64,000 nucleotides of DNA. Origin: Holophagae bacterium (lineage in GTDB: Bacteria; Acidobacteriota; Holophagae; Acanthopleuribacterales; Acanthopleuribacteraceae). The notes below the pieces were generated by a model. It made no database searches and was not told the origin of the DNA. It saw only the letters and a program-made list of their open reading frames with translations. How positions within the stretch are numbered: position 1 is the first letter of the stretch; every line of letters starts with the position of its first letter. The position numbers were made by a program, and so were the translations under genes. Positions 1-64,000 of this stretch are shown one piece after another. Location of the stretch: the NCBI GenBank assembly GCA_029263455.1, contig JAJCXM010000008.1, positions 186,001 to 250,000 of the forward strand, given 5' to 3'.

Positions 1-218
1 GGTTGGCCCAGATTCGTGTTTCTTGTCCAGCCAATCTTAATAATAACTCTTGTGCTAGGTCAGACACAGGCTCTGTCAAATCTCCTCTGCGACCAAAGTG
101 CGCGGACATACGGTAAAGCTCAGGATATATGAGTCGCAGGAGTTGATCAGCAGCGGTTTGTGAGCCATTGGCCCATTCATTTAATAGTGAAGTAATTTCT
201 TCCGAGTCGATAATCATT
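1..218 (-). CDS. ECF-type RNA polymerase sigma factor, N-terminal part (cut by the window edge)
   Basis: Reading leftward from the ATG at 216-218, an open frame of 72 codons runs off the window. The peptide starts MIIDSEEITSLLNEWANGS and continues with a sigma-70 region 2 pattern: LIYPELYRMSAHFGRRGD, then DLAQELLLRLAGQ. This resembles the group of extracytoplasmic sigma factors common in Acidobacteria and Planctomycetes. Regions 2.3 onward and region 4 lie outside the window, so activity cannot be judged. The Shine-Dalgarno sequence is weak. It is divergent from the polysaccharide operon to its right. No anti-sigma gene is visible on this side. Confidence 0.75.
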
Positions 219-616
219 CTTGGCGTAGTACGGAAAAATTGATCCCAATTGTTGCCTTTTTGCGCGTACTCATTGTGTAGGTCCTAATGGGATCCAGAAT
301 GCCTAGTATAACGACCGTGTTCGGGCAACTCAACGTCTTTCCCAACTGTTCAAAAATACTGGCAGATTGGGCGCGCATCTGAATAAACGGACGCCGAGAG
401 GAATATTTATCGCACATTCGACAGCATTCATATGTGAGGTCTTGAAGAAGTGAGTACAGTTGAAATTTTTAATGGTATTTCTCCAACCAGTCACTTGGCC
501 TGCAACATATTGAAAAGGTCTCTGTTGATTCGACTAACGAGCGCCAACGCTTCAAATGAGAAACGTTATGGTGGTTGGCTCGAATTACGTCTACTTGCGA
601 TGCAACCGGATTTGTC
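219..616. other. Gap between sigma factor and polysaccharide operon, no convincing gene
   Basis: About 400 bases separate the divergent sigma factor and the first operon gene. Short frames exist on both strands (for example 214-417 minus and 450-632 plus), but none has a recognisable domain, a good ribosome binding site or coding-like composition. The stretch presumably carries the divergent promoters. I could not place a promoter with confidence. Confidence 0.4.
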
Positions 617-1669
617 ATGCGAATTGCCATAGACATCTCGCACCCTGCACACGTCCACTTTTTTAGGAATCCAATCTCCATTTGGAGCAGCAAGGGACAT
701 TCGATCCAGGTCTTTTCAAGAGATAAAGACATTACTTTGCGCCTTCTGGACGACTTTTCGATACCCCATAAATGCCTGAGTCGGTCCAGCAAGGGGATTG
801 CGGGTATGGCGCGGGAACTCATCGTTCACCAAGCCAGGCTGTTTTCGCGAACCCGAAACCCGAAACCCGACTTATTCCTCCAGGTTGGCGGTACTTTCGT
901 TGTACATGTAGCTAAATTGCTACGACGTCCATCAATCGTATTTTACGATACTGAGAACGCCAAAATCTCTAACGTTATTACGTATCCATTCGCCTCGGCA
1001 ATTTGCACCCCATCCTGTTACCAGGGTGATCTAGGTAAGAAGCATGTTCGATATCCAGGTTTCCACGAACTTGGATATCTGCATCCGAGTAAATTTTCCC
1101 CGAACAAGGATGTCGTGCGTTCCGTAGGGATCGACCCCGATCAGCCATATGTAGTATTGCGCTTCGTTGGCTGGGAATCGAGTCACGACTTACTCGAAAA
1201 TGGACTGACATCTAAAGCGAAGATCGATGTTGTTCGGCAGATCGAAAGATATTGTAAGGTCATGATATCTTCTGAAGCCCCAATCCCAACGGAATTGGAG
1301 CGCTATCAAATTGATGTTCCCGGTGACGTCATTCATCACGTACTGGCTTATGCGATGCTATGTTTTGGAGAGAGTGCAACGATGGCGTCTGAGGCTTCAG
1401 TTCTTGGTGTCCCTTCAGTGTTCATATCACCTTGTTCAAGAGGATACATCGACGAATTGCAGAATGAATATGAGATGAGTCGACATTTCATTGACTGGCG
1501 CCTGGCCTTGAAGCATGCGCTGCAAGTGATTGCCACGCCAAAGGATGAATACATGTGGGATAGACGTTGGCGCCGTATGATTACGGACAAGGCCGACGTT
1601 TCAGAGTGGGTTGTCAATTTCGTGGAAAGGTTTCATGCGCAACAAAACCCCACTGGACAAGCGCAATAG
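617..1669 (+). CDS. DUF354-type glycosyltransferase-like protein
   Basis: The 350-residue product opens with MRIAIDISHPAHVHFFRNP, the hallmark start of the DUF354 family, which has a GT-B-like fold and is found in polysaccharide clusters. The motif places the start at 617 rather than at the upstream ATG at 575, although its ribosome binding site is weak. A glycine-rich nucleotide-binding style segment (ATMASEASVLGVPSVFISP) lies near residue 265, as in GT-B C-terminal domains. It is the first gene of the rightward glycan operon, 11 bases before the SGNH hydrolase gene. A sugar-transfer role is inferred from family and context; donor and acceptor are unknown. Confidence 0.75.
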   Translation: MRIAIDISHPAHVHFFRNPISIWSSKGHSIQVFSRDKDITLRLLDDFSIPHKCLSRSSKGIAGMARELIVHQARLFSRTRNPKPDLFLQVGGTFVVHVAKLLRRPSIVFYDTENAKISNVITYPFASAICTPSCYQGDLGKKHVRYPGFHELGYLHPSKFSPNKDVVRSVGIDPDQPYVVLRFVGWESSHDLLENGLTSKAKIDVVRQIERYCKVMISSEAPIPTELERYQIDVPGDVIHHVLAYAMLCFGESATMASEASVLGVPSVFISPCSRGYIDELQNEYEMSRHFIDWRLALKHALQVIATPKDEYMWDRRWRRMITDKADVSEWVVNFVERFHAQQNPTGQAQ

Positions 1670-1680
1670 CTGGAGAGAGT

Positions 1681-2760
1681 GTGGCACAAATTTTTAGTGT
1701 TAAACGACGTTTGCTACTGACACTTATTTCCGCATGTCTGGTCATCGTCTTTTTGGAATTAGCTGCGAGGTGTATCGCTTGGCTTCCCTATTTGGCTCGA
1801 ACAAAAGATATGATCCCATGTCATGAACTTGGATGGAAGACCGTTGCCAACGCTCAACTTGAAGACAGGTTCGATGTATACGGCAAGGTTAAGTACTCGA
1901 CGAGCAAATATGGATTTCGTGTTTTTGGAGACATCTCATCTAAAAAGCCTAAGGTATTTGTTATTGGCGATTCCCAAACGCAGGCTAGGAAGGTCACCGA
2001 CGGAAAAACGTACTATGAGGTACTCGGCAAGATTGCTGACTGCGAAATATTTGCGTATGGTGCCGGCGGATACGGGACACTTCAAGAATACCTAGTACTT
2101 GAGAAGTATCTCGAAGATATCCAGCCTGATTTGATACTGTGGCAGTTTTCGCGCAATGACATTCACAATAACTCGTGGATCCTCGAATCGAGTGGATTCG
2201 CCAGCAGTAACCATATGATGCGGCCTTATCTCGAAGATAATCGCGTGGTTTTACGTTATCCCCACAGATCTTGGGTTTATAGAAATTTCTGGAGACATTC
2301 ATACCTTATCAAGATGTTTCACATTAAACTTGGCTTGCTACTGTCAACAAATAAGGGTCGTATCCCCAATCGAATCTTCAGCCTAGAAAACCCGGACTTT
2401 TTAGAAGCTGTCATGACGACACGGGAAGTAATCAGCATGGCTCGCGACCGAGCCAACCCGGTTCCGCTCGTAGCTTTCTGCTCGTCTCGGTTTCCGAATT
2501 CAGTTCAAGCAAAAGCGATAAAGAGACTCTGCTCAGCGGCAGAGATACCATTCATCGATGGGGTGGCCGAGGCCATTGGCGAGGCTGAATCAAAAGGGAT
2601 CGCGGTAAATGGATTACCTTATGACGCGCACTGGAATGATACAGCGCATCAAATCGCGGGCCGGCTTCTTGCCGCGTATTTGATCGACAATAAATTGATG
2701 GCTCTAACTAAAGATCATGTTGACGGTCGATCTAAAGAGACGACAAAATGGCTTCCTTGA
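1681..2760 (+). CDS. SGNH/GDSL-type hydrolase with N-terminal membrane anchor
   Basis: The 359-residue product starts at GTG 1681, supported by GGAGAG just upstream. Residues about 5-30 form one hydrophobic segment, so the enzyme is probably anchored facing the periplasm. SGNH blocks are visible: GDSQTQ (Ser block), a glycine region (GAGGYG), an Asn block in FSRNDIHNN, and a C-terminal Asp-His block in YDAHWNDTAH. Members in polysaccharide clusters are often O-acetyl esterases or acetyltransferases (AlgJ/AlgX-like). Its 3' end overlaps the next gene by 13 bases. Modification of the glycan by acyl removal or transfer is an inference. Confidence 0.75.
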   Translation: MAQIFSVKRRLLLTLISACLVIVFLELAARCIAWLPYLARTKDMIPCHELGWKTVANAQLEDRFDVYGKVKYSTSKYGFRVFGDISSKKPKVFVIGDSQTQARKVTDGKTYYEVLGKIADCEIFAYGAGGYGTLQEYLVLEKYLEDIQPDLILWQFSRNDIHNNSWILESSGFASSNHMMRPYLEDNRVVLRYPHRSWVYRNFWRHSYLIKMFHIKLGLLLSTNKGRIPNRIFSLENPDFLEAVMTTREVISMARDRANPVPLVAFCSSRFPNSVQAKAIKRLCSAAEIPFIDGVAEAIGEAESKGIAVNGLPYDAHWNDTAHQIAGRLLAAYLIDNKLMALTKDHVDGRSKETTKWLP

Positions 2761-3653
2761 TCATGTTGGCACAGAATAAAATCCTAACCGGAATACCCAG
2801 ATCTGGAACCAGTTTATCTTGTAAGCTTCTTAACTCGCTCCCAGATACGGTTGCTTTGGTTGAGCCACTATCAGATAACGATCTCGTTTCGATTGGTCGG
2901 GAATCCGATATACACGACTTAGTAACTCGCTGTTTTGACCGTACGCGAGCAACGTTGCACGCGAATGGGACCGCAATATCTCAAAATATTCGTGGCAATG
3001 TCACGGGCAATACGGTAGCTGAGAAGGGGCCCTCGGAGAAAACCTTAATGGCGATAGTGACTCATTCGAAAAGAACGATAAGACCGAGAAGTTCTAGGCG
3101 TAGCAGAATAAAAGTAGAGAAACCACTATCTCCTTGCTTTTCACTTTATATCAAGCACACCATCGCATTTACAACTTTTCTCGGGTCGCTCACTAATTCG
3201 TATTCATGCTACGCGCAGATTCGCAACCCTTTGGCGACGTTGGCATCCTGGAATACCGTTCCGTTTCCGATTGCTGAAGGCAGAGCATTCTTTGCTGAGC
3301 GACATGATGCTGCATTGGCTGAGCGTATATGCCGGACCAAGTGTCGAATCGACAAGCAAATCGAACTGATTTCTTGGATGTTCGGGAAGTACTCGCAATA
3401 TCTTGCAGCTTCACAGATCATCAGGTACGAGGACGTAGTGTCTTCTAATGGTCGAACCCTTGCAAAGGTGTGCCCCAATGCCGATCAACTTAATTCGCCC
3501 CTTGCCTGCAAAAATCGAAGCGAGATTTACAACCGCGCGTTGATGAGAAGAATCGCCAGTCGATTGTTAACATACCAAGGCCCAATATGGGATTTCTATT
3601 CACGTCAAGACGTAATCGATTTGGTCGACGAGGCAGCCAATGACGCTACCTAA
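2748..3653 (+). CDS. Sulfotransferase family protein 1
   Basis: The 301-residue product has the PAPS 5'-phosphosulfate loop TGIPRSGTSLSCKLLN near residue 14. A 3'-phosphate-binding segment QIRNPLATLASWN lies near residue 157, with the Arg and Ser spaced as in sulfotransferases. A basic, low-homology stretch (about residues 95-125) sits between them. The start at ATG 2748 overlaps the SGNH gene by 13 bases with AAGAG upstream; ATG 2763 is an alternative. It probably transfers sulfate from PAPS to a sugar of the operon's glycan. The acceptor cannot be read from the sequence. Confidence 0.7.
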   Translation: MASLIMLAQNKILTGIPRSGTSLSCKLLNSLPDTVALVEPLSDNDLVSIGRESDIHDLVTRCFDRTRATLHANGTAISQNIRGNVTGNTVAEKGPSEKTLMAIVTHSKRTIRPRSSRRSRIKVEKPLSPCFSLYIKHTIAFTTFLGSLTNSYSCYAQIRNPLATLASWNTVPFPIAEGRAFFAERHDAALAERICRTKCRIDKQIELISWMFGKYSQYLAASQIIRYEDVVSSNGRTLAKVCPNADQLNSPLACKNRSEIYNRALMRRIASRLLTYQGPIWDFYSRQDVIDLVDEAANDAT

Positions 3654-4584
3654 CTTTCTTCTGATTGGAGCTACAAAAAGTGGAACTTCGTCCCTGCACG
3701 ATTACTTAAGACAGCACCCCGACATATATATGCCTGCGACCAGAGAACAGAAGTTTTTTGCGATAGCGGGGCAAGAAATTAGCAGACCTCAATCTGTTCG
3801 CGATACAAATCTTGGTGCAAACATTACAACGCGGCTGCGAGATTATGAAGCACTATTTCACCGAGTCGATGACGAGGTCGCTATCGGAGAGAATTCCAAT
3901 GCCTATCTTTGGAGCGTAAAAGCTCCAGAACGGATCAAACATCACATTCCAAATGTGAAAATTTTAGCGATCCTTCGGCATCCAGCTGATCGAGCCTACT
4001 CGGACTTTCTCATGAACCATCGGAATGGTCTCTGCCAATTTGCAACGTTTGAAGATGCCATTGATGCAGAACGGACCAAACTAACAGAACACTGGGCGTT
4101 ATGGTTGCCTTTCTTTGTCCGCGGGGGAAATTATTTTGACCATTTGAGTCGTTACTACCAGCATTTCCCGCAATCGAGAATAGGGGTCTTCTTACTGGAT
4201 GACCTCCGTCGTAACCCGCAAGTCATAATGCAGAAGGTTTATTCATTTTTGGGGGTCGAATCCAGCTTTGTTCCCGACTTCCGGCGACGGAATGCGGGAT
4301 GGGTCGCACGAAACGATCAGGTTGATTTGATGATGAGCCGACTCATTGGTGGCTGGCAAGGCATTCAACGAGGATTAGAACCGGTCCGGAGCCACATTCC
4401 AGATCGCTGGAAAGGAAAGTTATGTATTGGCAAAGCGCTCAATCGCGTGCGAACTTGGAATCATAAACGCCCGCCACAGATGTCGCACGAGACAAGATAC
4501 AGGCTCGTTGAATACTATCGCGATGACATTTTGCGGTTACAGTGCCTTATTGATCGAGACCTGTCGATGTGGATGACCACATGA
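3640..4584 (+). CDS. Sulfotransferase 2 (heparan N-/O-sulfotransferase-like)
   Basis: The 314-residue product shows the Sulfotransfer_1 pattern: MTLPNFLLIGATKSGTSSLH at the N-terminus (5'-phosphosulfate loop), followed by the typical YLRQHPDIYMP and KFFA segments. The 3'-phosphate site is LRHPADRAYSDFLMNHRNG near residue 112. This arrangement is characteristic of carbohydrate sulfotransferases related to heparan sulfate enzymes. The start ATG overlaps the previous gene by 14 bases, with GAGG 6 bases upstream. The gene is translationally coupled to its neighbours on both sides. Substrate is unknown. Confidence 0.88.
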   Translation: MTLPNFLLIGATKSGTSSLHDYLRQHPDIYMPATREQKFFAIAGQEISRPQSVRDTNLGANITTRLRDYEALFHRVDDEVAIGENSNAYLWSVKAPERIKHHIPNVKILAILRHPADRAYSDFLMNHRNGLCQFATFEDAIDAERTKLTEHWALWLPFFVRGGNYFDHLSRYYQHFPQSRIGVFLLDDLRRNPQVIMQKVYSFLGVESSFVPDFRRRNAGWVARNDQVDLMMSRLIGGWQGIQRGLEPVRSHIPDRWKGKLCIGKALNRVRTWNHKRPPQMSHETRYRLVEYYRDDILRLQCLIDRDLSMWMTT

Positions 4585-5390
4585 TCCAATCGCGTATTTT
4601 TGTTGTTGGCTGTCCCAGGTCGGGGACGACGTTGCTTCAAAGCTTGATCGGCGCCCACCCATCGGTGTTTGCGTTCCCCGAAACTCATTTTCTCTTTCCG
4701 ATCATAAGGAAATGGGGATTTACGCTTCCCTTCGTGCGATCACGGCGACACCTGAAGTCATTTGTACAGTTGGAACAGGTGGGGATAGATCCGAAGGTTG
4801 CCAAATGGATGAGCGTAAAGGACTACGTTCAGGCGTTTATTCAAGCCTTTGACGAGATCACCTTGCAACAAGATCGGGCTATCTGGTCCGAAAAGACTCC
4901 CCGACACCTTCTCTATATTGACACGATCGAGAGGAATGTAGCGGCCGCGAAATTCATCCACATCATTCGTGACGGTCGCGACGTGGTGGCGTCGCTTTTC
5001 AAGGTCACGTCCGAGCATCCAAAGGAGTGGGGGGGAGCACGCACATTAGACCAATGCATCGCCATGTGGAATGGCGACATTAGTTTATCCTTGAGACACA
5101 AGGTCAAACCAAATCACCACTACGTATTGTATTCGGACCTGGTGGCTAAGCCGATCGACACGTTAAGTAGTGTTTGTGAGTCGATTCGTATCAAATACAG
5201 CGAAAAAATGCTTGCCAATTATCCAATGGTCGCAGAGCGATTGATTGGGTCAAACGAGTCGTGGAAAATTGAGACTCTATCTTCGATTTCGCCGTCTCAT
5301 AGTCGAAACTTCCTGACTTACTTGACGCAAGATCAGCAAGACTACGTATGCCGCCGCCTGAAGAATCATGACACCTCGAGCTTGACGTGA
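4581..5390 (+). CDS. Sulfotransferase 3 (Sulfotransfer_3-like)
   Basis: The 269-residue product begins MIQSRIFVVGCPRSGTTLLQ, with the PAPS-binding loop CPRSGTT, then SLIGAHPSVFAFPETHF, typical of the Sulfotransfer_3 group. The 3'-phosphate region is HIIRDGRDVVASLFK near residue 133. I chose ATG 4581, which forms an ATGA overlap with the previous stop, over GTG 4569. It differs clearly from the other three sulfotransferases in the operon, suggesting different sulfation positions or acceptors rather than recent duplication. Confidence 0.87.
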   Translation: MIQSRIFVVGCPRSGTTLLQSLIGAHPSVFAFPETHFLFPIIRKWGFTLPFVRSRRHLKSFVQLEQVGIDPKVAKWMSVKDYVQAFIQAFDEITLQQDRAIWSEKTPRHLLYIDTIERNVAAAKFIHIIRDGRDVVASLFKVTSEHPKEWGGARTLDQCIAMWNGDISLSLRHKVKPNHHYVLYSDLVAKPIDTLSSVCESIRIKYSEKMLANYPMVAERLIGSNESWKIETLSSISPSHSRNFLTYLTQDQQDYVCRRLKNHDTSSLT

Positions 5391-6607
5391 TGCGTCGAGT
5401 TCTATTTGTTACGGCGGTATTACCGACGCCTCCACATGGTGGCGAGAGACTTCGGATACGGAATTTGATCGCAATCATGGTGGCGAATTATGACGTAGCT
5501 CTATTGTGCCCACCCGGGGAATTGGACGAGAGTTTAAGTGACGAATTACACAGTAGATATCAACTTCCTGTCGCCGATTCAGCATTTGTCGAAAAATGTT
5601 TGGCCTTAAGCTTCTTGCTCTGGCCGAGACGGAGCTGGAGTTTGAGTTTGAAAAGAGCCTGTCAGCAGTTTGACCCTGATCTTGTTTGGTTCGATTACCG
5701 CCATTGGGCGCAATACGTTCCAATCGTGAAGTCATTAGATCGTGCTTGCGTGATGGGGACACACAATGCTCAGGCGTCGCTTTCGTTGAAAAAGGCAAAG
5801 TTGCTTGCACCTCGACTTCGATGTTTGCCTGTGGTGATTCGATACATCCAGGAATGCCTACATGAGCAATTCCTGTTCAGACGATTCGATCGAATCGTCA
5901 GCGTGTCTGCAGCCGATGAATCCTATCATGCAGGAATTGTTGGTCATTCCACAAAGTGCGTTACAATCCCCAATTTCGTGGATGAACGTATCTACCGTCC
6001 TGGTTGCGAGGTTCCGAGACGACATGACTACGTCGTTATGACTGGCAATTTTCGATCGTTTCAAAATTACTATGGCGCGACCTGGTTCGTTGACGAAGTT
6101 GTTCACCGCCTGACGGCTAAATACCCGGACATCTGCGTGGGATTCCTGGGAATCGGGGCATCTGGATTGTTCCCTTACCACACGCCACCAAACACTAAAG
6201 TGCTTGATCCCGTCGATGACATGGCGTACGAGCTTAGATCGGCGACCATTGCGGTCGTACCCATATTTCAAGGAGAGGGCTCGCGACTCAAGATCTTAGA
6301 GGCGTTCGCTTGTGAGACACCAGTAATTTCTACTTCTGTTGGAGCTAAAGGACTCTTGGTCACAGACGATCATCTATTGTTCGCCAATTCCGCGCCCGAC
6401 TTCGTAGAAGCGATTCATGTCATGCTATCGCGGCCTTCGCTTCGCAGTCGTCTCACAAGCAACGCGACTCGGTTGCTGAAGAAAAACTACACTCTGGCTG
6501 CCAACACCGAGCACGTCAAGCGGCAAGTCGAAGAATTGACTGGCCAGACGGGCCCATTGCGTGTCGATTCTGATATACCTAGGAACCATCGGCGGGGGGA
6601 GATTTGA
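5390..6607 (+). CDS. Glycosyltransferase family 4 protein A
   Basis: The 405-residue product has the N-terminal LFVTAVLPTPPHGGERLRI typical of GT4 enzymes. The C-terminal nucleotide-sugar site reads IFQGEGSRLKILEAFACE followed by TPVISTSVGAKGL (about residues 293-323), with the two glutamates of the E-x7-E motif. The start ATG forms a TGATG overlap with the previous stop; GTG 5387 is a less likely start. It should add one sugar to the lipid-linked glycan at the inner membrane. Sugar donor is not predictable. Confidence 0.85.
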   Translation: MRRVLFVTAVLPTPPHGGERLRIRNLIAIMVANYDVALLCPPGELDESLSDELHSRYQLPVADSAFVEKCLALSFLLWPRRSWSLSLKRACQQFDPDLVWFDYRHWAQYVPIVKSLDRACVMGTHNAQASLSLKKAKLLAPRLRCLPVVIRYIQECLHEQFLFRRFDRIVSVSAADESYHAGIVGHSTKCVTIPNFVDERIYRPGCEVPRRHDYVVMTGNFRSFQNYYGATWFVDEVVHRLTAKYPDICVGFLGIGASGLFPYHTPPNTKVLDPVDDMAYELRSATIAVVPIFQGEGSRLKILEAFACETPVISTSVGAKGLLVTDDHLLFANSAPDFVEAIHVMLSRPSLRSRLTSNATRLLKKNYTLAANTEHVKRQVEELTGQTGPLRVDSDIPRNHRRGEI

Positions 6608-7395
6608 ATCGCTTGAGACAATCGACTGCATGGATCAAAAGACATTTGTCGAAGAGTAATCGTCGCTCCACTTCCTTTGAATTCCGTTCAGACGATGTAT
6701 TCATAGTGTCTTACCCCAAGTCGGGAAGCACTTGGATCCGTATGATGCTTGCCAGCTATCTGACCGGTAAGCCGTGCGATTTTACGAATTTTCACTCTGT
6801 TGTTCCTGAGGTCCACGAGAGGTGCTCGAACGCGACCAAAATTCAACCGCGTGTATTCAAGAGCCACTCTGAACCTGACCGACGATTTAGACGAGTCGTA
6901 TATTTAGTAAGGGACGGACGTGATGTCGCCGTTTCATTTTACTATCACGCACTTCGCCAGAAATTGATCGACGAAAGCGTCACATTTGAACAATTCTTGA
7001 CGTCCTTCAACACCGGACATGTGGGACGGTTTTCCAGCTGGAATGATCATGTTTGCGGGTGGCTCCAAAAAAGAAATGAGCAATTCTTTTTGTTTCACTA
7101 CGAAGATATCCTGACGGACCCAGAAGAGGAGTTTACTCGATTAATTGCTGCTATTGGCTTGGAGGTCAATCCCGATGCGATTCACATGGCGGTGGCAGCG
7201 GGGCGTTTTGCCCGAATGCAGCGGCTCGAATCAGAACAGCACGATCTCTACGACGCATGGATGCTAGCCGACAAACGATATCCGTTCGTTCGATCCGGGA
7301 GAGCAGGTACCTGGCGCAGGTATTTTACTGAGTCAATGGAGCGTGAATTCACCAAGGCGAATAAAGAGGCGATGGAGCTATTGTCGTATGTCTGA
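6604..7395 (+). CDS. Sulfotransferase 4 (cytosolic SULT-like)
   Basis: The 263-residue product carries the SULT signature: VSYPKSGSTWIRMMLASYL near residue 35, the 3'-phosphate motif YLVRDGRDVAVSFYYH near residue 99, and the C-terminal RSGRAGTWRRYFT (RxGxxxxW type) near residue 228. The start is TTG 6604, supported by GGGGGAG directly upstream and by a four-base overlap with the previous stop; no ATG lies near. It belongs to the Sulfotransfer_1/SULT branch and is distinct from the three others in this operon. Cofactor PAPS is expected; the acceptor is probably the exported glycan. Confidence 0.88.
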   Translation: MNRLRQSTAWIKRHLSKSNRRSTSFEFRSDDVFIVSYPKSGSTWIRMMLASYLTGKPCDFTNFHSVVPEVHERCSNATKIQPRVFKSHSEPDRRFRRVVYLVRDGRDVAVSFYYHALRQKLIDESVTFEQFLTSFNTGHVGRFSSWNDHVCGWLQKRNEQFFLFHYEDILTDPEEEFTRLIAAIGLEVNPDAIHMAVAAGRFARMQRLESEQHDLYDAWMLADKRYPFVRSGRAGTWRRYFTESMEREFTKANKEAMELLSYV

Positions 7396-7409
7396 CCTTC
7401 GGCACAAGT

Positions 7410-8663
7410 ATGTATAGAGTTGCGATCATAAGTACAGATGATACGGGCGGCGGAGCGGCGATCGCAGCATATCGCCTTTATTCTCAACTTAGGGCACGCG
7501 GCAACCCTGTCAATATGTTCGTATCCAACAGACGAGGTCAAGACTCGTCGGTCGTTGCCATCGGCGCGAAAGGAATTCGTGACAAACTGGTTCGAATGTC
7601 CTCGATGTGGAAGGCCAGAGTTAGCTTGATGCCGTATCGGAAGCGCGCCGACGCGAAGTTTAGCGACCATCGAGGCATATACTCGAAAGAACTCATGAAG
7701 GCTGTGAGATCATTTGAGGTCGTGCATCTGTATTGGGTCTCTGATTTCATTGATTACAGATATTTTTTCCGCGCAGTCCAGGGTCCCCAGCACATTGTCT
7801 GGTCCCTTGCAGACATGAACCCTTTCACCGGTGGATGCCACTACGATGGCGGATGTGGTCGATTTGGTGTTACTTGCGGACAGTGCCCGGCGTTGGGCTC
7901 GTCAAGGCCACAGGACAGATCAAACGCGGTTCTCAAAGCGAAACGCCTTGTGTTTGACGGTCTTGAACCTCATCGGATGACAATAGTCTCGCCGAGTCAT
8001 TGGTTAGCCGCGAAAGTCGGTCAGTCCTTGCTCAGCAAGTTCCAAATTAAGGTTATTCCGAATGCTGTCGATTTGAAGGTCTTCAGGCCACGGAGCCGAG
8101 ATGGGGCGAGACATGTTCTTGACTTACCGCAAGACCGATTCGTTATTTTATTTGTGGCGGCTTGGACGATGGTTCGGAGAAAGGGTCTTGATGTGTTGCG
8201 ACGGGCATGTGCCAGTCTAGAAGATAAACACAATTGTTTGGTTTTGACCGTTGGACACCAGAAGCCAACGTTTGAATTCCCGGTGCTGCACCGTCATTAT
8301 TCTTATTCAACCAAGAACATACTGTCACTTGCCTACAATGCAGCAGATCTATTTGTGTTGCCCTCACTTGAGGAGGTATTTGGTCAAACGGCAGCTGAAG
8401 CACTTGCTTGTGGTACACCAGTAATCGGCAGTCGGGTGGGTGGCATTCCTGAAGTCGTTGAGGATGGTCACACGGGACTCCTTGTTAAAGGTAACGATGC
8501 GAAAGAACTAGGGTCCGCAGTCGAGGTGCTTCGCAACAATTCGTCACTTCGCAAACAGATGTCCGAAAATGCCCGCTCTTCGGCCGTCTCAATGTTTGGC
8601 CAGGACCTCGAGGTTCAGCGTTATTTGGCGTTGTATGAAGAGTCCTCGTTGCGATCGAAATGA
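7410..8663 (+). CDS. Glycosyltransferase family 4 protein B
   Basis: The 417-residue product starts MYRVAIISTDDTGGGAAIAA, a pattern of capsule and colanic-acid type GT4 enzymes. A cysteine-rich segment (GGCHYDGGCGRFGVTCGQCP, about residues 143-162) is typical of this subgroup. The C-terminal donor site is SLEEVFGQTAAEALACG followed by TPVIGSRVGGIPEVV. It lies 14 bases after the SULT-like gene and belongs to the same operon. Ribosome binding site is weak. It probably adds an internal sugar of the repeat unit. Confidence 0.87.
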   Translation: MYRVAIISTDDTGGGAAIAAYRLYSQLRARGNPVNMFVSNRRGQDSSVVAIGAKGIRDKLVRMSSMWKARVSLMPYRKRADAKFSDHRGIYSKELMKAVRSFEVVHLYWVSDFIDYRYFFRAVQGPQHIVWSLADMNPFTGGCHYDGGCGRFGVTCGQCPALGSSRPQDRSNAVLKAKRLVFDGLEPHRMTIVSPSHWLAAKVGQSLLSKFQIKVIPNAVDLKVFRPRSRDGARHVLDLPQDRFVILFVAAWTMVRRKGLDVLRRACASLEDKHNCLVLTVGHQKPTFEFPVLHRHYSYSTKNILSLAYNAADLFVLPSLEEVFGQTAAEALACGTPVIGSRVGGIPEVVEDGHTGLLVKGNDAKELGSAVEVLRNNSSLRKQMSENARSSAVSMFGQDLEVQRYLALYEESSLRSK

Positions 8664-8728
8664 ATGGCACAATCGGCGTGCAAATGCAGCAAGTGTTAGA
8701 ACTGTTCGCCAGTTTCAGGATTCCATAA

Positions 8729-9595
8729 ATGCAACCAGTTAAGCTAGCCGTGCTGATGACGTGTCACAATCGATGTACCCTGACTTGTAGATGCCTCGAA
8801 TCTGTTCGATATCAACATTTTGATCTGAAAGTGCAAGTCGAGGTTTTTTTGGTTGACGACGGAAGCACGGACGGAACAGCAAAACAAGTTTCGTCTCGGT
8901 TTCCCGAGGTCACGGTTATCAAAGGAGATGGAAATTTGTATTGGGGCGGAGGCATGAGAACATGCTTTGACGTTGCGGCCAAGAAAGAATTCGACTATTT
9001 CGTTTGGCTCAACGACGATGTCACGCTTGAACGCAACGCGCTCAATACGTTGGTCGCTACACATCGTATGATGCTCACGTCTCGGGGCCAACATTTCATC
9101 GTCGCGGGTAAATGCCTGGATCAAGAAGATAGGCCGTTCACCGGGGGCCTTATGCGAATGGGTTTTCTGCCGTATTTCTCGCGCGTCGGCATCAGTCCAG
9201 ACGTGCGGGAGTGCCACACGATGAATGGTAACTGCGTACTAATCCCGAAGACTGTTGCAGCCGAGGTGGGCAACATTGATGCACAGTTTAAGCATATGCG
9301 CGGTGATCTTGACTATGGACTTCGCGCATCACGAATGGGCTTCCGAGTCTGTCAGGCGCCGGGAACGGTTGGTACTTGTCTACGCCATCCCAAGGCAAGA
9401 GATGGTTGGAGAAACAGCGATTTGCCGATTAGTAAGCGACTCCAGTTACTGCACCAACCAAAGTATGATCTTTTGGGGAAGCGCGAGTTCAATCGGCGTT
9501 TTTTTGGTCTGTGGGCGTTTCTGCCCATACTAGCTGTCTATTTATTTCAGATCCCGGTTGAATTTCGACGATTGATCAAGCTTTACTTTCGATAG
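8729..9595 (+). CDS. Glycosyltransferase family 2 protein
   Basis: The 288-residue product has a GT-A fold pattern: LMTCHNRCTLTCRCLESV at the N-terminus, VFLVDDGSTDGTA near residue 40, GDGNLYWGGGMR near residue 70 and the DxD-like LNDDVTL near residue 93. The GNLYWGGGMR form is common in rhamnosyltransferase-like enzymes. AGGA precedes the ATG by 8 bases. A C-terminal hydrophobic stretch (FLPILAVYLF) may associate with the membrane. It is the last rightward gene of the glycan operon and faces the leftward exporter genes. Confidence 0.87.
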   Translation: MQPVKLAVLMTCHNRCTLTCRCLESVRYQHFDLKVQVEVFLVDDGSTDGTAKQVSSRFPEVTVIKGDGNLYWGGGMRTCFDVAAKKEFDYFVWLNDDVTLERNALNTLVATHRMMLTSRGQHFIVAGKCLDQEDRPFTGGLMRMGFLPYFSRVGISPDVRECHTMNGNCVLIPKTVAAEVGNIDAQFKHMRGDLDYGLRASRMGFRVCQAPGTVGTCLRHPKARDGWRNSDLPISKRLQLLHQPKYDLLGKREFNRRFFGLWAFLPILAVYLFQIPVEFRRLIKLYFR

Positions 9596-9623
9596 GCTGG
9601 CAGTTCATTTTGTTTTAGGTAAT

Positions 9624-10496
9624 TTAATTGTTGGTAGAACGCGAGAGAAACTTTTTGACCCGACGTCTAACATTCATAACTACTTTTCGATACCATTCTG
9701 TCTTCACGCTAACAACCTTCCGCTGCATTCGTCGAATATGAGGTTTGAACAGAGGGTCTTTTTTGAGTGATTGGGTGTCGTATTCTCTTAAGAGAGTTTG
9801 AAGTTCGCGTTCATTGTGTAGTGCCGCCCCTTCATATTGTCGTGACTTCCAGACTTGATCGTCGCCTAAGTGGAATGTGAGATGCAGGTTTTTGAAGACA
9901 GCAAAATTTTCAGCAATTGAATTGAAATTAAGGATTAACGCTTTCCCAATACCGCTGGCTCCAATGCAAATCTTTCCCAGTTTAAGCTGAGGTACCATCT
10001 GTCGACTAAAGACAAAACAATCGAATCCTGGGTGGGGTTTTCCTACCTGGGCACAAAGTATAGGAATGTCCTTTTCAGCGTAGGCGCTCTCTATAGTGCG
10101 GCGCGTGATTGTAAAAGCGTCGAAACCGCGTTCAATCAATGATTGAACCGCAATATAGAATATCGGGACAAGAGCAATGTCAACATTGCTATAGACAAAG
10201 AAGTCTGATTGCGAAGAATGAAAAAGGTTACCAATTATGTCCTGGATTAGTGGGAGTCGCCTGGAGTCAGGGATTCCAAAATCCTGGACTGATCTGGATA
10301 GCGGAGGTGCCGTTATGAATCCACTGGGAGTTAATTGGCATTCGTCTTCAAAGGTTGTCGCGTACAATTGGACATCCACTAGATTCGACGCAAGCCGTTG
10401 CGCAATCCTCATCGTTTCAAACGTGATCGGTTGCGCTACAAATAGATCGGATGAGGGTCTAACGTCGACGGGGTTGATGATATGAGCAATTGACAT
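9624..10496 (-). CDS. Unknown protein coupled to the ABC exporter
   Basis: The 290-residue product is not recognised. It begins MSIAHIINPVDVRPSSD and is followed by an alpha/beta-looking body with SDFFVYSNVDIALVPIFY near residue 93 and TRR near residue 121. The C-terminus is very basic (RRMQRKVV, RRRVKKFLSRS). The DIALVP segment could be a GT-A-like acidic site, but this is weak. The start at 10496 lies two bases after the stop of the exporter gene, so the two are translationally coupled. It converges with the glycosyltransferase 2 gene. A role in glycan assembly is inferred from position only. Confidence 0.6.
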   Translation of the reverse strand: MSIAHIINPVDVRPSSDLFVAQPITFETMRIAQRLASNLVDVQLYATTFEDECQLTPSGFITAPPLSRSVQDFGIPDSRRLPLIQDIIGNLFHSSQSDFFVYSNVDIALVPIFYIAVQSLIERGFDAFTITRRTIESAYAEKDIPILCAQVGKPHPGFDCFVFSRQMVPQLKLGKICIGASGIGKALILNFNSIAENFAVFKNLHLTFHLGDDQVWKSRQYEGAALHNERELQTLLREYDTQSLKKDPLFKPHIRRMQRKVVSVKTEWYRKVVMNVRRRVKKFLSRSTNN

Positions 10497-10498
10497 TG

Positions 10499-12325
10499 TC
10501 AGTTGATTAAGTGCGATTCTTGGTTGAGTCGCCAATAGAGGCCTTTGGTTTGCATTAATATCTGATGCTTTCCTGATTCTATGACTTCGCCTTGATCCAT
10601 GACAAGAATCTGATCAGCATTTCTAACCGTCGAAAGTCGATGCGCGACTACGATTAGAGTCTTGGCTATCTTTGAATTGACGATTGCATGAAGCAACTTC
10701 TGTTCGGTTTCCGCATCGAGTTCACTCGTGGATTCATCCAGAATCAATATTTGAGGATGGGTCAATAGGGCTCTTGCGATGGCGATTCGTTGGCGTTGCC
10801 CACCAGAGAGCAACACGCCTCGATCTCCGAGTCCTGTTTCATAGGACTCGGATAAGTGCTCAATAAAAGATGATGCTTGGGCAATTTTCGCCACCGCTTC
10901 TACGTCGCTTAGGGTAGCAAAAGGGTTACCGTATCTGATGTTGTTCAAAACGCTTTCATTGAACAGAAACGTATCCTGATTCACCACGGATACGCATCGA
11001 TGCCAATGTTCAATGCGTATTTCGGCAAGATCTTTGCCATCAATCCATATATGTCCGCTGGAACAATCATAGAGGCGAGCCAGTAGATCCACAACCGTGC
11101 TCTTTCCAGATCCTGAAGGACCCACAATGGCCGAAACGCGGCCGACAGTGAGCTCAAGGTTGAAATTTTTGAGAATCAGTGGTCCTTGATCGTTGTAACG
11201 AAAGTTCACGTCTTCAAACTTGATGCTATTTCTAACCTCGGCGATCGGCAGAGTCCCAATTCGCATTCCAGGTGCATTGAGCTCAAGGAATTGCAAGATG
11301 GAATCAAGCGCAGGATGCAACCGGGTCACCGCCGCGTGGGTTTCACTGAGAGACGATGCCGTAGGCAGCAATCTGAATGTGACGACTACAAATAGGGTGA
11401 TCTCAGAAACCAATTCATTGCCGCCGGTCGCGGTCAAATAGGTCCCAACATAGATAATCGTACTCAATGCAAATACCATGAGCATGGCAAACGCAAGCTT
11501 AGAGAGGTACACAAGATTTTGTCCGTTTTCTGCCTTTTGATGATATTCATCAAGTAATCGGTCAAGCTGATGGATGCTATTTGCCTCTTGCGAGAAAAGT
11601 CTTATGACTTTCATCCCTGCAAGGTTTTCGCTTCCTTTCGAGCGAACACTCTTCATGAGTGCTTTGTGGTTTACTCCGTTCTCACTCAATTTGGCACCAA
11701 AGAAAATGACAACAATGGAGGCGACTAGGATCGACAAACCTATGGCAAGGACGGTCATCTTCCAGGAGAGGAAGAACAACAAGAGCAAATAGACAATGAT
11801 TACGGCAATGCTTGCAATGCCACCCGATATGGATGTGATCAATCTCGCGCTTTGCACAGAGAAGGCTCCAAACAAGATCACCAACCCTTCGTGATCGTTA
11901 TTCTCAATGAAACGTAGATCAACTTGATGGAGCTTTCTGAAAATTTTCTGCTGCAAACGTTTGACAATGTCAACTTGGAGGCGAACAGCGCACCTCCGCA
12001 TCGAGTAAAGTAAGAGACTTCGGCCCATCATGAAAATGACCAGCACTAACGCTACGAGCCTAAACCGGTCGATCATATCTGCAGTTCGGAGGAAATCGCC
12101 GAAAGGCTTACCTATTGGAATTTGAGATAGCCACCCTGAGCTTTTTGTTGGGTCTTGAGCGATTGAGAGTATTGCTCCGACACCTAGTGTTTCTGTGAAA
12201 GCAGCGCCAAACGAACATATTAGCAATATTGCGAAGAGACACCGATGACGGGTAAACAACACAAGTAATTTTGTATACGGGGTCCAGTATTTGGTTGGCC
12301 GGTTCCGAACCTGATGACTTGGCAT
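10499..12325 (-). CDS. MsbA-type ABC exporter (fused permease and ATPase)
   Basis: The 608-residue product has an N-terminal six-helix membrane domain (about residues 20-330) and a C-terminal ATPase domain. Walker A is GPSGSGKST near residue 400, the signature is LSGGQRQRIAIARA, Walker B is ILILDES, and the H-loop is VVAHRLST. All catalytic elements are present. Such half-transporters dimerise and flip lipid-linked substrates across the inner membrane. Next to a sulfated-glycan operon, export of a lipid-linked oligosaccharide is the natural role, but a drug or lipid A substrate is not excluded. Confidence 0.9.
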   Translation of the reverse strand: MPSHQVRNRPTKYWTPYTKLLVLFTRHRCLFAILLICSFGAAFTETLGVGAILSIAQDPTKSSGWLSQIPIGKPFGDFLRTADMIDRFRLVALVLVIFMMGRSLLLYSMRRCAVRLQVDIVKRLQQKIFRKLHQVDLRFIENNDHEGLVILFGAFSVQSARLITSISGGIASIAVIIVYLLLLFFLSWKMTVLAIGLSILVASIVVIFFGAKLSENGVNHKALMKSVRSKGSENLAGMKVIRLFSQEANSIHQLDRLLDEYHQKAENGQNLVYLSKLAFAMLMVFALSTIIYVGTYLTATGGNELVSEITLFVVVTFRLLPTASSLSETHAAVTRLHPALDSILQFLELNAPGMRIGTLPIAEVRNSIKFEDVNFRYNDQGPLILKNFNLELTVGRVSAIVGPSGSGKSTVVDLLARLYDCSSGHIWIDGKDLAEIRIEHWHRCVSVVNQDTFLFNESVLNNIRYGNPFATLSDVEAVAKIAQASSFIEHLSESYETGLGDRGVLLSGGQRQRIAIARALLTHPQILILDESTSELDAETEQKLLHAIVNSKIAKTLIVVAHRLSTVRNADQILVMDQGEVIESGKHQILMQTKGLYWRLNQESHLIN

Positions 12326-12489
12326 TTTTCCAATCCCGTAGGTCTATTTTTGGCGTCCGCAACGACAACTCGGCCATATTTTAACAGGTGGTCATGCATG
12401 CTCTGTTATGTTGTGTCTTCTATTCTAGCAATATCAGCAACTATCTAAAACTCGGAAGGGATGGCTATACACTGTTTAGGTGAGATTTT

Positions 12490-12820
12490 GGAGGCAATCT
12501 CGATAACCTCTGCGATGCCATCAGATTAGCTGACTTTCGGGCTCCACTCCAGGGCTTTTATCTTTGGGACGTCCAGCCGTTACCTTATGGGTGCCATCTA
12601 GCATAGTGAGGTCATTCCAAATCTCACCATGGTAACCTATAACTTTGCTCACAAGCTGAGCCAACTCAAGGATCGTGGTGTCATTGCCCGTTCCCACATT
12701 CACCCGATCGATTTTGACAGACTTGCTTGATGACAACATGTCCCCGAAAATATACTCTCTGGGATCGAAATCGCATATCGATTCCATGACCAATACCGGG
12801 TTGGAGTCGCTTTTTTTCAT
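12490..12820 (-). pseudogene. fcl: Decayed 3' end of a GDP-L-fucose synthase gene
   Basis: Reading leftward, the frame from 12820 gives RVNVGTGNDTTILELAQLV then SKVIGYHGEIWNDLTMLDGT, which matches the C-terminal third of GDP-L-fucose synthases (INVGTG...ELA..V...G..GE...D...PDGT). After DGT a frameshift is needed: another frame then reads LDVPKIKALEWSPKVS, matching the family's LDVSRLKALGW.PK segment, followed by a stop. The catalytic N-terminal two thirds, including the Rossmann fold, is absent. This is a remnant at the boundary between the glycan cluster and the repeat island, suggesting that the locus once made GDP-fucose. Confidence 0.75.
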
Positions 12821-12926
12821 TTATCAAACGGTGGTATTTTTAGACCAAAACCCGGGGACCGAAGCCTTAGTACTGTCGGTTTTCATCCTGATAATGTGAC
12901 TAGGAATAGAAACCGGACAGCAGTTG

Positions 12927-13133
12927 ATCGGGACAGTGCACGTCTAAGATAGTCGCTTAGGCGAATGCGGGACGCAACATTCGGTTCATAACGTGATAAG
13001 CCTGACCATCTAAGTGAGGCTCCAAAGTTGAATCCCCAGATCTAAGCACCGCACTGGCTGAGTTGATGAGGTAAACACGGGTTCTCATATAGAAAAATCA
13101 GGTATTTTCCGTAGGCATACATGCAGTGTGCAG
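12927..13133 (+). repeat. Repeat family R1, copy A
   Basis: This is one of three long copies of a roughly 200-base repeat (others at 22526-22709 and 24513-24721; a fragment at 28285-28353). It starts ATCGGGACAGTGCACGTCTA, shared with copy C, runs through the block GATAAGCCTGACCATCTAA and the block CTGAGTTGATGAGGTAAA, and ends in a degenerate right end (GCAGTGTGCAG instead of GTAGTGTCCCG). It lies just downstream of the VOC gene. It is noncoding as it stands. Confidence 0.75.
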
Positions 13134-13142
13134 TTGAATTTT

Positions 13143-13511
13143 TTAGGCCTCCGGCTCGTGGTAGACGACCTCGATGTTATGGCCATTTGGGCTGAGGACG
13201 AAGGCTGCATAATAATTTCCTGTGTAGTTCGGGCGTAGCCCTGGCGCGCCATTGTCTTTGCCGCCCGCTGCCAGTGCTGCCCGATGAAAGCGCTCAACTT
13301 GCGCACGACTTTCGGCTGTGAAGGCTAGATGGAGATGCCCTGATTTTTCTCCGGCCCTTCGGATACACAATGAAGATTTGCCGTCAGCGCTGAGTTCAAC
13401 GCCGAGAGGACCTTCCGAGACAATAGCCATGCCGATGGGTGCCAGCGCCTTAAGGAAGAAGACCTTACACGCTGCATAGTCGCTTACTCCGAATACGACG
13501 TGATCAAACAT
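13143..13511 (-). CDS. VOC-superfamily (glyoxalase-like) protein
   Basis: The 122-residue product starts MFDHVVFGVSDYAACKVFF and has the beta-alpha-beta-beta-beta pattern of the vicinal oxygen chelate fold. HLHLAFTA lies in the middle, and NYYAAFVLSPNGHNIEVVYH near the end carries the usual metal-ligand glutamate region. One VOC module of this size normally dimerises. The natural substrate is unknown; relatives include glyoxalases and antibiotic-binding proteins. The gene sits between repeat copy A and a GTGTCCCGCT site. Its first 15 or so codons and leader are duplicated at 18165-18323, so it probably moved as cargo. Confidence 0.85.
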   Translation of the reverse strand: MFDHVVFGVSDYAACKVFFLKALAPIGMAIVSEGPLGVELSADGKSSLCIRRAGEKSGHLHLAFTAESRAQVERFHRAALAAGGKDNGAPGLRPNYTGNYYAAFVLSPNGHNIEVVYHEPEA

Positions 13512-13631
13512 AATTTCTCCAAATACTTACCTCTGTGGGGCTTAACCACTGATTATCCAGTCGATCTGACTTGATACATTAATATTCGACACATATTAAC
13601 TCATCACGATATGAACCGGGGGTGTCCCGCT
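13485..13631 (+). repeat. VOC-leader repeat ending in decamer site 1
   Basis: The first codons of the VOC gene and its upstream region (13485-13631) recur at 18165-18323 with high identity, including GAATACGACGTGATCAAACA, the block TACCTCTGTGGGGC and ATATTAACTCATCACGAT. Both copies end in GTGTCCCGCTAAATCAGT. The decamer here is 13622-13631. The palindrome-like GTGGGGCTTAACCAC within it may belong to the leftward VOC promoter. Confidence 0.8.
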
Positions 13632-13706
13632 AAATCAGTGTTGCGTCATAGACCAGCTTCGCAACAACTTGTGTCCATAAAATTGTCTTCCGACGGTGAG
13701 ACTGTG

Positions 13707-13736
13707 CGACTTGATTGGGGACAGGTTACGCGTAAC
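13707..13736. repeat. Isolated end of repeat family R2 plus 12-base palindrome
   Basis: The segment TTGATTGGGGACAGGTTA resembles the terminal inverted repeat of family R2 (GATTGGGGACAC at 27906). It is followed directly by the perfect palindrome GTTACGCGTAAC at 13725-13736. It lies between decamer site 1 and the leftward gene ending at 13812. No matching right end is close by, so it is probably a remnant. Confidence 0.4.
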
Positions 13737-13811
13737 GTTGCGGCACATGACCGATCCAAAGGCTTTGATGAGGCTCGGAGAGCAAGGAGGATGTCATTGC
13801 AAGTATGAATA

Positions 13812-15143
13812 TCAAAACTCTATCTCCGGTTCTGTCGATATTAGAGGTGGAACTGGTCGTATCCAGCCAATACCGTTGCCAGCGTCATGATGTTGAACGA
13901 CGCTGGAGTAAATCGGGCGGAGACTCTTAATGCTGGCCAGGACAGGGTCGCGGCTGAGGTAGGAGTCGAGCGGCACTTCTGTTCTTTCACGAGGACCCAG
14001 TTCCAAGGCGACAATCTGGTAGCTGTTCCCGTCAGTGTCCACGGTGTCGATCCCAACCAGCACGTTGACTGTGTCTGGGTTGCACAATTGGAGGGTCGTT
14101 TCCCCGGGTTCCGCAGCTTGCACGAGGTATTTCTGCATGCTTCCTAGGTGGGCTTCCGCCGCGCTGAAGACATGACCGGAATGATTTCGGAAACCGAATT
14201 GAACAGTGACTAAATCTTCTTCCTCGACGACCCAAGATGTCTGATTCCAGTCACCCTCCAACGAGAAATAGTTCGTTCCAGGCTCGGCGACGAAAACGAG
14301 CGCTGTTTCTCCGTCGCTGCGTAAGATCACCGGTTGCTGTTCTTGGGTTGGGTTGCGTACGTTCAAGGTTGGCGTTAAAGAGGAAGGGGGCCGCATAAAG
14401 GTTTGGGGCGTTCCCTCGATTCCGAAACCAAGGATGTCGTCGCCACTGAAGTTGGCTGTAACGCCGTCACCGAAGAGGATTCCAGAGCTGTGTTCCTCTG
14501 TCAGAACGCCCGAAGTCTGAGAGTCAAAACCAATCGCATCGAATTCCATCATCGAGTTGACATTGGGATGGGGTTCCAGGATCGAAAAGGCGGTATGCAG
14601 CAACAGAAATGTGGGAACAGGGATCAGCGACCGTACGTTGTTTCTCAGGTTGGCCTTTCCCATTGCAAACAGGGGTTCGTTATAGGCCCGGTCGGCTTCA
14701 ATCGATCGGCCAATGGTCCACTGAATACGGTGATTGATGTCGGGCGGGTAAAGGTTGCCAGAATCCTCCAGCCAAAAGGACGATGTGGTCTGCACTCTAA
14801 GCCAAAACTCAATTTCACCCTGTTTCCAGCGCACGATGCTGACGGTGTGAGCGGGAGCCCGAAGTATCGAATCATCGTCTGCCAGCAATGACATGGCCAA
14901 GAAGATGGGTTCGTTACGCCACAGCGCCGTTTCCACGTCCACCAGGGTCTCGGCGAGTCTGGCGCCTTTATTCAGTCGAATCCGAACGAACACAGGCGTC
15001 TGCGGGCTGGCTTCGAAGAATTCGTGACCGTTGACGGTCATGGTCATCGTGCCGGCGCGTTGGCCATAAGAGCGATAATCGATGTTAGGGCGGGTCGTGG
15101 TGATGTCGACATTGACAATTAGTATAAAAGGGAGCCACATCAT
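13812..15143 (-). CDS. Secreted beta-rich protein of unknown function
   Basis: The 443-residue product starts at ATG 15143 with GGAGG seven bases upstream and overlaps the stop of the upstream gene by four bases. A short hydrophobic N-terminus (MMWLPFILIVNV) suggests export, though it is brief for a signal peptide. The body is rich in predicted beta strands. Its C-terminal part (TLQLCNPDTVNVLVGIDTVD...LELGPRE) follows the same pattern as the N-terminal module of its operon partner (TLSLVNESDHAQMVRFFPYD...). I do not recognise the family. The two genes probably form a secreted or surface pair. Confidence 0.65.
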   Translation of the reverse strand: MMWLPFILIVNVDITTTRPNIDYRSYGQRAGTMTMTVNGHEFFEASPQTPVFVRIRLNKGARLAETLVDVETALWRNEPIFLAMSLLADDDSILRAPAHTVSIVRWKQGEIEFWLRVQTTSSFWLEDSGNLYPPDINHRIQWTIGRSIEADRAYNEPLFAMGKANLRNNVRSLIPVPTFLLLHTAFSILEPHPNVNSMMEFDAIGFDSQTSGVLTEEHSSGILFGDGVTANFSGDDILGFGIEGTPQTFMRPPSSLTPTLNVRNPTQEQQPVILRSDGETALVFVAEPGTNYFSLEGDWNQTSWVVEEEDLVTVQFGFRNHSGHVFSAAEAHLGSMQKYLVQAAEPGETTLQLCNPDTVNVLVGIDTVDTDGNSYQIVALELGPRERTEVPLDSYLSRDPVLASIKSLRPIYSSVVQHHDAGNGIGWIRPVPPLISTEPEIEF

Positions 15144-16912
15144 GGTTTACCTCCGACTATTTGGGCGCTACAAGTGAGGCTGTATGTACCTTGCCTCCGG
15201 TAAGTGACCTCCACACCCCGATCAACTAGCTCAATGAGTACCGGACACATGTTTTCTCGCAATTGGTTATGGGTCAGATCGACGGTCTTCAAATGGGAAA
15301 GTAAGAGAAGATCGTCGATGCGGATGAGGTCTCCACCTCTCAGCGATAACTCTTCAAGCTGAGTTAGTTGGATGACCTGGCCAGAAATTCTGTGATCGCC
15401 CCTCGGATTGAATGCCAACTGAGTAATTGCGGGATAATTAGCGGCAATTAGCTCGGCATCGGTAGACCGCATGTCCAGACTTTTGAGGTTGGGTAGTTTT
15501 AGATCCAGAATGCTGATAGTGCACCCCTGTAGGGTGAGAACTTGAAGCGATTCCGAATGGAATACGAACGAATCGCTGATGCTCTTGTTGTAGCTCAGGT
15601 CAAGCTCCATAAGGTTGGTCAAGTCGTAATCGAATGCGGAAAATTTACAGTACCTGGCCAACAAGGTTTGAATGGATGCCGGAAGTGTCAGATTGCGATC
15701 TGTTAGACTTGAATTCCAAGATAGATCGACCCATTCAATGAATGAGTCTGAAAGACTGACTACCGTCAATCGGTTGGATCGTAAATTGACAGATTTCAGT
15801 GACTTGGGTAGAGACGGTGGATCAAAGACAGCGATTCGGTTGTAGTAAAGTGACAACTCCGTAAGCGTTGGCACGAGCCACGATTCAGGAACCTCTTCAA
15901 GTCCCAATCGTTCCGCTACCAACGTATGGAGATCACTGAATTCTTCAAGTTTGGGCGGTTCCTTCAATGGATTTTCACTCAGATCGAGAACTTCGAGCTG
16001 AGTCATGTGTTCGATTGGGCTAGCATCAACAATCTGATTGTCGTTGCAGAAAAGTTCCTTCAGATTTGAGGCATACTGAAGTCCTGCTAGAGACCGAATG
16101 CCACGACCACTGCAATCAAGCGTTCTTAGTTGCTGCATCTCACCGAGGCTGAGCAGGCCGTCTTGAGGGTGGCGATCGACCAGAGCAGACAAAACCTGCC
16201 GAAGTACTTTATCGGGGACGACGACCAAATCCTGCGACCTGATCGTCAATTCGGAAACACGACTTCGCGGAAAGAAGTTACTGACTGAGCCGGACCATGA
16301 GCGTTGCGCGCCTAGTATCGCCAGGGTTTGGTCCGATTGGATTCCAAGCTCAACCTGCTCAAACTCGTTGAACGCGTCTTGCTCAACCAACGCCTTGGCC
16401 CATGGACCTAATGTGATTCGCTCGCGCCGTAGGACCTTGTTTTGACTTTGAAAAAGCAAATCCACGGCCGCCTGCTGGTTGGTGGTATTCACCAATGCCA
16501 AACCAAACGCGCCCTCAACACCGTGGTTCCAGTCGTAACTTGCGGCGTAAGTCCCACCATGGTGTAGAGCAAACAGGGGTTGGCCTGGTCCTTGGTTTTC
16601 AAGGTCGTACGACCATTGGACTGAACAGCTATAGCATTCAACCCGCACGTGACTAGTCAGGGGCCCCAGAAACGTGGCGGCGGCCTGCACTTGAAGAGTT
16701 TGAGCCGTGAGTTCCACAGCGAAGCGGCTTAGCTCCACACCCTCTGCGTCATAGGGAAAGAAGCGAACCATTTGAGCGTGGTCGGACTCATTCACCAGCG
16801 ACAGTGTCATTTCGTATGGAGACTCAGGCGGTGGAACATGGGGAATCCAGCCACCCGCAAGGACTTGCAGCCCTGTCGCAAGAAGCCATGACAATCCAAC
16901 TCGGTGCCTCAA
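15140..16912 (-). CDS. Secreted leucine-rich-repeat protein with beta modules
   Basis: The 590-residue product starts at TTG 16912, supported by AGGAGG seven bases upstream, and opens with a signal peptide (LSWLLATGLQVLAGG). Residues about 25-215 hold two beta modules of the pattern L.LVN....V.....G........L....... Residues about 250-570 hold leucine-rich repeats of the internalin-like type (LRTLDCSGRGIRSLAGLQ, LKELFCNDNQI, LEVLDLSENPL, LDLSYNKSIS). Such repeats bind proteins or glycans outside the cell. It is upstream of, and overlaps, the gene at 13812. Ligand is unknown. Confidence 0.8.
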   Translation of the reverse strand: MRHRVGLSWLLATGLQVLAGGWIPHVPPPESPYEMTLSLVNESDHAQMVRFFPYDAEGVELSRFAVELTAQTLQVQAAATFLGPLTSHVRVECYSCSVQWSYDLENQGPGQPLFALHHGGTYAASYDWNHGVEGAFGLALVNTTNQQAAVDLLFQSQNKVLRRERITLGPWAKALVEQDAFNEFEQVELGIQSDQTLAILGAQRSWSGSVSNFFPRSRVSELTIRSQDLVVVPDKVLRQVLSALVDRHPQDGLLSLGEMQQLRTLDCSGRGIRSLAGLQYASNLKELFCNDNQIVDASPIEHMTQLEVLDLSENPLKEPPKLEEFSDLHTLVAERLGLEEVPESWLVPTLTELSLYYNRIAVFDPPSLPKSLKSVNLRSNRLTVVSLSDSFIEWVDLSWNSSLTDRNLTLPASIQTLLARYCKFSAFDYDLTNLMELDLSYNKSISDSFVFHSESLQVLTLQGCTISILDLKLPNLKSLDMRSTDAELIAANYPAITQLAFNPRGDHRISGQVIQLTQLEELSLRGGDLIRIDDLLLLSHLKTVDLTHNQLRENMCPVLIELVDRGVEVTYRRQGTYSLTCSAQIVGGKP

Positions 16913-17337
16913 TCTAATCCTCCTGATTCATGTTTTGCTTTTCATAGGGCAATGCCAATGCCAAGACGACGCAAAGAACTATGGGAGAACTCAATGAATC
17001 CATCCCCCACGAACCGAGTTGTGGTAAGAAATTCTAAGGTGATGAAGGGGATCCGTGGAAGGGGTAGGGCGCATGGTCCAGGTATATGTTTCTGATGATG
17101 CAAATCTTGACACCAAATATGAGTTTTCCCAAGAACCTCGTTGCCCAGATATTCGCCGACGAGGGCATAGCTGAGGATCGCCGCGGCTGTTTTATTGAAG
17201 TAATTGACAACTGTGGGAATATGGCGTTTGGACAAGGCCCGTTACCCGGTTGAAGACCTAGGTTGTGAGCCCGATTTGTAAACGACTGTTTCGTACCATT
17301 GAGAATTGTGGTGAAAGCGGAAAATGGGAGCGGAAGA
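16913..17337. other. Gap without convincing gene
   Basis: About 425 bases between the leucine-rich-repeat gene and an R2-like left end. Two overlapping leftward frames (16942-17235 and 17034-17351) read in different phases and match nothing I recognise. They could be remnants of one frameshifted gene. The region must also contain the promoter of the leftward pair 16912-13812. Confidence 0.4.
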
Positions 17338-17448
17338 TGGGGACATATCACGTGAAAGGTCGACTGTAAGCCAGTCTAGTGGTGCGTATATTAAGATGCC
17401 GCACTCGTCTACAAAATAAAACTGGACTTAAAGATGTAGTGTCCCGCT
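17336..17448 (+). repeat. R2-like left end joined to decamer site 2
   Basis: GATGGGGACATATCACGTGA at 17336 matches the left part of the R2 element at 27906 (GATTGGGGACACATCACGTG), and similarity continues for about 80 bases through a GCCGCA block. The segment ends with GATGTAGTGTCCCGCT, the right end of family R1; the decamer is 17439-17448. It therefore joins the left end of one family to the right end of the other. Confidence 0.65.
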
Positions 17449-17499
17449 TTAGCTCTGGCATAGAGGGCAGTGACCGAAGGGAACGAGTGGCGCGTTTTG

Positions 17500-18045
17500 T
17501 CAGGCAGTCGTGTGCGCATCCACATTGCTTCGGTGAAACAAAATAAATGAAAACACGATTTCAATGGTGCTTCCGATAAATGCCCCCGCAATAAACGGCA
17601 AATCGAACATTAAAGCCATGGCACCTGCCAGTATGAGCACACCGCCCAAAAACCAGTAGGTCTTTAAACCATAAAGTGTTTGGAACGTGAGGTAGCGAGT
17701 TCCAATGACTAGCAGCATGATGGGATAGAAAAACGCCAACTTTAGTTGCGCAACAACAAAGGCTAAGAACAAACCAACAAACAAAATACCAAGGCCTTCG
17801 ATTGCTAGATGTTTGAGCGCATTGTTTGGGGCATGTTGACCAGATCGCTTTAATAATTTTGAGAAAAAAATGGCTAACGGAAATATAAACATGCCGCCAA
17901 TAAAAAGTGCCCCCATGCTCGCGCTACTTGAGATGGCAATGCCGAATATACCAGCAACGCCCCAAGCCAAGCCAGAAGCCAAAACGCCAGTAGCGCCACC
18001 CATGTATGACCTATTCATGTCCTTTTGAAACTCTCTAAAATCCAT
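17500..18045 (-). CDS. Small multi-pass membrane protein
   Basis: I place the start at ATG 18045, six to seven bases after GGAAG, giving 181 residues; longer frames to 18171 would read through repeat sequence. After a polar N-terminus (MDFREFQKDMNRSYMGG) there are about six hydrophobic segments, for example GVAGIFGIAISSSASMGALF, GILFVGLFLAFVVAQL and YWFLGGVLILAGAMALMF. A family name is not clear; some resemblance to DUF-type small permease-like proteins exists. It is a single-gene unit between decamer sites 2 and 3, read opposite to the decamers. Confidence 0.7.
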   Translation of the reverse strand: MDFREFQKDMNRSYMGGATGVLASGLAWGVAGIFGIAISSSASMGALFIGGMFIFPLAIFFSKLLKRSGQHAPNNALKHLAIEGLGILFVGLFLAFVVAQLKLAFFYPIMLLVIGTRYLTFQTLYGLKTYWFLGGVLILAGAMALMFDLPFIAGAFIGSTIEIVFSFILFHRSNVDAHTTA

Positions 18046-18150
18046 GAGTGCTTCCTGTTTTTTCTGACGCATCACGTTTTCAAGTTGGTGACAATAGTCG
18101 TTTCGACGCACGAGGTCAAGGGACATGACTCCGAATCGAATAATGCTGTG

Positions 18151-18160
18151 GTGTCCCGCT
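18151..18160 (+). repeat. Decamer site 3 (GTGTCCCGCT)
   Basis: Exact GTGTCCCGCT with left flank CTGTG and right flank ATAAGC. It separates the membrane-protein unit from the duplicated VOC-leader fragment. Its left flank does not match the longer repeats, unlike most other copies. Confidence 0.8.
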
Positions 18161-18164
18161 ATAA

Positions 18165-18323
18165 GCAGCATAGTCGCTTACGCCGAATACGACGTGGTCA
18201 AACATAATTTCTCCCCTACTTACCTCTGTGGGGCCCAACCACCGATTGTCGTGTCGATCTGACTTGTACATAGATATTCGACATATATTAACTCATCACG
18301 ATTTTAACCGATGGTGTCCCGCT
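18165..18323 (+). repeat. Duplicated VOC gene start and leader, ending in decamer site 4
   Basis: This 160-base stretch repeats 13485-13631: it contains the first 15 or so codons of the VOC gene on the minus strand (CGCCGAATACGACGTGGTCA then AACAT), the leader and the right end GTGTCCCGCTAAATCAGT (decamer 18314-18323). The rest of the VOC gene is missing, so this is a truncated gene start. It shows that decamer-bounded units have been duplicated and partly deleted. Confidence 0.8.
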
Positions 18324-18481
18324 AAATCAGTTACCAACTACCGAATGGTTTAAAAGCAACCGCGATCGCGCCCATACACAGTTGAGTGAAAACACAACTA
18401 ATGCCAGCGAATAAATACCTCCATCTAGCATGCAATAAACGGTAAGATCTTTACTGCGATGCGGTTTCTATGGGGGGTGAA

Positions 18482-19828
18482 ATGTTCTTGTCCTTGTTTC
18501 TGTTGGCTTGCCCTTGGTGTGGTGATTCCGGCCTAGATTTGTCATTTATCAGTTACCAGGAAATGGATTACACCAAAAAGTCTGGTCGCAAGACATCGCA
18601 CAATCTGGTGATGTGCAGGGTGTCGGCTGACGGAGAGACGCCTCTTTTGTCGTGGATCAACCCCGAAAATGGTGATTCCATTAGCCACTTCTCCAAATTT
18701 CACCACGTGGCGTTTCATCCAAATTCAGGTCGACTGGCATTTTGGGGTGTACACCACAGCTTGAACAACAAAAAAGTAGCCTTGTTTGTTCGAGACCCAG
18801 ATGGAAAAGTTAGCGTAGTCGGCAGGATGGACAATAAACGCGCTAAGCCGAAAGTAAAAATACCTTTTAGACAACAGTCAAAGGATCATGCGAATGGCAT
18901 TACTTCTCGTTTTGTAGTCGAAATGTCAAGAACACATTATGACGATCGCCCGTTACCTTTGATTCCTACAGAACTAACTGAACAACTCTGGGAGCGAATG
19001 CGGTTGTCCGTATCAAAACAGCTTTTGTGGGGTGAGAATTCGGATATTCTGATGGCTTTTGGCGATGATATGTATGTCGTTTTTGATTTAAGAGCGGAAA
19101 GAGCGGTCGTTGTTTTCATTCCAAGATACCAGCGCCAGATTCCCTATTTGTCCGGACAGAAAGCATTAGTCAGCAATCGATATAAAGCTTATCAAGTGAA
19201 TTGGGATAGCCGTGTTTCGGGTCCTCATGCCGACGACCCTAGGGGTTTTTTCTCGTTGGGATCGCAAGTCTTCAATGCTCAATTCGAACCTGTCATTGAT
19301 TTGCACAAGAAAATACGCGGGTTTTGGCAGATGGACATAGCTTCAAACCGGGGTGTTTGTGTTTATACGTCTAAATACAACGTTGTCAATTGGCTCGATC
19401 TGAGCACCCAGGAAGAGCGACCAGAACCGCTTGAAGTAAGAGATCGCATACACCAAGTTGCGATCTCGCTGGACGCATCAAGGTTGGTGTTGGTGACACG
19501 AGACTATGAAGACAAACAACGCGCTGCTCATCTCTTTCGGGTCACAGATGATGACTTCCAACGCATTCAACTAAGGCTCAACATCTCTGAAGTTTTCATG
19601 ACACCCAAAGGGGTGATCTATGTGGGCGAAGACGGATTAACCTATTGTGATTATGAGGGAAAGAAGATGGCCCAGTTTGAAGGCATTAAAAGCGAAAGTA
19701 AGTTCATTGCGATCTTGAATAATGAAGTTGTTGCTTCAAACATGCCGATCATAGATGAAGATCGTCAAAAACAAACTCAGCCTCCTAATCCATTTTTGCC
19801 CAAGATAGGCGTTCATATCGACCTGTAA
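18482..19828 (+). CDS. Secreted propeller-like protein of unknown function
   Basis: The 448-residue product is taken from ATG 18482, preceded by GGGGGGTGAA; ATG 18470 would add four residues. The N-terminus MFLSLFLLACPW is hydrophobic and contains LLAC, so it could be a lipoprotein, which is a weak call. The body has repeated strand-turn segments such as FHHVAFHPNSGRLAFWG and IHQVAISLDASRLVLVT, which recall WD40/PD40 blades. No enzyme motif is visible. It is the only gene between decamer sites 4 and 5. Its neighbour at 19977 also carries PD40-like blades. Confidence 0.65.
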   Translation: MFLSLFLLACPWCGDSGLDLSFISYQEMDYTKKSGRKTSHNLVMCRVSADGETPLLSWINPENGDSISHFSKFHHVAFHPNSGRLAFWGVHHSLNNKKVALFVRDPDGKVSVVGRMDNKRAKPKVKIPFRQQSKDHANGITSRFVVEMSRTHYDDRPLPLIPTELTEQLWERMRLSVSKQLLWGENSDILMAFGDDMYVVFDLRAERAVVVFIPRYQRQIPYLSGQKALVSNRYKAYQVNWDSRVSGPHADDPRGFFSLGSQVFNAQFEPVIDLHKKIRGFWQMDIASNRGVCVYTSKYNVVNWLDLSTQEERPEPLEVRDRIHQVAISLDASRLVLVTRDYEDKQRAAHLFRVTDDDFQRIQLRLNISEVFMTPKGVIYVGEDGLTYCDYEGKKMAQFEGIKSESKFIAILNNEVVASNMPIIDEDRQKQTQPPNPFLPKIGVHIDL

Positions 19829-19923
19829 ACCCGCTTTTAACTCGCTCTGTTCGAACCAAGAACCGTGTTCAACTTGAGGTAACAAAAAGTTTCGTTCAAG
19901 AGCGTTATTATTGGGACATTGCA

Positions 19924-19948
19924 GGATATTAACCAAGGGTGTCCCGCT
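19924..19948 (+). repeat. Decamer site 5
   Basis: GATATTAACCAAGG followed by GTGTCCCGCTAATTCC; the decamer is 19939-19948. The left flank matches that of site 4 (GATTTTAACCGATG) and site 6 (GATGTTTACCGAGG). It stands between two convergent genes, so it cannot be a shared promoter for them. Confidence 0.8.
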
Positions 19949-19976
19949 AATTCCAACGATGCTCGATTAATACAGG

Positions 19977-22406
19977 TTATTCAATGCTCTTGGCCACTCG
20001 AAACCCGTTGGCATCGTGGCGTTCGTCTGGTTTCATCCCGAATCGATAGGGTAAACCTGAACCTCGCGGGGCGTTGCCGAATCCACCACCTCTCAAGGTT
20101 CGTAATCCACCCTTCTTTTCCCAAGGGTCCACTGCACCATTGGAAAAGGATGAATAGGCGTCTTCAAGGAAAGCATCTGCTGTGTATTCCCATGCATTTC
20201 CCACCATGTCATAAAAACCCCAAGCGTTGGGCAAGAAGCGACCCATCGGCGAGGTCACCGAATAACCGTCTTCGAACGGAAATGCATCCCAGTCCATGTC
20301 AAACACTGTTTTCATCGATAGGTTAAATAGGTTTCCCCAACCTTGACCTTGGGCAATTTCGTTACCCCAAGGATAACGAGTGTTCACACCTGCACGCGCC
20401 GCGTATTCCCATTCCGCTTCCGTCGGTAAACGAAACGCAAAGTGATCTGCGTACGCTTTGGCTTCGAGCCAGGTTAGGTTGACGGCTGGTTGAAGATCGC
20501 CGTTTAAAGAGAAGGATTGATCGCGATAGAAGTTTCCGCTATCAAAATCCTTACGGAAACGTCTCATTTGCTGGTTGCTGACTTCGAACCGTCCCAAATA
20601 GAATGCATGGCTGATTCTTACCTGATGGCACGGTCGTTCATTGGCCCTATCAAACGGATCGTCTCCCGCCGCACCACGGTGATAGGTACCTGGCGGGACC
20701 AGGAGAAGCTCAACGCCACTCTTGCGGTCGCGAACACGCCAAGGCAAGCCGGTCGCCTCGATAGCGGCTCTCATAACTTCATCGGTTACCCTGTCAGGAT
20801 TAGGCAAGGCTTCCAAGACGATGGCCCATGGCACCCGAGTATGAACGGCTAGGGCAGAGATACGCGACAGATGAAAACTCGCATGATCATTGCCTGGTTG
20901 CAACTCAAGTGATGCTTCGAAATGTGAGACGGCGTTTTGATAATCGCCATACATCATGAAGGCTTCCGCTAGACTGTCTTGATAAACCCAATGCTTGGGA
21001 TTGGATTCGACCAGTTTAGCGAGCAAAAGCACGGCCATTCGAGGCTGACCCCAAGCCATCAATCGATAAGCAAGATTGTTCAAGTCATCTGAGCATTCGA
21101 CCCAAAAAGCAGGTATTTTGTTCGCCACTCGGAAGTAGTCTTTAGGCCCCAATTGTATGAACGCGTGAAGGTTATTGGGCTGTTTCGCAATCGCGACACG
21201 ATAGTCGTCGAGTGCTTGAGGATCATCCAGTTGTTGACGCACAAAAGCGCGTGACGCAAACGCGTAGGCAGATTCAGGGTAATAGTTCACGTAGAGGTCA
21301 GCTAGTTCACGGGCGAGATTTGATTGGTCTCTAGCGACAAGAACGTCAATGGTCATCTGCGCCGCTCTTTCACTAAAGGGTATCCTTTTAGGCGGTGCCT
21401 GACTCAATTCAGTCAATAAATGCTGACCCTTCATTGCATCCAATGCACGCAGTTGTTGCGTTAATTCATCTTCAGGCTGGAAAGTGAGCTGACGTAGATT
21501 AAGACCCTTTTTGTCCATTAAGTAGAGTTCGCAGTAACCCGACCGATTAGACGCGAATGCCATGTATTTACGATCCGGTGAGAAACGTTGTCGATCGTCG
21601 GAACCCCAGGCCCAAGTCAACCTTCGTGGTCTCTGATCAAAGGAATCAGCGCTTAGCAATTCATAGTTGAACCAACGCGAATAAGCTGACCTCTCCATAC
21701 CCTGGGAAAAGAGAAGCGAACCAGGTTGTTCCGCCCTGGCCAAATTTCCGCAAGCCGAATAAGTGTCGGTGACTGAATTGTGGGTGAGGTTGCGAACAAA
21801 TCCGCTGGGTACATCTATCAGCAAGACATCGTTATACTGGCCTTCCTCTATGGAATAAAAGTAGATTCCCGCGTCTGACCATGAAAGATGATTCAGACCA
21901 AAAGGAGAGCGATGCAGGATGCGATCATGGCTTCCATCCTTGTCCATGACTCTTAATGTTCTGATGTTGTTTTCAGCGTCCTTTTCTTCCATCACATAAG
22001 CGATCTGGCTGCCATCTGGTGAAAATACAGGGAACATTTGCGCCATTTCATCGGCGCGCACCAAATGAACCTGACCATGACCGAGCTCAATTGTGTAAAT
22101 TTGAGCAAGACCATTGCGCTCCGAAGAGAAAACGATATGGTCGCCTGTCGGTGACCAATCCGGGTGGCGGTCGTTGGTTTCCATCAAGGTAAGACATGTT
22201 GTGATTCCGGTCGTCAGCTCGAGAATTCTGAGTTGACGACGCGTCCCATCGCCGCGTGCGAAAACGATTGCATTGCCATCAGGAGACCAGGCGAATTCAC
22301 CGCTCATCGTTTGGAAGATCTCAACTGATGGTTCCGTTAGCTCGCAAAAACATGCGTTATTCAACTCGTAGGCTGTAAGTAGAGCTATCGCGTAAAGTGT
22401 TGACAT
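19977..22406 (-). CDS. PD40 propeller - TPR - FGE-sulfatase domain fusion protein
   Basis: The 809-residue product starts MSTLYAIALLTAYEL, an export signal; GTG 22421 is an alternative start. Residues about 35-330 carry TolB/PD40-like blades (FAWSPDGNAIVFARG, PDWSPTGDHIVFSS, PVFSPDGSQIAYV). About 340-560 are helical with TPR units (NPKHWVYQDSLAEAFMMYGD, ASLELQPGN). The last 230 residues form an FGE-sulfatase (SUMF1-like) domain: VPPGTYHRGA, FRLPTEAEWEYAARAG, MVGNAWEYTAD, RTLRGGGFG. The active cysteines of true formylglycine-generating enzymes are absent, so it is probably a binding or structural version. It is alone between decamer sites 5 and 6. Confidence 0.85.
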   Translation of the reverse strand: MSTLYAIALLTAYELNNACFCELTEPSVEIFQTMSGEFAWSPDGNAIVFARGDGTRRQLRILELTTGITTCLTLMETNDRHPDWSPTGDHIVFSSERNGLAQIYTIELGHGQVHLVRADEMAQMFPVFSPDGSQIAYVMEEKDAENNIRTLRVMDKDGSHDRILHRSPFGLNHLSWSDAGIYFYSIEEGQYNDVLLIDVPSGFVRNLTHNSVTDTYSACGNLARAEQPGSLLFSQGMERSAYSRWFNYELLSADSFDQRPRRLTWAWGSDDRQRFSPDRKYMAFASNRSGYCELYLMDKKGLNLRQLTFQPEDELTQQLRALDAMKGQHLLTELSQAPPKRIPFSERAAQMTIDVLVARDQSNLARELADLYVNYYPESAYAFASRAFVRQQLDDPQALDDYRVAIAKQPNNLHAFIQLGPKDYFRVANKIPAFWVECSDDLNNLAYRLMAWGQPRMAVLLLAKLVESNPKHWVYQDSLAEAFMMYGDYQNAVSHFEASLELQPGNDHASFHLSRISALAVHTRVPWAIVLEALPNPDRVTDEVMRAAIEATGLPWRVRDRKSGVELLLVPPGTYHRGAAGDDPFDRANERPCHQVRISHAFYLGRFEVSNQQMRRFRKDFDSGNFYRDQSFSLNGDLQPAVNLTWLEAKAYADHFAFRLPTEAEWEYAARAGVNTRYPWGNEIAQGQGWGNLFNLSMKTVFDMDWDAFPFEDGYSVTSPMGRFLPNAWGFYDMVGNAWEYTADAFLEDAYSSFSNGAVDPWEKKGGLRTLRGGGFGNAPRGSGLPYRFGMKPDERHDANGFRVAKSIE

Positions 22407-22525
22407 CACTATTAATGGCACTCCGTAATGGGAGAGTGCCTATACTATAGCCTTGGTTTATAGGCCAATCGGAGACAAACATAGGACAAATGCAGCCAAC
22501 AGGCCAACCTCGACGTCGCTATAGC

Positions 22526-22709
22526 TTAAGCGAAGGTGGGGCGCACTTTTTGGATCGTTCCTGACGTGATAGGCCAGCCCATCGAGATGAAACTTCAACC
22601 ATGAAACCCGAGACCTAAGCACCTCACTGGCTGAGTTGATAGGGTAATCATGGGTTCCAGAATTATGAAAATCGAGTGTTTGCGAGATGTTTACCGAGGG
22701 TGTCTCGCT
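22526..22709 (+). repeat. Repeat family R1, copy B, ending in decamer site 6
   Basis: This copy shares with copies A and C the block GACGTGATAGGCCAGCCCAT, the block ACCCGAGACCTAAGCACC and CTGGCTGAGTTGATAGGGTA. It ends in GTGTCTCGCTAAATTC (decamer 22700-22709, one mismatch). The CGGGAC left end is not present. It lies in front of the end of the exonuclease gene. Confidence 0.78.
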
Positions 22710-22747
22710 AAATTCCCGCTACGCAACGAGTCCCTATAAAACTTTAT

Positions 22748-23995
22748 TTAGTCGACGTGGATGCCTGTTAGTGTCCAAAATGCTGGTTCAGCCAAGATAC
22801 GAGTCCCGTACCGACGAGCTATGGTAGCTTTCGTCGACTGCGAATCAGGGTCGGCCATGACCAACACATCGAGATTCTTGGTAACACCGCCTACCGCCAA
22901 CATGCCAATACTCTCGGCCATCCTCTGGGCCATATCGCGAGTAATGGCCTGACCATTAAGGGTCGACTGAAGTTGGCCAGTAAAACAGACCCTTTTACCC
23001 GAAAATCCGTCGTGAAACCCGTGAGTGATCGTAGCGCCTCGAATGAGTTTTAACTGGGCCGCAGCATCATCCAATAAGCGTTCAATTTGCGACGTATCTT
23101 GGCCCAGTAGCAGGGCAACCCGTTGCAAATCGCGACGTTCAGCTTCGGTAACAATCCCATCATCCAGGGCATGTACGGCTAACGCCCGCAAATACTCACG
23201 ATGAACCGCATCTAACTGGACTTGAGAAATGTTCCATCGGATCGCGGCGTCCACCAATATTTGTTCTTCTTCGGCATCTATCTGCCGATCCTCAAGTACC
23301 CTATCGATTAGTGTTAGGTATGCCAACAGGGATGGTTCTTTCGCTTCCACATCGTGACGCATCTTGCTCGCGATTCGCTGCAGAAACCGGGGCTCTTTCT
23401 GCTCTCGCCGCTCAAGGTCTATGCGCCGTAGCGGTTGGGTCCGCAAGGCGGGAAGATTAGGCCAATCAACTCCGTCTAACTGACACTCCGCCACAATATT
23501 GAGATCACATTGAGAAAGCATCAGCATTACTTGACTGGCAGCTCGCGCATCGTCCAGTGCACTGTGAAGCCGTCCAGATGCCGTGATACCCAGCTCCTGA
23601 CAACATACTTGGAGATTTTGGCGGCCCATTAGGGTACACGTACACACAAAAGGAATCTGGGGAAATTGAATGTTCAGACGAGCAAATTCACTGAAAAGAA
23701 AATTGATATCGAATTGAAGGTTGTGGCCTGCAATCACATCTGCCTGACGTAAGAACGACAACAGGTCGCCCGCGACATCCTCAAAAACTGGCGCATTCAA
23801 CACATCGCCACTCATGATGCCGTGAATCGAAGTTGGCCCAATATCGCGGCGAGGATTCACAAGTGTCTCGTACTCGGCGTGGACTGTCCCGTCCAATCCC
23901 AAAACAACTATTCCGATTTCTACGATGCGATCGTGTTTTCTGGGATTAAGACCCGTGGTTTCCAAATCAAGTACCGCAATTTTCTGGTCATTCAT
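22748..23995 (-). CDS. DEDDh exonuclease - TerB-like - BRCT fusion protein
   Basis: The 415-residue product starts at ATG 23995 after GGAG; TTG 24007 is possible. The N-terminal third is a DnaQ/epsilon-type 3'-5' exonuclease: LDLETTGL (Exo I), AGHNLQFDINFL (Exo II) and HSALDDARAA (Exo III), so the DEDDh residues are all present. The middle (about residues 210-300) is helical with acidic TerB-like segments (EDRQIDAEEEQILVDAA, DDGIVTEAERRDLQ). The last 85 residues form a BRCT domain (GKRVCFTGQL, ...TKNLDVLVMAD). A DNA repair or proofreading role is likely. The pair with the next gene occupies the unit between decamer sites 6 and 7. Confidence 0.87.
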   Translation of the reverse strand: MNDQKIAVLDLETTGLNPRKHDRIVEIGIVVLGLDGTVHAEYETLVNPRRDIGPTSIHGIMSGDVLNAPVFEDVAGDLLSFLRQADVIAGHNLQFDINFLFSEFARLNIQFPQIPFVCTCTLMGRQNLQVCCQELGITASGRLHSALDDARAASQVMLMLSQCDLNIVAECQLDGVDWPNLPALRTQPLRRIDLERREQKEPRFLQRIASKMRHDVEAKEPSLLAYLTLIDRVLEDRQIDAEEEQILVDAAIRWNISQVQLDAVHREYLRALAVHALDDGIVTEAERRDLQRVALLLGQDTSQIERLLDDAAAQLKLIRGATITHGFHDGFSGKRVCFTGQLQSTLNGQAITRDMAQRMAESIGMLAVGGVTKNLDVLVMADPDSQSTKATIARRYGTRILAEPAFWTLTGIHVD

Positions 23996-24052
23996 TTTGG
24001 ACTCCAACGTAAATGTAGCGCCGAAATTTCCCCTATGTTTTGTGCTGTGCGT

Positions 24053-24424
24053 TCAGGACGTTGCGAATTTTTCGGAATCGGGCGTAAATGTAACAATCAT
24101 ACCCGTTTTTGCGCAGGTCAACGTGACTTCGGCGTCCAGATCTATATCCAGATCCTCCCCGCGCAAGCCCCGCCAGGTTGCCAGATAACGCAAGGTTCCG
24201 TAACGATGTTTCTTCTTGATTTCCTTGTCCACGCCACCTTTCCAACCCAAAATAGGCAGCTCACCTTGCAATGCTCTCTGTGCGGTTTCCGGCTCTTGGG
24301 CACGCAATGCGCGTCCATTCTCCCATGCGCAGATGAGTCCCTTATCGGGTGATCGCCAACGTTGATCCCAAGACTCAAATTTGATGGGTTTTGAATCCGC
24401 TTTTCGTTGAATCCTTTGAGTCAC
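24053..24424 (-). CDS. Small protein of unknown function upstream of the exonuclease
   Basis: I use GTG 24424, seven bases after AGGAG, giving 123 residues; an ATG at 24472 would add 16 residues without a ribosome binding site. The product reads like a real protein: WDQRWRSPDKGLICAWENGR near the N-terminus, an ELPILGWKGG segment, and a beta-rich end (AEVTLTCAKTGMIVTFTPD). No family is recognised. It ends 57 bases before the exonuclease start, so an operon with it is likely. Confidence 0.55.
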   Translation of the reverse strand: MTQRIQRKADSKPIKFESWDQRWRSPDKGLICAWENGRALRAQEPETAQRALQGELPILGWKGGVDKEIKKKHRYGTLRYLATWRGLRGEDLDIDLDAEVTLTCAKTGMIVTFTPDSEKFATS

Positions 24425-24512
24425 AGTAATACTCCTGGACCTAAATCTAGGTCCTCGGAGGACAAATGGCACGTTTTGAGCGAGATATCGTGAGAACCCG
24501 CCTGGGGAGTTT

Positions 24513-24721
24513 ATCGGGACGGTGCACGTCTAAGCTAGTCTTTTGTGAAGGCGCGGCGGACTGGACGAGTGGTTCCGTGATAGGCCTGACCATCTAAATG
24601 AGACTTCAAACGTGAAACCCGAGACATAAGCACCCCACCTAGCTGAGTTGATGGGGTAAATGCGGGTTCCCAAGTAGGAAAAATCAAGTGTTTATTGGAT
24701 CTAAACCTGTAGTGTCCCGCT
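24513..24721 (+). repeat. Repeat family R1, copy C: complete element with both ends, decamer site 7
   Basis: The best-preserved copy, about 209 bases. The left end is ATCGGGACGGTGCACG and the right end CCTGTAGTGTCCCGCT. The reverse complement of the right end, AGCGGGACACTACAGG, matches the left end at 11 of 16 positions including CGGGAC, so these are imperfect terminal inverted repeats. Decamer 24712-24721. This has the size and structure of a MITE-like, nonautonomous element. Confidence 0.75.
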
Positions 24722-24960
24722 GTAGCGATCATATCTCGACAGAAGGATTCGGAACCCATCACCAGACTCTGCATCATCCATTCGGTTCGACGCAATACCA
24801 AAACGGCGATCTCGTCGAGGTTGAATGACGCCATTGCCTTTTGCAGGTCGACAGATTCTATCGGTAACTTACTGTCCAAGACATGCTCGCGATTGGCCAG
24901 ATGATCCACAAACAAGCGAAACGCCTTTTGAAAACATCCCTTCTCCCAATATCGCAGCAT
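24535..24960 (-). pseudogene. Possible leftward gene remnant next to the toxin-antitoxin pair
   Basis: A leftward frame from ATG 24960 reads MLRYWEKGCFQKAFRLFVDH, then ANREHVLDSKLPIESVDLQK and FNLDEIAVLVLRRTEWM, which looks coding. It then enters repeat copy C and ends with SHLDGQAYHGTTRPVRRAFT from the repeat. The natural end of the protein seems replaced by the repeat, so this may be a gene truncated by it. No family is recognised. It is divergent from the antitoxin gene at 25013. Confidence 0.35.
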
Positions 24961-25012
24961 TGACAAAGGCACCACTTTGACGTACGTTTGGCAATAGGTT
25001 GCGGAGGATGCC

Positions 25013-25300
25013 ATGAGTACAGCAACAGACACCAAACAGGAACGTATCAACCTTAGGCTGCAGCACCGTGCAAAAAGAACGCTGGAGCGCGCTGCCAGTT
25101 TAGAAGGTAAAACCGTTAGCCATTTTATTCTGACGAGTGCCTTGGCACACGCCGAAAAGACCATCCATGAACACGAAGTGATGGAATTGAACAAACGGGA
25201 CTCTGAAGCTTTCTTCGATTCGCTGGTGAAACCAGTCCGTTTCAATAAAAAACTGACAGCGGCCATCGAAGAACATGAACAGCGCGTCACTGTTAAGTGA
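25013..25300 (+). CDS. tacA: DUF1778 (TacA-type) antitoxin
   Basis: The 95-residue product starts MSTATDTKQERINLRLQHRA, the ribbon-helix-helix N-terminus of DUF1778/TacA antitoxins, followed by the helical KRTLERAASLEGKTVSHFIL segment. The C-terminal half would wrap and neutralise the toxin. GGAGG lies five bases before the ATG. The stop overlaps the toxin start as GTGA. TacA antitoxins repress their own operon through the ribbon-helix-helix domain, so the operator should lie just upstream, but I cannot point to it. Confidence 0.88.
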   Translation: MSTATDTKQERINLRLQHRAKRTLERAASLEGKTVSHFILTSALAHAEKTIHEHEVMELNKRDSEAFFDSLVKPVRFNKKLTAAIEEHEQRVTVK

Positions 25301-25797
25301 CCGATGTTTCCAATCTAATCATCCGGCCCCTAGATCGTGAGCATGACCGACCAGGATTTCATTGTGGTGTTGTCTCACTGGATGACTACATTCGAAAGCA
25401 AGCCAGCCAGGATGTAAAGCGCCGTGTCAGCCGAGTGTTTGTAGCGACCGCTGTCGCCCACCCTAATGTCATTGTGGGTTACTACACGCTCTCCTCGCTG
25501 TCGATTGAACTTTGTCAGTTGCCAAAAACCCTCGCCCGAAAACTACCTCGACATCCAGTGCCCGCTGCATTGATTGGGAGGCTTGCTGTCAACCAGTCTG
25601 TTCAAGGTCATGGCATAGGAAGAATGTTGCTGGTTGACGCCATCAAGAGAACTCTCGCGGTCAGCGATGACATTGCCATTTATGCGATGGTGGTCGATGC
25701 CATTGATGAAGGTGCCCAGCGTTTCTATGAACAATTTGGCTTCTCGTTGCTTTCTTCAGAAAGCCGTCGGTTATTTCTACCACTCAAACCCATCTAA
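25297..25797 (+). CDS. tacT: GNAT acetyltransferase toxin (TacT-type)
   Basis: The 166-residue product starts at GTG 25297, overlapping the antitoxin stop. It shows the TacT pattern: LIIRPLDREHDRPGFHCGV near the N-terminus, VIVGYYTLSS, the acetyl-CoA loop VNQSVQGHGIGRMLL near residue 102 and the C-terminal GAQRFYEQFGF with the catalytic-region tyrosine. Known TacT toxins acetylate the amino group of aminoacyl-tRNA and stop translation. All family segments seem intact. The pair occupies the unit between decamer sites 7 and 8. Confidence 0.9.
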   Translation: MTDVSNLIIRPLDREHDRPGFHCGVVSLDDYIRKQASQDVKRRVSRVFVATAVAHPNVIVGYYTLSSLSIELCQLPKTLARKLPRHPVPAALIGRLAVNQSVQGHGIGRMLLVDAIKRTLAVSDDIAIYAMVVDAIDEGAQRFYEQFGFSLLSSESRRLFLPLKPI

Positions 25798-25866
25798 ATC
25801 TATCAACCGACAATACCCTTAGCGTACGTTTCGTTCCGTTGGACTTCAGACTCCTACCCCCTTAAA

Positions 25867-25888
25867 TCTAAACATGTGGTGTCCCGCT
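25867..25888 (+). repeat. Decamer site 8
   Basis: TCTAAACATGTG followed by GTGTCCCGCTGTAGCTG; decamer 25879-25888. It is nearly identical to site 7 (TCTAAACCTGTA then GTGTCCCGCTGTAGCGA), so the toxin-antitoxin unit is flanked by direct repeats of about 27 bases. Confidence 0.82.
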
Positions 25889-25945
25889 GTAGCTGTTATT
25901 CAGGGTTTCCTTAGATAGAAACGCTTGTCGAATGCAGTTAAAGAT

Positions 25946-25964
25946 TAAATCGATTTGTCCCGCT
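25946..25964 (+). repeat. Decamer site 9 (one mismatch)
   Basis: TTGTCCCGCT at 25955-25964, one base different from the consensus, with the left flank TTAAATCGA. It is only 67 bases after site 8 and precedes the PQQ propeller gene. It could be chance, but position and orientation fit the series. Confidence 0.5.
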
Positions 25965-26110
25965 CTATTTGCCGCAAAACATGGCACATTTGTGCCCACT
26001 TACGGCTAAAGGTTACGAAGGTGTGAATAGGTCCCAAAATTAAAACGCTTCTGTTCATGTGGGCGTAGAATAAACAAGGCATCATGATGAGATGATCTTG
26101 GAGGAAGTAA

Positions 26111-27850
26111 ATGATGAGACCACTGTGTGCTTTGTTATCCCTGATTTCCAGTTTCGCTTTGGCTGCGGACTGGCCACAGTTCCGAGGCCCCGAACTCACC
26201 GGTTCCATTCGTGGTGAAAACATAATCCCGGGCGAAAAGTTTGGACTAGAAATTGTCTGGAAGAAATCTTTGGGCTCTGGGTACGCGGGCGTATCTATTG
26301 CTGGTGAATTGGCCGTCACCATGTTTTCCGACGCCGAGTCAGACATATTGGTCGCCTTAAATGCACAATCCGGCGAAGAGATCTGGCGTTACGTTTTAGG
26401 TCCTGTCTACAAAGGACATTCCGGGTCGGACGATGGTCCATCGAGTACTCCAACCATTCACGACAGCACCGTTTATGCCCTGGACACACATGGCATTCTT
26501 GTTGCCGTAACCTTGGACAAAGGTGAGAAGATCTGGCAGCGAAAATTGGGCGAAGATTTGGTCGCACATGTTCCTCATTACGGTTTCAATACGGTACCCA
26601 CAATAGCTGGTTCATCATTAATCATCATGACCGGTGACAAGGAGGGGCGTGCCGCCACAGCGCTTGACTTAAAGACAGGTGAAACAAAGTGGAGTGTGGG
26701 CAATGACACCAACACCTATCAATCACCGTACCTTTGGAAACATAAAGGGGGTTCTACCTTACTAGCAATGACAGACAATCACCTGTTGGGCATCAATCCC
26801 GACGACGGATCATTGCGCTGGCAGCATGATCATACCCTTCAAGACGCTGAGTCTTTCGGGTTCCCTCTACCTGTGGACGATCATTCATTCTTGTTAACAA
26901 GCTTACGCGGGTCCATGGTCTTGGAGCTTGAAAACAAAGGCGCAGAAGCAAAAACGCGCTGGAATGACAACGTATTTATGAATACCTATGCCATTCCGGT
27001 CATCCATGGTGGATATCTTTACGGCTATAACGCTCAATTCTTGAGCTGTGTTAATCCGGCTGACGGTAATGTCATGTGGCGATCGAGACCACCCGGTGGC
27101 CGTGGTTTGAGCCTGATTCAGAACATGATCTTTTCAGTAAGTAACCAAGGTGACTTGGTCGCTGTCGCCGCGAAACCTGACCAATACGAGGAAGCCGCTC
27201 GTTTACCGGTCTTTGACCAGGCTTCCTACACCCCTGTCAGCTACGGAGCGGGTCTCATTTTCACGCGGAACCTGAAAGAAATCGCGGCTGTCCGCTTCAC
27301 AGACAAACCGACCCTTGTCACAGCGACGGCTGGTGACAACACAAACGAGCAGTTCAATGCCATTCGATATGTTGAAGGTCCATGGAATGTCGTGACCACG
27401 TTCTTCGAAGACGGTAAGTGGGGCACGCCCAGTCCTGCTACGCGCACGCTTGCCGAAAGCGCTATGGGTGGCGCCTTCATTCGCCTAAATACGCCCGTCC
27501 CCTTCGCAGGTGCGACATTTCAGTTTGAAATGTTTCGGTTTGAAATGACGTTGTCCTACGACCGTTTCAATCACGTCTACCGTGTCGCGTTCCTTGACGA
27601 CCTCAATGGCTATATGGATATCTATACAGGGCAAATAAAAGACGGCATCCTAACGATCGAAAATACGAACACCGGTACCGCCTTCCCTGACGGCAATGGG
27701 GGGTTTGTTTATGGGAAACTGGAAATACAGCCAACTGAGGATGGTTTTTCGCTTCATGCCTATACGAGTGGTAGCGTTGAAGGGCCTTTCGTGGCGCATA
27801 TGAAACTGGAATTCACCGCTGTGGCCGACAATACGGCTGACCGGAAATAA
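26111..27850 (+). CDS. Secreted PQQ-like beta-propeller protein with C-terminal lipocalin-like domain
   Basis: The 579-residue product begins with a signal peptide (LCALLSLISSFALAADWPQF). The WPQFRGP opening and repeated blades such as ILVALNAQSGEEIWRY, ILVAVTLDKGEKIWQRKLG and LLGINPDDGSLRWQ are typical of PQQ-binding-like (PF13360-type) outer-membrane or periplasmic propellers. The last 150 residues form a separate domain (GPWNVVTTFFEDGKW ... NHVYRVAFLDDLNGYMDIYTG) resembling DUF1579-type lipocalin-like proteins. GGAGGAAG precedes the ATG. A role as a scaffold or sensor is more likely than a PQQ enzyme. Confidence 0.82.
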   Translation: MMRPLCALLSLISSFALAADWPQFRGPELTGSIRGENIIPGEKFGLEIVWKKSLGSGYAGVSIAGELAVTMFSDAESDILVALNAQSGEEIWRYVLGPVYKGHSGSDDGPSSTPTIHDSTVYALDTHGILVAVTLDKGEKIWQRKLGEDLVAHVPHYGFNTVPTIAGSSLIIMTGDKEGRAATALDLKTGETKWSVGNDTNTYQSPYLWKHKGGSTLLAMTDNHLLGINPDDGSLRWQHDHTLQDAESFGFPLPVDDHSFLLTSLRGSMVLELENKGAEAKTRWNDNVFMNTYAIPVIHGGYLYGYNAQFLSCVNPADGNVMWRSRPPGGRGLSLIQNMIFSVSNQGDLVAVAAKPDQYEEAARLPVFDQASYTPVSYGAGLIFTRNLKEIAAVRFTDKPTLVTATAGDNTNEQFNAIRYVEGPWNVVTTFFEDGKWGTPSPATRTLAESAMGGAFIRLNTPVPFAGATFQFEMFRFEMTLSYDRFNHVYRVAFLDDLNGYMDIYTGQIKDGILTIENTNTGTAFPDGNGGFVYGKLEIQPTEDGFSLHAYTSGSVEGPFVAHMKLEFTAVADNTADRK

Positions 27851-27905
27851 TCATTTATCTCGCAACAAAATGTCCCAACAATCTAATACAACGGGGGGAG
27901 ACAGA

Positions 27906-28163
27906 TTGGGGACACATCACGTGAAATGTAGTCTATAAAACAATGCGGGCGTCACTTTTGAAAGCCGTGCCGCATTTGCCTAGACATCAATTACGGGTTT
28001 CTACTCTACAAGAGCGCAGTTTACCCGTCTTTCTCTAATTCCCTCGCAAAGAAATATGGGTGATGGTGATGTCTAAAACACGGGTTGTGTGAACCAAGAT
28101 ATCAAGCTGAAATCTAACATCCAGTCTCAAGCAAACTCGCTTAATGGCGACGTGTCCCCAATC
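27906..28163. repeat. R2 element with perfect 12-base terminal inverted repeats
   Basis: The 258-base stretch starts GATTGGGGACAC (27906-27917) and ends GTGTCCCCAATC (28152-28163), an exact inverted repeat. No transposase is inside. Its left part recurs at 17336-17420 and its right part, from CAAAGAAATATGGGTGATGG on, recurs at 28382-28520. This is the structure of a MITE-like element. Confidence 0.78.
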
Positions 28164-28284
28164 AGTTGCTCTTTTACCCCGAATCGAAGGACAGTGTAAG
28201 TTTAAGGCGGCGGACCGTATGATTGCTTTTTCATATTCATTGTTAACTTCGTCATCAAACAAAAAGGCCTGCTTGCCGCTCCAT

Positions 28285-28353
28285 AGCGTTAGCGAAGTCG
28301 GGGCGCACCGTTCGGTTCATGACGTGATAAGCCTGACCATCCAGATGCGACTC
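28285..28353. repeat. Repeat family R1, fragment D
   Basis: The block GGGGCGCACCGTTCGGTTCA, then TGACGTGATAAGCCTGACCATC, matches the left half of copies A-C. On the minus strand it reads SHLDGQAYHVMNRTVRPDFA. It adjoins the partial R2 copy at 28382, so two families are joined here too. Confidence 0.65.
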
Positions 28354-28381
28354 AAACGACAAATTCGCGCCAAAAGTTCCC

Positions 28382-28520
28382 CCTCAAAGAAATATGGTTG
28401 ATGGTGATGTCTAAGACTTGGGTCCTGAGAACGCAGGAATCAAGTAGAAACTGGTCATCTATTCATTGGCACTATCTCAAGAATGGGTATTAGACCGGCT
28501 TTACGACAACATGTCCCCAT
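28382..28520. repeat. Partial R2 copy (right part)
   Basis: CTCAAAGAAATATGGTTGAT then GGTGATGTCTAAGAC repeats 28048-28080 of the complete R2 element, and the stretch ends in ATGTCCCCAT at 28511-28520, a degraded form of the right terminal repeat. The left half is missing and replaced by R1 fragment D. Confidence 0.65.
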
Positions 28521-28679
28521 AGGACCTTGCCCTTAGGTGGCTATCACACACCCCTGGCGAGAGTTGAAAGGGTTGATTGAAGCCAGCCGTATCACAAGAA
28601 TTAATGGTGGTTTTCACCCGACCAATCTAAGCTAAATTTGTGACCCACAACGGTCGTGTTCTTTTGTTAAACTAAATCA

Positions 28680-29303
28680 ATGTGGTTGGAACTTATTAAG
28701 TACTTAGGTGGATCTGCAGTTACTCTTGCTGCGGTAGCTTGGCTATGCCAAGCGCTGGTGAAACATTGGCTAAGTATTGCATCTAAGAATGCGGTCGAGA
28801 CCGTTCGACACGAGATGGAACGGCAGCTTGAAGTTATTCACCACAAACATCAGATTGACCTTGAACGTCAGAAATCACGCTACGCAAGGCTACAGGATGA
28901 ACGAATACCTCCTCTACTTCATCTTTATTCTGAAGTAGTTAAGCTGACGTCAGGTGCGTTCAGAATTGAGTATATTCTCGAGTACTGCACGATCGATGCC
29001 GATGTGGAAATAGACATTAGAGAACTGCGTGATCATGTGTCGCAAGCGAAAGAAGCATTAGCCCATGTAATGTTGTTCCTTCCTTCAACGGTCGCAAACT
29101 CAATATCTGAATTGATATCGACAATAAACCAAGCGGAAACAAATTATTACGTCACAACAACTCAAGGTGGTAACGGTAATGCAACAGCCTTATGTGCGTT
29201 GAGGGACGAACTAAACCTTGATTATGAAACGATCGAACGAGATATTGCCAATCAATTCCGCGAAATCCTTGGAGTGGAGGGAAGTGACGCTTCTCCGAGT
29301 TAG
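28680..29303 (+). CDS. Membrane-anchored coiled-coil protein of unknown function
   Basis: The 207-residue product has one N-terminal hydrophobic segment (YLGGSAVTLAAVAWLCQAL) followed by a long charged helix (VETVRHEMERQLEVIHHKHQ, then IDLERQKSRYARLQDER) that should form a coiled coil. The remainder is helical. Similar single-span proteins with this layout occur in defence and accessory islands, but I cannot assign a function. It is the first gene after the repeat island and stands alone; the next gene starts 269 bases later. Confidence 0.6.
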   Translation: MWLELIKYLGGSAVTLAAVAWLCQALVKHWLSIASKNAVETVRHEMERQLEVIHHKHQIDLERQKSRYARLQDERIPPLLHLYSEVVKLTSGAFRIEYILEYCTIDADVEIDIRELRDHVSQAKEALAHVMLFLPSTVANSISELISTINQAETNYYVTTTQGGNGNATALCALRDELNLDYETIERDIANQFREILGVEGSDASPS

Positions 29304-29572
29304 TAGCCCTCGTCAACGACGTTGGTGGCGGGTTCACCACCCCAATTGGCAGTTATGAGGAGAACGACCCCGAGACCGCGCTCTTACCGTGTAGCAATTC
29401 CTACATTGTCGATCGCTTAATACACTTCGGCAGCAGTACGATCTTGCTGAGGTTCGCGTTTTCACATTTGATTCTTTTGCACACAACCATGATCGCGTTC
29501 CTCTCAATGTGAGTGATAATTGGTACCATGACTGCTGTTGATGGGATGGCCTGAAGGATGTAATAGAGGCTT

Positions 29573-29860
29573 ATGTCCAGTTCTGAATTCGACTTTTTAC
29601 GCAGCAAAATATGTGAGCTGGACACCCAGAAGATCTTACAAGTCCAAATCGACCCGGACGAAGATGCCGACGGCGATTCGATCATTAGGGTGTGGGTTAT
29701 TCTTAGACAAGAAATCAATCAACTGAGTGCTACGGATAAAATTCGATGGCAGATTCGGAAACTCTTTCGCGAATTTGGCTCGACTCAATGGGTACATGTT
29801 CGGTTTCTGGATGCAAAGGAAGCCTCTATTGAATCAGGCTTAGATGTCACTACATGTTGA
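29573..29860 (+). CDS. Small acidic partner of the HEPN-type protein
   Basis: The 95-residue product (MSSSEFDFLRSKICELDTQK...) has a beta-strand segment with acidic turn (VQIDPDEDADGDSIIRVWVI) and a helical end. It is not a recognisable nucleotidyltransferase, so the classical MNT/HEPN pair is not evident. AGAGG precedes the ATG by three bases. Its end overlaps the next gene by 17 bases, so the two are co-translated. A role as partner or regulator of the HEPN-type protein is inferred from this coupling. Confidence 0.6.
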   Translation: MSSSEFDFLRSKICELDTQKILQVQIDPDEDADGDSIIRVWVILRQEINQLSATDKIRWQIRKLFREFGSTQWVHVRFLDAKEASIESGLDVTTC

Positions 29861-30353
29861 TCTTTTAAAGCTCGCTTCACTTCTCGTAAACCGTGAACCG
29901 AAAAAACCAAAACAGGCTTCTTTGAGACGAGCCGTCTCAACCGCATATTGTGGGAAATTCCATATGTTAATTGATTCTGCCTCGAAGCACTTTATTGGAG
30001 TTGGAAACGGCAAGGCTACGCACCGGAACGTTCTAAAGAGAGCCTTTCAGCACGGCACAATGAAGCAAGCGTCTAAGGCATTTTTTTCAGGTTCTCCCCC
30101 GACTGTCATACACCCAAAACTTAGGAGCGTTACTTTAGATGATTTGAAGTACGTCGCAGAAGCCTTCGTTGATCTGATGGACGCGCGCCATGATGCTGAC
30201 TATAATCTCGGCCGGCGATTTGTTAAATCAGACGCAAATAAATTAGTAGAACGGGCGCATGAGGCTCGACGGCGCTGGGAGAATGTGTGGAAAACAAATG
30301 AAGGTGCCGCCTATATGATTGCGCTGCTTCATCTGCGTAATTTTCCAAAATGA
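29844..30353 (+). CDS. HEPN-domain-like protein
   Basis: The 169-residue, helical product carries ASLRRAVSTAYCGKFHMLID near residue 25, which matches the RRAVSxAYYALFH segment of a HEPN-like family, and DLMDARHDADYNLGRRF near residue 112, which matches the (A)RHxADYD segment of the same proteins. HEPN proteins are often RNases of toxin or defence systems; here the classical RxxxxH RNase motif is not obvious. It pairs with the overlapping small gene upstream. Confidence 0.65.
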   Translation: MSLHVDLLKLASLLVNREPKKPKQASLRRAVSTAYCGKFHMLIDSASKHFIGVGNGKATHRNVLKRAFQHGTMKQASKAFFSGSPPTVIHPKLRSVTLDDLKYVAEAFVDLMDARHDADYNLGRRFVKSDANKLVERAHEARRRWENVWKTNEGAAYMIALLHLRNFPK

Positions 30354-30443
30354 CGTCTGGGCTTGCCCCGGTTTGGTGCATGGACACCTTATTGGCTTGG
30401 GATATTTCTGCCACTTTGGGTTGTCGCATGTCTTGAGGGACCT

Positions 30444-31646
30444 TTAGTTGAAGCGGGCTTCGATGGTGGCGCCATCGATTAGGTTTTCGGGTGGGTGTAA
30501 GACCACGCTGTCGCCTTTGCTGAGGCCTTCGATGACTTGGCAGTTGCGGCCATCGTTCTGGCCAATCTCGACCACGACGATTTGGGCTTTGTCTTCCACC
30601 ACTTTGAAGACGGCCCAGTTCCCGTTTTGGCGGAAGAGGCTGCCGGTTGGCGCCAACAGAACATCGTCGGCCTCCCAAATGACGACCTTGACGTCGACGC
30701 GAAAGCCTTCGCCCAGACTCTGCCATTTCGGTCTCTGTTCGTTGATATCGATCACCACATTGACCCGTTGTTCTTCCACACCCAAGGCGCTTATTTTGGT
30801 GAAACCTGCTGGATCGATGCGTCTCACTTCGCCCGCCAACAGCTCACCGCCCCAGCCGCCAATAGTGGCTTTCAGGCCCGGGCGCATTTGGGCGGCATCG
30901 GAAGACAAGAAATCGGCTATGATCTCCAGGTCATGGGCAAGACCGACCTCGACAATGGGTTCACCGGCCAGTATGCTGCCTGCACTGTGACGTATCCGAC
31001 GCAGGACAATGCCCGAAATGGGTGCCATCATGTCGACGGTCTCGTCGGTTTGTGTGGTGAGCGACGGATCCAACGCGTGGGCCTGCGCTCTTGCCAGTTC
31101 AAAGCGCGCAGACTCACTGGCAGCCATCGCCATCTTGACGGCGTCTTGGGACGTTTTTGCTTCTGTTTGGGCCAATTGCAGGTCACGGTCGGCAATGGCT
31201 TTATCAGCGTGTAGCTTTTCGGATCTTTGCAGATCTTCTTGTGCTTGGGAAAGGCGGGATTTGGCCATGTTTACCTCGGCCAGCGATTGCGTGACGCGTG
31301 CCTGAGCCGATTCAACCATGGCTTTAGATTCAGATCGCGCTCGACTGTCGAGCGGGTTGGCGAGGCTGGGTTGGATGCGCGCAATCAGGGTTTCACCTTG
31401 GACCACTCTATCACCTGGTTCCAGCGCGACCCGTTCCAAGGTCCCTGAAACCGGAGCGGATATGACAAACGGCTCTCTGACACGTGTTTTGCCTTCGTGA
31501 TCTAAAGTCACCGTCAGGGTGGACTTAACAAGCTTGCTGGTTTCAACCAGTATGGGCTTTGCAGATAGTGACTGAATGAGTAGCACCAGGATCACGACCG
31601 TGACGGTCGACCAAATCAGCAAGCGCTTTTTTGTAGCCTTTTTCAT
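30444..31646 (-). CDS. HlyD/RND-type periplasmic adaptor protein
   Basis: The 400-residue product has an N-terminal membrane anchor (LIWSTVTVVILVLLIQSL). Next come a lipoyl half-domain (ISAPVSGTLERVALEPGDRV), a coiled-coil hairpin (about residues 100-195, rich in Ala, Gln and Glu) and a second lipoyl half plus beta-barrel (MMAPISGIVLRRIRHSAGSI). It would link the FtsX-type permease to an outer-membrane channel. It is the last gene of the operon with the permease, two bases behind it. No TolC-type channel gene is in the window. Confidence 0.88.
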   Translation of the reverse strand: MKKATKKRLLIWSTVTVVILVLLIQSLSAKPILVETSKLVKSTLTVTLDHEGKTRVREPFVISAPVSGTLERVALEPGDRVVQGETLIARIQPSLANPLDSRARSESKAMVESAQARVTQSLAEVNMAKSRLSQAQEDLQRSEKLHADKAIADRDLQLAQTEAKTSQDAVKMAMAASESARFELARAQAHALDPSLTTQTDETVDMMAPISGIVLRRIRHSAGSILAGEPIVEVGLAHDLEIIADFLSSDAAQMRPGLKATIGGWGGELLAGEVRRIDPAGFTKISALGVEEQRVNVVIDINEQRPKWQSLGEGFRVDVKVVIWEADDVLLAPTGSLFRQNGNWAVFKVVEDKAQIVVVEIGQNDGRNCQVIEGLSKGDSVVLHPPENLIDGATIEARFN

Positions 31647-31648
31647 CT

Positions 31649-34033
31649 TTACTCCCGGGTTTTAAGAACAGCAATCAAATCTAAGTGATCCAACCTTCTA
31701 CGAACAATGAGTCCTGATATGGTTGTTGCGATCATGATCGTCACAGCACCGAATGCATAGGTACGCGGAGAAACAACCAATGGTATGCGAAAAACTTCGG
31801 TATTCATGGCGCTTACTGTGGCTGATGCAAGCACATAGCCCATGAACATACTGAGGGGAATCGCCACCAGCGTAAGTATGGCTATTTCGCCAAGCAGAAT
31901 GTATGAGATCTCCGTACGACGGAATCCAATGACTCGCAGCGTAGCCAGTTCGCGACTACGTTCCGCTAACGTGATGCGCGCCCCGTTGTACACGACCCCA
32001 AAGGCGATGATCAGCGCGAACATGACATTAAAAGTTCTCACAGTGCCCACCGATTCGTCCATCGTCTTTTGTAGACTTTCACGGGCTGCACCTTTCCTCA
32101 TGACGCCTGCCACACGGGGCGTTTTTTTGAGCTGGCTATACAGCTCGTCTGTTTTTAGTGGGTTAACGCTCAAATAGGCGCCTGAGACCGAAGCACTCTC
32201 TTCCATTAAGAGATGCAGGGTCTGCGATTCCATATAAGCGTTGGTGCCCATCAAATCATCAATGATTTGAGTCACACGGACTTGGTGGTGACGTCTTCTG
32301 CCTTCAAGAACCTGCAGTTCGATCTCATCACCGACGTCAATATCAAGCAGATCCGCGAGTGTGGCGGACAGGATGAGGCCGCTATTTCTCGGTTGAATAA
32401 TTCGACCCTGTGCGTCGACTAATCTGTTCAGTTGGGCATCGAACATGAGGCTTGTGATTCCCAACTGACGAGACATGTGTTTGTGTTTGATTTCGACCGG
32501 GACAACACGAAATGCTTCAACCTGCTGCACGCCAGGCATAGACGCGAAATCTTGACGAGCACTCTGGGATGCGGCTTGGTTGAGAGTGACCATGACGTCG
32601 AATCTTTGGGCGACCTCAAACTGTAATTTGGTCATCAGATCCACCGAGTCCAGACTGAAGCTACCGACAATGAGAAGCGCGCCACCAGCCGCAATGCCAA
32701 ATAGTGAAATCAATGACCTACCCAAGTTACGTTGCAGGTTACGGAAGATGATGCGCGTGGGCTGCGAAAAGAACCGCTGCATGCCTAGCTGTTCGATAAG
32801 GCTCTTTGTGTATCTGGCTGGAGGCTCGGGCCGCATGGCCTCAGCGGGCGGTAAAGTCACCGCCTTCCTAACCGACGATAATGCGCCAAACAAGGCGGCC
32901 ACAATAGCAACCAATAAGGCTTTGGCGACCACATCGCCTGGCAACTCGAAAACCAGATAAGGGAAGTCAAAAAAAGTGGTGTACATGGCGGTCATGCCGC
33001 GACCCAAGAGCGCGCCACACAGGACGCCGATACCGCCACCCAGCAGTGAAATCGCTAAACTCCACTTCACGAAATGAAAGGCGATGGCCGAGTTGGCGTA
33101 GCCGACGGCTTTAATAGCCGCGATCTCTTCGCGCTGAACGGCGACGATCCTTGAAAGCACAACGTTGAGTAAAAAGGCGGCCACTGCCAAGAAGATCATG
33201 GGGATGGCTGTGGCCATGGTTTTGAGTTGGGTAAGTTCGTTTTCGAGGAACCAATGTGATGTTTGTTGAGCTCTGGGAATCGCACCCAGTGCTCCATAGG
33301 GTGCCAGAAGGCGATCTAGCTCCTCAATCACCAAGGCTCGGTTGGCTTGGGGTTGGAGTTTAATGAGGACATCGTTAAAGCCGCCTTCCATGTCAAGCGA
33401 CGCGGCCAGCGATCGTCGTCCCATCCAAATGACGCCAGACCGTTTGTCGTCCGGTAATAGCTCGCCAGGTCGCATGTGATAAACGAATTCAGGTGATGAA
33501 GCGATGCCGACAATTTCCAACTTCCGTTTACGGCCATTGATGACCGCAGTCACAGAGCTTCCTGGCTTGAACCCGTTGGCGTGAGCGAAGCGTGTGTTGA
33601 CCAGCACTTCATTCTCGCGGTTGGCATCCAGGTAGCGTCCCTCGATCAATTCGATACCACATAACCTAGGCGCTTCTTCGGGAAGGGACACGAGGCGGCC
33701 CGATGCCGGTTCAGTGAGACCTTCGATATCGAGGGCAACATTGGTAACCACTCGAGTTCGCGAAAACGCTACGCCTTCGATGGCGTTCATGTGCGTTTCC
33801 AGCTGCAATGGGGCACGAATCAATGACGCAAATATGTCTGGGAACTGGTTCTGTTGATAATAACGTTCGCGGGTCAGTTCCAAGGAATGCTGGGTAGAAA
33901 GCATTAATACAAAGAGGGCGACACCTGCGGCGATGACGCCTGCGATGGCCAGGGCCTGGCTCTTTATTTGCCATAGCTCGCGAACGAGCTTGCGGTCGAG
34001 GACCGATAAGAACAAGCCAAGACGCCTCACCAA
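31649..34033 (-). CDS. FtsX/MacB-like ABC transporter permease (two-repeat type)
   Basis: The 794-residue product has an N-terminal helix ([19 protein letters not shown]), a periplasmic domain, and two FtsX-like permease blocks (about residues 270-400 and 670-785), with a second periplasmic domain between. This eight-to-ten-span layout fits lipid or lipoprotein exporting permeases. Start is TTG 34033 or GTG 34030, after AAGGAG; it overlaps the ATPase stop by seven bases. Together with the ATPase and HlyD adaptor it forms an export system for an unknown envelope substrate. Confidence 0.88.
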
Positions 34034-34764
34034 GATATCTCCTTGGGTCGCAGTCGGACGCTGTTTTGGCGGCGTTCGGAAATGCGCCCGTCTGCCATGG
34101 TCAACACCGTGTCTGCCGTGGCGCCGATGGCGGCATTATGTGTGATGACTAAGAGTGTGGTTCCCAGCTCTTTGTTCACTTTGTCTAACGCTTCCAGAAC
34201 CAAAATGCCGGTTGTGATGTCCAAAGCACCTGTCGGCTCGTCACATAACAAGACATCTGGACGTTTGGCGATGGCGCGCGCGATGGCGACCCGTTGCTGT
34301 TCGCCACCTGAAAGTTGAGCGGGAAAGTGGTCCATGCGTTCACGCATGCCCACCAACGAAAGCGCTTCTTCTGGGCTTAAGGGATCGTCCGAGATCTCAG
34401 TCACTAATTCGACATTCTCGCGAGCAGTTAGACTTGGAATCAGATTATAGAATTGAAAAACAAAACCGACGGAATGGCGCCGGTACTGGGTCAGTTCACG
34501 TTCATTAACCTGTGTCATTTCCCGGCCGCGGTAGTAGAAGTGGCCGGTCGAAGGTTTGTCGAGCCCCCCGATGATGTTTAGCAGGGTTGATTTTCCGCTG
34601 CCGGAATGTCCCAACAGGACCAATGATTGCCCTTGTTTGACGTCGAGGCTGATGCCCCGCAGTGCGTGTACGTCTACCTCGCCCATGTGGTAGACCTTGG
34701 TGAGGTCTTCCACCTTGATGATCGTCGCCGACGAGCTGTCTGGTTCCGGCGTTGAATGAGTCAA
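34027..34764 (-). CDS. ABC transporter ATPase (LolD/MacB type)
   Basis: The 245-residue product has Walker [13 protein letters not shown] near residue 53, the Q-loop region [20 protein letters not shown], the signature [16 protein letters not shown], Walker [13 protein letters not shown] and the H-loop VITHNA. All are intact. The start is TTG 34764; no ATG lies before the conserved [11 protein letters not shown] segment. It powers the FtsX-type permease encoded immediately downstream. Confidence 0.9.
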
Positions 34765-34963
34765 ATTAAAGCTACGCTCATCTATATCTGTTGACCAAGA
34801 GAAAAGGGATTTAAGGTGATGCGCGCCAGTGTGTTGGAACGATCACTAGAAAAGCCCCATCAGAAGTCTAGTTGATACGGAACGAACAAACAAGGGTGAA
34901 CGGGTTTGGCTGAGTTGGCCTAATCCGTCAAAGTAGATGCCGCGAGAACTTCTCCTGTATCGA

Positions 34964-36208
34964 CTACAGGTATGCGTGCAGATACTTGAACGAAGGGGTC
35001 AATTGGCCGCGGAAAACGATAATGGCACCTCGAACAACGGGGTCGAGCTCGTCGAGTTCTTGTATATGCGGGATTTTCGCCACGTCGGGCATGAGGCTTT
35101 CAAGCTGGGCTGAAAAATGTTTTGACGCATCCCAAGGTAATTCACAGGGCAGATTATCTACGGCGAGGATGGTGGGACCTTTGAGGCTTATGCCGTCTTC
35201 TACTTCGCCGGACTTCAAATCGTATGTCATTGCCGGATGGTCAATGGTGGTGATGCGTTGCGTGCATGACAACGAGCCATCAACGTCACAGCTAATGTCG
35301 CCAATAACGAGCGGTAATTTGTCTGCGAACTGTTGTAGTCGCTCGCTGTCTAGGTGTTTGGGATAGTCATTGTTCCAGAAAGCTGTCTGGATCAGGGCAT
35401 CAAAATGGCCTAGGTAGCGATCAAAACAGCTACGGTACTGTTTGCTGCCGTGAGTTTTATAGCTATCCATTTCATAGGGTTTACCGTCGAGGCGTTCCAT
35501 GACGTCGGTCGTTCGTAACATCGCGTACCACGGGCCTGGCAGGTTTTTGGTGACGTCTGAGGCGTCTATCTTACGGATGCCGAGCCAATCCATAACTTCA
35601 GCTGCGCCGCGGCCGGAATTACCCATGCCGACAATGATGAAGCGTAGCGGTGTGCCTCCGAGGGGGCGTAACACTTCAATTGCGGAACGCAGCTCTTCAA
35701 TTGATCCATAGGTAATGGTTTGGTTTAGGCTGGCCAGACCGGATGTCTGGCCCATCATGTCGAGTTTTTGACCTAACAACCAAAGCGTGTCGGCAGCGCC
35801 AGCAATGCCGGCGAATCGTCCAAAAGCGATAACGCGCTTGTCGTTTTGGTCGGTCATGGTTTCGTAGTCGACTAGGGTTGCACCTTGATCAATGAAGCAT
35901 TGCAAAAGCGGCATATTGTAGGATTGGCCCTTAATGGTGTGTGAAAAGGCCAGGTGGACTTGCCCGCGTTGGACGGTGCTGATTTCAGGCTCTTTGATGC
36001 CAACGACTATTTTGTAAGTGGTTGAGTCTTGTGTACTTTGTGCACCAGCTCGTAAGAAAGAGCTTTCGTCGAAGATTCTTTTGGAACTCGACTCGACGTC
36101 AATTTCGATGCCTAAACGGCGTAAACGACCCACGGTTGCTGGATCAAACGGACTTCGCCGCTCCCAGCGATTCTTTGTCTCGCGGCGAATGCAAATATTG
36201 GCCGACAC
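34964..36208 (-). CDS. Saccharopine dehydrogenase (LYS1-like) / alanine dehydrogenase-fold protein
   Basis: The 414-residue product starts at GTG 36208, with GAGGAGG upstream. The N-terminus (CIRRETKNRWERRSPFDPATV) matches the lysine-ketoglutarate reductase / AlaDh-PNT N-terminal domain. The central LRFIIVGMGNSGRGAAEVMD is the Rossmann NAD(P) site near residue 190. DALIQTAFWNNDYPKHL and the C-terminal DNLPCELPWDASKHFS are typical of lysine-ketoglutarate reductase/saccharopine dehydrogenase relatives. It probably interconverts lysine and saccharopine; related reactions are possible. It stands alone after a hairpin terminator. Confidence 0.8.
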   Translation of the reverse strand: MSANICIRRETKNRWERRSPFDPATVGRLRRLGIEIDVESSSKRIFDESSFLRAGAQSTQDSTTYKIVVGIKEPEISTVQRGQVHLAFSHTIKGQSYNMPLLQCFIDQGATLVDYETMTDQNDKRVIAFGRFAGIAGAADTLWLLGQKLDMMGQTSGLASLNQTITYGSIEELRSAIEVLRPLGGTPLRFIIVGMGNSGRGAAEVMDWLGIRKIDASDVTKNLPGPWYAMLRTTDVMERLDGKPYEMDSYKTHGSKQYRSCFDRYLGHFDALIQTAFWNNDYPKHLDSERLQQFADKLPLVIGDISCDVDGSLSCTQRITTIDHPAMTYDLKSGEVEDGISLKGPTILAVDNLPCELPWDASKHFSAQLESLMPDVAKIPHIQELDELDPVVRGAIIVFRGQLTPSFKYLHAYL

Positions 36209-36220
36209 GAATCCTCCTCA

Positions 36221-36249
36221 GGAAAACAGGCCGCCCTTGCAGGCGGCCT
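36221..36249 (-). terminator. Rho-independent terminator or attenuator
   Basis: On the minus strand AGGCCGCC, a six-base loop and GGCGGCCT form a perfect eight-pair GC stem (36228-36249), followed by GTTTTCC. It lies just after the TPR gene stop (36255) and just before the ribosome binding site of the dehydrogenase gene, so it ends the asnS-rimO-TPR transcript or attenuates read-through. Confidence 0.75.
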
Positions 36250-36254
36250 TCCTA

Positions 36255-37199
36255 TTACTCAGATAAAGTGACGATCAGATCTTTGGCTTCTTCAACCTTT
36301 TCGTGGTTGGGATCGTTTTTGAGGAACTGTTTTAGATACTTAACAGCGTCCTCAAATTCACCCTCACGGACTTTGATATGGCCAAGATAAAAATAAGCGA
36401 TACCAAAATCAGGCTTCATGGTGATGATCTCGTTGAGCTTTTTGGTGGCCACCTCGTCGTCATTCTTATTCAACGCATCAACGGCTTCGGCGTAAAGGGT
36501 CTCAGGTGTGACGCCCTCAATTTCTTTAACGGCTTCGCTGAACTTGGTTTCAGCGACCATATCGCCGACCATGCGTGCCGATTCCAACGCTAGTTTGCTC
36601 ATATTCAGGTCTTCAGGCTCCAACGCAAGTGAGCGTTCTGCGTAGGTCAAGCTATCGGCCCATTTCTCCGTTTTCACGGCGCAATAGGCGGCCAATTTTA
36701 ATGAATGATTGAGTTCGGGATCTTTCTCAAGCGACTTTGAGAGCATATCCATGGCTTCGGCAAACTTTTCTGCTTTGAATAATGGCACTGCTAAGTTGTA
36801 AAAATCTTTGGCTTCCTCTTTAGGATCGATGACTTCCTCTTCAATCAATCCCTTGGCGAGGGCGTCGGCGTATGCTTCGTCCATGGTCATCATGGTGAGG
36901 TCAAGTTCTTGTTTACCAATGCCTTGCTTGTAGCGATGGATTTGGTCGTTATAGCCTTCTTTTTTGGCGTACACGTCGAAAAGGATGGGTTTAAGACCTG
37001 CCAAAGTAAATCGCCCGTATTCATCGCAAGTAATCGTTCTTTCGAATGGAGGATCGACTTCGATGCCGGTGAATTTGAGTTCCACATTGGGGATGCCTTC
37101 GCCGGCGGTGTCGATGACTCTACCTTGAACAACGCCAACCATTTGCGCAAATAGTGCGGTCGAACCCAAACATAGCAATGTCGTGATTAATTTTTTCAT
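36255..37199 (-). CDS. Secreted TPR protein with carboxypeptidase-regulatory-like domain
   Basis: The 314-residue product has a signal peptide (MKKLITTLLCLGSTALFAQ), a CarboxypepD_reg-like beta domain (VVQGRVIDTAGEGIPNVELK ... GRFTLAGL, about residues 20-100), and then four or five TPR units (AEKFAEAMDMLSKSLEKDPE, PDFGIAYFYLGHIKVREGEF, FLKNDPNHEKVEEAK). This layout is common in Acidobacteriota. The start overlaps the rimO stop as ATGA, so it is the last gene of that operon. It probably acts as a periplasmic scaffold. Confidence 0.82.
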   Translation of the reverse strand: MKKLITTLLCLGSTALFAQMVGVVQGRVIDTAGEGIPNVELKFTGIEVDPPFERTITCDEYGRFTLAGLKPILFDVYAKKEGYNDQIHRYKQGIGKQELDLTMMTMDEAYADALAKGLIEEEVIDPKEEAKDFYNLAVPLFKAEKFAEAMDMLSKSLEKDPELNHSLKLAAYCAVKTEKWADSLTYAERSLALEPEDLNMSKLALESARMVGDMVAETKFSEAVKEIEGVTPETLYAEAVDALNKNDDEVATKKLNEIITMKPDFGIAYFYLGHIKVREGEFEDAVKYLKQFLKNDPNHEKVEEAKDLIVTLSE

Positions 37200-38527
37200 A
37201 CTTCAATTCCTCCAATTACGCGGCCAGCCACGTCATATTCAAATGACTCTTCAATGGTGATTGGGATGATGTCGCCAGCAGAATATCGACCCTCGGTGAT
37301 AAGTACTTCACCGTCCACTTCAGGTGCTTGACCCATATGTCGCCCTTTAAGGAGCAGGTCTGTTTCGGGATGGGCGCCTTCAACCAGCACCTCAAGGGTG
37401 CGGCCAATTAAGGCATTAAGTTTTTGCTTGGAAATGTCCTTTTGAACGGCCAGTATTTCGGCCTTGCGTGCCTCTTTGACGTCTTCACTATGGGTGTCGC
37501 CCAGGCTTTCTGCGCCCGTTTCTTCTTCATGGCTATAAGTGAAAACGCCCAGGTAATCGAATGCTTGATCTTCGACAAAGCCCTTGAGCTCTGCGAAGGC
37601 GGCTTTGTCCTCGGTGGGGTAGCCGACAATGAATGAAGAGCGAATGAAAACGCCAGGAATAGCCGCGCGAATGCGGTCTAGGTAGGCGCTCAGCTGCTTT
37701 CGCCCGCTGCCGCGACGCATGGACGCGAGTACGCGGTTATCGGCATGCTGGAGTGGGATGTCAACATAGGGACAAATCTTTGGGTTTTCTTGAATAGTTG
37801 ATAGCAATTTACGCGTCACCTGATGGGGATACATGTAGTGAACACGTATCCACGAAATCGTTTGTACACCAGATAAAGAAGTCAAGAGTTGTGCCAGACC
37901 TTCTTTGAGGCCCAAATCTCGGCCGTAATAAGTGGAATCTTGAGCGATCAAGTTAATTTCACGAACGCCAGCACGGCCCAGTTGTTCTACTTCTCGACGA
38001 ATATCTTCAATCGTACGACTGCGATGCTTGCCTCGTAGCTTAGGGATGATGCAAAAGGAACAGGTGTGGTCGCAACCTTCAGATATCTTTACGTAAGCTG
38101 TGTGCTTGGGGGTGGTGAGTTTGCGGTGTGACTCGCCGCTATACAAAAACGAAGGTGACCATTGATGGTCGCGCTTATCGTCTTGATCCACAAATTGCGA
38201 GATATCTAAAGCGGCATTGGTACCCAAGAAAACATCAACTTCTGGCATTTCCTCGCGCATGGTCTCGTGATAGCGCTGCGAGAGGCAACCGGTGACAATG
38301 AGTTTCTTTATTTGACCAGATTTCTTTAGTGCGGCCATGTCTAAGATCGCTTCAATCGATTCCTCTTTGGCTTGCTCAATGAAGCCACAAGTGTTGACGA
38401 TAACCACGTCGGCATTTTCAGCATCGGCCGTAATGCTATAGCCTTTATGCTGGAGTTCACCCAACATGACTTCTGAGTCGACCAAATTCTTGGCACAACC
38501 CAAACTCAATAATCCAATGCGTTTCAT
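37196..38527 (-). CDS. rimO: Ribosomal protein S12 methylthiotransferase RimO
   Basis: The 443-residue product starts MKRIGLLSLGCAKNLVDSEV at 38527, with AGGGGACC upstream; the longer frame to 38623 is not needed. The N-terminal UPF0004 domain carries three cysteines for the auxiliary cluster. The radical-SAM motif is GCDHTCSFCIIPKLRGKHRS near residue 147. A C-terminal TRAM domain (LEVLVEGAH...) follows. RimO methylthiolates an aspartate of ribosomal protein S12. It lies seven bases after asnS. Confidence 0.95.
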   Translation of the reverse strand: MKRIGLLSLGCAKNLVDSEVMLGELQHKGYSITADAENADVVIVNTCGFIEQAKEESIEAILDMAALKKSGQIKKLIVTGCLSQRYHETMREEMPEVDVFLGTNAALDISQFVDQDDKRDHQWSPSFLYSGESHRKLTTPKHTAYVKISEGCDHTCSFCIIPKLRGKHRSRTIEDIRREVEQLGRAGVREINLIAQDSTYYGRDLGLKEGLAQLLTSLSGVQTISWIRVHYMYPHQVTRKLLSTIQENPKICPYVDIPLQHADNRVLASMRRGSGRKQLSAYLDRIRAAIPGVFIRSSFIVGYPTEDKAAFAELKGFVEDQAFDYLGVFTYSHEEETGAESLGDTHSEDVKEARKAEILAVQKDISKQKLNALIGRTLEVLVEGAHPETDLLLKGRHMGQAPEVDGEVLITEGRYSAGDIIPITIEESFEYDVAGRVIGGIEV

Positions 38528-38534
38528 AGGTCCC

Positions 38535-39851
38535 CTAAGGTTTAAGGCGATTAAGCATGCGCGGATAAGGGATGGTTTCGCGGACGTGTGGTAACTTGCA
38601 TATCCAGGCGACAGCCCGTTCAAGACCTAGGCCGAAGCCAGCGTGAGGAAAGGAACCGTAACGGCGGACATCCAGGTACCAGGAGTAAGGCTCCTCTGGC
38701 AGCCCGTGTTTTGCGATTTGATCTAATAGGAATTGAATAGAAGAGGCGCGTTCTCCTCCACCAATGACTTCACCATAACCTTCAGGGGCCAAAACGTCCA
38801 TGCCGAGCACGAGCCGGTCGTCGTCGGGATCGGGTTCCATGTAAAAAGCTTTAAATTCTTTAGGGAAGCGATGCACGATAAGCGGCTGTTGATATTGTTG
38901 GGTGAGTAAGGTTTCGTCGTCGCCGCCAAAATCTGATCCCCATTCAATATCACTTCCCAGTGCCTTTAATTGATCAACTGCCTCGCTGTAAGTCATGCGA
39001 ATAAATGGTTGAAGCGACTGTTTGAGGGGTTCTAGGTCTCGTTCCAGGACTTCTAATTCGGGTATGTGATGTTCAAGCACTTGATTGATGAGGTAGTGAA
39101 CAAATTCTTGGGCGAGCACCATCACGTCTTCGAGGTGAGCAAAAGCCACTTCGGGTTCAACCATCCAGAACTCAGTTAGATGTCGTCGTGTCTTCGACTT
39201 TTCGGCTCGAAAGGTAGGGCCAAAACAGTAGACTTTCCCAAAAGCGGCAACGGCTGGTTCTAAATAGAGCTGACCACTTTGAGATAGATAGGCCGGCTCA
39301 CCGAAATAATCAACACCGAACAAAGTGCTCGTGCCTTCAGCCGCCGTCGGCGTCAGGATAGGGCTGTCAATATTCGTAAAGCCACGATCATCAAAAAAAT
39401 CGCGGATCGATTTGATGAGTCGGTGCCTGATGCGCAGGATGGCCCATTGACGTTTGCTGCGGAACCAGAGGTGACGGTTATCCATCAAGAATTCGGTGCC
39501 GTGGTCTTTTGGCGTAATGGGAAATGGCTCAGCTATATGTATGATGGTTAATTGGCTTACAAGTAACTCGTATCGTTGGTTACGAGGGTTCTGTTGAACT
39601 TTGCCAACAACTTGGAAACAGCTCTCTTGGGTTAGGGTTTTAGCCAGATCAAAAGTCGCTTCATCAATTTCGTTCTTGACCAATACGACCTGAGCGAAGC
39701 CGCTGCCGTCGCGCATGACGATGAACTGGATTTTGCCGCTCTTACGATGATGGCGAACCCAGCCACGTAAACTGACTTCTTGATCGACATAGCTGCTCAG
39801 ATCGCTGATAGATACTACTTGGACCAATCCCTGCCCCCGACCACAAAACAA
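38535..39851 (-). CDS. asnS: Asparaginyl-tRNA synthetase
   Basis: The product (438 residues in the longest frame) has the N-terminal OB-fold anticodon domain (VSLRGWVRHHRKSGKIQFIV) and the class II core. Motif 2 is FGPTFRAEKSKTRRHLTEFW, in which the AEKSKTRRHLTEFW form is typical of AsnS, and motif 3 is GFGLGLERAV. The usual start is probably TTG 39827 (after CGGGGG) rather than ATG 39851, as the added residues are unlike the family. It charges tRNA-Asn; an aspartyl enzyme is excluded by the motif 2 form. Confidence 0.93.
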   Translation of the reverse strand: MFCGRGQGLVQVVSISDLSSYVDQEVSLRGWVRHHRKSGKIQFIVMRDGSGFAQVVLVKNEIDEATFDLAKTLTQESCFQVVGKVQQNPRNQRYELLVSQLTIIHIAEPFPITPKDHGTEFLMDNRHLWFRSKRQWAILRIRHRLIKSIRDFFDDRGFTNIDSPILTPTAAEGTSTLFGVDYFGEPAYLSQSGQLYLEPAVAAFGKVYCFGPTFRAEKSKTRRHLTEFWMVEPEVAFAHLEDVMVLAQEFVHYLINQVLEHHIPELEVLERDLEPLKQSLQPFIRMTYSEAVDQLKALGSDIEWGSDFGGDDETLLTQQYQQPLIVHRFPKEFKAFYMEPDPDDDRLVLGMDVLAPEGYGEVIGGGERASSIQFLLDQIAKHGLPEEPYSWYLDVRRYGSFPHAGFGLGLERAVAWICKLPHVRETIPYPRMLNRLKP

Positions 39852-40063
39852 CAGATTCTAATGGCTGGGAAGGGGATTCGTCAAGCAAGCGAGGCCATGT
39901 TTGCTGGTTATCTTTGGGCCAAAGTGTGGAACCTGAACCGCTTATACCCACATGTGGCAGGCAAGTCCGTGAAGCTTTCTTGATTGATGGCATGCTTAAT
40001 CAATGAGGTCGAAGGGGCCAGACTTGTGCGCAAACGGGTTAGAATAATGCGCGGAGGATGCGC

Positions 40064-41044
40064 ATGATTGTTGTTACGGGTGGGGCAGGCTTTATTGGGA
40101 GTTGTATTGCGGCGGAGCTTAATCGCCGTGGTCAGCTTGATCTGGTATTGGTGGACTCGCTTGGAAGCTCGGAAAAGTGGAAGAACTTACGTGGACTCGA
40201 CTATTTGGAGTATCTAGATAAACACAAACTTTTTGGCTTCTTGAAACGCCATACAGACATTAAGGCCGTTGTTCACATGGGCGCATGCAGTTCTACCACT
40301 GAGCTAGATGCCAATTACCTCATGAACAACAACACGCGTTACACAGCACGGCTCGCGAAATGGTGCGTCGACAATCAGGTACGCTTCGTTTATGCCAGCT
40401 CAGCCGCCACTTATGGTGATGGCGGATTGGGGTTCAAGGATGATGAGGATCAATTGGACCAGTTAAAACCCCTGAACATGTATGGCTACTCCAAGCATGC
40501 ATTTGATCTAATCGCCAAGCGGCGAGGCTGGCTTCCACACATGGCGGGCCTCAAATTTTTCAATGTGTTTGGCCCTAACGAGTATCACAAACAGAATATG
40601 GTTTCGGTCGTGTACCAAGCGTTCCACCAAATAAAACATCACGGGGAAGTTCGCCTGTTTAAGTCCTATCGTTCCGACTACGCCGATGGTGAACAGAGAC
40701 GTGATTTCGTTTATGTGAAGGATGTGGTTAAGCAAACGATGCAATTGCTGGAATCCAAGGTAGGCGGGATTTACAACGCAGGATCAGGTACGGCTCATTC
40801 ATTCAACCAACTGGTAACGGCTGTATTTGCGGCGATGGATCAGCCCGTCAAAATTAATTATGTGGATATGCCGGACTCTTTGCGTGACCGCTACCAATAC
40901 TTTACTGAGGCAGACATGCGCAAGGCCCGAGAAGCAGGGTTAGCCAGTCAGCCATATGAACTGAACGACAGCGTTCGCGATTACGTCGTGAATTATTTAA
41001 TGCCGGACGAAAAACATGAAGCCGGTCGGCATGAGCCTTTTTAG
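40064..41044 (+). CDS. hldD: ADP-L-glycero-D-manno-heptose 6-epimerase
   Basis: The 326-residue product has the NADP Rossmann motif VTGGAGFIGSCIAAEL at the start, the catalytic-region segment SSAATYGDGGLGF and YGYSKHAFD (YxxxK) near residue 137. It also has NVFGPNEYHKQNMVSVVYQ, which is characteristic of HldD. ATG 40064 is preferred because GGAGG lies six bases upstream; ATG 40058 touches it directly. The enzyme makes ADP-L-glycero-D-manno-heptose for lipopolysaccharide core, so the cell probably has heptose-containing lipopolysaccharide. It converges and overlaps by four bases with the kinase-like gene. Confidence 0.94.
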   Translation: MIVVTGGAGFIGSCIAAELNRRGQLDLVLVDSLGSSEKWKNLRGLDYLEYLDKHKLFGFLKRHTDIKAVVHMGACSSTTELDANYLMNNNTRYTARLAKWCVDNQVRFVYASSAATYGDGGLGFKDDEDQLDQLKPLNMYGYSKHAFDLIAKRRGWLPHMAGLKFFNVFGPNEYHKQNMVSVVYQAFHQIKHHGEVRLFKSYRSDYADGEQRRDFVYVKDVVKQTMQLLESKVGGIYNAGSGTAHSFNQLVTAVFAAMDQPVKINYVDMPDSLRDRYQYFTEADMRKAREAGLASQPYELNDSVRDYVVNYLMPDEKHEAGRHEPF

Positions 41045-42588
41045 CGCTTTTGTTCCATTCCATCCCATTTAGGGTTGGCAGGTGGTAGTCGGACGTGGAA
41101 TGCGCAGCCGAATCCCGGTTCACTTTCCACCCAAATACGGCCGTCATGGGCGGTAACAAACTTGCGACACAAGTAGAGACCAATTCCCTGTTCGGTGATG
41201 CTTGTGTGACTGGATTGCACCGGTCGTTCGAATATGCTTGTTTCTTGCCCAGGTACTAAGCCTGGTCCCTGGTCGGATACAGAAACTCGAATCCAATCGT
41301 CTTCCTCCGTTTGGATCTTTATGGTGATACAACTACCTTCCGGCGAGAATCGCGCTGCGTTTGTAAGTAGATTTGAAAAGACACGGGCTAGCTTTTGAGG
41401 GTCACCAACTGTTGCTAAATCACTCTGTTCAGTCATCTCAAAGGCGACGCGCAGATTCTTTTCGCTGAAGAGGATGTCTAACTGACGGACCGTTTTGCGC
41501 AGAAAACTGGGTATCGCGATTTTTTCGGGGTGAATGACCAGCATACCGTCGTCAATGCGGCCTAATTCGATGACGTCTTCGAGCATGTCGGTCGCCATTT
41601 TAGCGTTGTGGGCCATGCGCGAGGTGAGTTCCTTTATCGTGGGATCACTGTCGATCATCATCAATAACTCGCTCGTTCCTTGCAGGTTCGCCATGGGCTG
41701 CCGGATCCGTTCAGAGAGGATCGACATGTATTCAGATTTAGATTTTTTTGCTCGTTGCAGCGCCTCATGGGTGCGCGTGTGTTCGAGCATAAATTTGATA
41801 CCGTCTGCAATGGTTGTGTATTGGCCAGCCAGGACTGGATCCATGGATTCATCACCGACTTCAGGTGCGAAAAAGACAAGCAGGCCTTCCCAACCACGTG
41901 ATGTGCTGATGGGGAACATGTATCGTGGGGACTCGGCCGTCTCAAAGACCATGCGTTGCTTTTTGAGGATAGGCTCAATGCGTTGCCATGCTTCATCGCA
42001 TAAATCGTCCAACCATATTTGGTCCATCGCCTCCAAGTTCTTGCCCATTTGCACGATTGGATCATTGACGATGGCGGTGTAGCTAATAAAGGCAATGGCG
42101 CGGACCGTTAGGCGATCCTGTATTTGGTTCAGTGCCACGTCGATCGCTGCCAATGGATCGGAGGAATGGGCCGGTCGCTCCAGAATGTCTGCTTTTAAGC
42201 GAAATGTGGCACCCAGCGCGACGGTCTGCTGCAACAAATCTAATCGTTGCTTGGCGAATTGGATGGGCGTGTCTTCAGGGATACAATCGATCAAACCTAA
42301 CAAACGCAGGTCGCCATCGGTAAGTGTCTGAGGCTGAGAGATGAGCACCAACGGCAGAAAAGGGTCCTGGTTACGCCAATAGGTGATCAGTTCACGGGTG
42401 TCAGATTTGTTCTGTGAATGGTGCAGAACGATGAGTTCGTAAGGCGAACTTACCGCTAATCCAGTAAGGATTAGGTCGTTGGCCTCAATGCCGTTTTGTG
42501 CGCGATCCACATGGTGGCCCTCGCGTTGAAGCAATTGAGCGTATGGGTCAAGTTCATTGACCGGTTCAGAAATAAGCAGCATCTTCAA
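41041..42588 (-). CDS. Hybrid histidine-kinase-like protein lacking phosphorylation residues
   Basis: The 515-residue product has a receiver-like N-terminus (about residues 1-120), a GAF-like middle (about 150-280), a HisKA-like helix pair (about 285-350) and a HATPase domain (about 390-505) with N-box FSNLLTNAARFSPEG, G1 VSDQGPGL and G2 TEQGIGLYL. In the HisKA H-box the segment is SILSERIRQPMANL, where Glu293 stands in place of histidine. In the receiver, YELIVLHHS has His56 in place of the phospho-aspartate. ATP binding seems kept, phosphotransfer lost. It is probably an allosteric or scaffold pseudokinase. Confidence 0.85.
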   Translation of the reverse strand: MKMLLISEPVNELDPYAQLLQREGHHVDRAQNGIEANDLILTGLAVSSPYELIVLHHSQNKSDTRELITYWRNQDPFLPLVLISQPQTLTDGDLRLLGLIDCIPEDTPIQFAKQRLDLLQQTVALGATFRLKADILERPAHSSDPLAAIDVALNQIQDRLTVRAIAFISYTAIVNDPIVQMGKNLEAMDQIWLDDLCDEAWQRIEPILKKQRMVFETAESPRYMFPISTSRGWEGLLVFFAPEVGDESMDPVLAGQYTTIADGIKFMLEHTRTHEALQRAKKSKSEYMSILSERIRQPMANLQGTSELLMMIDSDPTIKELTSRMAHNAKMATDMLEDVIELGRIDDGMLVIHPEKIAIPSFLRKTVRQLDILFSEKNLRVAFEMTEQSDLATVGDPQKLARVFSNLLTNAARFSPEGSCITIKIQTEEDDWIRVSVSDQGPGLVPGQETSIFERPVQSSHTSITEQGIGLYLCRKFVTAHDGRIWVESEPGFGCAFHVRLPPANPKWDGMEQKR

Positions 42589-42755
42589 TGCGGAGACACC
42601 TGGAATCGCGAGAGTTCCTACGAATAGACGTCAATTAAAGCACGAATCACGGTAGCCACCAATGCTGTGCATGTTATGGCCGGGACCGTTAGAATAGAAG
42701 CTGAAACTTTTGATGGGTGATCGCGTCTCCTCTGTGGGCACCCAAGGAGCTGGCG

Positions 42756-43325
42756 TTGTCCTCGACTGAAATCTCCCACAAGCTAGTGCTGGAAGCCATG
42801 TCTGGACAGACCGGGGCACTGAATGCCTTGATAGAACAGGTACAGAGTGATTTGTGGGGCTTCTTGCGCGGGCGGCTACGTCGTACAGAGGACGCCGAAG
42901 ATGTGTATCAGGAAACATGGATGAAGGTCACCAAAGAAATAAGGAATTTACGAGACCCGTCTCGATTTAGGTCGTGGCTATTTGCGATTGCGATCAATGC
43001 TGTTCGCAGTAGTACGCGCCGGCCGCGTGGGCTCAATTTTTCGATCGACGCGACCGATGATGTCGACTCATTTGGCGAGATCCAGTCCCATGATCCATCG
43101 CCTCAACAACAGACCTTGGCTAAAGAACGTTTTGAGAAAGTGACGCGGGCGCTACATACGCTCAGTGACAAACAGCGAGAGACGTTGTTATTAGAAGCGG
43201 TGGGCGATTTACCGCAAAAAGACATCGCCGAGTTGGTTGGCGACAATCTCAACACCGTGAAGACAAATATTCGCCGCGCGCGCATTCGATTAGCTCGAAA
43301 ACTGGTGGAGGTGGGGCTTGACTAA
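42756..43325 (+). CDS. ECF-type RNA polymerase sigma factor
   Basis: The product is 189 residues from TTG 42756, which has AAGGAG six bases upstream; GTG 42717 is possible. Region 2 reads LIEQVQSDLWGFLRGRLRRT then EDAEDVYQETWMKVTKEI, and region 4 reads HTLSDKQRETLLLEAVGDLP then QKDIAELVGDNLNTVKTNI, with the usual helix-turn-helix. It directs transcription of an envelope or stress regulon. The overlapping downstream gene encodes its likely anti-sigma factor. Confidence 0.92.
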   Translation: MSSTEISHKLVLEAMSGQTGALNALIEQVQSDLWGFLRGRLRRTEDAEDVYQETWMKVTKEIRNLRDPSRFRSWLFAIAINAVRSSTRRPRGLNFSIDATDDVDSFGEIQSHDPSPQQQTLAKERFEKVTRALHTLSDKQRETLLLEAVGDLPQKDIAELVGDNLNTVKTNIRRARIRLARKLVEVGLD

Positions 43326-44463
43326 AAAAATGAACCTAGACCGCCTTGAAGAGCTCCTGGAAGAAATGGAGCCAGCAGAAATTCGAGAACAATTCGCTGA
43401 CGAACTTGCTTCAGCCCCTGATTGCCTGAAGCTATTGAGCCATTTTGAGAATATGGACAACAATCTCAGTGAATACGCACAGCATGAAACTCCTCCAAGC
43501 GTTCAACTGAGGGTTCGCCGTTCAGCCTGGTCGGCCATGAAGTGGGCTTTGCCCCTAGCGGCCGTGTTGATGATCTCCTTTTTGCTTTGGGTGCCAAGTG
43601 TGAATAGATCCATTGACGCCGAAATGGAAAGCGCGGCCTCTGATGTGTTGGAAAACGACTCGGTTGCAACTGAACCAACTGAAACGCCCGAAACGGTCAT
43701 GGCCGAGCTGGAGGAGGAAATTTCACCGGTACCTAAACTCCTAGAACGCAAACAAGAATCCAACCTGGCCGCGGAATTGCCAGCCTCCGAGAAAGTGCAA
43801 GAGCCCGAACCGCCACCATTAAGATCCAGGACGAGCTCTGCGACAGAAGACAAACCGACGACAAAAGAAGTATTCGATTATGAGCCTGCGCTGGAAGATA
43901 GTGCCGCTGGCCTCGCAGCCGAAGGGCGAGTTGAAGATCTTAGAGATGCGGCGCGACCTAGCGCCAGTAAACCTAAGAAAGACGTCGCGCAGGCACAAGC
44001 GATCGTTGAACCAGCTAAGATCCAGATGGCCCAAGCGCCGATGCCCGCCGAAGCCGATGCGACATTGGACGAGAGCTATCGCAGTGAGGCACGTAGTTCA
44101 GTTAGTCGTCAACTAAATGACACGGCACCTAGTATCGCTACCTGGTTAGAGCGAGTCTTGGGGCTGATGGTTCAGCGTCAATACGAAGTACTTCGCCAGC
44201 ACTTCGCCCCCCAAAGTCGGATCAGTTGGCCACAAGTGACTCAGCACCAGCAGCTAGGGGGCTTGATTGAGGATTTACAATCAAGTGCGGTAACCCTCAA
44301 CTCATATAGGCTTGTTGAGACGGATGTTGGCGCGGAACTGGAATTGACCTTTACGCGCAATAGCCGTCAACAAACCCTTACCTTTGACGTTTATGTGACT
44401 TTTAATGCTCAAGGTCAGTGTGCCAGCCTGTCGGCTAAGGCTCAGGCCGTGGTTGAGCGTTGA
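43318..44463 (+). CDS. Putative membrane anti-sigma factor with long disordered linker
   Basis: The 381-residue product starts at TTG 43318, five bases after GGAGGT, overlapping the sigma gene by eight bases. Residues about 1-60 are acidic and helical, fitting a cytoplasmic anti-sigma domain, although no zinc HxxxCxxC motif is visible. One membrane helix follows (MKWALPLAAVLMISFLLWVP, near residue 75). Then come about 170 residues rich in Glu, Pro and Ala, and a folded C-terminal domain (WLERVLGLMVQRQYEVLRQH ...). The role is inferred from coupling. Its end overlaps the MFS gene by 29 bases, convergently. Confidence 0.72.
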   Translation: MTKKMNLDRLEELLEEMEPAEIREQFADELASAPDCLKLLSHFENMDNNLSEYAQHETPPSVQLRVRRSAWSAMKWALPLAAVLMISFLLWVPSVNRSIDAEMESAASDVLENDSVATEPTETPETVMAELEEEISPVPKLLERKQESNLAAELPASEKVQEPEPPPLRSRTSSATEDKPTTKEVFDYEPALEDSAAGLAAEGRVEDLRDAARPSASKPKKDVAQAQAIVEPAKIQMAQAPMPAEADATLDESYRSEARSSVSRQLNDTAPSIATWLERVLGLMVQRQYEVLRQHFAPQSRISWPQVTQHQQLGGLIEDLQSSAVTLNSYRLVETDVGAELELTFTRNSRQQTLTFDVYVTFNAQGQCASLSAKAQAVVER

Positions 44464-45706
44464 GTGAGCGGTACCAATAGGCGAACATCAGTCCGGAAAA
44501 GAACAGAATACAACCAAGGATGAGTGGCAAGCTTGTCAGTGCCAAACCGCGATCATGTAGACCCCCGATAACCCAAGTTGAGAGAGAAATAAGCAAGGTG
44601 GCCATGCCGATTTCACTGGCAAAGACGCGCCCGCGAAATTCGTTATCAACGTTCCACTGCAATAGGACGGTCGAAAAAACCCAAATGGTACTTCCGCCCA
44701 TGTGAGCGATAAAAACGAAGGCGAACGCCAAGTAGACATGGGAGACTTGGGCAAAGGCAATATAGGCTGCCGCCGACGCAAAAAACGAGATGATGATGGC
44801 CAGGGTCATCTTTCGAGGATCTTCGCCGCAAATACGGCGGGCGACAAGCGGACCTGCGGCTGTGCCCAATGCTCTGCATACGAATAGGGACGCCATGCCC
44901 AAATCAGGTCGTCCTCCAAAATGGTAAATATGGGTGCCGTACAAGGTTAGTACCAACTGGATTGCGCCTGCCAAACACCAGCCCGACTTGATGAGCGCAC
45001 AAAAGAGTATCTGTCGGCGCTGTCTCATGTAAACAAAGCCAGCCAGCATGTCTTTGAAACCGAGCAGCTCGAGCCATGTCCTTGAAACGACTCGTTTTAT
45101 CTGCGCTGGCAGGTCAATTCGCGCGACGATAAAGGCGGAAACGGCAAAAGTGGATGCGTCCAATGCAAGCGTAATTTGCCACCCCAACCACTGATTGACA
45201 AGGCCTCCGAGACCAGCACCTAACGCGTATATGGCGCTCCATGTCATAGCGCCCAACGCGTTGGCCCGTACGATTGCGTGGCTGGGAAGGATGCTGGGCA
45301 ACATGGCGGTCCGAGCGGGTTCAAAGAAAGCGGAGGCACTCGCATGCAGAATCGTGAGGCCATAAATGGCCCACAGGTGTCCATGCTCAAGTAAAGGAAT
45401 GGCTAGGTAACAAAGCGTTAAGAAAAAGCGAGTGAGGTCGCTATAAACCATGACTCTTACGCGAGAGAATCGATCTGCAATTACGCCAGCTATTGGGCCC
45501 ATAAAAAAGGTCGGTAGCAGTTTGACGATAAAAAGTGCGCCGACAATCTGGCCCGAGTTCTCTGTCGTCTCACGTAGCAGCGTTAAGAGGGCGAGCAGGT
45601 TGAACCAATCACCTAACAACGAAATCGAACGGGCAGCATACAGGCGTCTGTAGTTGGGGAATTCGAACAGCAAACGCAGGTAACTGTCGTGACTGGCTGG
45701 GCGCAT
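44435..45706 (-). CDS. MFS transporter (EntS/MFS_3-like)
   Basis: The 423-residue product has about ten to twelve membrane helices. The N-terminal NYRRLYAARSISLLGDWFNL, the motif A-like FMGPIAGVIADRFSRVRVMV and ASAFFEPARTAMLPSILPSH are typical of the MFS_3 family of drug and siderophore exporters. AAGGAA precedes the ATG. Substrate unknown. It ends inside the convergent anti-sigma gene, so antisense effects between the two are possible. Confidence 0.87.
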   Translation of the reverse strand: MRPASHDSYLRLLFEFPNYRRLYAARSISLLGDWFNLLALLTLLRETTENSGQIVGALFIVKLLPTFFMGPIAGVIADRFSRVRVMVYSDLTRFFLTLCYLAIPLLEHGHLWAIYGLTILHASASAFFEPARTAMLPSILPSHAIVRANALGAMTWSAIYALGAGLGGLVNQWLGWQITLALDASTFAVSAFIVARIDLPAQIKRVVSRTWLELLGFKDMLAGFVYMRQRRQILFCALIKSGWCLAGAIQLVLTLYGTHIYHFGGRPDLGMASLFVCRALGTAAGPLVARRICGEDPRKMTLAIIISFFASAAAYIAFAQVSHVYLAFAFVFIAHMGGSTIWVFSTVLLQWNVDNEFRGRVFASEIGMATLLISLSTWVIGGLHDRGLALTSLPLILGCILFFSGLMFAYWYRSLNAQPRPEP

Positions 45707-45807
45707 TTAGAAAATTCCTTACCTAGTTATGGGTGAATTGGATATGAAATGTTAGTATGATTGTGCACCTGACGCGACCATTGTGGCTTTGTCGAGGGCT
45801 AGGTCGT

Positions 45808-45824
45808 GTTAAAATACCTTTAAC
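45808..45824. promoter_or_regulatory. Inverted repeat in the divergent promoter region
   Basis: GTTAAA, five bases, TTTAAC: a perfect inverted repeat about 55 bases before the gene at 45878 and 100 bases before the divergent MFS gene. TAAAAT within it could act as a -10 element, so the repeat may be an operator. This is a pattern call only. Confidence 0.35.
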
Positions 45825-45877
45825 AGTAGGTGTTTAGAAAACAAATAGATTTGTAATTGGTGCTTGAGGGAGGCGAA

Positions 45878-46387
45878 GTGGTTAGAGCGTTGCTCGTCAC
45901 GTTATTGGTTCATTCTGCTGGTTGGGCCCAAGGGCAGTTGCAGGCTAAGGTTGAAGCGATCCAAGGATTAATGCCTGCTGCGACTTCATGCGTTATTCTC
46001 TGGAGCCCGCAATCTAGTCCCGAACTACAAGATGAATTTGGTCTTGCTTCGTCCGAAACGGGACTTCGAATAATTCAAACTCCTATTAACAGTCTTCGAG
46101 AGATGTCCGGTGTGCTCAAAGCGTTATCGCCATACTCACCTGACTTCATCTTAATGCTCAGTGACCGCATGGTTACCGGCAAGAACGCGGTCAAATTTGT
46201 TGTTAGAGCCTATCATCGTCAGTCGATACCCGTCTTCGTTGAGAGTGATGATGCTATTTCGGGTGGCGCATATGGCGCTTTGGTCTTAAGTGGCAGCCAA
46301 TGGAAGATCAAAATAAACGGCGAGGTAAGGGCCGATTTCCCCATTACGCCGCCTGAAGGCGATGATCGCTACACCGTAAGTAATTAA
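45878..46387 (+). CDS. Secreted ABC substrate-binding-like protein (PF04392-like)
   Basis: The 169-residue product is taken from GTG 45878, which follows GGGAGG; it begins with a signal peptide (VRALLVTLLVHSAGWAQGQ). The remainder follows the ABC_sub_bind pattern: CVILWSPQSSPELQDEF, GLRIIQTPINSLREMSGVL, PDFILMLSDRMVTGKNAVKF and QSIPVFVESDDAISGGAYGA. At this length it is about half of a normal two-lobe binding protein. No ABC permease lies nearby. It could be a sensor or regulator rather than a transporter part. Confidence 0.65.
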   Translation: MVRALLVTLLVHSAGWAQGQLQAKVEAIQGLMPAATSCVILWSPQSSPELQDEFGLASSETGLRIIQTPINSLREMSGVLKALSPYSPDFILMLSDRMVTGKNAVKFVVRAYHRQSIPVFVESDDAISGGAYGALVLSGSQWKIKINGEVRADFPITPPEGDDRYTVSN

Positions 46388-46393
46388 TCGCGC

Positions 46394-47092
46394 TTAGGAT
46401 TTAGCAGAAGCAATTCTTTCGCGCACGTCAGCCATTAACTTACTGCGTGTGGATTCACTGTATTGACTGGCTTCGACTCGAGGGTGAATGACCACGTGTA
46501 AGGTGCCCGGTTTCGCCATCAGCGAGTTGCGCGGGCAAAGCTGTTGGGAATTGACCAAGGTAATGGGGACGATATCGAGCTTGTTGGCTAGGGCAAGCCG
46601 GAACCCGCCCTTCTTGAATGGCAAAATACCCGATTTCGCACGTGTTCCTTCGGGAAAGACCAAGACGGGCAGTCCAGATTTCACCCGCTGACCAGCTTTA
46701 CGCAAACTCACCATCGCGCGACTACGGTTTGCTCGGTCGATTGGCACCATGCCCATCGCCCAGATAGCCCAGCCTACAAAAGGGACCCAACCCAGTGACC
46801 GCTTGTATACGAAGCGAAGGTCCACGGGTAGAGCGGCGATTAGGACCGGGATATCGATCGTACTTTCGTGATTGGACATATAAATACAAGGCCTGGCCGG
46901 GTCAACGTGTTCGATACCTTCAATGGCCAGTCGTATGCCACATATCCTAAGCAGCGTCTTGCCCCATGCCTGCATAAAATAGGTGGGTAATTTGATACGT
47001 GAAATGGGAATGGCGCATAAGCACAGAACGGCACCAATGACGATGGATATGACAAAGGCGATGCCGTTAAAACTGCGTCTTAGCCATCCCAT
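46394..47092 (-). CDS. plsC: 1-acyl-sn-glycerol-3-phosphate acyltransferase-like protein
   Basis: The 232-residue product has an N-terminal membrane helix and the acyltransferase motifs NHESTIDIP (NHx4D, near residue 72), VPIDRANRSRAM, VFPEGTRAKSG (FPEGTR) and VPITLVNS. All four blocks are kept. It acylates lysophosphatidic acid or a related acceptor. The start overlaps the ketosynthase stop as TGATG, which suggests a joint lipid pathway with that gene. Confidence 0.9.
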   Translation of the reverse strand: MGWLRRSFNGIAFVISIVIGAVLCLCAIPISRIKLPTYFMQAWGKTLLRICGIRLAIEGIEHVDPARPCIYMSNHESTIDIPVLIAALPVDLRFVYKRSLGWVPFVGWAIWAMGMVPIDRANRSRAMVSLRKAGQRVKSGLPVLVFPEGTRAKSGILPFKKGGFRLALANKLDIVPITLVNSQQLCPRNSLMAKPGTLHVVIHPRVEASQYSESTRSKLMADVRERIASAKS

Positions 47093-48690
47093 CACCAGCG
47101 CTTACATATGACACAAGAGTTAATGCCGCCTACGCCCATATTGATCTTGCCTGAATATTCGCCTTCGATCTGGCGTTCTTCAGTGACGATCACATCCTCA
47201 AATGGCTTAATTTGGGGGTGAAGTTCGTGGTGTTCAACATGTACCGGCAACAAAACGCCACGACTGAAGCCTAAGTGTTGTGCCGTCAATTCCCAGCCGC
47301 CACATACAGACATTCCGTGTCCAAAGGAGCCCTTGCGAGCTGTTAAGGCGGTGCCATGCGGAAAAAACGAGAGGACGTTTTGCAGTTCTGTCCAGTCACC
47401 TGGCGTTGCGGTTGCATGCATGTCCCAGGTGGCTATTTGCTCTGGGGCTAGGCCTGCTTGTTCAAGTGCTTGCTGGATGGCCGCACGAGGGCCCTCGTCT
47501 GAAGGAGTGATGATGTGGTCGGCGTCGGCTGTCAAAGCGACACTGACGATTTCAAGCCCCAAGGGCTTCATCCCCAGGCCGGTGAAGTAGTCGTAATCTC
47601 CGACGATCCAAATACATGAGCCACCTGCCACGTGCGTGCCTCGTAACCCTGTGAAGGGCTTGCTGACGTCGCCATCTTGGGAAACGACACGGGCGCCGTA
47701 GAACGCGCCCACAGACAATGGATGAGGCGGCGGGTCGGTCATTCCGATGATGGCCGCTTTGGCTTGGCCAAGCTGTATCGCGTTGTCGGCTAGCTTAAGG
47801 GCTGTCCCAAATCCACTACAGGCGGCCACCGGAGCCATGGTTGGCCCAGTGATCTTACCTAACATGGAGATTTGAGCAGCAGGGATGTTGGCAATATTCC
47901 ATAGTAACTTCGGATCAACTGAATTCCATGGTTCGGTTGGACAGCCGTACTTGCTGTTGAGCTTTTTTCGTGCTGCCAGCTTGCGTCTTATCAAGTGACC
48001 CTTTGTGCTGTCGATATCGCCTTCAAGGGACAGGCTTTCAAATTCGCGCATCTCATTTAGATAAGCCTTCAGCTGATCTGAATGAGGTAGCCAAAACTCG
48101 TGCCACGCAATGCGAGCCATATCGCGTTCGTCCGAATCAGAGGGATGGTTTTCCGGGTCTTCCGGCGCCTCATATTCAAGGCGCATCTTTTCTTTGGCGA
48201 CCGAATCGCTAGAAGCGTATTCCTGCAGAATCCGGTGGCGGCTAGGCTGACACCAAAAACGGTTCCAGCGACGTTGTGCACGATCGTAATCGACAGAAAC
48301 TGTATGTTGAGCTTGGTAATCGCCTAACCCGGTCCCCACGTAAATGTGCGTTTGGTGACCTAACTGTTGCAGCGCTTTTTCGAGGCCTTCGTTTTGACCG
48401 AGTGCCTGTACAAAAGCCCCGATCGCATATTTCACCATTTGCCCCATCTTGGCATCGATTTGAGCAAACTTCCTCGGTTCAAACCGCTCGTCAACCCAAG
48501 CCTTGTACGCATCAAAGTCGAATTCGGGTTTACCAGTCATAAAGAGATTAGGACCGAATCCGTCTTCGAATGATGAGAGCCACGTGTTTGCGTTGCTTAA
48601 GTTTGATTCAAACTGATCGATGTCTGGGGATTTCGGTGCCACGATGCCCCATCCAAATATACCGATTCTCTTCCGTTTGACATGTTTCAA
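47092..48690 (-). CDS. Beta-ketoacyl synthase-like protein
   Basis: The 532-residue product begins at TTG 48690 (GAGGGG upstream) with IGIFGWGIVAPKSPDIDQFE. The thiolase-fold active site is APVAACSGFGTALKLADNAI (Cys near residue 290), with HATATPGDW and KGSFGHGMSVCGGWELTAQH carrying the two histidines. The Cys-His-His triad is complete. The insert around residues 130-230 makes it longer than FabF (about 410). It probably condenses acyl chains in a dedicated lipid or polyketide-like pathway together with the coupled acyltransferase. No acyl carrier protein gene is in the window. Confidence 0.85.
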   Translation of the reverse strand: MKHVKRKRIGIFGWGIVAPKSPDIDQFESNLSNANTWLSSFEDGFGPNLFMTGKPEFDFDAYKAWVDERFEPRKFAQIDAKMGQMVKYAIGAFVQALGQNEGLEKALQQLGHQTHIYVGTGLGDYQAQHTVSVDYDRAQRRWNRFWCQPSRHRILQEYASSDSVAKEKMRLEYEAPEDPENHPSDSDERDMARIAWHEFWLPHSDQLKAYLNEMREFESLSLEGDIDSTKGHLIRRKLAARKKLNSKYGCPTEPWNSVDPKLLWNIANIPAAQISMLGKITGPTMAPVAACSGFGTALKLADNAIQLGQAKAAIIGMTDPPPHPLSVGAFYGARVVSQDGDVSKPFTGLRGTHVAGGSCIWIVGDYDYFTGLGMKPLGLEIVSVALTADADHIITPSDEGPRAAIQQALEQAGLAPEQIATWDMHATATPGDWTELQNVLSFFPHGTALTARKGSFGHGMSVCGGWELTAQHLGFSRGVLLPVHVEHHELHPQIKPFEDVIVTEERQIEGEYSGKINMGVGGINSCVICKRW

Positions 48691-48769
48691 TGTTTTGTTA
48701 CCCCTCGCCCAATCCCATGTTCCATTGTAGGCAACTCGGCTTCGGGAATCAATTTTGGGTATACCAAAA

Positions 48770-49144
48770 TCACCCGCTTGTCGTTGAATTGCTTTGTTCG
48801 TCCAGCAAAAAGTCTAAGCTGTGTCGTGCGTGGCGTAAATGAGGTATCACAATGGAACCCCCAACCACGAGTGCCACATTGAGGGCGTCTTCGATTTCAT
48901 CATTTCCGTAGCCGACGTTGACACATTGTTCAAGGTGGTAGTCGATACAGTCGTTGCATCTGAGTACGGCTGATGCGACTAAACCTAATAGCTCCTTGGT
49001 CTTGCCTGATAAAGCACCGTCTCGGTAACATTGGGAATCGAGTGAAAAGAATCGCTTGATGCCTAAATGATCGGTCTCCAAAACACGAGATTGTTCTTTG
49101 GAACGTCTTTCCCTAAAGGCCTCAAATGGATGCTGACCAGTCAT
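48770..49144 (-). CDS. Carboxymuconolactone decarboxylase / AhpD-like protein
   Basis: The 124-residue helical product has LVASAVLRCNDCIDYHLEQC, which is the CxxC-x3-H signature of AhpD-like peroxidase-reductase proteins. The start overlaps the AIM24 gene stop as TGATG. AhpD-type proteins reduce thiol partners in oxidative stress, whereas true carboxymuconolactone decarboxylases lack the CxxC, so a thiol role is more likely. Confidence 0.88.
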   Translation of the reverse strand: MTGQHPFEAFRERRSKEQSRVLETDHLGIKRFFSLDSQCYRDGALSGKTKELLGLVASAVLRCNDCIDYHLEQCVNVGYGNDEIEDALNVALVVGGSIVIPHLRHARHSLDFLLDEQSNSTTSG

Positions 49145-50145
49145 CAATCACCGTCCAATATGTTCCCTAACGCGCCTAAAACGCTACCTTCGCCTTTGCG
49201 TTTACCGCCAGTTTGTGGCGCCGCAGCATAGATGCGATCGGCCAAGCGCGAAAAGGGCAATGATTGTAGCCAAATACGGCCAGGTCCCGTCAGCGATGCT
49301 AAGAATAAGCCCTCGCCACCGAAGAAAATGGACTTCATGCCCTTCACCATTTGTACGTCGAAATTGACGTCTTTGGTGTAAGCGACAATACAACCTGTAT
49401 CAATTTTAAGTGATTCACCCGCTTTGAGCTCTTTGCTGACAATGGTTCCGCCCGCATGCACGAAAGCTTTTCCATCCCCATTCAAACGCTGCATGATGAA
49501 TCCTTCACCGCCAAATAGACCGGCTCCAATCTTTCGATTAACCGCAATTCCTATTTGAGTACCCATAGCGGCACATAAGAACGCGTCCTTTTGGCAAATA
49601 AGCTCTCCGCCTAGCTCTTTCAGATCTACGGGGATAATTTTGCCCGGGTAGGGTGCGCCAAAGGCGACTCGTTGTTTGCCGTGCCCGCGATTGGTGAACC
49701 AGGTAAGGAAGAGCGATTCACCCGTAAATTTACGCTTAACGCCTTCCCAGAGCTTGCCGCCAAATCCTTGGTCTGGCTTGGATCCGTCGCCAAAGCGGGT
49801 CTCCATCTCGATGCCGTTCTCCATGAACATCATGCCGCCTGCTTCTGCGATTACGGTTTCGTTTGGGTCCAATTCGATCTCAACGAACTGCATTTCTTCG
49901 CCAAAAACTTCATAGTCAATTTCGTGAGAAGTTTGAGGGCCAGGAGTCGGGTCTGGAGGCGGCGGTGGTGTAGGCATGCTTAGTCCAGGGATTTGGCCGA
50001 TGGGTATCCAGTCGCTCATGCCAGTCTCAAATGCGGGCGTGTCCATGTTCACCTCGCCTGTTCGCACCTTGTTCAGTAGGTCATCTTTACTCATTGGACC
50101 TACCTGCTGGCCAGCAATAGCCAGATACCAAACCTGATCAGACAT
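49144..50145 (-). CDS. AIM24/TIGR00266-family protein with N-terminal GYF_2 domain
   Basis: The 333-residue product starts MSDQVWYLAIAGQQVGPMSK at 50145, after a strong AGGAGGT. Residues 1-60 form a GYF_2-like domain (WYLAIAGQQVGPM ... IGQIPGL). A Pro-rich linker (TPPPPPDPTPGPQ) follows, then the AIM24 beta-barrel core (EIELDPNETVIAEAGGMMFM ... FIMQRLNGDGKAFVHAGGTI). AIM24 proteins are membrane-associated with unknown biochemistry. GYF-type domains bind proline-rich peptides, so it may recruit a partner. Confidence 0.88.
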   Translation of the reverse strand: MSDQVWYLAIAGQQVGPMSKDDLLNKVRTGEVNMDTPAFETGMSDWIPIGQIPGLSMPTPPPPPDPTPGPQTSHEIDYEVFGEEMQFVEIELDPNETVIAEAGGMMFMENGIEMETRFGDGSKPDQGFGGKLWEGVKRKFTGESLFLTWFTNRGHGKQRVAFGAPYPGKIIPVDLKELGGELICQKDAFLCAAMGTQIGIAVNRKIGAGLFGGEGFIMQRLNGDGKAFVHAGGTIVSKELKAGESLKIDTGCIVAYTKDVNFDVQMVKGMKSIFFGGEGLFLASLTGPGRIWLQSLPFSRLADRIYAAAPQTGGKRKGEGSVLGALGNILDGD

Positions 50146-50256
50146 GAAGTACCTCCTGGAAAATTGTTCACGCATTGTAGCGCGAAAACGGGAAGCAGGC
50201 AAAACAGTTTGAATTCTGTATTCGTCCCTTAATATTCTGTAAATAAACGAGTTATT

Positions 50257-52842
50257 TTAGTTTTTTGCCGAAAAATCCAAACCCAATTCGCCCTTGGTGA
50301 CGTGTATGTTGCCACCCTCGGGTGTGGTTTTGCTGAGCAGTGCCGTGGCTAAGGGGTTGAGAACTTGTTTCTGTATGGTCCTTCTTACAGGCCTTGCGCC
50401 AAAGGCGGGATCATAGCCCAATTCGCTCAGGTAATCGATGGCGTCATCTGCGAAAGACAGTTGAATGCCTTTGTCACGCACACGTTCGATCACTTGGTCT
50501 AGTTGTAAGCGGACAATTTCACGGATCATATCTTCCGTTAGACTATCGAAGGCGATGATTTCGTCGATGCGGTTGATGAACTCAGGCCGGAAGTGATCTT
50601 TTAGCCGTGCTAAGAGTTGGCGTTGTTTGCTTTCCGTCTCTAAATCGGTGCGATTAGCGATGTCAGAACCGATATTGCTTGTCATGATGATCACGCAGTT
50701 AAGGAAACTTACCGTTCGGCCCTTGCCGTCCGTGAGTCTGCCGTCATCCAAGATTTGCAGCAGGATATTGAAGACATCGGGATGCGCCTTTTCTATTTCG
50801 TCCAGCAAAATCACCGAATAAGGAGCGCGCCTTATGCGCTCTGTTAGTTGACCACCTTCTTCGTGACCGATATATCCGGGTGGCGACCCGATGAGCCGGG
50901 CTACGGCGTGTCGCTCCATGTATTCGGACATATCGAGGCGTATCAATTTGTGTTCGTCGTTAAAGAGGATCGTTGCCAAGCTTTTCGCGAGTTCGGTTTT
51001 GCCAACGCCTGTCGGGCCGAGAAAGAGAAAACTGCCCAGGGGTTGGTTTGGGTCACCTAATCCACTTCGAGAACGTCTGATGGAGTCAGCGACGGCTGTC
51101 ACCGCACGGTCTTGCCCAATCACGCGCTCATGTAGACGTTCGTCTAAATTCAACATTTTCTCAACGTCAGATTCCAGCATGCGTGCCAATGGAATGCCGG
51201 TCCAAAGGCTCACTACCCGGGCGACGTCGGCCTCTGTGACTTCTTCGCGCAATAGACTGCCTTCTTTTTGCAGTTCCTGAAGTTGAGATTCAACCTCGCG
51301 GCTCGTCTTTTCGAGCTCAACCAGTTCACCGTATTGGATTTCTGCGGCCCGCGACAGATCACCGCTCTTTTCAGCTTCGCTTGAGGCTAACTTCAGTTGC
51401 TCGGCTCGTTCTTTTTGTTCACGTAACTTCTGGATCAATGCCTTTTCATGTTGCCAGCGATGTTTTAGGGATGAGAGTTTCTCTTCCAGGTCAGCAATTT
51501 CCCGAGACACATCCTGGGTTCGCTGTTGGTTCAAAGGACTAGGGTCCATATTTAGAGCTGCAAGCTCCACTTCGAGCTTGGTTCGCTGCCGCATGGCGGA
51601 ATCTATTTCAAAGGGCATCGAATCGATTTGGGTACGAAGCGTTGAGGCTGCTTCGTCGATCAAGTCAATGGCCTTGTCTGGCAGGAAGCGGTCTGAAATG
51701 TAACGTTGTGATAGTTGAACAGCGGCAACAATAGCTCTGTCGCGGATCGAAATACCGTGAAAGACTTCAAATCGTTCGCGCAGGCCACGCAAGATAGCTA
51801 TGGCCGATGCTTCGTCCGGTTCGCTCACCAGAACGGGCTGGAATCGACGTTCAAGCGCGGCGTCCTTTTCGATGTGTTTTTTGTATTCACTTAGAGTGGT
51901 AGCGCCAATGCAATGAAGCTCACCGCGTGCTAAGGCAGGTTTGAGCATGTTGGATGCGTCCATGGCGCCTTCTGCCGCCCCTGCACCCACAATGGTATGA
52001 AGTTCATCAATGAAAAGGATGATTTCGCCCATGGAGTCGACGACTTCTTTCAGCAATGCTTTAAGGCGATTCTCGAATTCACCGCGAAACTTAGTGCCTG
52101 CGATGAGAGAACCAAGGTCAAGTGCATGGACCCGCTTATGTTTGAGCCCTTCAGGCACATCGCCATCTGCGATTCGTAGTGCCAAACCTTCAGCGATGGC
52201 CGTTTTTCCCACCCCGGGCTCGCCTATCAAGACCGGGTTATTTTTGGTTTTGCGAGATAGCACCTGAATGACCCGCCTTATCTCATCATCACGGCCGATG
52301 ATGGGCTCTAGTTTGTTGGCGCGTGCTCGTTGCGTGAGATCAACGGTGTACTTTTCCACCACCTGGTATTTGTCTTCAGGTGATTGATCGGTTACCGATG
52401 CGCCGCCGCGTACCTCTTTAAGGGCCAAAAGGATTGTTTGTTCGCTAGTGCCTTGGCTAGTTAGCCATTTAGCCATTTCGCTGCGGTTACGTTTAACGAT
52501 GGCCAAAACGATATGTTCGGTGGAGGTGTATTGGTCCTGCATGTCTGCGGCGATGCGCGAGGCCTCATTAAAATGTTGGTCGAGCTCACGATCGACGCGT
52601 GGTTCGTGGCCACCGCTTACCTTTGGGCGCTGCTGCAGAGCCGTTTTTAGCTGTGTTGCCAGCGCGGCAGGTTCTAGTCCGATCCTTTTCAGGAGCGGTC
52701 GTGTCGTTCCATCTTGTTGATTAGCTAGGGCGAGCGCCATGTGGTCGATGTCGACCTCTGCATGTTGCCACTCTTGAGCGAGTTGAACGGCGTCGGCAAA
52801 AGCGTCTCGTGTCTTTAGGGTCAGATTCTCAAAACGGATCAT
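50257..52842 (-). CDS. clpB: ClpB-type disaggregase
   Basis: The 861-residue product starts [20 protein letters not shown] at 52842, after GAGGAGG. In order: Clp_N repeats (residues 1-145), first AAA domain (Walker [15 protein letters not shown], near residue 207), a coiled-coil M domain (about residues 410-520), second AAA domain (Walker [15 protein letters not shown], near residue 610) and a ClpB_D2 end ([13 protein letters not shown]). The M domain distinguishes it from ClpA and ClpC. With DnaK it resolubilises aggregated proteins after stress. Confidence 0.95.
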
Positions 52843-52869
52843 GGTCAACCTCCTCATGCATCCAGCGCC

Positions 52870-52875
52870 ATTATA
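52870..52875 (-). promoter_or_regulatory. Candidate -10 element of clpB
   Basis: A perfect TATAAT on the minus strand lies 27 bases before the clpB ATG. A good -35 at 16-18 bases is not evident (TTGTTT lies too close), so it may be an extended or activator-dependent promoter. No CIRCE-like repeat is seen. Confidence 0.4.
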
Positions 52876-53014
52876 CACGACATAATAAAACAATACTCAT
52901 AAAATATGATGGGTTAACACTCAAATTTATCCATCCAGTCGACTCGCTTTGCCATGGTCCTGGCCTGAAGTTTTTGATACATTGGGCAACGTTGCTCTTT
53001 ATGAAGGGGGATTC

Positions 53015-53830
53015 ATGACGCAAATAGCAGGGAAACGGGTGCTGGTGACCGGCTCGGCGCAAGGGATTGGGCTGGAGATGGCCATTGATTTCGCCAGGGC
53101 GGGCGCGGAGATCATCTTGACGGATGTTAATGAGCAGGCGTTAACGCAAGCGCGTGAAAAAGTAGCAGCAGTAGGTATTTGCGCCATGACTTGCAAAATG
53201 GATGTCACGGACCGAGATCAGATTCAAGCGGCCAAAGTGGCCATCCACCAAGCCTGTGGCCCAATCGACGTGCTGGTGAACAACGCAGGCATCGTCTTTG
53301 GGGGCGCTTTTCTTGATGTTCCACTTGAAAAACACGAGCTGACATACCGCATCAATACGCTGGGTTTAGTCGCGGTGACCCATTGTTTTTTGCCTGATTT
53401 GATCGCTTCTGACCAAGGTCACTTAGTCAATATTGCGTCGGCGTCCGGCTTCTTGGGGTTACCGTATGGTGCATGTTACGCTTCAAGTAAATGGTCGGTG
53501 ATTGGTTTTGGTGAGAGTATTCGCTTGGAGTTGAAGCAGCTAAAGCATCGGCATGTGCACGTCACAACCGTTTGTCCTAGTTACATCAGTACTGGCCTTT
53601 TTGACGGTGTCAAAGCGCCACTGCTGACGCCCATCTTGAAGCCGGCGGCCTTTGCAAAGAAAGTAACCAAGTCGATTCAAAAGAATCATGCGTTTTTGCG
53701 AACGCCCTTTATGGTGAAGACTATTCCCCTACTGCATGGCCTATTTCCGCGGAGGCTCGTCGATTGGATTCAGGCGAAGTTTGGCGTCACGGCTAGCATG
53801 AGTTTCTGGCAAGGTAGAAGCAAGCCGTAA
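53015..53830 (+). CDS. Short-chain dehydrogenase/reductase
   Basis: The 271-residue product is taken from ATG 53015, preceded by AAGGGGG. It has KRVLVTGSAQGIGLEMAIDF (TGxxxGxG cofactor site), LVNNAGIVFGGAF (NNAG), INTLGLVAVTHC, NIASASGFLG (catalytic Ser) and YGACYASSK (YxxxK). The acidic residue after the second strand (LTDVNE) suggests NAD rather than NADP. The substrate is unknown; the length and C-terminal IQAKFGV segment resemble lipid or steroid acting members. Convergent to the next gene, eight bases away. Confidence 0.9.
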   Translation: MTQIAGKRVLVTGSAQGIGLEMAIDFARAGAEIILTDVNEQALTQAREKVAAVGICAMTCKMDVTDRDQIQAAKVAIHQACGPIDVLVNNAGIVFGGAFLDVPLEKHELTYRINTLGLVAVTHCFLPDLIASDQGHLVNIASASGFLGLPYGACYASSKWSVIGFGESIRLELKQLKHRHVHVTTVCPSYISTGLFDGVKAPLLTPILKPAAFAKKVTKSIQKNHAFLRTPFMVKTIPLLHGLFPRRLVDWIQAKFGVTASMSFWQGRSKP

Positions 53831-53837
53831 ACAAACA

Positions 53838-54263
53838 TCAATCCTTCATGATGAATGTAACGCTGAAATAGGGCGGCAAATGTTCGCTTTCCTCGGTCGT
53901 AATACTGTGTTTATGAGCTCGAACGGGAAGTTGATAGTTGGTGTCCTTATCAACGCCTACGCGAGGGCCTTCGGCTTCTGACGAAGTAGCCTTGTGAATG
54001 TGACTCAAAGATCCGCCCTCTTGATGTTCGTCCAGTGATCCACTGCCCATAATGAAGCGGTCCCTTAGGTCTGGCGTAGTTATGCCCGTTGAGGTGATCG
54101 AACCATCGCAAATTGTCCAGCCCATTGGAACTTCACTACCTGCAAACGCGATGATGCTGCCGCTGGGAAGCTGGTTATGGCTGGTGTCAGAACTGTTGCC
54201 ATCAGGCAGGCAGCTGCCAAGCATGAGGGTAATGAAGGATAACGTCCAAAGATTTTTCGACAT
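53838..54263 (-). CDS. Lipoprotein with phage tail-collar-like domain
   Basis: The 141-residue product starts MSKNLWTLSFITLMLGSCLP, a lipoprotein signal with the lipobox LGSC. The remainder follows the tail-collar fold: PSGSIIAFAGSEVPMGWTIC, DGSITSTGITTPDLRDRFIM and the ending LPPYFSVTFIM. Collar domains usually occur in phage fibres. Here there are no phage genes, and the lipid anchor suggests a cell-surface protein. Confidence 0.82.
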   Translation of the reverse strand: MSKNLWTLSFITLMLGSCLPDGNSSDTSHNQLPSGSIIAFAGSEVPMGWTICDGSITSTGITTPDLRDRFIMGSGSLDEHQEGGSLSHIHKATSSEAEGPRVGVDKDTNYQLPVRAHKHSITTEESEHLPPYFSVTFIMKD

Positions 54264-54382
54264 GGCTATCTCCGACTGACGGGTTGTGTTTTGGGAATGG
54301 GTAGCGTTAGTATAACACCGACCAATTTTGTCGGAGTTGCCAACCTTGATGGGACGGCGCTCTCTGGATGGAGCTAAGAGTT

Positions 54383-54889
54383 ATGCAAGTTTTGTTATTG
54401 ATCGCAATGTCAATGATGGCTCCGCAGCACACGGGACCGCGGACAATTTCTGGTAAAGTTTCTGAAGTCATAACCGGCTCTAAAATTGTCGTTTCCTCAA
54501 AAGGAAAGAGCTATTTGGTGACTCTTCGTGAGGCTGTTTGTCCCGAAGAGAGGCAGGCCGGATACGATATGGCATTGAGTTTTACCGAAGATAAACTCTA
54601 TGGCCAGTTTGTCATTGTTACGGTTGACCGTATCAACGACCAGATGGTGCTAGGAGAAATTCAATACGTTAATAATGGCAATATTTCATACGATCTGCTT
54701 GCCTCTGGCATGGCGTTCTGGAACGAGCCAGAGGCGAAACTTACCGCCTACCGCGAGCTAGGTAAGAAAGCCAAGAAAGCGAAGACAGGTATCTTTGCTA
54801 ATGGCGATGCTATTCCGCCATGGGATATTGCTGAGCACAATAATGCAGAACGTAAGAAAATCATGGAAGAAAAGAAGAAGAAAAACTAA
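54383..54889 (+). CDS. Thermonuclease-fold (SNase-like) protein, probably inactive
   Basis: The 168-residue product is taken from ATG 54383 (GGAG nine bases upstream); ATG 54368 is possible. It starts with a signal-like MQVLLLIAMSMMAP, then SGKVSEVITGSKIVVSSKGK and YLVTLREAVCPEERQAGYDM, the pattern of staphylococcal-nuclease OB folds. The C-terminus is lysine-rich. The usual RLxGIDxPE is altered to TLREAVCPE and the second catalytic arginine (GR..A) seems missing in DQMVLGEI. Nucleic-acid binding without cleavage is plausible. Confidence 0.65.
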   Translation: MQVLLLIAMSMMAPQHTGPRTISGKVSEVITGSKIVVSSKGKSYLVTLREAVCPEERQAGYDMALSFTEDKLYGQFVIVTVDRINDQMVLGEIQYVNNGNISYDLLASGMAFWNEPEAKLTAYRELGKKAKKAKTGIFANGDAIPPWDIAEHNNAERKKIMEEKKKKN

Positions 54890-55536
54890 TCAAGCAGCGC
54901 AAATGCCCTGACCGGGAATGACCCCATCCCATGAATTTTGGGTGGGGTCGCGAAAAAGCGGAAATGTTTTTCAGGCAGTTCGTCTAAACCACGTAGGTGT
55001 TCGACTATAGGGATGCCAGCACTCAATAGCGCCGTATGTACGGGTCGATCGGGGTTTCGGGTGTCATCGATATTTAGCGAGTCAATGCCGACAAGTATGG
55101 CTCCCTGATTGATAAGCACCTGTGCCGTTTCTTCTGTCAAGAATGGGTGTCCCTGACCGTAGGCTTGTGTTCCAAAATGCTCACTCCAGCCAGTGTGAAA
55201 AAGTACGGCCTTGCCAGCGATAGATATACCGGTTAAATGCAAAGGCTCAATTCCCTTAATGTCGTTGGGAATACGCACCACATGACCAGGTAAGTTTGCG
55301 ATTGATCCCAGGGGCAGCCCGGATACATCAATACCGTCAGGATGACGATGGAAGGGCGTATCCAAATACGTACCCGTGTTTGCAATCATCTCGATACGAG
55401 CGATGTGAAAAGCCGTCCCCTGTGAATAATTTGATGCGGAATCTTCGTGATTCATCCAAGCACCAATTTTGGGGGCAGGCAGGCCCGGGTAGGTAATCAA
55501 GCCATCGTGGATTTCGTGGCTTAGGTCAATCAACAT
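54886..55536 (-). CDS. Cyclase-family (kynurenine formamidase-like) hydrolase
   Basis: The 216-residue product starts MLIDLSHEIHDGLITYPGLP. The metal motif is ANTGTYLDTPFHRHPDG, the NTGTYLDTPxH variant of the cyclase family's HxGTHxDxPxH. Further conserved are KAVLFHTGW, LVGIDSLNIDD and VHTALLSAGIPIVEHL. Members hydrolyse formyl-kynurenine, isatin or similar amides. The gene overlaps the convergent SNase-like gene by four bases. Confidence 0.88.
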   Translation of the reverse strand: MLIDLSHEIHDGLITYPGLPAPKIGAWMNHEDSASNYSQGTAFHIARIEMIANTGTYLDTPFHRHPDGIDVSGLPLGSIANLPGHVVRIPNDIKGIEPLHLTGISIAGKAVLFHTGWSEHFGTQAYGQGHPFLTEETAQVLINQGAILVGIDSLNIDDTRNPDRPVHTALLSAGIPIVEHLRGLDELPEKHFRFFATPPKIHGMGSFPVRAFALLD

Positions 55537-55599
55537 GGGCGACTCCTAGGTAAGTTGATATAGGCTAGACTAGCATTTATGATGTCGGTGGAGTCAGCG

Positions 55600-57633
55600 A
55601 TGGAACAAATTTTACCTACAACCTGTCCTATGGACTGCCCAGATACCTGTTCATTGAACGTTACCGTGCGTGACGATGAAGTGATTAAGATTGCCAGTCG
55701 TACGCAGGGAAACCCCATTACGACTGGGTTCATTTGTTCGAAAGTCGCTAAATTTAATCGCCGAGTAACGCATAAAAAGCGACTCACTAAACCTCTACGT
55801 CGTATTGGACCGAAAGGGTCTGGCCAATTCGAGGTTACAAGCTGGTCAAGCGCCATCTCCGAGATCGCCGACCGCTTTTCCCAGTGTCGAGCAAATTTTG
55901 GCGGTGAATCTATCCTGCCGTATCACTATGGCGGTTCTAACGGTTTTCTCACCGATGATTTTCTAGATGCCGTTTTCTTTTCAAGGCTGGGTGCCTCGCG
56001 CTTGGACAAGACCATCTGTGCCGTTCCGACATCTATGGTATCCGCTGATATGTATGGCAAGATGCCTGGCGTTGCGTTTCAGGACTACCCACACGCGCAA
56101 CTGATCGTTATTTGGGGCGCAAACCCAAAGGCCTCGAACATTCACTTGGTTCCTTACCTAAAACAAGCTCGCAAGAACGGTGCTTTTATTATGGTGGTCG
56201 ATCCAATTAATCATTTTTCAGATCGTGAGATTGATTTACATGTTCCGATTCAACCGGGTGCCGATGCTCCATTTGCCTTGGCGCTGATTAATCACTGGCG
56301 ACAGTCAGGCAAGATCAAGCAATCGTTCTTAGATCAGTGGACAGAGGGCCAGGATCAATTGTGGCAGGCATCTGAATCGTGGAGCGTGGCTGACGCCTGT
56401 GCGGTTTCCGGTGTCTCAAGGGACGTTTTTGAGCAGGTATCTGAAGTGATGACGAAGTTGAGTCCAGCGGTTTTGCGCTGTGGTTGGGGCTTGGAGCGCA
56501 ACCGGTACGGCGGCGTTGGCGTAGCTTCTGTGCTTGCTATTCCTGCCGTTCTGGGCTGGTTTGGTCAAAAAGCCGGTGGTTACACGATGAGTAACAGTGG
56601 CGCCACGCCATTTAATTTCGAAGCGGTGGTCGGACCTATCGACAAGCGTCCTCGCTTACTGAATATGACTCAGCTAGCAAGGCATCTGAATGGTCCATTG
56701 GACCCGCCCATTAAGGCACTCTATGTCTATAACGCCAATCCAGTTGCGACCGTACCAGACCAACGTGGCATTATTAGGGGATTGGCTAGAGATGACTTGT
56801 TCACGGTGGTACACGAACAAGTACAAACCGATACCGCGGATTGGGCAGACATTGTTCTGCCTGCCACGACGTTTCTGGAACAGTGGGACATTAGGCGAGC
56901 TTACGGTGCCTATGTCATTGGCGGCGTCAAACCGGTCATTACCCCCCGCGGGGAAGCGCGTTGTAACAATGACGTGTTTGCGGCTCTGGCTAAAGCCATG
57001 TCGTTTGACGATCCCTGTTTCAGTTGGAGTGAAAAGCAACGTATGGAGGCCATCATAAGTGGCGTCCAATTGCCCGAAGGTCAGGAGCTTGATCCGGACC
57101 TCATGCATGGTGGCCAGATGCAATCAATCCTCTTCAACGAAAAGACGCCAACGCAGTTTGTTGACCAGTTTCCCCGTACAGCGAACCAAAAGATCAATTT
57201 GTTTCCGGCCTGTCTTGGGCCCAGCGGTTACCAGTGGCAAGCGCCAAAGAAAAAGAATGGTCAACTGAGCATGATCACACCGGCCTCAGGCAAATTGATC
57301 TCAAGTACTATGGGCGAGCTCCATCTAAAGCGACTCGAGGTTTCGATACACACGCGGGACGCTGGTGAAAGAGGAATCGAGCATGGTGATGCGGTCAAAG
57401 TATGGAATGAATTAGGCGAAGTTCATTGCTATGCACGTGTCCATAACCGTGTCTCTGTTGGCGTTGTCTCGATGCCCAAAGGCGCCTGGCTCGCTTCATC
57501 GTTGAACGGCTCAACTTCCACGGCACTTTGTCCAGACGATGTGGGGAATACGGGTGGTAATGCCTGTTTTAACGATGCAAGAGTTTGGCTTGAATTAAGC
57601 CAAGAACCCAAGCAAGATCCTACGGATCTTTGA
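55600..57633 (+). CDS. Molybdopterin oxidoreductase
   Basis: The 677-residue product is taken from ATG 55600 with GGAG six bases upstream (ATG 55579 possible). The 4Fe-4S motif is TTCPMDCPDTCSLNV ... GFICSK (CxxxCxxxC plus a distal Cys). Molybdopterin domains follow: LIVIWGANPKASNIH, ALYVYNANPVATVPDQ, DWADIVLPATTFLEQ. A C-terminal dinucleotide-binding domain (ERGIEHGDAVKVWNELGEV) ends it. It lacks a Tat signal, so it is cytoplasmic. The electron acceptor and substrate are unknown, as no partner subunits lie nearby. Its end overlaps the next gene by 14 bases. Confidence 0.9.
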   Translation: MEQILPTTCPMDCPDTCSLNVTVRDDEVIKIASRTQGNPITTGFICSKVAKFNRRVTHKKRLTKPLRRIGPKGSGQFEVTSWSSAISEIADRFSQCRANFGGESILPYHYGGSNGFLTDDFLDAVFFSRLGASRLDKTICAVPTSMVSADMYGKMPGVAFQDYPHAQLIVIWGANPKASNIHLVPYLKQARKNGAFIMVVDPINHFSDREIDLHVPIQPGADAPFALALINHWRQSGKIKQSFLDQWTEGQDQLWQASESWSVADACAVSGVSRDVFEQVSEVMTKLSPAVLRCGWGLERNRYGGVGVASVLAIPAVLGWFGQKAGGYTMSNSGATPFNFEAVVGPIDKRPRLLNMTQLARHLNGPLDPPIKALYVYNANPVATVPDQRGIIRGLARDDLFTVVHEQVQTDTADWADIVLPATTFLEQWDIRRAYGAYVIGGVKPVITPRGEARCNNDVFAALAKAMSFDDPCFSWSEKQRMEAIISGVQLPEGQELDPDLMHGGQMQSILFNEKTPTQFVDQFPRTANQKINLFPACLGPSGYQWQAPKKKNGQLSMITPASGKLISSTMGELHLKRLEVSIHTRDAGERGIEHGDAVKVWNELGEVHCYARVHNRVSVGVVSMPKGAWLASSLNGSTSTALCPDDVGNTGGNACFNDARVWLELSQEPKQDPTDL

Positions 57634-58489
57634 TCCCTAAATCATTTCGATGGTAGGCATCGTCCACACCGTTTAGGTTCCAATAAGCCAAGCGTTTTGT
57701 ATGAGTAAGCACGGCACGTGTTTTCAATATTTGTGGGTTTGCGCCAAAGCCGCTAGGTCCTTCAGCGGACCATTCGCGGACGATGTGCGGGAACGCTTGA
57801 TCGAAGTGAAAACTCAGCTTTCGCATCAGGTCGGGATAATCAAGCGTGTATAGAAATAGTGATCCTTCCTGACTGAGCTTGCCTGTTGCTTTTACGACCT
57901 TAAAAGACTGATGCCTCAAGCGTATGAATTGTGTGCCAGGGAAGATGGTGAATTCGCCGACGGGGAGCTGTTGGGGATCAAGACGAATCACATTCCATAA
58001 ACCATCTTCAGTGTATTTAGCCTTGATGGTGGCTTGTTGATCGCCTTCCGCCTGAAAATATGAATGACTGACTATCTGCCATGCGGAGTTTCGACGATTC
58101 ATTTGCAGATAGGTTTGGCCGCACCACTCTTGCACGGAAGTGGATATTTTTAGGGGTTGGGTCAAGTTGTCGATCGGCGTAAAGATAGATGACATCAGCG
58201 TATAGGGATAGATACCTGTCAGATAGCTGCGCGTGAAATTGAGTTTAAGTACGGAAACAGATTGATCTTTTGGGCCATATTCGTGTTTGACTTGCGGATC
58301 TGTTAAGAAGTCCTCGGTGACAAAAATGAGCATGGCATCGCCGCGGTGGATTTCTCCATAACGTGCTTGTTCCAATTGGTAATGGTTGAGTTCAGCTAAT
58401 CCTGTATACCAGTAATCGGCGAAGTTTTCTTTGCTGCTCTGGGCGTGTAGTAGGGTGCAAGCTATTGTTATTACAATGGTTTTCCACAT
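57620..58489 (-). CDS. Secreted protein of a family often mislabelled as septum inhibitor Maf
   Basis: The 289-residue product starts MWKTIVITIACTLLHAQ, a signal peptide, at 58489 with AGAGGA upstream. It contains LEQARYGEIHRGDAMLIFVT, VSVLKLNFTRSYLTGIYPY and STSVQEWCGQTYLQMNRRNS. These match a secreted family found mainly in Bacteroidota, where it is often mislabelled. It does not look like a Maf nucleotide pyrophosphatase. Function is unknown. It is the last gene of the leftward operon from 60889. Confidence 0.75.
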   Translation of the reverse strand: MWKTIVITIACTLLHAQSSKENFADYWYTGLAELNHYQLEQARYGEIHRGDAMLIFVTEDFLTDPQVKHEYGPKDQSVSVLKLNFTRSYLTGIYPYTLMSSIFTPIDNLTQPLKISTSVQEWCGQTYLQMNRRNSAWQIVSHSYFQAEGDQQATIKAKYTEDGLWNVIRLDPQQLPVGEFTIFPGTQFIRLRHQSFKVVKATGKLSQEGSLFLYTLDYPDLMRKLSFHFDQAFPHIVREWSAEGPSGFGANPQILKTRAVLTHTKRLAYWNLNGVDDAYHRNDLGIKDP

Positions 58490-58500
58490 GATGGTCCTCT

Positions 58501-59319
58501 TTATCCACAATCTACTTCTATCTCAAAACCGGCGTGTTTCCTGATGTTGATAACGCCGTCCTCAAACATAAGGTATTGGCCTTTAATTCCAACTAACTGA
58601 GATGTGAGGCAGGGCTGCTTTAGCAGATCCCATGACTTTAATTTAAATGCCTGCTGGTTATTTGGGTAGTCAATGACCAAAGGATCGAAGTCAACGGCTT
58701 CGATGGCGCCTTCAAGTTGCAGATCCGCTTGTGTTTCCATTAACCAAGTTTGCATGGCTGCGTGGCTGCCCTCAATATCTGCATCGCAATGGTCGCCCCG
58801 CAACATAGCGCGCCAATCGGTTCGATCGGCGACTCTTTGTTTACACGCCACTTCTAAGAGACCCGAATCACGACGACTCTGTACCCGAAACAGGGCCGCA
58901 GCGACGCGGGCTCCTTGATCGATCCAGCGAGTAGGTACCTGGGTAGATCTTGTGATGCCAACTTTCAATCCAGAGGAAATAGCTAAATAGACGATATGTG
59001 GTTTCAAGCAATGGTCTTGTGCCCAGGTCGGTTCGCGGCAGGTTCCCAGGTGAAAATGACACAGTTCAGGCCGAACAATGCATTGATCGCACTGGGCTAG
59101 TTTCCTAAGACAGGGGAAGCAATAGCCTTGGTTATAGGTTTTTTTGATCTTTCTTGCGCAGTGAATACAAGCGATACGTCCGGTGAAGCGCAATTGCACG
59201 GTTTTTCCAATCATCGAATTCATCGGCAATAAAACATCGTCTAACGGTAATTGATAGCTGACGGGACTCTCCAGCTGTGTGCGCATTTTGCGGGCGAATC
59301 CGGATAAGGTCTTGGCCAT
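58501..59319 (-). CDS. DUF2797 zinc-finger protein
   Basis: The 272-residue product shows the DUF2797 layout: VQLRFTGRIACIHCARKIKK, YCFPCLRKLAQCDQC and LCHFHLGTCREP form cysteine-rich zinc sites (about residues 48-98), followed by VYLAISSGLKVGITRSTQVP, a GIY-YIG-like segment, and a beta-rich end. Biochemical role is not established. It overlaps the LOG gene stop as TAATG. Confidence 0.87.
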   Translation of the reverse strand: MAKTLSGFARKMRTQLESPVSYQLPLDDVLLPMNSMIGKTVQLRFTGRIACIHCARKIKKTYNQGYCFPCLRKLAQCDQCIVRPELCHFHLGTCREPTWAQDHCLKPHIVYLAISSGLKVGITRSTQVPTRWIDQGARVAAALFRVQSRRDSGLLEVACKQRVADRTDWRAMLRGDHCDADIEGSHAAMQTWLMETQADLQLEGAIEAVDFDPLVIDYPNNQQAFKLKSWDLLKQPCLTSQLVGIKGQYLMFEDGVINIRKHAGFEIEVDCG

Positions 59320-59885
59320 TAAATACTCGTTAGTTTCTTGTTACTGTGACGCATTAAATCGAGTAGCTGTTGGCAATCATCTGCGACTTGAAGTTGATTG
59401 CGTGACGCCTGTGGCATGAAACCATGGGCGACCACCTGGTCTAAGAAGGCAACTAGTTGGTCGAAGTATCCTGCTGTATTAAGCAGCCCTAGGGGTTTCT
59501 GGTGAAGTTTTAGCTGACTCCAGGTCCACATCTCGCACAGTTCATCTAGGGTTCCAATGCCACCTGGCATAGCAATAAAGCCGTCAACTAACTTGGCAAT
59601 GGTGGCCTTTCGTTCATGCATGGTTTCCACTTGGATTAATTGTGTGAGCCCTAAGTGCGCGACCTCACGCTCCATTAAGAAATTAGGTATGACGCCAATC
59701 ACTTTGCCGTGTCTTGCCAGCATGGCGTCTGCAATGGTTCCCATCAGGCCCACGTTGCCGCCGCCGTAGACCAGTTCAATATGGTTATCCGCCAAATAGC
59801 GGCCTAGAGCTTGGGCAGCCAATTCGTATTGCGGGTGGTTGCCTTTTCGAGCGCCACAAAAAACAGCGATCCGCTTAAAGCCCAT
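59319..59885 (-). CDS. LOG-family (TIGR00730) nucleotide phosphoribohydrolase-like protein
   Basis: The 188-residue product has RIAVFCGARKGNHPQYE, VYGGGNVGLMGTIAD and the hallmark MPGGIGTLDELCEMWTWSQL (PGGxGTxxE). These are intact, so it should cleave the ribose 5'-phosphate from nucleoside monophosphates (cytokinin-activating LOG type). It overlaps the stop of the upstream gene as TAATG and is followed at once by the DUF2797 gene. Confidence 0.92.
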   Translation of the reverse strand: MGFKRIAVFCGARKGNHPQYELAAQALGRYLADNHIELVYGGGNVGLMGTIADAMLARHGKVIGVIPNFLMEREVAHLGLTQLIQVETMHERKATIAKLVDGFIAMPGGIGTLDELCEMWTWSQLKLHQKPLGLLNTAGYFDQLVAFLDQVVAHGFMPQASRNQLQVADDCQQLLDLMRHSNKKLTSI

Positions 59886-60889
59886 TATCGATCCGTTGGC
59901 TGCGATTGCTGTATTTCAACGATGAGTGGCCGGTGATCAGACACGGTAAAGTGATCTCGCACTTTAAAATGTTCTGTATCCCATAAAGGAATGACTCGTG
60001 TTCGAATGCAGTCCTCATTTTTGGGGCAGTGCCCGACGAGTGAATTGGAAACAAGGATATGGTCGATGACGTTGTATTCCCCGCGGAAGTTGTAGGTCCA
60101 ACGCGAACTCCAGTCATCTGAATCAATGTAGCGCCTGTCTGCTGTTTGGATGAGGGCTTCGAAGATGTCGTGGCGGCCTCGAATTCGTTTTATGGCGGGC
60201 TGACCGATGTCGTCATTGAGGTCACCCAAAACGATCACGTGTTCTCCGCTCTGCAGAAGTGGTAGATAGGCACGGCGTACGATTGTCGCTTGTGCTATAC
60301 GTCGCTCGTCTTTGTCGTGCCCGCCCATTTCGCTGGTCAGATGAACACCAAACAGATGAATTAATTGACCGTTGGCGTCCGCCGTTACGTGCAACCCTTT
60401 TTGAACAAAGGCCTCGTGTTCGGTGTAAGGGTCATCCATCTCAGCGTCATAAAAGGCGCGACCTTCTATGCTATCCGATACCATTTCTAGCGGAAATCGG
60501 GACATGATGGCCACGTATTGACCGGTAAAAGTATCTTTACTGTTACAAACCTTGAGGAAGGGAAAATCGTGCCCAAACTTCTTAAACGCCTTTTGTAAAG
60601 CGATCGACTCTGTTTGGTTACCAATTTCCGTGAAACACCAAATATCGACCTTTAGGTCTGATAATGAGCGGGCGACGGCCTCTGTCGCTTCCAAAAACTT
60701 CTGCTGTCGAAAACTGGCATCCCACTTTTGTATCTCGTTTGCATCTTCGAGTTCAAAACGATAGCCATACTTAATTTGGATTCGTGAGACATTGAGGAAC
60801 TCGCAATTGAAAGTCCCGACCCGTAAAGGCTCGCTTGCTCCCAGAGGAATAGCGATAAGCAGGGACAACGTTATAAATAGCCGTGACAT
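59885..60889 (-). CDS. Secreted endonuclease/exonuclease/phosphatase-family protein
   Basis: The 334-residue product has a signal peptide (LFITLSLLIAIPLGASE), then LRVGTFNCEFLN, WCFTEIGNQ (catalytic Glu), LFGVHLTSEMGGHDKDE, VIVLGDLNDDIGQP (GDxN) and TVSDHRPLIVEI (SDH). All key motifs of the family are present. It could act on nucleic acids or phospholipid head groups outside the cytoplasm. It is the first gene of a leftward four-gene operon. Confidence 0.9.
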   Translation of the reverse strand: MSRLFITLSLLIAIPLGASEPLRVGTFNCEFLNVSRIQIKYGYRFELEDANEIQKWDASFRQQKFLEATEAVARSLSDLKVDIWCFTEIGNQTESIALQKAFKKFGHDFPFLKVCNSKDTFTGQYVAIMSRFPLEMVSDSIEGRAFYDAEMDDPYTEHEAFVQKGLHVTADANGQLIHLFGVHLTSEMGGHDKDERRIAQATIVRRAYLPLLQSGEHVIVLGDLNDDIGQPAIKRIRGRHDIFEALIQTADRRYIDSDDWSSRWTYNFRGEYNVIDHILVSNSLVGHCPKNEDCIRTRVIPLWDTEHFKVRDHFTVSDHRPLIVEIQQSQPTDR

Positions 60890-61019
60890 AAAACCTCGTC
60901 AGTCAATTGATGGAAGATCATTATAGCGGCATGCGTTGAATCAAACGCGCTTGCCGTCGAATTTAATAACGTGATTTGGCCGCCATAAGTTAACGAAAAT
61001 CTAGTAGCCGGTAGTGCGG

Positions 61020-62300
61020 CTATGTCGTCTCAGGCTCGCGGTCATGCTTAACTGGGAACAACGGCACTGTGTCACCTTTCTTGTAAAGCCGGCGCTCGCC
61101 TAAGTTTGCTACCATACCTGCTTGAAGCTGATAACGAATGCGGGACACGATATAGTCGAAATTTTGTCTTACGTTTGAGTTGGTGGCGTCACCGTAGAGT
61201 TTCTCGATCGAATCCAATTGGGATAACAAGGCGTCTGAAGTATCGAAGTCGACGGCTTTTGTCTTTTCGACCACCTTATTCTGTCGCGCTTCTGTCTTGC
61301 GTTTCAAGCCGCTAAGTACGTATAACTCATTTAACTTATCATCCAAAACCGACCCTTCGTCGATCTTCTTTTCCTTCATTTTGGGCGGCCGTAGCAGGTA
61401 TGGCATTCGGTCAACATTGGACTGGTTGTAAGCCTGGGATTCAATAATCCAACCGAGGTTTTGGATATTCATTTTTGGCGACAGTGATCGCGAGATGTTC
61501 TCAACAAAAGGTTGAATAATCTTGTGAAACGAATCTTCAATGCCATCGAAACGGTTGAGTACGTAAAAAACATCGAAATGGCGAATCATACTGTGGAGTA
61601 GATGGGCGACGGGGTGACCTGGATATTCGTTTCGGATATTGTCGAAAAACGCGTCTAAATTATCGATTTTGTCACTGTAAGCGTCCTCGGTTTCATCAAT
61701 TAGGCCCTTGATCTTGTGGTAATTCAATTTTCCTTGTGGAAACGACTGAAAGAGGGGCGAGTTTGGATAAAAAAGCGAGCGCAGACGTCTAAATATTAAG
61801 GTCTTGACGATATTTGAGGCCGCCAGTGTGGCTGCCGGATGAGTAGGTGTAAATACCAGCACGCCACTATTGGTGTGTGGCAAAAAGTCTAGCACCCCTG
61901 GATCGATACCTGCCTTCAAGTCCAGTATGATGAATTCACCAGGTAGGTGGTTGATGGCGTCGATGAGCTGGCCCCGCGCGGAGTCATTCATGTTCGCGAT
62001 ATCGTCAACAAGATGCAGGGGCGAAGCAATGAAACCGAAGTTTTTATAGTGGCCTTGCGTGTCTAGCGCGGGCGTCAACGGTGTGATGCATTGTTCCAGC
62101 GATATACGTTTGCGAAAGAAGTGATATAAGTCATATGCGACAGGCGATTCTATGACGCTGCGTACCGAAGAGGTACCCGTATCTAGATCAACCAATATCG
62201 TCCGTCCAAAGCGCGACAACGATAGGGCGAGGTTAATGGCGAATGTCGTTTTGCCGACACCGCCTTTTCCTGAAGATATCGGAATGATCCGCTTCTGCAT
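61020..62300 (-). CDS. MinD/ParA-type ATPase with long C-terminal extension
   Basis: The 426-residue product starts IIPISSGKGGVGKTTFAINL, with the deviant Walker A KGGVGKTT. Switch-like segments TILVDLDTGTSS and GEFIILDLKAGIDPG follow, and VLVFTPTHPAATLAA. About 100 extra residues follow the ATPase core (about residue 320 on), rich in Lys, Asp and Gln, with no clear amphipathic membrane-targeting helix. It is longer than MinD or FlhG (about 270-300). It is divergent from the PP2C gene, with which it may share regulation. Confidence 0.87.
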   Translation of the reverse strand: MQKRIIPISSGKGGVGKTTFAINLALSLSRFGRTILVDLDTGTSSVRSVIESPVAYDLYHFFRKRISLEQCITPLTPALDTQGHYKNFGFIASPLHLVDDIANMNDSARGQLIDAINHLPGEFIILDLKAGIDPGVLDFLPHTNSGVLVFTPTHPAATLAASNIVKTLIFRRLRSLFYPNSPLFQSFPQGKLNYHKIKGLIDETEDAYSDKIDNLDAFFDNIRNEYPGHPVAHLLHSMIRHFDVFYVLNRFDGIEDSFHKIIQPFVENISRSLSPKMNIQNLGWIIESQAYNQSNVDRMPYLLRPPKMKEKKIDEGSVLDDKLNELYVLSGLKRKTEARQNKVVEKTKAVDFDTSDALLSQLDSIEKLYGDATNSNVRQNFDYIVSRIRYQLQAGMVANLGERRLYKKGDTVPLFPVKHDREPETT

Positions 62301-62490
62301 TCGTCGGTCGCCTCAAACCTCTCAGAGATAGGGCTTTGCATGACTGTTAAGGCCCAAATCTTAACATGATGTTATCTGTGAACGTGAAGTTTGAAGCCAG
62401 ATTTTGCTTGAAATGACGCATGTGCTGGCGTGTCAAACATTCAATGCATAGAATATGAGAGCCGCTTAGCGGTAGAATTAGGCGTGAGCT

Positions 62491-63609
62491 ATGAATATTC
62501 TACGAAGCCTTAAAACCATGGTAACGCGTATGGGCTCTGAGAAGAGTGCTGCTGGCGTCCCAGAAACCCAGGTCTTTCACTCCATTGCCGGTGATGGCCT
62601 CGTCATTGATGGTGAAGGATGTTTGTCGTTAAAGGCGATGACCTATCAATTCCAATTTGGTGATGGACTAGCTGTTGGCGCTGCAGCGACTGATTTGGGC
62701 ATGGGCAAATCGCCTAGTGAAGACGCGGTGGTCGTCGTTCCTAATGCGTCATTTGCAGCCGTCATTGATGGCGTTGGTGGCTATTGGGGCGGTTATCAGG
62801 CGGCCCGTTTTTTTGGCGAAGGGTTTCGACGTTTTCCTGCCGATTTTGACAAAGCCATTAATCATGCTCAATCACGGCTAAAAGATATGCGCTTCGAAGA
62901 TAGCCTAAAGCTGTATGGAAGTAGTGCCTGTTTCATTTCGGCTCGGGTTTATGAGCAGGGACAGTCGCAGATGTTAGAGGTTGGGCAATGTGGCGATTGC
63001 CGTATCATTCTGTTTAGAAAGAACGGCGATGTGATTGAGTCAGAGGATGAATCTTACGTAAATGACTTGGTGCAGAAAGAGCTTATTTCACCTGACCAGG
63101 CCACGTATCACGAAATGCGTAATCGCATCACTAATTCCCTGCGCTTGGCGTTCAAGAATGAGGTCACTATCAACCCTGGTTTTCGGGTGAATGGTGAACC
63201 GAATAAACTGACGCTTCCGTTTGAAGTCTACTCCGGCGATCGACTGTGTTTACTATCTGACGGTGTAGGCGACAATCTAACGCCCTTAGAGATTCGCAAA
63301 GCGATCGCAGATAAGACACCAGCCGAGGCCGTTGCAGAAATTTCAGACATTACTTCGAAACGGATGGCTGACGGTTCCTCTATCGTTGAAAACTTGATTC
63401 GAAACTATTTGCGTGCTCACGAGAAACTGGAAAGCGAATCCAGCTTAACGAAAGCCATGACCAAGATTCGCGATAACTCTAGTCAATACCACTGGCTTTT
63501 TAACGCAATCTTCCAACGCGCGCGCCATGCATTTGGGCGTTTTCCAGATGGCTACGTCAGCAAACCTAGTCGAGACAATCGCGCTTTAGTCATCATTGAT
63601 TTTCTTTAG
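62491..63609 (+). CDS. PP2C-type serine/threonine phosphatase
   Basis: The 372-residue product has KSPSEDAVVVVPNASFAAVI then DGVGGYWGG (metal site DGxGG) and CLLSDGVGDNLTP (SDG). The usual segment GDCRIILFR is also present. So the PP2C metal ligands are largely kept. An N-terminal stretch of about 60 residues and a C-terminal helical part (about 300-372) are extra. Soluble and cytoplasmic, as no membrane helix is seen. No partner kinase lies in the window. It is divergent from the MinD-like gene. Confidence 0.87.
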   Translation: MNILRSLKTMVTRMGSEKSAAGVPETQVFHSIAGDGLVIDGEGCLSLKAMTYQFQFGDGLAVGAAATDLGMGKSPSEDAVVVVPNASFAAVIDGVGGYWGGYQAARFFGEGFRRFPADFDKAINHAQSRLKDMRFEDSLKLYGSSACFISARVYEQGQSQMLEVGQCGDCRIILFRKNGDVIESEDESYVNDLVQKELISPDQATYHEMRNRITNSLRLAFKNEVTINPGFRVNGEPNKLTLPFEVYSGDRLCLLSDGVGDNLTPLEIRKAIADKTPAEAVAEISDITSKRMADGSSIVENLIRNYLRAHEKLESESSLTKAMTKIRDNSSQYHWLFNAIFQRARHAFGRFPDGYVSKPSRDNRALVIIDFL

Positions 63610-63621
63610 ATCAGGCGATCA

Positions 63622-64000
63622 CTAGTTTTTTCGATGAGTTGTAGATTGTCTGGGATCTGAATGTTCCCAATCAGCAAGGACAGCTCGCAAAGCCGCAATG
63701 AATGCCAAGGGTTGATCTAAGATGAGGTGGTGATGGGCTTGCGGGATTTCGATGAGTGGCGCCGAACGGTTGAGGTTCTCGTACATGAATCGCCCTGTTT
63801 CTGGCGGTACGACGGTGGAGAATTCGCCACGCATCATAGCGATTCGACAGGTGACACGAGGTAGGAATTCGGCCAAGGGTTCACGCGTATAGTTAACGAA
63901 AATATTGGGGTCGAATTTCCAAGTCCAGCCATTTTCGACCTGTTTGAGTGAGGTTTTCGCGATGTGGTCGATAATGTATGAGTTTTCGCATGGCTGATTA
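63622..64000 (-). CDS. Alpha/beta hydrolase, C-terminal part (cut by the window edge)
   Basis: Reading leftward from the window edge, 125 codons are open to the stop at 63622. The segment VENGWTWKFDPNIFVNY, then RIAMMRGEFSTVVPPETG (acid-residue region) and PLIEIPQAHHHLILDQPLAF (catalytic His loop) match the C-terminal half of alpha/beta hydrolases. The nucleophile lies outside the window. The start within the window is not real; the frame continues beyond 64000. Confidence 0.8.
   Translation of the reverse strand, partial: NQPCENSYIIDHIAKTSLKQVENGWTWKFDPNIFVNYTREPLAEFLPRVTCRIAMMRGEFSTVVPPETGRFMYENLNRSAPLIEIPQAHHHLILDQPLAFIAALRAVLADWEHSDPRQSTTHRKN

Follow-up and report, generated by a model that had tools for sequence, protein, structure and literature searches.

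The gene at positions 41041 to 42588 of the window, the whole 64,000-nucleotide stretch that was analyzed, encodes what sequence comparison identifies as a genuine pseudo-histidine kinase that is under selection and carries a pseudo-receiver. Pseudo-histidine kinases were already known, as were pseudo-receivers, and here both are found in a single protein. By the same comparison, the predicted protein has persisted without a phospho-histidine, without a phospho-aspartate, and, in one lineage, without recognizable ATP boxes, and its conserved core is the pseudo-receiver and not the ATPase. Because the dead receiver is the best-preserved part, the protein probably signals by shape change and partner binding and not by phosphate transfer. 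We put about even confidence in a specific form of that reading, in which a dimeric, cytoplasmic pseudo-histidine kinase would bind a ligand or partner at the receiver face and act by contact through its DHp domain.

The gene lies on the minus strand, begins with TTG, and encodes 515 amino acids arranged as a pseudo-receiver, a GAF-like region, a HisKA-like DHp domain, and an HATPase_c domain. The TTG start stands at the equivalent place in both orthologues. Pfam matches above cutoff were obtained for HisKA (PF00512; residues 284 to 348; 4.6e-9, 36.6 bits) and HATPase_c (PF02518; residues 395 to 504; 7.6e-27, 94.4 bits). The DHp domain (residues 287 to 348; 41545 to 41730, minus strand) is also supported by Foldseek and VIA-align comparison with HK853, DivL, and RetS, and the catalytic CA domain spans residues 355 to 504 (41077 to 41526, minus strand). 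Between receiver and DHp lie a central alpha/beta region and linker helix (residues 131 to 286; 41731 to 42198, minus strand) with a GAF-like pattern. Pfam found no match for residues 131 to 286, and an hhalign profile comparison with the GAF domain of a paralogue was not significant, leaving the GAF assignment unconfirmed. A first full-length AF2 model, built from three orthologues alone, was weak (pLDDT 52.9) and of low confidence over the central region. A Pfam search found no PAS domain in the protein, which has a receiver fold at its N terminus instead.

Orthologues are few. Three were found among the searched genomes: that of the window, one from a same-genus MAG (74% identity), and one from a second genus within the family (30%). 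The source genome (6.25 Mb, 40 contigs) has the Acidobacteria MAG JAGQSC010000021.1 as its closest named relative. The family sample comprised seven genomes in five genera, and the gene was absent from the other four. Samples of the class (93 genomes) and the phylum (396 genomes) contained no further orthologue, the GTDB contig collection gave one match, which was the same-genus MAG, and viral contigs gave none; all other matches in these searches were generic receivers. Because only three orthologues are known, all estimates of conservation given here are coarse.

The N-terminal domain (residues 1 to 129; 42202 to 42588, minus strand) is assigned as a pseudo-receiver by its AF2 model, PDB matches, and within-genus identity. 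Pfam gave no PF00072 match, as the domain is too diverged, but in alignments with canonical receivers His56 falls in the phospho-aspartate column. The AF2 model of the domain has a mean pLDDT of 83.5 and (beta-alpha)5 order in which beta3 ends at His56, although its input was eight receiver sequences, five of them canonical, which favors a receiver fold. The order of fold elements is also (beta-alpha)5 in the weaker full-length model from the three orthologues alone. The best PDB match of the receiver model is the PhoP receiver (TM 0.80 to 0.81), and response-regulator receivers lead the matches. The model and its PDB matches point to a receiver fold.

The receiver active site has been rewritten. 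Its five positions read S7/A7, E8/D8, H56, S84/C84, and E105 across the three orthologues. Residue 7 is Ser, Ser, and Ala, such that the first acidic residue is lost, and Glu8 (42565 to 42567, minus strand; Asp in the second genus) is all that remains of the acidic pair. His56 and His57 (42418 to 42423, minus strand) are invariant in all three orthologues, as are Glu105 and Asp106 (42271 to 42276, minus strand), which stand where receivers conserve Lys-Pro. In every orthologue, His-Glu has taken the place of the Asp-Lys pair, and the order of charges is reversed. We infer that the His56-Glu105 swap could either lock the receiver fold without phosphate or form a metal site.

Positions 8, 56, and 105/106 meet in the active site of canonical receivers, and in all three orthologues they are His or acidic. 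Thus, the pocket of Glu8/Asp8, His56, and Glu105/Asp106 might be a new metal or cofactor site, making the protein a sensor of a metal, redox state, or ligand whose kinase half relays the signal, and the invariance of His56-His57, whereas the H-box residue drifts, is in keeping with such a role. A plain His-Glu hydrogen bond or salt bridge that locks the fold, however, would explain the conservation equally well. We consider a metal or cofactor site unlikely, if the best of the alternatives. Equally unlikely, in our estimate, is the broader proposal that His56-Glu105, with Glu8/Asp8, His57, and Asp106 nearby, is a new metal or ligand switch driving a dead kinase dimer and is part of a wider tendency of the family to keep phosphorylation-dead kinases.

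The kinase half has lost its phosphosite at the H-box. HMMER aligned SERIRQP with SHELRTP of HK853, which puts Glu293 (41710 to 41712, minus strand) at the phospho-histidine, as the original prediction had claimed, and Arg294 at the acidic Glu position that follows it. The H-box residue is Glu, Glu, and Asn across the three orthologues, the adjacent residue, acidic in canonical kinases, is Arg (Thr in the second genus), and no alternative DHp histidine is conserved among the three. Thus, the phospho-histidine is absent from the protein and from both orthologues, the defining feature of a pseudo-histidine kinase. The original prediction also placed His56 at the phospho-aspartate, which alignment to canonical receivers bore out, and proposed checking whether both substitutions are conserved; His56 is invariant in 3/3 orthologues, but Glu293 is not. 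Orthologues with a normal His and Asp would have spoken against the prediction, and none was found in the family, class, phylum, GTDB contigs, or viral contigs. Because Glu, Glu, or Asn stands for His, His for Asp, and Glu for the receiver Lys, ordinary His-Asp phosphotransfer is not expected.

HisKA phosphatases use Thr or Asn at H+4, the position occupied in DHp helix 1 by Gln297 (Thr in the second genus). Accordingly, the protein might control some response regulator, either purely as a phosphatase or as a phospho-sink, and the conserved His is dispensable for HisKA phosphatase activity (PMC12632262). The acidic residue beside the His, however, has been replaced by Arg or Thr, conservation is lower on the DHp surface than in the receiver, and phosphatase activity has been argued not to be a general role of pseudo-histidine kinases (PMC12632262). 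We regard this role as rather improbable.

The ATP-binding domain is only partly preserved. The N box (N406 to N410, NLLTNA; 41359 to 41373, minus strand) is intact but has lost its second Asn in the second genus, the G1 box (DQGPG, D439 to G443; 41260 to 41274, minus strand) is intact but reads TGTLT there, and the G2 box (TEQGIGL, residues 465 to 471; 41176 to 41196, minus strand) is partly atypical and reads DENRVSL there. The three boxes had been described as intact, which holds for N and G1 in the window genus, but G2 (TEQGIGLY) is without the usual Gly-Thr ahead of GxG and has Tyr where Ala is usual. Moreover, the second-genus HATPase domain scores 25.3 bits, below the Pfam cutoff of 26.4. 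The idea that a kept ATPase fold is the functional core is not supported, as the second genus has eroded N, G1, and G2 boxes and, within the window genus, CA is conserved less than any other main domain. ATP binding may tune shape in the window genus but lies outside the conserved core.

Because the CA domain keeps the N and G1 boxes in the window genus, ATP-dependent activity is possible there. The protein might be an ATP-using enzyme whose GHKL domain transfers phosphate to a second protein, for instance to a Ser, like RsbW/SpoIIAB or the pyruvate dehydrogenase kinases, perhaps in a neighboring sigma pathway. Pyruvate dehydrogenase kinase structures do occur in the fold-search list, but any HATPase_c would give a GHKL fold match. 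A divergent ECF sigma factor gene (42717 to 43325, plus strand; Pfam Sigma70_r2/r4_2 and synteny) does adjoin the pseudokinase gene in both species of the genus, but no sigma neighbor is present in the second genus. Moreover, an RsbW-like GHKL serine kinase should have N, G1, and G2 boxes conserved across orthologues, and the second genus has eroded boxes yet retains the receiver motifs. We judge an ATP-using enzyme about as improbable as a phosphatase.

Selection has acted most strongly on the receiver. Within the genus, identity is highest in the receiver (87.5% over residues 1 to 120), followed by HisKA (80%), the central region (71%), and CA (65%). Synonymous sites are saturated between the two same-genus species and dN is far below dS, indicating purifying selection. 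Because both phosphosites are absent in three orthologues and the gene is under purifying selection, the original claim of a selected pseudokinase without His-Asp phosphotransfer stands. Receiver residues 26 to 80, which span alpha2-beta3-alpha3, are identical within the genus at 54 of 55 positions (98.2%). That segment was chosen post hoc, but the control used the highest value from any window in any of the syntenic proteins; of the 15 syntenic pairs, counting the pseudokinase, ClpB alone contains a 55-residue window as highly conserved, and AsnRS reaches 96%. The comparison is with neighboring proteins and not with canonical receivers. The stepwise loss of catalytic sites and the disappearance of ATP boxes in one lineage might suggest the decaying remnant of a two-component gene, but the open frame with a shared start in three species, dN far under saturated dS, and the near identity over residues 26 to 80 make this highly improbable, and the substitution pattern largely rules out a pseudogene.

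Conservation of the receiver is carried by alpha2, beta3, the beta3-alpha3 loop, and alpha3. Helix alpha1, through which canonical receivers dock to kinases, shows 38% identity within the genus and 0% three-way; alpha2 is 100% identical within the genus and 69% three-way. In reported pseudo-receivers, ligands or partners tend to bind at alpha2, the beta3-alpha3 loop, and alpha3 (PMC12632262).

How the protein might signal by shape change and partner binding can be proposed in steps. The swap of the receiver Asp-Lys pair for His56-Glu105 would fix the receiver without phosphate, and the conserved alpha2 and beta3-alpha3 face, with His56-His57, would bind a ligand or a partner protein. Binding at that face would in turn alter the long linker helix and the DHp dimer. 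Output would then occur by contact, most likely with the DHp domain either binding a response regulator or docking to, or heterodimerizing with, an active kinase. None of the three genomes encodes a partner adjacent to the pseudokinase gene, and this output step is therefore proposed by analogy with DivL, RetS, and the ChrS pseudokinase.

The pseudokinase gene stands alone, convergent with a sugar epimerase gene that it overlaps by 4 bases. Downstream of the ECF sigma gene is a gene for a membrane protein that has no Pfam match and is a likely family-specific anti-sigma factor. At the loci of ECF sigma orthologues in other genera, no matching kinase gene is adjacent. We note that the membrane protein, encoded with the sigma factor at window 42717 to 44463 (and L114 to L117), evolves fast (27% identity within the genus) and that a LDRLEELLEEMEPAEIR-like N-terminal motif is kept in the membrane proteins that adjoin the sigma orthologues in four other genomes of the family. 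We also note that the block from the pseudokinase gene to a ketosynthase-like gene (47092 to 48690) is inverted relative to the same-genus genome (window 40902 to 48813 compared with L016). In the second genus, a phosphonate-binding-type (PF12974) periplasmic protein is encoded co-directionally, 176 bases upstream of the pseudokinase gene (L015:8813-9634, genome G003), and it is a possible input partner of the second-genus pseudokinase.

The protein is not the only histidine-less kinase in its genome. The phospho-histidine is present in 41/44 HisKA domains of the source genome and missing from 3/44: Glu in the 41041-42588 protein, Gln in an MglA-like GTPase-GAF-HisKA-HATPase_c protein, and Glu in a triple-PAS-HisKA-HATPase protein. 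A published survey puts pseudo-histidine kinases at 0.9% of HisKA domains (722/76,471) and pseudo-receivers at 2.0% of receivers (PMC12632262). Against that HisKA rate, 3/44 has a binomial probability of 0.008, which becomes 0.06 (2/43) without the protein that prompted the count. The triple-PAS protein (G000:C12:49127-51409, L067:628-2913; orthologues L070 to L074) lacks the His in each of the six family genomes with the gene (E, D, R, K, G, and K, on our reading of the column), and its ATP boxes are kept although the H-box residue varies. The MglA-like protein (G000:C32:236632-238851, L068:2133-4355) has Gln at the phospho-histidine position (SLITQELRNP). Its full-length form was found in three genomes, the same three that have the 41041-42588 orthologues, with Gln and Gln at the H-box, whereas in the second genus (L077) its kinase half is eroded. 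Because the AsnRS tree leaves the clade of the three genomes unsettled, we treat that co-occurrence only as a lead toward a functional link. Given these further His-less kinases, and the absence of the His from every copy of the triple-PAS protein, keeping phosphorylation-dead kinases appears to be a habit of the family Acanthopleuribacteraceae.

Known systems resemble the protein in part. DivL of Caulobacter, among its best structural matches (4q20, Z 17.6), likewise keeps the HisKA and HATPase fold with the phospho-histidine replaced (Tyr550), and it functions without kinase activity (PMC4211667). DivL, however, has PAS domains and no N-terminal receiver and reads DivK~P via its DHp, whereas here the receiver is also dead and ATP boxes are lost in one lineage. 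The DivL family is marked by PAS domains and an H-box Tyr, and the protein described here has no PAS match and has Glu or Asn at the H-box. LvrB of Leptospira (Rec-DHp-CA), which appears among the fold-search matches, also joins an N-terminal receiver by a helix to DHp-CA and uses the receiver as kinase input (PMC13269768). LvrB, however, needs receiver phosphorylation and H161 autophosphorylation; the protein described here has neither a phosphorylatable Asp nor the His, and a central alpha/beta region is inserted. In ShkA and CikA, a receiver without a phospho-aspartate regulates the kinase half by binding a ligand or protein (PMC12632262, PMC7010744), but their kinase half is active, whereas here it is also dead. 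RetS of Pseudomonas, whose kinase region is a top structural match (6dk7, Z 17.7; solved structures 6dk7 and 7n0e), and the ChrS pseudokinase of Corynebacterium, which heterodimerizes with HrrS (PMC9491836), act on another kinase by kinase-kinase contact, but they have other input domains, and the ChrS variant arose as a frameshift in laboratory evolution. The switching of bacterial pseudo-receivers has been described as a mystery (PMC12632262), and none of the papers searched used both "pseudo-receiver" and "pseudokinase." A protein in which both halves are dead and the dead receiver is most conserved makes a clean case in which to ask what a two-component scaffold does without phosphate.
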